Positions 1-20,035 of a stretch of DNA of 20,035 nt are shown here, piece after piece (position 1 is the first letter of the stretch; every line of letters begins with the position of its first letter). Location: the IMG/VR virus record IMGVR_UViG_3300004457_000284, positions 1 to 20,035 of that record; one strand, written 5' to 3'. The stretch comes from a virus. A program made the translations under genes and the position numbers. The notes beneath the pieces are model-generated. The model had not been told where the DNA came from and did no database searches. It worked only from the letters and a program-made list of their open reading frames with translations.

Positions 1-1442
1 GAATCAAATGGAAACGAGAAGCACAACATGTGCATAAATCTATTGGTCAAGCTATGTCTAAATTTATTCAAGTTAGATTAGTTATGGAAGAAGCAACTGT
101 ACTTCAAAACATTGGTGGTTTTTTCTACCCCTACCAATTTGATTTTAGATTTCGTATCTATCCTAAACCTGCATTACTTTCACCACAGTCAGCAGATTAT
201 TCTAGAGCATTACTTAAATTTAAGTTTGGTAAGCCAATGGGTAATAATGATAGTTATAGTGTTTTTGCAGTAGCAGGTGCTAACTTATATGGAGAAGTAG
301 ATAAAGAAGAACTACCTATTAGAGAACAATGGGTCAAAGATAATACTGACAGAATAATTGCAACAGCAACTAATCCATTAGAAGATACATGGTGGGCTAG
401 TGCAGATAAACCTTATTGTTTTCTTGCGTGGGCTATAGAGTTTAAAGAGTTTGTTGCTAGTGGTTATTCACCAGACTTTATAACTACATTACCAATACAA
501 GCAGACTGTTCAAATTCAGGACTACAACATTACTCAGCTATGATGCGTGATGAAATTGGTGGAAAAGCTACCAATCTTGTTCCATCTAATAAACCATCTG
601 ATGTTTATAATTTAGTCGCACAAAAACTTATTATGAAACTTAGGGATATGAAAGATGAACCTTTAGCTAAGAAGTGGATAGACTACGGAATAGATAGAAA
701 GCTATGTAAGAAACCAGTGATGTGTTTGCCATATTCATTAACTAAATTTTCATGCAGAAAATATATTGAAGAACACATGAAGAAACAACTAAATGAAAAA
801 GGTGTATCAGTAGAAACTTTTAGAGTATCAGAAAAAGAAGATGGTATTTTTAAAGCAACTAATTGGCTCACACCAATATTGTGGGAAAGTATCAATGAGA
901 TTATTGTTGGAGCAAAAGAAATTATGCAGTATTTAAAAGACATTGCAAAACTTGTTGCTTCTGAAAATCTTCCAGTAACATGGACTTCACCATTAAATGC
1001 ACCTATTCAAATGCTTTGTTATGAGAAGGAAAGCAAAAGAGTTAAGACACAAATGGGTGATAGTATAGTCAAACTTTCTATAGCACATGATACTAATAGA
1101 ATATCTAGAAGGGCTACAAGTTTAGGAGTATGTCCAAATTTCATTCACGCAAATGATGGTGCAGTTCTTCAACTTGCTGTAGTCAAAGCTAAAAAATTAG
1201 GGGTAGATAATTTTAGTATGATACATGACAGCTTTGGTTGTGTGGCTAGTGACAGTCATTTAATGGGTAAAGCATTAAGAGAAGCATTTTGTGAGATATA
1301 TGAGCAAGATGTACTTCAAAATTTTGCTGATGAAATGTATGCAATGTTATCTGAGAAAAATCAAAAGAAATTTCCTAAAATGCCTAAAAAGGGAACTCTT
1401 GATTTGGACTTAGTTAAGCAATCTACGTTTTTCTGTATCTAA
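1..1442 (+). CDS. gp1: T7-type single-subunit RNA polymerase, 5'-truncated by the window edge
   Basis: This is the phage DNA-dependent RNA polymerase that transcribes the middle and late genes. The frame is open back to base 3, so the GTG at 30 is not the real start, and roughly 380 N-terminal residues lie upstream. The palm and fingers are intact. The first catalytic Asp is at 504-506 (T7 D537, in a QADCSNSGLQHYSAM context). The T7 K631 and Y639 equivalents are at 708-710 and 732-734 (motif KKPVMCLPYS). The HDSFG motif with the second catalytic Asp (T7 H811-D812) is at 1224-1238. PNFIHANDG precedes it. The region matching the T7 specificity loop, between WTSP and PNFIH, has nearly T7 length but a different sequence, so promoters should differ from those of T7. 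The C-terminus ends in a short hydrophobic foot (FFCI against T7 DFAFA). Identity is very secure. Confidence 0.98.
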   Translation, partial: IKWKREAQHVHKSIGQAMSKFIQVRLVMEEATVLQNIGGFFYPYQFDFRFRIYPKPALLSPQSADYSRALLKFKFGKPMGNNDSYSVFAVAGANLYGEVDKEELPIREQWVKDNTDRIIATATNPLEDTWWASADKPYCFLAWAIEFKEFVASGYSPDFITTLPIQADCSNSGLQHYSAMMRDEIGGKATNLVPSNKPSDVYNLVAQKLIMKLRDMKDEPLAKKWIDYGIDRKLCKKPVMCLPYSLTKFSCRKYIEEHMKKQLNEKGVSVETFRVSEKEDGIFKATNWLTPILWESINEIIVGAKEIMQYLKDIAKLVASENLPVTWTSPLNAPIQMLCYEKESKRVKTQMGDSIVKLSIAHDTNRISRRATSLGVCPNFIHANDGAVLQLAVVKAKKLGVDNFSMIHDSFGCVASDSHLMGKALREAFCEIYEQDVLQNFADEMYAMLSEKNQKKFPKMPKKGTLDLDLVKQSTFFCI

Positions 1443-1447
1443 ATACA

Positions 1448-1459
1448 TGCACCTGTGCA
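1448..1459. repeat. Short palindrome TGCAC-CT-GTGCA
   Basis: Five-base inverted arms around a CT centre lie six bases after the RNA polymerase stop codon. The loop is too short for a strong RNA hairpin, so it looks more like a protein-binding palindrome than a terminator. No T run follows. No function can be assigned from the sequence. Confidence 0.4.
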
Positions 1460-1481
1460 ACTAAGTGCCACTATTAGATAG
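1459..1481 (+). promoter_or_regulatory. Weak candidate phage promoter before the ssDNA-binding gene
   Basis: The stretch contains CACTAT followed by TAGATAGA. It matches the T7 class promoter from -17 to -1 at about 10 of 17 positions, with the best agreement in the CACTAT core. It sits in the only gap between the polymerase gene and the replication operon, where a middle promoter would be expected. I found no convincing second copy before capsid, so this is a candidate only. Confidence 0.22.
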
Positions 1482-1504
1482 ACTAACATAAAAGGAGAAT
1501 ATCT

Positions 1505-2083
1505 ATGAAGAAACTAACGACACACGTAAGTGTTGTAGGTAAGGCAATTTATCCACACCTTAACAAACCAGACGTTAAATTTAATGACGCAGGTGAATAT
1601 AAGGTGACTTTGGAAGTCGCTAAATCAGAAGCTACCGACATGATTAAATTATTTGATGATGCACAGGCAGACAGTCTAAAAACAGCGATTGCAGAAAACA
1701 AAGGCAAAAAGGTAAAGGAAAGTCCTCACCCACGATATAATGTTGAAGGAGATAAAGTCTTCTTCATCTTTAAACTAAAAGCATCAGGAGTTAATAAACA
1801 AACTAAGGAAACTTTTACACAAAGACCTCAGTTACTTGATGCACAAAAGCAACCACACCCTATTGAAAAATCAATTTGGGGTGGGTCTAAACTTAAAATT
1901 GCTTATGAACTAGTACCATACTCAGCACCATTTGGTGCAGGTATTACTGCTAGAATAAAAGCAGTTCAAATTTTAGAACTTGTAGAAGGTAAATCAGATA
2001 CACCTTTTGAAAAAGAAGATGGCTATAAAGCCGAAGTCAACTCAGATGTTCAGACAGAAGTTCAAACGAGTTCAGATTTCTAA
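1505..2083 (+). CDS. gp2.5: Single-stranded DNA-binding protein (T7 gp2.5-like)
   Basis: It coats single-stranded DNA at the replication fork and, by analogy with T7, contacts polymerase and helicase through its C-terminal tail. The 192-residue product is shorter than T7 gp2.5 (232 aa). It shares the OB-fold core signature GGSKLKIAYELVPYSAPFGAG near residues 125-145, which parallels the T7 GGGSKLKVKYSLVPY block. The tail is mildly acidic and ends in Phe, as in T7, where the terminal Phe is functionally important. The acidic tail is much shorter than in T7. The start is well fixed by AAAGGAG at 1491-1497, seven bases before ATG. It is the first gene of a tightly packed replication operon, and its end overlaps the endonuclease gene. 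Confidence 0.93.
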   Translation: MKKLTTHVSVVGKAIYPHLNKPDVKFNDAGEYKVTLEVAKSEATDMIKLFDDAQADSLKTAIAENKGKKVKESPHPRYNVEGDKVFFIFKLKASGVNKQTKETFTQRPQLLDAQKQPHPIEKSIWGGSKLKIAYELVPYSAPFGAGITARIKAVQILELVEGKSDTPFEKEDGYKAEVNSDVQTEVQTSSDF

Positions 2084-2501
2084 ATCTGTTTTCCTGAAAT
2101 CAGGACTAGAAGAAGTTGTCTACAACTGCTTAAACAAAAACAAATGTACGTTTGTTTATGAAGGCATAAAGATAACCTTCACTAGTCCTGAACAGAAAAG
2201 AACTTATACACCTGACTTTCCTGTTTCAAATTCAAATATTATTATTGAAACTAAAGGACAGTTTAATTCAGCAGATAGAAAAAAGATGAAGCTGATAAAA
2301 TTACAAAACCCAAAATTAGATATTAGATTTATATTTTCTAATTCAAAAAGCAAAATTGGTAAAAAATCAAAAACAACTTATGGCAAATGGTGTGAGATGT
2401 TTGATTTTAAATATCACTGCGTACAATCAACTAAAAAAGAAATACCAGATGAATGGTTAAAAGAAATAAAGGAAATACAAAATGGCAAGACTAGAAACTA
2501 A
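2019..2501 (+). CDS. gp3: Endonuclease I, Holliday-junction resolvase (T7 gp3-like)
   Basis: This PD-(D/E)XK nuclease should cut branched DNA and help degrade host DNA. The T7 catalytic set is present: SGLEE (T7 E20), YTPDF (T7 D55) and IETKG (T7 E65 and K67), followed by DIRFIFSNSKSKIGKKSKTTYGKWCE, which parallels the T7 DIRIVFSSSRTK and SYGEFCE blocks. The start is uncertain. The frame opens at a TTG at 2007, the first ATG is at 2019, and another ATG at 2046 gives catalytic residues E22, D57, E68 and K70, closest to T7 numbering. None has a strong ribosome site. The gene overlaps the ssDNA-binding gene by 38-65 bases depending on the start, and its end overlaps the lysozyme start by 20 bases. 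Confidence 0.93.
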   Translation: MAIKPKSTQMFRQKFKRVQISKSVFLKSGLEEVVYNCLNKNKCTFVYEGIKITFTSPEQKRTYTPDFPVSNSNIIIETKGQFNSADRKKMKLIKLQNPKLDIRFIFSNSKSKIGKKSKTTYGKWCEMFDFKYHCVQSTKKEIPDEWLKEIKEIQNGKTRN

Positions 2502-2982
2502 ATACATTGTGATACATTGTTCACAAACTAGACCTTCACAAAAGATAGGTGCTAAAGATATAGATAGGTGGCACAGAGAAAGAGGTTGGTTAAAAATAGG
2601 TTATGCCAAAGTTATTAAAAGAGATGGTACTGTTGAGCAAGGCAGGGCAGATGATGAACTACAAGCACATGTTAAAGAATATAATCATGTATCAACTTCA
2701 GTTTGTGTAGTTGGTGGTGCAGTAGAAGAAAACTGGAAAGAACCAGAAGATAATTTTACAGGAGAACAATGGGAAAGTTTAAAGAAAGTTTTAGAAGAAC
2801 TAGTAATTAAATTTCCTGAAGCAAGAATTGTAGGACATTATGAACTTGATGAAAGAAAAACATGTCCTAACTTTAATGTCAGAGAATATTTATTAAACGA
2901 AGATATTAAAGGTTACAAATTCGCAGACAGCACAGTCACTGATGGCGACATACAGGAAATGAAAGATGCAGGAGAACTCTAG
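2482..2982 (+). CDS. gp3.5: N-acetylmuramoyl-L-alanine amidase (T7 lysozyme-like)
   Basis: This Amidase_2-family zinc enzyme cleaves the amide bond between muramic acid and the stem peptide. In T7 it also binds and inhibits the phage RNA polymerase. The zinc ligands are H12 (IHCSQT), H119 (GHYE) and C128 (TCPNF), and the catalytic Tyr and Lys equivalents are Y41 and K126. The N-terminal half tracks T7 lysozyme closely (KPSQ, WH, GW, GY, IKRDGTVE). Two differences stand out. The His after the catalytic Tyr in T7 (GYHF) is Ala here (GYAKV), and the H119-C128 spacing is one residue longer. The product is 166 aa against 151 in T7, with an acidic C-terminal extension. AAGGA upstream supports this ATG. 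The 3' end overlaps the primase gene by 17 bases. Confidence 0.94.
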   Translation: MARLETKYIVIHCSQTRPSQKIGAKDIDRWHRERGWLKIGYAKVIKRDGTVEQGRADDELQAHVKEYNHVSTSVCVVGGAVEENWKEPEDNFTGEQWESLKKVLEELVIKFPEARIVGHYELDERKTCPNFNVREYLLNEDIKGYKFADSTVTDGDIQEMKDAGEL

Positions 2983-4570
2983 CAATTTCATCAGACATGC
3001 ACCATGCGAAAACTGTGATAGCCAAGACAATTTAGCTATCTACCTAACCCCTGACGGAAGTCATGGGCATACCTACTGTTTTGGTTGTCACAGCTACGAA
3101 AAAACTAATGGCGAACTTCCTGAAGTTGCCACAACTAAGAAAATTACAAATATGATTGAAGGAATAACAGAAGCATTACCAAGTAGAAAAATTAATAGTG
3201 AGACTTGTAAAAAGTTTAATTATGAAACTGGAACTTACAAAGGTGAGCCAGTGCATATCGCTAATTATTATGACAAAGATTATAATAAGGTAGCACAGAA
3301 GCTACGATTTGCTGACAAGAGATTTATATGGTTAGGAGACCCAGATAAAATTACATTGTTTGGTCAACAAGTATGGCGAGAGGGTGGAGAAAAATCTAAG
3401 ATAATTTTAACAGAAGGTGAACTAGATTGCCTTTCTGTTAGTGCAGTACAGGGTAACAAATATCCAGTTTGTTCTATACCTTCAGGTTCAGCTAGTGCTA
3501 AGAAATTTATTAAAAAAGAACTTCAATTTTTATCTAAATTTAGCAGTATCATTTTAATGTTCGATACAGATGAAGCAGGAGTTAAGGCTTCAGTTGAAGT
3601 TGCTAATTTATTACCAGTAAGAAAAGTTAAGATAGCAAGACTACCTGCAAAAGACCCAAGTGAGTTATTACAAAAAGGACAGGGTTCTAAAATTATAGAT
3701 GCTATGTGGGAAGCGAAAAATTATACACCACAAGGTATTATTCAAGGTTCAGATACTAAAGACTTACTATTAAATGATGAAGAAGTAGAAACTATTCCTT
3801 ATCATTGGCAAGGTTTAAATAAAAAATTAAAAGGAATTAGACGTAGTGAAATAATTTTACTATGTGCAGGTTCAGGTACAGGTAAATCTTTAGTGTGTAA
3901 AGAACTAACGTATAATTTAGTTTCTAATAAACATAAGGTTGGTTACTTTGGTTTAGAAGAAAGTGTTAGTGAAAGTGTTAAAGGAATAATTTCTGTTGCA
4001 CTTAGCAATCCTATACATGACCCAGATAAAAGAGCAAAAATATCTGAGGATAAAATTCTTACTGCGTATCATAAAATAAAAAATTATATGTGTTTCTATG
4101 ACCATAAAGGTGCATCAAGCCTTGATGATATTATGAATAGAATGAGATACATGGTTAATGGTTCAAATTGTAAAATCATTATCTTAGATAATATTTCACT
4201 ACTTATTTCAGGGTTAGATACAGCTAATGAAAGAAGATTAATTGATTCAACAATGACCCAATTAAGAAATCTTTGCTTAGAACTTAATTGTGCAATGTTT
4301 ATTGTGGCTCATTTAAAACGACCAGATACAAATTTTGGACATGAGGAAGGTAGTCAAACTTCTTTATCTCATCTTAGAGGTAGTCATGGTCTTGCTATGC
4401 TTAGTAATGCAGTAATTGGTTTTGAAAGAAATCAACAACATGCCACTGATAGTAACATTATGAATGTTAGAGTTTTAAAGAATAGGTTTTGTGGAAGTAC
4501 AGGAGTGGCAACTTCATTAGTCTATAATGAAATCACAGGTCGTTTATTAGAAAGTGTTTTTGATGAATGA
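2966..4570 (+). CDS. gp4: DNA primase-helicase (T7 gp4-like)
   Basis: This bifunctional replication protein combines an N-terminal zinc-binding primase with a C-terminal hexameric helicase. The zinc finger is C14-C17 and C38-C41. The TOPRIM catalytic residues are E150 (EGELD) and D200/D202 (FDTDEAG). The helicase has Walker A GSGTGKS at 302-308, the Walker B Asp at 408 (ILDNIS), a sensor His at 449 (VAHLKRPD) and an arginine-finger candidate R507 (KNRFCGSTG). Its 534 residues compare with 566 in T7. The difference is mainly at the C-terminus, which ends soon after the helicase core with a short ESVFDE instead of the long acidic tail by which T7 gp4 binds polymerase. M63 sits at the position of the T7 4B internal start. 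The gene begins inside the amidase gene, with AGGAAA upstream. Confidence 0.97.
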   Translation: MQENSSNFIRHAPCENCDSQDNLAIYLTPDGSHGHTYCFGCHSYEKTNGELPEVATTKKITNMIEGITEALPSRKINSETCKKFNYETGTYKGEPVHIANYYDKDYNKVAQKLRFADKRFIWLGDPDKITLFGQQVWREGGEKSKIILTEGELDCLSVSAVQGNKYPVCSIPSGSASAKKFIKKELQFLSKFSSIILMFDTDEAGVKASVEVANLLPVRKVKIARLPAKDPSELLQKGQGSKIIDAMWEAKNYTPQGIIQGSDTKDLLLNDEEVETIPYHWQGLNKKLKGIRRSEIILLCAGSGTGKSLVCKELTYNLVSNKHKVGYFGLEESVSESVKGIISVALSNPIHDPDKRAKISEDKILTAYHKIKNYMCFYDHKGASSLDDIMNRMRYMVNGSNCKIIILDNISLLISGLDTANERRLIDSTMTQLRNLCLELNCAMFIVAHLKRPDTNFGHEEGSQTSLSHLRGSHGLAMLSNAVIGFERNQQHATDSNIMNVRVLKNRFCGSTGVATSLVYNEITGRLLESVFDE

Positions 4571-4832
4571 AGCAATGCTAACTAAATTTATTTTAAGTTA
4601 TTTAATACAGAAGCCTGAATATTTAAAATTATCAGGTAAGCAACAACGAATAGCATTTGAAACTTTTAAAACAATAATGACTGCTATTTATCAAGCAATA
4701 AAATTTGACAACATATTTCCAGTAATAGTTTGTGGAGACATACAGGCTAGGAAAACAATTAACCAAGCACTTAAATCAGTGCAACCAATTTTACCAAGCA
4801 TAGAAAAAATAACTGTGCATTTGGTTCAATAA
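4563..4832 (+). CDS. Hypothetical protein between helicase and polymerase
   Basis: I do not recognise this 89-residue protein. It is a mixed helix-strand sequence rich in Lys, Ile and Gln, with no signal peptide, no clear membrane segment and only one Cys. The N-terminal half looks helical (AMLTKFILSYLIQKPEYL), followed by a hydrophobic strand (FPVIVCGD). The frame opens at a GTG at 4554, but the ATG at 4563 is the better start. It overlaps the last codons of the helicase gene by eight bases, suggesting translational coupling, and another ATG lies at 4575. Its place between primase-helicase and DNA polymerase suggests an accessory role at the replication fork, but that rests on position alone. 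Confidence 0.72.
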   Translation: MNEAMLTKFILSYLIQKPEYLKLSGKQQRIAFETFKTIMTAIYQAIKFDNIFPVIVCGDIQARKTINQALKSVQPILPSIEKITVHLVQ

Positions 4833-4844
4833 AGAAAGTGAAAC

Positions 4845-6614
4845 ATGAAACTGATATTAGACTTAGAGACCAATGGGTTTCTAGATAAAAAAGATTTAGT
4901 AATTCATTGTATAGTTTGCAAGGATATAGAGACTGGTGAGGTCTATTCATATAATCCTAATACTATTAATGATGCACTAGAGTTACTAAACAAAGCTGAA
5001 GTTCTTATTGGTCATAATATTACAGGTTTTGACATAAGGGTGTTAAAGCATGTATTAAAATATGAATTTAAAGGTAAAGCATTTGATACGTTACTTTGTT
5101 CAAGACTTATATGGACTAATAGACTTGAACTTGATTACAAATTTAAACAGATGCCACCTAAACTTTATGGAAGACATTCTCTTGAAAGTTGGGGTTATAG
5201 ATTAGGTTTAAGAAAAGGTGATTACCAAGAACATTCTACATTTGATGAATACAATCAAGATATGTTGGAGTATTGCCAACGTGACGTAGAAGTAACAGAT
5301 TTACTATTCAAAGAAATAATAAGAAGTAATTATTCAGAAGATGCAATTACTTTAGAACATAAGTTTGCATATTGGGTACAAAAACAAGAAGAACAAGGTA
5401 TTGATTTTGATGAGAGGTCTGCTGAGACCCTACATTCAATCCTTACAAAGAAAAGATTGGAGATTAGTGACAAGCTATCTTTAGTCTTTTCTGAATGGAA
5501 GAAGTCTACAGGTTTTAAAACTTATAAAAGAGACAATATTAAAAGAGGAATAAAAGCAGGAGTTCCTGTTGAACAATTCAAAACTGAAATATTTAATCCA
5601 AATAGTAGAGACCATATAGCAGACAGGTTACAAAAAATACTAGGGTGGTCACCTACATCATTTACAGCGACAGGAAAACCAGAAGTGAACGAAAAAATAT
5701 TGAAAGCACTTCCATATCCTGAAGCAAAACTTTTAGCAGAATATCTTATGATAACAAAAAGATTAGGACAGTTAGCTGAAGGTGAACAAGCATACTTAAA
5801 ATTAAACAGAAAAGGAAAAATTTATGGAAAAGTCATTACTAATGGTGCATTGTCAGGCAGGTGTACGCATCATCACCCAAATCTTGCACAGTGTGTTAGC
5901 AGTGGTTCGCCATTTGGTAAAGAATTTCGTTCCTTATTTACTGCTCCTTCCAGTATGGTTATGTGTGGCATTGACTTTTCTGGTTTGGAGTTGCGTGTGT
6001 TGGCTCATTATCTCAACGTATATGACAATGGTGATTTTTCAAAAAAACTTTTGGAAGATGATATTCATACCATCAATCAAAAAGCCACAGGACTACCCAC
6101 TCGTGATAAAGCTAAAACTTTTATTTATGCTTTCATTTATGGAGCAGGAAATGAGAAACTCGGTGAAATCCTTAAAGTCAATAATGACGAAGCCAAAAGA
6201 ATAAGACAAAGATTTGAAGCATCACTACCTTCATTAAAAACTTTAACAAATACAGCTAAACATAAATTTAGACTTGCAACTTTTGTTAAAGGTTTAGATG
6301 GTAGAAAATTAATTCCTAGAGCAGAACATTCAGTTTTAAATACACTTATTCAAAGTGCAGGAGCATTACTTGTAAAACAAGGAACAATTATTCTTAATGA
6401 AGAATTACATAAGAATGGTTTTAAATGGGGTGATGACTATGCAATGGTCTTACATGTCCATGATGAAATGCAGTTCATAGTAAAACCTGAAAGACTAGAA
6501 AAATTTAAAGAAATAGCACAAGGTATGTTTAAGAAAACACAAGACCATTTTAATTTCAAATGTCAGTTAGATGGTGCAATGAAGGTTGGAAGCAACTGGA
6601 GTGAAACACACTAA
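4845..6614 (+). CDS. gp5: DNA polymerase, family A with 3'-5' exonuclease (T7 gp5-like)
   Basis: This is the replicative polymerase. The exonuclease domain has D6 and E8 (LDLETNG), IGHNITGFD and YCQRDVEVT. Polymerase motif A is GIDFSGLELR with D377. Motif B is RDKAKTFIYAFIYGAG with K424 and Y428; Y428 corresponds to T7 Y526 and E. coli Pol I F762, so this is a Tyr-762 polymerase. Motif C is VHDE with H539 and D540. The protein is 589 aa against 704 in T7. Much of the loss is in the thumb: only 32 residues separate W218 from F250 (FNPNSRDH), against about 70 in T7, where the thioredoxin-binding loop sits. The remaining loop is basic. A block around 5870-6190 uses CGT, CTC, TTG and GTG codons more than its surroundings. 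The start ATG has only a weak AG-rich upstream site. Confidence 0.97.
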   Translation: MKLILDLETNGFLDKKDLVIHCIVCKDIETGEVYSYNPNTINDALELLNKAEVLIGHNITGFDIRVLKHVLKYEFKGKAFDTLLCSRLIWTNRLELDYKFKQMPPKLYGRHSLESWGYRLGLRKGDYQEHSTFDEYNQDMLEYCQRDVEVTDLLFKEIIRSNYSEDAITLEHKFAYWVQKQEEQGIDFDERSAETLHSILTKKRLEISDKLSLVFSEWKKSTGFKTYKRDNIKRGIKAGVPVEQFKTEIFNPNSRDHIADRLQKILGWSPTSFTATGKPEVNEKILKALPYPEAKLLAEYLMITKRLGQLAEGEQAYLKLNRKGKIYGKVITNGALSGRCTHHHPNLAQCVSSGSPFGKEFRSLFTAPSSMVMCGIDFSGLELRVLAHYLNVYDNGDFSKKLLEDDIHTINQKATGLPTRDKAKTFIYAFIYGAGNEKLGEILKVNNDEAKRIRQRFEASLPSLKTLTNTAKHKFRLATFVKGLDGRKLIPRAEHSVLNTLIQSAGALLVKQGTIILNEELHKNGFKWGDDYAMVLHVHDEMQFIVKPERLEKFKEIAQGMFKKTQDHFNFKCQLDGAMKVGSNWSETH

Positions 6615-6960
6615 CAAGTTTGACCTTGACCTAAAGTTTGGTCAGAGTAAAGAAAACGAACTTCAAGAAGCAATAGAAGGCAAAGTAGAATGTAAGGCAG
6701 ATAGACTAACTGTACGAACAGGTAACTTCTTTTTAGAAATAGAAAGTAGAGGAAAGCCTTCTGGTATAATGGTTTCTGCTTCACCTTACTACGCAATATG
6801 TTTTGTTGTTGAAGGTAGAAAAAAAGACATCTGGGTTTTGATACCCACAAAAATTCTCAAAAAATTAATGAAGAAATTTCCCATCAAAGCAGGTGGAGAC
6901 AAGTGGACTTCTAAAGGTCACATCATTCCTAAATGTGAATTACTTAACTTAACTTTATAA
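6601..6960 (+). CDS. Probable PD-(D/E)XK-like nuclease or DNA-binding phage protein
   Basis: The 119-residue product carries FDLDLKFGQSKENEL at residues 7-21, VECKAD at 29-34 and TGNFFLEIESRGKPSGI at 40-56. An acidic helix, then a strand with an Asp, then a strand ending E-x-E before a Lys fits the core of PD-(D/E)XK nucleases. Phage proteins with the ESRGKPSGI block commonly sit beside replication genes. The catalytic assignment (E20, D34, E46, E48, K52) is my inference and the order is not canonical. GTG at 6601 is the preferred start: GGAAG lies eight bases upstream and the conserved block then begins near the N-terminus. TTG at 6586 is the alternative. It overlaps the polymerase end by 14 bases. 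A repair or recombination role next to polymerase and exonuclease is plausible. Confidence 0.7.
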   Translation: MKHTNKFDLDLKFGQSKENELQEAIEGKVECKADRLTVRTGNFFLEIESRGKPSGIMVSASPYYAICFVVEGRKKDIWVLIPTKILKKLMKKFPIKAGGDKWTSKGHIIPKCELLNLTL

Positions 6961-6962
6961 AT

Positions 6963-7268
6963 ATGAAAAAATTATTAAAAACTAAAATTAAATTACCAGA
7001 CATAGATACAGAAGATTTTCCATACAAATTTTATAAAGTCTGGTGGAGTGATATTATTTCAAGTCCTAATTGGGAGACAATTCCACAACTAAAAAAATCA
7101 AAGACAGCAGTGTGCATAACAATGGGTTGGTTGTTATCAACAAATAAAAACACTTACGTTTTCATTGGTGACATTAATTTCAATGAAGATGGAACAATCA
7201 ATGAGGGTGGTAACTCAACAGTAATACCAAAATCAAACATACTAAAACTAAAGGAGATTAAACTATGA
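6963..7268 (+). CDS. Conserved-looking hypothetical phage protein
   Basis: I cannot assign a function to this 101-residue protein. The body reads as a small beta-rich domain: YKVWWSDIISSPNW near residues 24-37, an alternating hydrophobic strand pair (TAVCITMGWLLS and NTYVFIGDINF), and a C-terminal STVIPKSNILKLKEI. Trp and Gly content and the lack of low-complexity sequence argue for a real folded protein. The start follows the previous stop after two bases and has no visible ribosome site, so it probably depends on reinitiation. Its stop overlaps the exonuclease start in an ATGA junction. Position suggests a regulator or accessory factor of DNA metabolism, without direct evidence. Confidence 0.72.
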   Translation: MKKLLKTKIKLPDIDTEDFPYKFYKVWWSDIISSPNWETIPQLKKSKTAVCITMGWLLSTNKNTYVFIGDINFNEDGTINEGGNSTVIPKSNILKLKEIKL

Positions 7269-8155
7269 CGGAGTTGACAGACGCACACTTTGAATTACAC
7301 AGTGCGAATAAAGCTAGAAGACACCAAGCAAAAAAGAATGGACATACAATACACAGTTTCCTAGATGACAAGCAAACAACTATGTTAGTTGATGCTGACT
7401 TACTAGCCTACAAGATTACTTCTAAATTAGAAGAACCTATTGACTGGGGAAATGACCAATGGACATTACACTGTGACTTTGGGGTAGCTAAACAATTATA
7501 TGCACAAGCCTTAGAGTATTACATGAACCTTACAAATTCTAATTCATATATAAATGTATGGAGTGATAGTATTAATTTTAGAAAACTAATAGATAGTGAT
7601 TATAAATCTAATAGAAAGAAAATTAGAAAACCTGTTTGTTATAAAGCATTAAGAGAATGGGTTATTAAAACTTATAGAAGTGAAGTTTATAAAAACCTAG
7701 AAGCTGATGACACAATAGGAATATTAGCTACAGGTGAGTATAAGAATAAATCAATAATTATATCTGGTGATAAAGATATGAGAACAATACCTGCGTTTCA
7801 CTGTTCTATGATTGATAATCAAATTGAAAAAATTGATGAGAATTTAGCAGATTATAATTTCTGCACACAAGTTTTAACAGGTGACCAGACAGATGGTTAT
7901 AAAGGTTGTGCAGGAGTAGGTCATGTTAAAGCCAGTAGATTACTAGATAATAAGAAGACACTAGATGAAAACTGGAAAGCAGTAATAGAAGAATATCAAC
8001 GTAATAAATATACAGTTGATGATGCTTACCACCAAAGCAGATTAGCAAGAATACTAAGACATGGTGAATACAATTTAAAAACAAATAAACCAACATTATG
8101 GAGTTACGAATATGCTAAGTACAGAAATACTGGACAAAGTAAAAAAGCTAGTTAG
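7265..8155 (+). CDS. gp6: 5'-3' exonuclease (T7 gp6-like, FEN family)
   Basis: This enzyme removes RNA primers and degrades host DNA into nucleotides. It is 296 aa, about the T7 size (300 aa). The FEN-family metal-binding acids are visible: D43/D45 (LVDADLLAYK), the EADD cluster at 146-149, GDKD at 168-171 and GDQTDGY at 206-212. A helix-three-turn-helix follows (GCAGVGHVKASRLL). The segment WSDSINFRKLIDSDYKSNRKK parallels the T7 TDSVNWRK and YKANRKA blocks. The C-terminal ARILRHGEYN parallels the T7 ARILRFNEYN. There is a strong AAAGGAG eight bases before ATG, one of the best ribosome sites in the replication block. It overlaps the next gene by 44 bases. Confidence 0.95.
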   Translation: MTELTDAHFELHSANKARRHQAKKNGHTIHSFLDDKQTTMLVDADLLAYKITSKLEEPIDWGNDQWTLHCDFGVAKQLYAQALEYYMNLTNSNSYINVWSDSINFRKLIDSDYKSNRKKIRKPVCYKALREWVIKTYRSEVYKNLEADDTIGILATGEYKNKSIIISGDKDMRTIPAFHCSMIDNQIEKIDENLADYNFCTQVLTGDQTDGYKGCAGVGHVKASRLLDNKKTLDENWKAVIEEYQRNKYTVDDAYHQSRLARILRHGEYNLKTNKPTLWSYEYAKYRNTGQSKKAS

Positions 8156-8450
8156 TTCAGATAGAGCAAAACAGAATGGAGACATAGTAGAAAACCATGA
8201 GAATATCGGAAGATTATGGAGTGGCTATCTACAAAACAAAACTAAGTTAAATATAAATATATTGCCTGAAGATGTGGCAAATCTAATGGTCTTATTGAAG
8301 ATAGCTAGAAGTCAAGGTGGTGCTTTTAACCTTGATGATTTTGTTGATATGACTGGGTATTCTGCAATCGCAGGGCAAATTACTAGCAAAAGACATGAAC
8401 TAGGTGACACTTTAGGAGTATCTAATGATAAAAAAGCCAATAATAAGTAA
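8112..8450 (+). CDS. Phage protein with DUF6378-like domain
   Basis: The 112-residue product resembles the small helical phage family known as DUF6378. It carries DR at 17-18, ENHENIGRLWSGYL at 27-40, LPEDVANLMVLLKIAR at 51-66 and DDFVDMTGYSAIAGQ at 75-89. The spacing of acidic residues on successive helices recalls MazG-like nucleotide hydrolases, but that comparison is my inference and no activity is established here. The start lies inside the exonuclease gene, with GGAG about nine bases upstream, and the end overlaps the following 56-codon gene. In context it closes the DNA-metabolism block just before the virion genes, so a role in nucleotide pool control or host takeover is possible. Confidence 0.78.
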   Translation: MLSTEILDKVKKLVSSDRAKQNGDIVENHENIGRLWSGYLQNKTKLNINILPEDVANLMVLLKIARSQGGAFNLDDFVDMTGYSAIAGQITSKRHELGDTLGVSNDKKANNK

Positions 8451-8595
8451 AGAAGTCATTGAATACTTAGACGAATTATTCCCTGATAAATGTCCAAACA
8501 TTGAAGATAATGAGAAACAAGTTTGGTTTAAGTCAGGTCAAAGAAGTGTCGTCAATCATTTAATCAAAGAAAAACAAGTTCAAGAGGAGAGTTAA
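8425..8595 (+). CDS. Small hypothetical protein, 56 aa
   Basis: This is a short gene with good signals. AGGAG at 8414-8418 lies six bases before the ATG, and the frame runs 56 codons to TAA three bases before the next gene. The product begins MIKKPIISKEVIEYLDELFP and continues with a Cys-Pro, a charged linker, VWFKSGQRSVVNHLIKEK and an acidic end. The pattern of a helix ending in LFPD followed by a GQRSVVNHL helix looks like a small helical protein found in marine podophages near the portal gene, but I cannot confirm the family. It overlaps the DUF6378-like gene by 26 bases and supplies the GAGGAG ribosome site of the following gene within its last codons. Confidence 0.78.
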   Translation: MIKKPIISKEVIEYLDELFPDKCPNIEDNEKQVWFKSGQRSVVNHLIKEKQVQEES

Positions 8596-8598
8596 TTT

Positions 8599-8826
8599 AT
8601 GTGTATGCCTAAAGCACCTAGTCCACCACCTGCTCCTGTGGTCTTACCACCTGCTACACCTTCAGTGTCTAATGCTACTACAAAGCAAAAAGCACCTACA
8701 GAAGCAAGTACAGATGCGTCAAGAGATACTACAGTAGCATCAAACTACAGCAGAAAAAGAGTTGGTAGAGGTTCATTAAGAATACCTTTATCTGGTGGTA
8801 GTGGTCTAAATTTCCCTACTAGTTAA
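8599..8826 (+). CDS. Small virion protein, probable T7 gp7.3 counterpart
   Basis: The 75-residue product starts MCMPKAP and has a Pro/Ala-rich stretch (residues 4-25), a Thr/Ala/Lys linker and a basic, Gly-rich end, RKRVGRGSLRIPLSGGSGLN. That C-terminal block parallels the end of T7 gp7.3 (KKSLSVARSSGGGINI), a small virion and tail protein encoded just before the portal. Gene position is the same here. By analogy it would be assembled into the tail or ejected with the DNA. The match rests on a short motif and order, so the assignment is moderate. GAGGAG at 8584-8589 supports the start. The stop overlaps the portal ATG by one base. Confidence 0.72.
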   Translation: MCMPKAPSPPPAPVVLPPATPSVSNATTKQKAPTEASTDASRDTTVASNYSRKRVGRGSLRIPLSGGSGLNFPTS

Positions 8827-10439
8827 TGGAGAGATACTCACTAAGCGAAAACACTAACAACTATAAAGAAAATTCAGTTGAAGGTCAGTACCAAAAGCTA
8901 GAGATAGAAAGAGAAACATATTTAGAAAGAGCAAGAGAAAGTGCAGAACTAACTATTCCTCATTTATACCCACCAAAAGGTAACAATGCTAACACAGAAT
9001 ATTCTACACCATACCAATCGGTAGGTGCTAGAGGTGTTATGAACTTAGCATCAAAACTAATGTTAGCTTTATTCCCACCACAAGCACCATTCTTTAGAAT
9101 TGATGTAGATGAATTAGTCTACAAATCTATTGAAGGTGACCCACAACAAAAGAAAATTATAGAACAAGGATTAGCCAAAATTGAGAAATCAGTTATGGAT
9201 AATATTGAAGTACAGAACGATAGAGTTGCTGTATATGAAGCACTTAAACATTTAATTGTAGGTGGTAACTGCTTATTACATTTAACTGATACAGGATTAA
9301 GAACTTATAGATTAGAAAACTATGTAGTTAAAAGAGACCCACAAGGTCATGTATTAAAAATTATTGTTAAAGAAGGTGTAGTGCCTGACACTTTACCCCC
9401 TAAAATTGCTAAAGCATTAGGTAAAGAACAAGACACACAACAAGATAAAACTTTAGATTTATATACGTGTGTAAGAAAAGAAGGTAAAAAATATATTGTC
9501 CATCAAGAAGTTAAAGGACATGTTCTTTATGAAAAAACTTACAACGCAGATAATTTACCATTTATTGCATTAAGATTTAATCGTATTGACGGAATGAATT
9601 ATGGAAGGGGTCATATTGAAAATATAATCGGTGACCTTCGTAGCTTGGAAGGATTAACAAAAGCAATTCTAGAAGGTTCTTCAGCTTCAGCTAAAATGTT
9701 ATTTATGGTTGCTCCTAATGGAACAACTAGAGCATCTTCTATTGCTAAAGCACCTAATGGTGCAATCATTGAAGGTTCAGCAACAGATGTTTCTGTATTA
9801 CAAGCTAATAAATTTGCAGACTTTAGAGTAGCAATGGAAACAATGCAAAGAGTTGAGCAAAGACTTAATTTTGCATTTCTTTTAAATGCTTCAGTCCAAA
9901 GACAAGCAGAAAGAGTTACTGCTACAGAAGTACAGTTAATTGCAAATGAACTTCAAGAAGCATTAGGTGGAGTTTATGGAATATTAACAACAGAATTTCA
10001 GCTACCTTATATTAATACAAAGTTAGCAATGTTAAGACAAAAAGGATTACTACCTGACCTACCAAAAGACATAGTTAAAGTTAAAATTATTGTTGGTATG
10101 GAAGCATTAGGTAGACAATCAGATAGATTGAAATTACTTCAGTTTATCTCAGATTTAGCAAATACACTTGGTGCAGAAGTTCTTGCTAAATATATTAATC
10201 TTGATGACGCAATCAAAAAGTTTGCAATAGCAAATCAGATTGACACATCAGGTTTAATTAAATCAAGTGAACAACTACAACAAGACGAGCAACAAGCACA
10301 ACAACAACAGATGGCACAGCAGATGCAGAATACTGCAACTGACCCTAGAGTAGCAATAGAGATGGGAAAACAATTCGCTAACTCTGGTGGCACTGCAAAT
10401 GTTGAAGGTGATGACCTTGTCCTTAACCAAACGGAGTAA
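8826..10439 (+). CDS. gp8: Portal (head-tail connector) protein
   Basis: This protein forms the dodecameric ring at the capsid vertex, through which DNA is packaged and ejected. Its 537 residues match the T7 gp8 length (536). Diagnostic blocks include YQSVGARGVMNLASKLMLALFPPQ near residue 63, ALKHLIVGGNCLL, YGRGHIENIIGDLRSLEGL, and FAFLLNASVQRQAERVTATE, followed by ELQEALGGVYGILTTEFQLP. Each has a close T7 counterpart. The C-terminal tail is Gln-rich (residues about 480-510), as in T7, giving a CAA/CAG-rich tract around 10274-10327. There is no obvious ribosome site: the ATG overlaps the preceding stop, so translation is probably coupled. Confidence 0.97.
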   Translation: MERYSLSENTNNYKENSVEGQYQKLEIERETYLERARESAELTIPHLYPPKGNNANTEYSTPYQSVGARGVMNLASKLMLALFPPQAPFFRIDVDELVYKSIEGDPQQKKIIEQGLAKIEKSVMDNIEVQNDRVAVYEALKHLIVGGNCLLHLTDTGLRTYRLENYVVKRDPQGHVLKIIVKEGVVPDTLPPKIAKALGKEQDTQQDKTLDLYTCVRKEGKKYIVHQEVKGHVLYEKTYNADNLPFIALRFNRIDGMNYGRGHIENIIGDLRSLEGLTKAILEGSSASAKMLFMVAPNGTTRASSIAKAPNGAIIEGSATDVSVLQANKFADFRVAMETMQRVEQRLNFAFLLNASVQRQAERVTATEVQLIANELQEALGGVYGILTTEFQLPYINTKLAMLRQKGLLPDLPKDIVKVKIIVGMEALGRQSDRLKLLQFISDLANTLGAEVLAKYINLDDAIKKFAIANQIDTSGLIKSSEQLQQDEQQAQQQQMAQQMQNTATDPRVAIEMGKQFANSGGTANVEGDDLVLNQTE

Positions 10440-10442
10440 TAC

Positions 10443-11279
10443 ATGTCAACAGAAAAAGTAGAAATAAATTCTGCTGTAGCAGAGAAAACAACAGAACAAC
10501 AAGTTCAAGATTTAAAAGAACAAGGTATTGATATTAATACTTTAGAAAGTGAAGATGGTTCAAGAGTAATTGCTAGTGAGCCTGATACACAAACACAAAA
10601 TACTGAAAACCAAAGACCAGAATGGTTACCAGAAAAATTTAAAAATGCTGAAGAATTATCTAAAGCATATTCTGAATTAGAAAAGCAATTCTCTGGTAAA
10701 AAAGCAGAGCCAGTAAAAAAAGATGATGATGATTTAACTATTCCAAAAGATGAGGACAAAACATTTGAAAACGAAACATCACCACAACTAAATTCTTTAG
10801 ATAAATATTCAGAAGAATATGCAGAGAATGGTGAGTTAGGCGAAGCTAGTTATGGAGAGTTAGCTAAACAAGGTCTATCAAAAGAACTTGTTGATGGCTA
10901 TATTGCAGGACAAAAAGCCATAGCTGATACACAAACTGCTGAAATACATTCAGTTGTTGGTGGTAAGCCAGAGTATGATGAACTTATTACATGGGCAGGA
11001 ACTAATCTATCTGAAGCAGAACAAACTGCTTTTAATGATTTAACTGCAACTGGAACTACAGAACAAATTAAAATGGCAGTTCAAGGTCTTATGACTAAAG
11101 CAGGTGTCACAGCTACATCTCAACAGAAGTTTGTTCAAGGTGATGTTAATAATATATCTACAGAACAATTCACTTCAGTATCACAAGTAACTGATGCAAT
11201 GAATGACCCTAGATATGACAAAGACCCTGTTTATAGAAAAGAAGTAGAAAGAAAACTAGGGAACAGTTCAGTGTTTTAA
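10443..11279 (+). CDS. gp9: Capsid assembly scaffolding protein
   Basis: This acidic 278-residue scaffold directs procapsid assembly and would be absent from mature virions. The N-terminal half is disordered-looking and rich in Glu, Gln, Thr and Lys. A WLPEKFKNAEELSKAYSELE segment near residues 61-80 is typical of phage scaffolds. The middle is a helical region, and the C-terminus reads NDPRYDKDPVYRKEVERKLG, closely paralleling the T7 gp9 end (SDPRYRKDPAYRKQVEQK), the part that binds capsid. It is somewhat shorter than T7 gp9 (307 aa). It starts three bases after the portal stop, and its stop overlaps the next ATG by one base. Confidence 0.94.
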   Translation: MSTEKVEINSAVAEKTTEQQVQDLKEQGIDINTLESEDGSRVIASEPDTQTQNTENQRPEWLPEKFKNAEELSKAYSELEKQFSGKKAEPVKKDDDDLTIPKDEDKTFENETSPQLNSLDKYSEEYAENGELGEASYGELAKQGLSKELVDGYIAGQKAIADTQTAEIHSVVGGKPEYDELITWAGTNLSEAEQTAFNDLTATGTTEQIKMAVQGLMTKAGVTATSQQKFVQGDVNNISTEQFTSVSQVTDAMNDPRYDKDPVYRKEVERKLGNSSVF

Positions 11280-11494
11280 TGGCGAGAGATTACAGAAAAG
11301 AATATGACAATTATCATTCTTCAGACAAACAGAAGAAGAATAGAGCAGGTAGAAATCTTGCTAGAAGAATGATGAAGAAAAGAGTTGGTATCAAAGGTAA
11401 AGACGTACACCATAAAGATGGCAACCCTAAAAATAATTCTCCAAGTAATCTAGCTATAACATCAATAAAATATAATAGGTCAAGAAATGCTTAA
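11279..11494 (+). CDS. Small HNH-motif protein
   Basis: This 71-residue basic protein has a C-terminal block GKDVHHKDGNPKNNSPSNLAI at residues 40-60. H44 and H45, D47, N49, N53 and N57 fit the HNH/ββα-metal fold. The N-terminal half is a Lys/Arg-rich helix (residues 17-36). A Cys-based structural zinc site is absent. It may be a minimal HNH nuclease, or a nuclease-fold protein used for DNA binding. It is not a typical homing endonuclease, because it is tiny and sits in the operon with stop/start overlaps on both sides. HNH proteins of tailed phages can assist packaging, but T7 has no counterpart at this locus. Confidence 0.72.
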   Translation: MARDYRKEYDNYHSSDKQKKNRAGRNLARRMMKKRVGIKGKDVHHKDGNPKNNSPSNLAITSIKYNRSRNA

Positions 11495-11852
11495 TTTTAT
11501 ATTACCTATTTTAAAAAATCCATTAACAAGAATGATTGGACAGAAAGTTATTGGTGGTATTCAACATAAAATAGAAAAAGACAAAATCATAAAAGCTAAA
11601 GAGATTGAAGCTATTAAAATTGTAAACGTAGAACAGGTTAAAGCTAGTACAACCTCATGGAAAGACGAATATTTAGTTGTGATATTTGGATTAGTTTTCG
11701 TTGCAAATTTCGTACCTTATTTACAAGACTATATGGAAAGAGGTTGGTCTATTCTAAATCAAGCAGACCCACTTTTCTGGTACGCAATGTTAGCATTAAT
11801 ATCAGGAAGTTTTGGAATGAATTTAACGAACAAACTAAAAGGAAAAAAATAA
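11487..11852 (+). CDS. Probable holin, similar to the 3TM GTA-type holin family
   Basis: The 121-residue product has a charged N-terminal helix that may lie on the membrane (residues 1-50), then SWKDEYLVVIFGLVFVANFV with a membrane segment at about 62-79. A second segment at about 96-114 reads PLFWYAMLALISGSFGM, and the tail is very basic (TNKLKGKK). The SW-K/R-DE motif before the first segment, plus WY...L..I.G.FG in the last, is the pattern of the phage and gene-transfer-agent holin family with up to three membrane spans. It would permeabilise the inner membrane so that the amidase reaches its substrate. It overlaps the HNH gene by eight bases. Holin is an inference from motif and topology. 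Confidence 0.72.
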   Translation: MLNFILPILKNPLTRMIGQKVIGGIQHKIEKDKIIKAKEIEAIKIVNVEQVKASTTSWKDEYLVVIFGLVFVANFVPYLQDYMERGWSILNQADPLFWYAMLALISGSFGMNLTNKLKGKK

Positions 11853-11977
11853 TGTCATTAGTAGCAAATATTCAGAGAAGACGTAAATTAGGTATATCTA
11901 GAAGTAAGAAAAAATCTACTATATCTCCTAAATCTTATAAAGCCATGAAGAACAAGTGGAAAAAGAAAAGTGGCTAA
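11852..11977 (+). CDS. Very basic 41-residue protein
   Basis: The ATG overlaps the TAA of the holin gene by one base. The product begins MSLVANIQRRRKLGISRSKK and continues with Lys/Ser-rich sequence (STISPKSYKAMKNKW) and a KKK end. Lys and Arg make up well over a third of the residues, and no acidic residue is present. A longer frame extends upstream to 11657, but that part is the shadow of the holin gene. Such composition suits nucleic-acid or membrane-phosphate binding. I do not recognise a named family. The compact, non-repetitive sequence and exact stop/start overlap argue that it is real. The ribosome site may be AAAGGAAAAAA, ending just before the junction. Confidence 0.65.
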   Translation: MSLVANIQRRRKLGISRSKKKSTISPKSYKAMKNKWKKKSG

Positions 11978-12101
11978 GACAAAGTTCAATAAAGAAGCAG
12001 TCTTACATGAAACACGTTCAAGATTTAAAAAGACAAGCATAGGTAAAAAAGCAAATCTATCTATGATGAATAAAAGTAAAAGAAGACACCATAAGAAATA
12101 A
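11970..12101 (+). CDS. Very basic 43-residue protein, GTG start
   Basis: This frame begins at a GTG inside the end of the preceding small gene (8-base overlap) and ends at the TAA that immediately precedes the capsid-leader hairpin. The product begins AKTKFNKEAVLHETRSRFKK after the initiator, then TSIGKKANLSMMNKSKRRHHKK. It is highly basic, with a moderately charged N-terminal part and a His/Arg/Lys end. AAAAAGAAAA is the only upstream purine run, so initiation probably relies on coupling. The IHETRSRFKKTSIG-like stretch reads as a conserved motif rather than random sequence, but I cannot name a family. It and its neighbour form a pair of tiny basic genes directly before capsid. Confidence 0.58.
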   Translation: MAKTKFNKEAVLHETRSRFKKTSIGKKANLSMMNKSKRRHHKK

Positions 12102-12126
12102 TCACCATCTCTTGTAAGAGAGGTGA
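12102..12126 (+). terminator. Hairpin between the small basic genes and capsid
   Basis: TCACC plus TCTCT (with one bulged A at 12107) pairs with AGAGA plus GGTGA around a TGTA loop, giving ten base pairs. It starts right after the stop codon of the 43-residue gene and is followed by CTTATTAAAATT, without a clean T run. It could be a weak terminator, or a processing and stability element at the 5' side of the capsid message. Confidence 0.5.
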
Positions 12127-12232
12127 CTTATTAAAATTCAGATGATTGCCTGATACGTCAGATAACTCTCTAAATTGAAAAGTAGATAAGGTTTAAACTA
12201 AACCAACAACAATAAAAAAGGAGACATATATT
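12127..12232 (+). promoter_or_regulatory. Capsid leader region
   Basis: No gene is visible here. The stretch holds a small CTGA-TACG-TCAG stem (12150-12161), a GGTTTA/TAAACC stem (12190-12204) and a strong AAGGAG at 12218-12223, nine bases before the capsid ATG. A phage promoter is expected here because T7 places phi10 before capsid. TGATACGTC at 12151-12159 resembles the first nine bases of the T7 promoter (TAATACGAC), but the downstream half does not match. I therefore do not call a promoter position. Confidence 0.4.
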
Positions 12233-13183
12233 ATGTCAAACGCAACACCATCAAGACTGGGTCTGGTTAATGCAACTGGAACTGGTTTTAATGACCTTTT
12301 CTTAAAGTTATATTCTGGTGAAGTTCTTTCTAGCTTTCAAAGAGAAAATTTGATGCTAGGAATGACTAACGTAAGAACTATAACTAACGGAAAGTCAAGT
12401 TCGTTCCCTGTAACTGGAACTACTGTAAGTGGATATCACTCAGTAGGTGCAGAAATTACTGGAGACGCAATCAAACACAACGAGAAAATCATCAATGTTG
12501 ATGATATGCTATTAGCATCTTCTTTCGTTGCAGAATTAGATGAACTAAAAAATCATTACGATATACGTTCTATCTATGCAAGAGAAATGGGACAGGCACT
12601 TGCTAAAACAGTAGACCAAAATCTACTTCAATTAGCAGTTCTAGGTTCACAAGCATCAGCTACTATAACAGGTGGCAATGGTGGTACTGAACTTACTGAC
12701 GCAGATGCTAACACTAACTCAACATCTTTAATCGCTTCTATCTTTGAAGGTATTCAAAAGCTAGACGAAAAAGATGTACCAAACACTGACAGAGTTTGTG
12801 TTGTTTCACCTGATATTTATTATCAGTTAGCAAACAATGATAAACTTTTAAACAGAGACTTTTCTTCACTAAATGGTGATTTTGGAAAAGGAACTGTTGT
12901 TTCTGTAGGTGGAGTACCAGTAATTAAGTCAAACACTTGTGTGACTGCATTTGCTGATAACTCATCTGCTGTAGCAGGTGCGAACAATACTTACAACGTA
13001 GATGCAAGTAATCACGTTGCTGTATTATTCCACAAGTCAGCTATTGGAACAGTTAAGTTAAAAGACTTAGTAGTTGAAACTACTTATGACCCTAGAAGAA
13101 TTGGTTCACTGATTACTTCAAGAATGGCGATTGGCTCGGGCATTTTAAGACCTGAAGCATGTGTTTCAATTAAAACATCTTAA
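12233..13183 (+). CDS. gp10: Major capsid protein
   Basis: This HK97-fold protein builds the icosahedral head. The 316-residue length compares with 345 for T7 gp10A. Matching blocks are FLKLYSGEVLSSFQRENLM, RTITNGKSSSFPVTGTT, NVDDMLLASSFVAELDELKNHYDIRS, DRVCVVSPDIYYQLAN, HKSAIGTVKLKDLVVET and the C-terminal MAIGSGILRPEACV; T7 has MGHGGLRPEAAG there. The gene has the best leader of the window, with AAGGAG nine bases before ATG, and it is flanked by hairpins on both sides, consistent with very high expression. I see no slippery heptamer near the end that would give a T7-like longer minor form. Confidence 0.97.
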   Translation: MSNATPSRLGLVNATGTGFNDLFLKLYSGEVLSSFQRENLMLGMTNVRTITNGKSSSFPVTGTTVSGYHSVGAEITGDAIKHNEKIINVDDMLLASSFVAELDELKNHYDIRSIYAREMGQALAKTVDQNLLQLAVLGSQASATITGGNGGTELTDADANTNSTSLIASIFEGIQKLDEKDVPNTDRVCVVSPDIYYQLANNDKLLNRDFSSLNGDFGKGTVVSVGGVPVIKSNTCVTAFADNSSAVAGANNTYNVDASNHVAVLFHKSAIGTVKLKDLVVETTYDPRRIGSLITSRMAIGSGILRPEACVSIKTS

Positions 13184-13200
13184 TACTTAGTTATTAAGTA
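13184..13200 (+). repeat. AT-rich hairpin directly after capsid
   Basis: TACTTA pairs with TAAGTA around a five-base GTTAT loop, starting at the base after the capsid stop codon. It is weak on its own, but it is the first of three hairpins in this gap and may protect the 3' end of the capsid message. Confidence 0.45.
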
Positions 13201-13205
13201 CAGTG

Positions 13206-13227
13206 AGGGGTCGGGAGACTGACCCCT
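13206..13227 (+). terminator. Strong GNRA-loop hairpin after capsid (late terminator, first)
   Basis: AGGGGTCGG pairs with CTGACCCCT over nine base pairs (one G-T), with a GAGA tetraloop. It is by far the most GC-rich element of an AT-rich genome. It stands where T7 has its late terminator between capsid and tail genes. Only a short T-containing run (TTACATTT) follows, so termination is probably partial, letting the downstream tail genes be transcribed at a lower level. Confidence 0.8.
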
Positions 13228-13234
13228 TACATTT

Positions 13235-13267
13235 GGGGTAAGAGATTAACACAGACAATCTTACCCC
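13235..13267 (+). terminator. Second hairpin after capsid (late terminator, second)
   Basis: GGGGTAAGA pairs perfectly with TCTTACCCC over nine bases, with a 15-base loop, beginning eight bases after the first strong hairpin. TTCATTATT follows. The pair looks like a tandem attenuator that sets the ratio of capsid to tail transcripts. The GGGGTNAG-type loop could also hold a regulatory site, but nothing shows that directly. Confidence 0.7.
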
Positions 13268-13277
13268 TTCATTATTC

Positions 13278-13284
13278 AAAGGAG
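13278..13284 (+). promoter_or_regulatory. Strong ribosome binding site of the 24-codon micro-ORF
   Basis: AAAGGAG lies six bases before an ATG at 13291. This is near the ideal Shine-Dalgarno sequence and spacing, and comparable to the sites of the capsid and exonuclease genes. The following tail gene has no such site of its own, so ribosomes for it may enter here. Confidence 0.75.
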
Positions 13285-13290
13285 AAAATT

Positions 13291-13365
13291 ATGTGTTGGT
13301 ATTGCCAATTAAAGAAATTCATAAAAAGAAAATTCAATAAATTTATAGACAGTTTATTTATTTAA
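13291..13365 (+). CDS. 24-residue micro-ORF between late terminators and tail genes
   Basis: The frame encodes MCWYCQLKKFIKRKFNKFID and then SLFI. It starts with two cysteines spaced C-x2-C in an aromatic context, followed by a basic amphipathic stretch and a hydrophobic end. The start has a near-ideal ribosome site and the stop lies two bases before the ATG of the tail tubular A gene. It could be a translated leader that couples ribosomes into the tail gene, a small functional peptide, or both. Two other genes here (8599 and 16767) also begin with Met-Cys. No family is recognised. Confidence 0.6.
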   Translation: MCWYCQLKKFIKRKFNKFIDSLFI

Positions 13366-13367
13366 AA

Positions 13368-13964
13368 ATGACTATTCAAACAAGAACTACAGAATTAGAA
13401 GCAGTAAATACAATACTCTCTACAATAGGTGAAGCACCATTATCAACTTTAACTGGTAGCTTACCTGTAGATGGAACAATGGCTAAATCTGTATTAAACG
13501 AAATTAATAGAGAAGTTCAAAGTATGGGGTGGCATTTTAATACACACCCTAAAGTAACATTAAGTAGAGATAGTGGAAATAACACTATACCTCTAGCAAC
13601 AAATGTATTGAGAGTAGAATTAGACCCTTATCTACATTCTAAAACTGATTTTGATATTGTTCAAAGAAATAATGTTTTATTTAATTTAGTTACAAATTCT
13701 TCAGTTTTCACAAAAGATTTAGAAAATATGAAAGTAGTTTATCTACTAGATTTTTCTGATGTACCTGAACAATGTAAAAGATATATCACTATTAGAAGTG
13801 CAAGAGTATTTCACGACAGAACTTTAGGAGCAAACACACTACATAAATTTACATTAGAAGATGAAGCAAGAGCCTTAGTTACTCTAAGACAAGCTGAAGC
13901 ATCTACAGGTGACTACAGTGTTTTTGATACACCTGAACAATTTTATACAATAGGAAGAAAATAA
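13368..13964 (+). CDS. gp11: Tail tubular protein A
   Basis: This protein forms the dodecameric adaptor ring linking the portal to the tail nozzle. Its 198 residues match T7 gp11 (196). The N-terminal block TELEAVNTILSTIGEAPLSTL is the hallmark of the family, followed by NEINREVQSMGWHFNT and a C-terminal YITIRSARVFHDRTLG region. The start follows the micro-ORF stop after two bases and has no purine-rich site of its own, so coupling is likely. The downstream nozzle gene begins immediately after its stop, supporting a co-translated tail pair. Confidence 0.95.
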   Translation: MTIQTRTTELEAVNTILSTIGEAPLSTLTGSLPVDGTMAKSVLNEINREVQSMGWHFNTHPKVTLSRDSGNNTIPLATNVLRVELDPYLHSKTDFDIVQRNNVLFNLVTNSSVFTKDLENMKVVYLLDFSDVPEQCKRYITIRSARVFHDRTLGANTLHKFTLEDEARALVTLRQAEASTGDYSVFDTPEQFYTIGRK

Positions 13965-16337
13965 ATGGCATTAGTCTCTAGGACTATTCCTAATTTAGTG
14001 CAGGGTATCTCTCAGCAACCAGAAGTATTGAGATTATCTAGTCAAGCCACTACACAAGAGAATGGATTTAGTTCTGTTGTAGAAGGTTTAAAAAAGAGAC
14101 CACCTACTAATTATTTAGCAAAGTTAAGTAATACAACACCTAATAATGCTTACATACACACTATTAACAGAGATGTTTCTGAAAGATATTTAATACAAAT
14201 TACTAATGGTGCAATAGCAGTTTATACAACAGCAGGTGTCTCTAAAACAGTTACAATGCAAACAGGTGCAGTTAATTACTTAACATCTACTGACCCTAAA
14301 GGTGACTTTGTTGCAATGACTGTTGCTGATTATACATTTATTTTAAACAAGAAAAAAGTAACAGCTATGGCTAGTACGACTAGTACAGCTAAAGTTGAAC
14401 AAGCTATTTATTCAGTATTACAAGGAGTTACAAATACCAAGTATTCTATTACTATTGATGGTTCTACTTTCTCATTTACAAGTTCAAATACAAATACCGA
14501 AACAATTAGAGATGGCTTAAAGTCAGCTTGTGGAACTATTGCAAACATAACTTTTGCAAGTATAGGTAATTCAAGTTTCTCAATAATTAAATCTAGTGGC
14601 ACACTTACAGTTTCAGCTAGTGATGGTTATGGAGATGATGCTTCACAAATAGTTGGAGATACAGTACAAAATTTCGTAGACCTTCCTTCACCTGCAATAA
14701 ACAATATGGTTGTTAAAATTACTGGTGATGCAACAAATGGTTTTGATGACTACTACGTACAATATGATAGTAGTGGTGATGTTTGGCAGGAAAGTGTAGC
14801 ACCAAGCATGAAGACAACTTTAGACAACACTACCATGCCACATGTTTTAATAAGAACAGCAGATGGCAATTTTAGATTTTCACAAGTAGATGGTTCTACT
14901 TACGCAATATCAGGAACAGATTATACTGTACCTGCTTGGGGTTTAAGAATAAGTGGTGATGATATTTCTTCACCTGACCCTAGTTTTATTGGTAGAAAAA
15001 TAAATGACATGTTCTTTCATAAGAATAGATTAGGTTTTTTATCTGATGAAAATGTTGTTATGTCAAGGTCAGGAGAATACTTTGCATTTTTTAATGAGAC
15101 AGTAACTACTGTATTAGCAACTGATGTAATTGATGTAGCTTCAACACACAATAAAGTTTCTATACTTAGAAGTGCTATATCTTTTGATGAAGGAATACTT
15201 TTATTCTCAGACCAAACACAATTTATATTAACAGGTGCAAATAGTACAATTACACCAGAGAATGTATCTATTAATGTATCAACAGAATTTGAAGCATCTT
15301 CTTCAGTTAAACCTATTGGTTCAGGTAGTAATGTATTCTTCGCTTTTGATAAAGGAAGTTTTACAGGCTTTAGAGAATTTTATGTAAAATCAGATACAGA
15401 TACTAAAAGTGCTGATGATATTACAAGTAACATACCTAGATATATTCCTTCAGGAGTATTCAAACTAGCTATTGCAACTAATGAAAACATTATGTTGGCA
15501 TTATCTTCTAATGAACAAAATGCAATATTTGTCCATCAATATTATGTAACTGGTGGAAAAAGATTACAAAGTGCATGGCATAAATGGATTTTTGGTACAT
15601 CTTCTACAGATAAAATATTAAATATAGATTTTATAGAAAACACTTTATATATAGTGAACCAGAGAAGTGATGGAGTTTATTTGGAAACAATGGACATATC
15701 ACCTGCTGTAACTGATGCTAGTGCAGATTATTTAACACATCTAGATAGAAAAATTTCAAATAGTACGTCAGGAGTGAGTGAAAATTACAATTCTGGTACT
15801 AATCAAACAACAATAACAATACCTTATACTAAAACTAATACTTTAAGTCTTGTGGGTGCAAGTACAGGTTCAAATCAAGCAGGACAAGAAATTAGTATAG
15901 TATCTCAAACAGGTACATCAATAGTAGTTACAGGAGATATTACATCTTATGATTACTTTATTGGTGAGGATTACACTTTTAAATTTGTATTTTCTCAACA
16001 ATTTATACAAGAAGCTGATGCACAAGGTTCAAGAATATCTATTAAAGAAGGTAGATTACAAATAAGAAACTGGAGTGTTAATTTTAACAACACTGGTTTT
16101 TTTACAACTGTGGTTAATCCAGTAGGAAGAAGCAGTTCATCAACAACATTTACAGGAACGATTACAGGAACAGGATTACTTGGTACTGTTAATTTAGCTG
16201 ATGGCGATTACGCATTTGCTGTTCAATCTGAAAGTGACAAACTTACAGTAACACTAGCATCTGATAGCCATTTGCCTTGTAATTTTATCAACGCAAGTTG
16301 GCAAGGATATTATGTTACAGCAAGTTCAAGAGTTTAA
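13965..16337 (+). CDS. gp12: Tail tubular protein B (nozzle)
   Basis: This 790-residue beta-rich protein forms the hexameric tail nozzle; T7 gp12 is 794 aa. The N-terminus LVSRTIPNLVQGISQQPEVLRLSSQ is diagnostic of the family, and the segment GFSSVVEGLKKRPPTNY follows. Later blocks typical of the family include SPDPSFIGRKINDMFFHKNRLGFL and the segment around ESVAPSM. Residues about 140-230 and 630-680 are Ser/Thr/Asn-rich beta segments that vary among phages. AGGAAG lies seven bases upstream of the ATG. The last 26 bases overlap the gp13-like gene. Confidence 0.96.
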   Translation: MALVSRTIPNLVQGISQQPEVLRLSSQATTQENGFSSVVEGLKKRPPTNYLAKLSNTTPNNAYIHTINRDVSERYLIQITNGAIAVYTTAGVSKTVTMQTGAVNYLTSTDPKGDFVAMTVADYTFILNKKKVTAMASTTSTAKVEQAIYSVLQGVTNTKYSITIDGSTFSFTSSNTNTETIRDGLKSACGTIANITFASIGNSSFSIIKSSGTLTVSASDGYGDDASQIVGDTVQNFVDLPSPAINNMVVKITGDATNGFDDYYVQYDSSGDVWQESVAPSMKTTLDNTTMPHVLIRTADGNFRFSQVDGSTYAISGTDYTVPAWGLRISGDDISSPDPSFIGRKINDMFFHKNRLGFLSDENVVMSRSGEYFAFFNETVTTVLATDVIDVASTHNKVSILRSAISFDEGILLFSDQTQFILTGANSTITPENVSINVSTEFEASSSVKPIGSGSNVFFAFDKGSFTGFREFYVKSDTDTKSADDITSNIPRYIPSGVFKLAIATNENIMLALSSNEQNAIFVHQYYVTGGKRLQSAWHKWIFGTSSTDKILNIDFIENTLYIVNQRSDGVYLETMDISPAVTDASADYLTHLDRKISNSTSGVSENYNSGTNQTTITIPYTKTNTLSLVGASTGSNQAGQEISIVSQTGTSIVVTGDITSYDYFIGEDYTFKFVFSQQFIQEADAQGSRISIKEGRLQIRNWSVNFNNTGFFTTVVNPVGRSSSSTTFTGTITGTGLLGTVNLADGDYAFAVQSESDKLTVTLASDSHLPCNFINASWQGYYVTASSRV

Positions 16338-16776
16338 CCATTTTAGATTAGCAACACTTAAAGATATTAAATATTTAGCACCAAGATTAAGATTTGAAGA
16401 TAAAAGAGAAATTTTATCTACAGCAGGTATGACACCTTACACTGCTTTATATTATTCATATCTTAAATCAGAAATAGTTTTTACAATCGTAAATACTAAA
16501 AAAGAACCAGTAGGTATCTTTGGGATTACAGTTGGTGGTGCAATTTGGTTATTAGCAACAGATAAATTAAAAGATATTCAATACTCTTTTTTAAAAGAAA
16601 ACAAAAAAGTAATTGATTTTTTAAATACTAAATACAAAATTTTATGGAACTTTGTGGATTGCAGAAATTCACTTCACATCAAATGGTTAAAATGGTGTGG
16701 TTTCAAATTTATTAACAAGAAAAAATACGGAGTTTTAAATGAACCCTTTTATGAGGTTATAAGAATATGTGTGTAG
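16312..16776 (+). CDS. gp13: Internal virion protein gp13-like, GNAT-related fold
   Basis: The 154-residue product belongs with T7 gp13 (138 aa), a protein required for virion morphogenesis but low or absent in the particle. Matching parts are GAIWLLATDKL (T7 QCWFVTSDQV), YKILWNFVDCRNSLHIKWLKWCGFKF (T7 YDTLWNYVWVGNTSHIRFLKTIGAVF) and a strand PVGIFGITVGG. The arrangement resembles a GNAT acetyltransferase fold, but a clear acetyl-CoA pyrophosphate loop (R/Q-x-x-G-x-G/A) is not visible, so catalytic activity is not implied. The start overlaps the nozzle gene, with AAGGA close upstream. The end overlaps gp14 by ten bases. Confidence 0.86.
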   Translation: MLQQVQEFNHFRLATLKDIKYLAPRLRFEDKREILSTAGMTPYTALYYSYLKSEIVFTIVNTKKEPVGIFGITVGGAIWLLATDKLKDIQYSFLKENKKVIDFLNTKYKILWNFVDCRNSLHIKWLKWCGFKFINKKKYGVLNEPFYEVIRICV

Positions 16777-17357
16777 ACCCTGCAACAGCAGTGATAATTG
16801 GGACTGCTATATCTTCTGGTGTCCAATATAAACAACAGAAACAGGCACAAAAAAATCAGTACAACGCACAGATTAGGCAAAATGATATAGCTAAAAGAAA
16901 TGCTATTCAAAGATATGCTTCAGAACAATTAAAGATTAATCAACAAGTTAAAGCTACACAACAAAAAGGTTATGAAGCTAATTTAAAATCTAAAAAAGCT
17001 AGAGGTGAATTTGTAGCTGATGTATCAGGTTCAGGTTTAGCCATGTCAGGTTCTACAGAAAGACTAATGGCAGATTTCTACAGAGTAGAAGGTAACTACA
17101 TGTCTTCATTAAATACTAATTTAGATATTGATATTGCACAATACGAAAGAAATTTAGAAGCAATTCAGTTTGGTCAAGAAGCACAATCAACTTATGTGCA
17201 ACCACCTAATCCTGAATTATTGTTTGTATCTTCAGCTTTAAATGTAGCTAACTCATATTACTCATTGGAAGCACAGAAAGAACTTAAAGGTTTAAAAACT
17301 AATAAAGAAAAGAGAACTTATAACACCAGTGGTAAAACTTATAACTCACCTAAATAA
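16767..17357 (+). CDS. gp14: Internal virion protein gp14-like
   Basis: This inner-core protein would be ejected first and in T7 forms the outer-membrane channel. Length is 196 aa, the same as T7 gp14. It starts MCVDPATAVIIGTAISSGVQ, a Met-Cys start followed by a short hydrophobic stretch as in T7 (MCWMAAIPIAMAG). It continues with a long Gln/Lys/Asn-rich helix (about residues 20-75), and then GEFVADVSGSGLAMSGSTERLMADFYR, the conserved turn region matching T7 around SARAAAATGGVAGASVDAFL. The C-terminal part has a hydrophobic segment and a basic tail. Its stop overlaps the next ATG by one base. Confidence 0.9.
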   Translation: MCVDPATAVIIGTAISSGVQYKQQKQAQKNQYNAQIRQNDIAKRNAIQRYASEQLKINQQVKATQQKGYEANLKSKKARGEFVADVSGSGLAMSGSTERLMADFYRVEGNYMSSLNTNLDIDIAQYERNLEAIQFGQEAQSTYVQPPNPELLFVSSALNVANSYYSLEAQKELKGLKTNKEKRTYNTSGKTYNSPK

Positions 17358-18910
17358 TGGCTAGAAAAACAAATAAACTAGATTTAAAACCTGATGCAAG
17401 GCAGGTTCTATCTTCAGATTTTAACTTATTTTATAAACCACAAGCAAAGCCTGAAATAGCAGGTATGAAAGAATTAACTGCTTCTTTAAATAATTTTGTA
17501 AATGATGCAGGTGCAAAGATGGTTATTGCTTCAGAAGTTAAACAAAAGAAAGTAAATGAAGCACAAGCTATTGAAGAATATAATAAAAATAGAACAGCTT
17601 TTAATGAAAGAGTAAATAATGGTACTTTACCTAAAGAAGCTAATCCTTATTTTATTGATAAATACAAAGAGTTAGAACTTAATACTAAAGCACAGATATT
17701 TTCTAATACGTTAGGAACTAAATATGCTGAAATGAAAGTTTCAGAAAATCCTGACCCAGAAGCATTTCAAAAGTTTTATGAAACTGAAATTAAAAAATAT
17801 GTAGCTGAAAATAATCTAGGCTCATACAAACCTACTGATTTAGAAAAAGGTTTCTTCCAAAAAACTTCAGGCTTTAAAGCACAACTATTTCAAACACATG
17901 TTAGTTCACAGATGGCAAACATTAGTGAACAATATAAAATTAATTTTCAAAATAATATTCAAGGCTTTTTTGACGACAGTAAAAGTTTTGAAGAAATTGG
18001 TGCAGAAATATCAGCATTTATTATTGATAAGACTGCAAATGGTTTAAGTAATGGTTCAGCACAAAAATATTTATTAGAAACACTTACAGATTATGCAGAT
18101 AAAACTGGTGATTTTGAATATGCTGAAAAAATCTTAGAAGAACTTCCTAAACATATACAATTAGGTACTGGTAAGTTTGGAGACATAAAAGGTCTTAAAG
18201 ATGACTTATTTCAAATTAAAGACAAACTTCAAGAAAGAGCAGATAACAAACTTAGAGATGATAACACTAGAAGAAAAAACGAAAATGAAGTTGCTCAATT
18301 AGATGCGTTTGATATTGCTGATAAGTATGCAACTTTAAGCGAAGCTAAAGAAGGTGCTGAGTGGAATACATTATCTAATTATGCAAAATCACAAGTAGAA
18401 CAAACTTACATGGCTAGACGTTCAGGATTTGCAAATCAAACTGAACCACAAGTAGACGAAGAATTAAATAAATTAATTACATCAAGTAATTTTGAAGAAG
18501 CACTAGAGTATTTAAAAAATAATCAAAATAGAGTTCAACAAGCCTATTACAATGATATGCTAGATACTATTAAAGAGTATAGAATATCTGGTAATGATGG
18601 TTTATTAACAAGTGATGAATATGAATATACGACTAAAAAACTTCAAGCACTTGTAGACAATCAAGCTAAAGCTAAAATTCAATTAAATTATGACCCTAAT
18701 AGAGTAAAAAAATTAGAAAGAAAAGCTATTGAATGGTTATCACAAAACCAAGCACAACCACCTCAATATACAAAATCTAAAAGACGTTCTGATTTTGAAG
18801 CATGGTTAAGAGACCAATTAAATACTCAAAGAGATATAATTTTTAAAAGTTCAGAAGTTACAGGAACTAAAGACGACCCAGAAATTGCTGACCAAACAAT
18901 AACATTTTAA
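17357..18910 (+). CDS. gp15: Internal virion protein gp15-like, short form
   Basis: This helical core protein is ejected with DNA and, with gp16, forms the T7 periplasmic conduit. Here it is 517 aa against 747 in T7, so it is a compact version. The N-terminal part shows the family pattern: an FNERVNNGTLPKEANPYFIDKYKE block near residues 77-100 (T7 has a NNGTLLYQDDPYAMEALRVKTG block), followed by a GFKAQLFQTHVSSQ region. The rest is Lys/Glu/Asn-rich helix with no enzymatic motif and no membrane segment. It starts in a one-base overlap with the gp14 gene and lacks an independent ribosome site. Confidence 0.88.
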   Translation: MARKTNKLDLKPDARQVLSSDFNLFYKPQAKPEIAGMKELTASLNNFVNDAGAKMVIASEVKQKKVNEAQAIEEYNKNRTAFNERVNNGTLPKEANPYFIDKYKELELNTKAQIFSNTLGTKYAEMKVSENPDPEAFQKFYETEIKKYVAENNLGSYKPTDLEKGFFQKTSGFKAQLFQTHVSSQMANISEQYKINFQNNIQGFFDDSKSFEEIGAEISAFIIDKTANGLSNGSAQKYLLETLTDYADKTGDFEYAEKILEELPKHIQLGTGKFGDIKGLKDDLFQIKDKLQERADNKLRDDNTRRKNENEVAQLDAFDIADKYATLSEAKEGAEWNTLSNYAKSQVEQTYMARRSGFANQTEPQVDEELNKLITSSNFEEALEYLKNNQNRVQQAYYNDMLDTIKEYRISGNDGLLTSDEYEYTTKKLQALVDNQAKAKIQLNYDPNRVKKLERKAIEWLSQNQAQPPQYTKSKRRSDFEAWLRDQLNTQRDIIFKSSEVTGTKDDPEIADQTITF

Positions 18911-18925
18911 TAATAAAGGAACTTA

Positions 18926-20035
18926 ATGGCAGAAAATATAGTAAGACAAGCACCTAATGGTAAAATGATTTCTTTTGAAGCAGGAACTTCAGAAGATTAT
19001 ATTGATAATTATTTAGCACAACCTCAATACCACAAAGCAAGACAAAAAAGAGGTGTATTAAAAGATATAGGTGTAGGTGTTGTAGATGGTGTTAGAGATG
19101 GTGTTCAGTCTACAGTAGGTCTCGTAGAAGGATTAGGTGACACTTTAGGAGAAGCCACAAATTTAGGGGCATTTACATTTGGTGAAGATGCTGAAAATGG
19201 TGTGGTAGGCTATCAATCTTACCAAGAAATGAAGGCTAAAGGAACTGATACAGTTCTGTTTGGTAAAGCAGGGGTAAAAGACGCAGTACAACTACCTGAT
19301 TTTGAAGGTGATGCCGATACTATGGCAGGTGGTCTTGTTAAAGGTGTATCTCAATTTATTACAGGTTGGGTCACTGGTGGAAGAATTTTAAAAGGTGCAG
19401 GAGTGACAGGTGCATTAACATCTAGAATAGCACCAACTATACAAGCATCTAGAACTGGTCAATTTGCTTCAATGACAGGTAAAGGTGCAGTAGCAGACTT
19501 TATAGCATTTGACGAAGAAACTGGAAGACTAGTTGATATGGTAAATGAACATGCACCATTTTTACAAAACCCAGTATTTGATTATTTAAGTTCAGAAGGT
19601 AAAGACGAAGGTTTCTATGAAGCAAGAATGAAAAATGCTTTAGAAGGTGGTCTTATAGGTGGTGGTGTTGAAGCTACAATTAGAACATTTAGATATATAA
19701 AGAATTTAAGAAAATCACAAGAAGGCAAAGCGATTGATAAAAAACAATTAGCTGAAGACCAAAAATATTTAGAAGAAGTTAGACAAGAAGACATAGCACC
19801 AAGAAATAAACCTTTATCAGAAGAAGAAGGTGTTGTTGTTTTAAAAAGTTTAGAGAAAGATTTAGATGATGCTGTAGTTAAGCAATTTAATGAAGCACAA
19901 AAAAATTCACCAAACAAAGAAATGTTTGATGGTAATATTGAAAATTTAGATTTAAGTTTAAATTTTAATGTAAGACAGTTTCTTAATTTAGATAAAGAAG
20001 GTTTATTAAGTTTAGATAGTTTCAATAAAACTTAT
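18926..20035 (+). CDS. gp16: Internal virion protein gp16-like, N-terminal part cut by the window end
   Basis: The frame is open for exactly 370 codons to the last base. AAAGGA lies six bases before the ATG, and it follows gp15 after a 15-base gap. By position and character it is the gp16 conduit protein (1318 aa in T7). Residues 10-30 hold an NGKMISFEAGTSEDYIDNYL segment. Gly-rich, amphipathic or membrane-seeking stretches lie at about 134-165 (GGLVKGVSQFITGWVTGGR) and 238-256 (GGLIGGGVEATI). The Glu-based lytic transglycosylase domain at the T7 gp16 N-terminus is not visible. The antisense frame at 19615-20025 is only a codon-bias shadow. Confidence 0.85.
   Translation, partial: MAENIVRQAPNGKMISFEAGTSEDYIDNYLAQPQYHKARQKRGVLKDIGVGVVDGVRDGVQSTVGLVEGLGDTLGEATNLGAFTFGEDAENGVVGYQSYQEMKAKGTDTVLFGKAGVKDAVQLPDFEGDADTMAGGLVKGVSQFITGWVTGGRILKGAGVTGALTSRIAPTIQASRTGQFASMTGKGAVADFIAFDEETGRLVDMVNEHAPFLQNPVFDYLSSEGKDEGFYEARMKNALEGGLIGGGVEATIRTFRYIKNLRKSQEGKAIDKKQLAEDQKYLEEVRQEDIAPRNKPLSEEEGVVVLKSLEKDLDDAVVKQFNEAQKNSPNKEMFDGNIENLDLSLNFNVRQFLNLDKEGLLSLDSFNKTY

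Follow-up and report, generated by a model that had tools for sequence, protein, structure and literature searches.

The DNA polymerase encoded in the analysed DNA is a T7-like enzyme that lacks the T7-type thioredoxin-binding thumb domain and carries a short loop with a conserved basic turn. We consider it rather probable that this loop is a compact hairpin older than T7, able to grip duplex DNA without thioredoxin, and that the T7 domain is its later enlargement.

The polymerase and its short thumb loop

The window, by which we mean the whole stretch of DNA analysed, is a 20,035-base fragment deposited as a virus record. The polymerase it encodes shares 98.3% identity over its full length with the enzyme of Pelagibacter phage HTVC011P, a Stopavirus of the Autographiviridae that infects SAR11 and has an annotated integrase gene. 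The gene order (RNA polymerase, SSB, endonuclease, lysozyme, primase-helicase, small gene, polymerase) is the same in HTVC011P, and the succession of SSB, endonuclease, lysozyme, helicase and polymerase is similar to that of T7. The following genes are referred to below:

1505..2083, plus strand: gp2.5-like SSB ending in ...EVQTSSDF, with the terminal Phe kept (phrog_112; PF21265, 46.4 bits)
2966..4570, plus strand: T7 gp4-like primase-helicase of 534 aa, ending in TGRLLESVFDE (phrog_239, 3.4e-165)
4563..4832, plus strand: small gene of 89 aa between helicase and polymerase, overlapping the helicase end by 8 bases (ORF family)
4845..6614, plus strand: T7-like family A DNA polymerase of 589 aa (PF00476, 157.4 bits against a cut-off of 34.3; phrog_17)

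Downstream of the polymerase, positions 6963-7268 of the window match phrog_25889; the HTVC019P member of this family is the gene directly upstream of the polymerase.

An AlphaFold2 model of the polymerase was built with 78 sequences (the window and contigs). Its mean pLDDT was 94.5, and it aligned with T7 2ajq_A (VIA) over 586 residues with a Z of 42.0 and an rmsd of 2.3. The family A polymerase residues D377, Y428 and D540 are conserved (alignments A1/A5), and the acidic residues of the 3'-5' exonuclease, D6, E8, D63 and D147, are invariant in alignment A5; by comparison with T7 and Pol I we take the latter to be catalytic. The enzyme thus shares with T7 gp5 the family A exonuclease-polymerase fold and the tyrosine at the T7 526 / E. 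coli 762 position (Y428). It is shorter than T7 gp5 (704 aa) and lacks the ~71-residue thioredoxin loop, the W579/front-patch loop and the 141-155 insertion. The regions concerned are as follows:

5490..5591, plus strand: thumb loop, residues 216-249, from F215 (end of helix H) to F250 (FN motif), defined by alignment and census
5580..5582, plus strand: K246, aligned to T7 E330 by an ungapped count back from F250
5217..5261, plus strand: exonuclease-domain residues 125-139, at the site of a T7 insertion of 15 residues (141-155) with E148/E149/E153, by alignment
6246..6290, plus strand: residues 468-482, a short front loop; the T7 loop is 14 residues longer, by alignment

Between the two F equivalents, the thumb loop has 34 residues in the window polymerase and 72 in T7. 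Counted from W218 (codon 5496-5498) to F250 (codon 5592-5594), 31 residues lie in between, against 69 between the T7 equivalents W264 and F334, which bears out the short span described in the original prediction. The absence of a T7-type thioredoxin-binding thumb domain, also claimed there, was confirmed in a 16-sequence alignment, in which T7 residues 272-299 and 307-316 had no counterpart in the window polymerase. The possibility that the loop is displaced to another place, named beforehand as a reason to abandon the idea, was checked in the same alignment and rejected, as the window protein has over its whole length no insertion of at least 2 residues relative to T7. Residues 216-249 contain nine Lys/Arg and four Asp/Glu, so the loop is indeed Lys/Arg-rich. 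It is not a sequencing artefact, because the polymerase agrees with that of HTVC011P as stated above and a 34-residue loop was found in all 19 non-redundant members of the close clade to which the window belongs.

Further T7 segments are absent: residues 141-155 in the exonuclease domain, residues 574-587 before the GLDGR motif, along with other or smaller stretches. The T7 residues E148/E149/E153 form salt bridges to the thioredoxin domain (PMC5984650). We rejected the exonuclease insertion as a clean T7-type marker; it is present in 5 of the 6 T7-type representatives and in some other polymerases too. The front loop has 15 residues in the window polymerase and 29-31 in the T7-type representatives. 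W579 and the first part of the basic KWKRR stretch fall within T7 residues 574-587; the W579 beta-loop is described at the fork, and the adjacent front basic patch binds the helicase tail in T7 (PMC12593628). Within the thumb loop, the thioredoxin contact residues E319 and E330 of T7 are replaced by G235 and K246; E330 pairs with thioredoxin R73 in simulation (PMC5984650).

Loop length, taken as the number of residues between the equivalents of F215 and F250, was compared in polymerases drawn from 352 loci and reduced to 191 non-redundant rows (190 phage rows and E. coli Pol I). Polymerases shorter than 450 aa were excluded unless named, and some loci are the same contig twice. As the loci are the best 80 per similarity-ranked scan, class sizes do not represent abundances. 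Among the matches listed, the short classes comprised 15 (n = 32), 22 (n = 19) and 30-35 residues (n = 95), the last being the commonest among the 190 phage relatives. The longer classes, on the same basis, comprised 39-43 (n = 9), 46-51 (n = 19) and 58-62 residues (n = 8); T7-type loops had 61-72 residues (n = 6), and those of SP6 and phiKMV had 95 and 114. E. coli Pol I (Klenow), mainly a repair enzyme, shares with the window polymerase the thumb-palm-fingers fold and the FN motif after helix H, but has no hairpin. About 3 residues lie at that place, a value that hinges on where the aligner puts the end of helix H; the window loop is therefore short only relative to T7 and is an insertion relative to Pol I.

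The polymerases of HTVC011P (near-identical), KM23-C739, CRP-113, LUZ100, RHEph01, Syn5, S-CBP2 and S-EIV1 share a 30-34-residue loop with a PK-x-NN-x-x-x-G-Y-like motif or its YKRDNxKRGI variant. In P-SSP7 (L091 10928-12693) and 7B11-B (L361 3827-5574), the exonuclease and polymerase domains are annotated as separate overlapping ORFs. A long loop was rejected as the definition of the T7 type, since the loops of phiCbK (81), CcrBL9 (63), Lo5R7ANS (66) and BB8 (62) are long and the front-patch loop is missing there. Long thumb loops arose more than once, as those of phiCbK, CcrBL9 and Lo5R7ANS are unlike that of T7 and come with no front-patch loop.

The basic turn and its putative partners

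Within the loop lies a conserved basic turn:

5523..5567, plus strand: basic turn, residues 227-241 (YKRDNIKRGIKAGVP), conservation among 19 clade members

The AlphaFold2 model has strands at residues 218-226 and 241-248, with a pLDDT of 87-92 in the blocks that cover the loop. We read this confidently predicted structure as a beta-hairpin with a basic turn, whose basic residues are K228, R229, K233, R234 and K237. Among the 19 clade members, the pairwise identity of the turn was 0.855, against 0.687 for the whole protein; that of the entire loop (216-249) was 0.653, which is not above average. K228, R229, D230, N231, G235, G239, V240 and P241 were invariant in all 19. In the 30-35-residue class, among the matches listed, K at position -22 was found in 88 of 95 rows, N at -19 in 85, G at -15 in 88 and G at -11 in 88.

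The charge just before the FN motif largely separates the T7 type from the rest. Among the matches listed, Lys or Arg occurs within 8 residues before the F in 179 of 182 other phage representatives and in none of the 6 T7-type ones; VP4, CRW-SP1 and PP81, T7-type phages added later, likewise have no Lys/Arg just before the F. At position -4, the other phage representatives listed have Lys/Arg in 154 of 182 cases and Asp/Glu in 10. The T7-type polymerases have Glu there (T7 E330; n = 6) or, in the three added phages, Q, T and V. A definition of the T7 type by Glu at -4 was rejected for this reason, and its safe form is the lack of Lys/Arg.

We propose that the compact thumb hairpin of T7-superfamily polymerases predates T7. 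It would rise from the thumb as a rigid beta-hairpin between helix H and the FN motif, with a turn rich in Lys/Arg, and most likely would run along the primer-template duplex, holding the phosphate backbone directly. Such a grip would be independent of thioredoxin. In the T7 lineage (Studiervirinae), the hairpin would have been enlarged by ~38 residues into a flexible domain that needs to be ordered by host thioredoxin before its basic residues face the DNA. In a simulation of T7, basic residues of the loop become exposed once thioredoxin is bound and then bind the DNA backbone (PMC5984650). With its Lys/Arg before F250, the window hairpin may offer basic residues to the duplex unaided, whereas the T7 loop needs thioredoxin.

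Plant organellar polymerases and human pol gamma have thumb insertions that are linked to processivity or to contact with the duplex, and those of the plant enzymes have been modelled against duplex DNA (PMC7699545); these insertions differ from the window hairpin and serve as a precedent. The charge and place of the hairpin, together with these analogies, point to a probable DNA contact, through which the hairpin would contribute to processivity without thioredoxin. Direct DNA contact is the best-fitting of the three routes to processivity that had been suggested at the outset. A basic loop alone need not suffice, because T7 gp5 without thioredoxin is poorly processive despite its basic loop.

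The basic residues could instead serve the acidic tail of a partner protein. According to this alternative, the hairpin would be mainly a protein dock for the tail of the SSB, joined in most relatives by that of the helicase; processivity would come from tethering of the replisome and not from a direct DNA grip. The acidic gp4 and gp2.5 tails of T7 attach to basic patches of both the thioredoxin domain and the gp5 front (PMC12593628, PMC7699545), and the window SSB retains its terminal Phe. The helicases bear on this reading in two ways. The window helicase ends in ...TGRLLESVFDE (T7 gp4, ...STDWSNDTDF), so it has the short C-terminus without a long acidic tail that had been described, and also lacks the terminal Phe. 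In T7, processivity falls from 17 kb to about 5 kb once the tail is removed (PMC12593628). We compared helicase ends in 173 rows among the matches listed, 25 with the small gene and 148 without it. In the latter set, the helicase ended in Phe or Tyr in 128 rows and otherwise in 20; in the former, a terminal Phe was found in 0 of 25 and Tyr in 2. The median number of residues after TGRLxE was 5 in the small-gene loci and 12 in the others. Over the last 12 residues, the two sets had a similar mean net charge (-2.8 vs -3.3), so what sets the window helicase apart is less a lack of acidity than its shortness and the missing terminal Phe.

Most short-loop relatives whose helicase was read keep an acidic tail with a terminal Phe, unlike the window. 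Outside the small-gene clade, among the matches listed, a terminal aromatic residue was found in 27 of 30 rows for loops of 15 residues, in 16 of 17 for 22, in 55 of 60 for 30-35, in 20 of 26 for 39-52 and in 10 of 15 for at least 58. The tail is kept in all loop classes; it therefore appears to predate the thioredoxin domain of T7 and does not go with a particular loop length; judged from the sequences, its absence is a mark of one clade. The view that the short helicase tail accompanies the short loop cannot be upheld, given the 55 of 60 short-loop representatives elsewhere that end in Phe/Tyr. A helicase end that predates the T7 patches needs an older basic site, which speaks for the dock. 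In the window clade, the basic turn is highly conserved although the helicase has no tail, which speaks against it. We regard the dock as rather unlikely to be the main role and favour the direct grip on DNA.

A second alternative makes the product of the small gene at 4563 a dedicated processivity or coupling factor that replaces both the helicase tail and thioredoxin. The gene adjoins helicase and polymerase, and no helicase with a terminal Phe was found in its loci. Related ORFs numbered 92 among the matches listed, including the window copy and repeats of the same contig. The 13 tree rows with the gene form one polymerase clade (99/97 in the 96-row tree and 100/98 in the 103-row tree, both described below), and one clade is one event, so the association with the missing tail is unreplicated. 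The window protein gave no PHROG, Pfam or NCBIfam match; family members gave scattered, weak PHROG matches only (best 0.0036); the profile search against solved structures gave nothing below E 0.09, and fold searches of the model against the PDB gave no match with E <=0.001 and no Z >=5. The AlphaFold2 model (pLDDT 94.1) has the order helix-helix-helix-strand-helix-helix-strand, by which a degenerate thioredoxin (N-V-Y-P-V motif) was ruled out. The HTVC011P record starts the gene 12 bases further in (85 aa); the fixed length of the family supports the start at 4563 (89 aa).

Besides the HTVC011P protein, the closest fold was a 74-aa product of HTVC019P (Foldseek TM 0.64/0.75, probability 1.00, E 0.055). 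A profile comparison of the two (probability 26, E 7e-4, one template) is suggestive only, and we consider the HTVC019P product a probable structural relative on the strength of the models. It follows the helicase in Pelagivirus, where the ...DDF/DDY helicase tails are kept, which weakens the case for the 4563 product as a tail replacement. The earlier suggestion that this neighbour aids processivity thus loses ground, the gene being specific to a clade and its relative co-occurring with tailed helicases, and a dedicated factor of this kind is improbable.

A T7-like binding of thioredoxin, from host or phage, to the short hairpin is very improbable. The T7 segments 272-299 and 307-316 are missing, and the two glutamates of the T7 loop, E319 and E330, are replaced. 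Among 9 phage records, no PF00085 match above the cut-off was found; that of HTVC011P (39,921 bases) gave no match to this thioredoxin family, and the window record is itself a fragment. A thioredoxin-like gene does occur in some cyanophages whose polymerase loop has 30 residues. One is Syn5 gp25 (L092 10475-10771), the single weak match among the 9 records, which has a CGPC motif and a PF00085 E of 5.7e-4, below the cut-off, and sits between helicase and polymerase. Most clade A T7-like cyanophages carry thioredoxin (PMC9381782). The polymerases of Syn5, S-CBP2, P-SSP7 and 7B11-B have 30-residue loops; thioredoxin, if it acts on the sampled cyanophage polymerases, therefore works there differently from T7. 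Phage thioredoxin may serve ribonucleotide reductase.

Origin of the T7 thumb domain

A tree was computed from 96 rows, hand-picked from the 191 to span the clades, over 340 columns from F250 onward, with the loop excluded. The long-branch SP6, phiKMV, SIO1, P-SSP7 and S-EIV1 were omitted, and ProddE was not used, as its polymerase gene has an intron. The six T7-type rows formed one clade (bootstrap/aLRT 99/96), whose sister was the pair of short-loop contigs L255/L257 (99/92), followed by the short-loop Syn5/S-CBP2 (99/94). In a second tree of 103 rows, to which phiCbK, CcrBL9, VP4, CRW-SP1, PP81, Lo5R7ANS and 7B11-B had been added, the nine T7-type rows were again one clade (100/95) with L255/L257 as sister (100/98). 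The root was set with E. coli Pol I, whose branch is very long (6.93), and support is weak at several of the deep nodes. Between the root and the T7-type clade there are six nodes with bootstrap >=95, each with side branches without a T7-type loop.

Presence of the T7-type loop in the ancestor would require at least 6 separate complete losses, and a single gain in the T7 lineage therefore fits these sequences better. The terms 'lost loop' and 'remnant' used in the original prediction should accordingly give way to a short ancestral hairpin enlarged in T7 phages, the reading favoured by tree and census. That the window lineage once had the T7-type domain and lost it is barely credible: the ungapped alignment of the end of its loop to T7 323-334 argues for homology there, but the T7-type loops form one nested clade and so many complete losses would be needed. 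In L255 and L257 the thumb loop has 30 residues, yet the front loop is lengthened to 27 and 25 residues, and that of L257 ends in WKRHYLK. By sequence, these contigs are possible intermediates toward T7.

The loop also differs between close relatives. The polymerases of L272 and L300 are 84.5% identical before the loop and 83% after it; their loops have 33 and 15 residues and the middles differ. A similar mismatch was seen between the close polymerases of HTVC031P and L113. The pairs L272/L300, L098/L113 and L138/L134 are each more than 80% identical after the thumb loop, with a loop class of 33 against 15 or 22. On the 96-row tree, the loop class changed at least 19 times. These comparisons suggest that the thumb loop undergoes exchange or repeated indels. 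Such frequent switching of length and sequence may mean that the loop has several jobs or is under weak constraint between clades.

Significance for T7-like phages

T7 is the textbook minimal replisome. Its thioredoxin model has been extended to T7-like ocean phages in marine papers (PMC9860041, PMC4961962). In the titles and abstract openings of the open-licence papers that the searches listed, the short hairpin class was not described, which is not a proof of novelty. Among the sampled relatives, a polymerase without the thioredoxin domain appears to be the common state, and the clamp of T7 itself appears derived. If the domain is specific to one clade, many marine T7-like phages would achieve processivity by another means. 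We tentatively extend this to a wider proposal, which we hold to be plausible rather than probable: the thioredoxin-free basic hairpin would be the founding clamp and an exchangeable module, which phages swap while the rest of the polymerase stays unchanged, and the T7 clamp would have been built on top of it stepwise, the front basic-patch loop being lengthened first and the enlargement of the thumb domain following later. Through the sisters that combine a short thumb loop with a longer front loop, one can ask by what path a host redox protein came to serve a virus as a clamp. If the proposal is true, T7 would be an unusual end product and not the model for marine T7-like replication.
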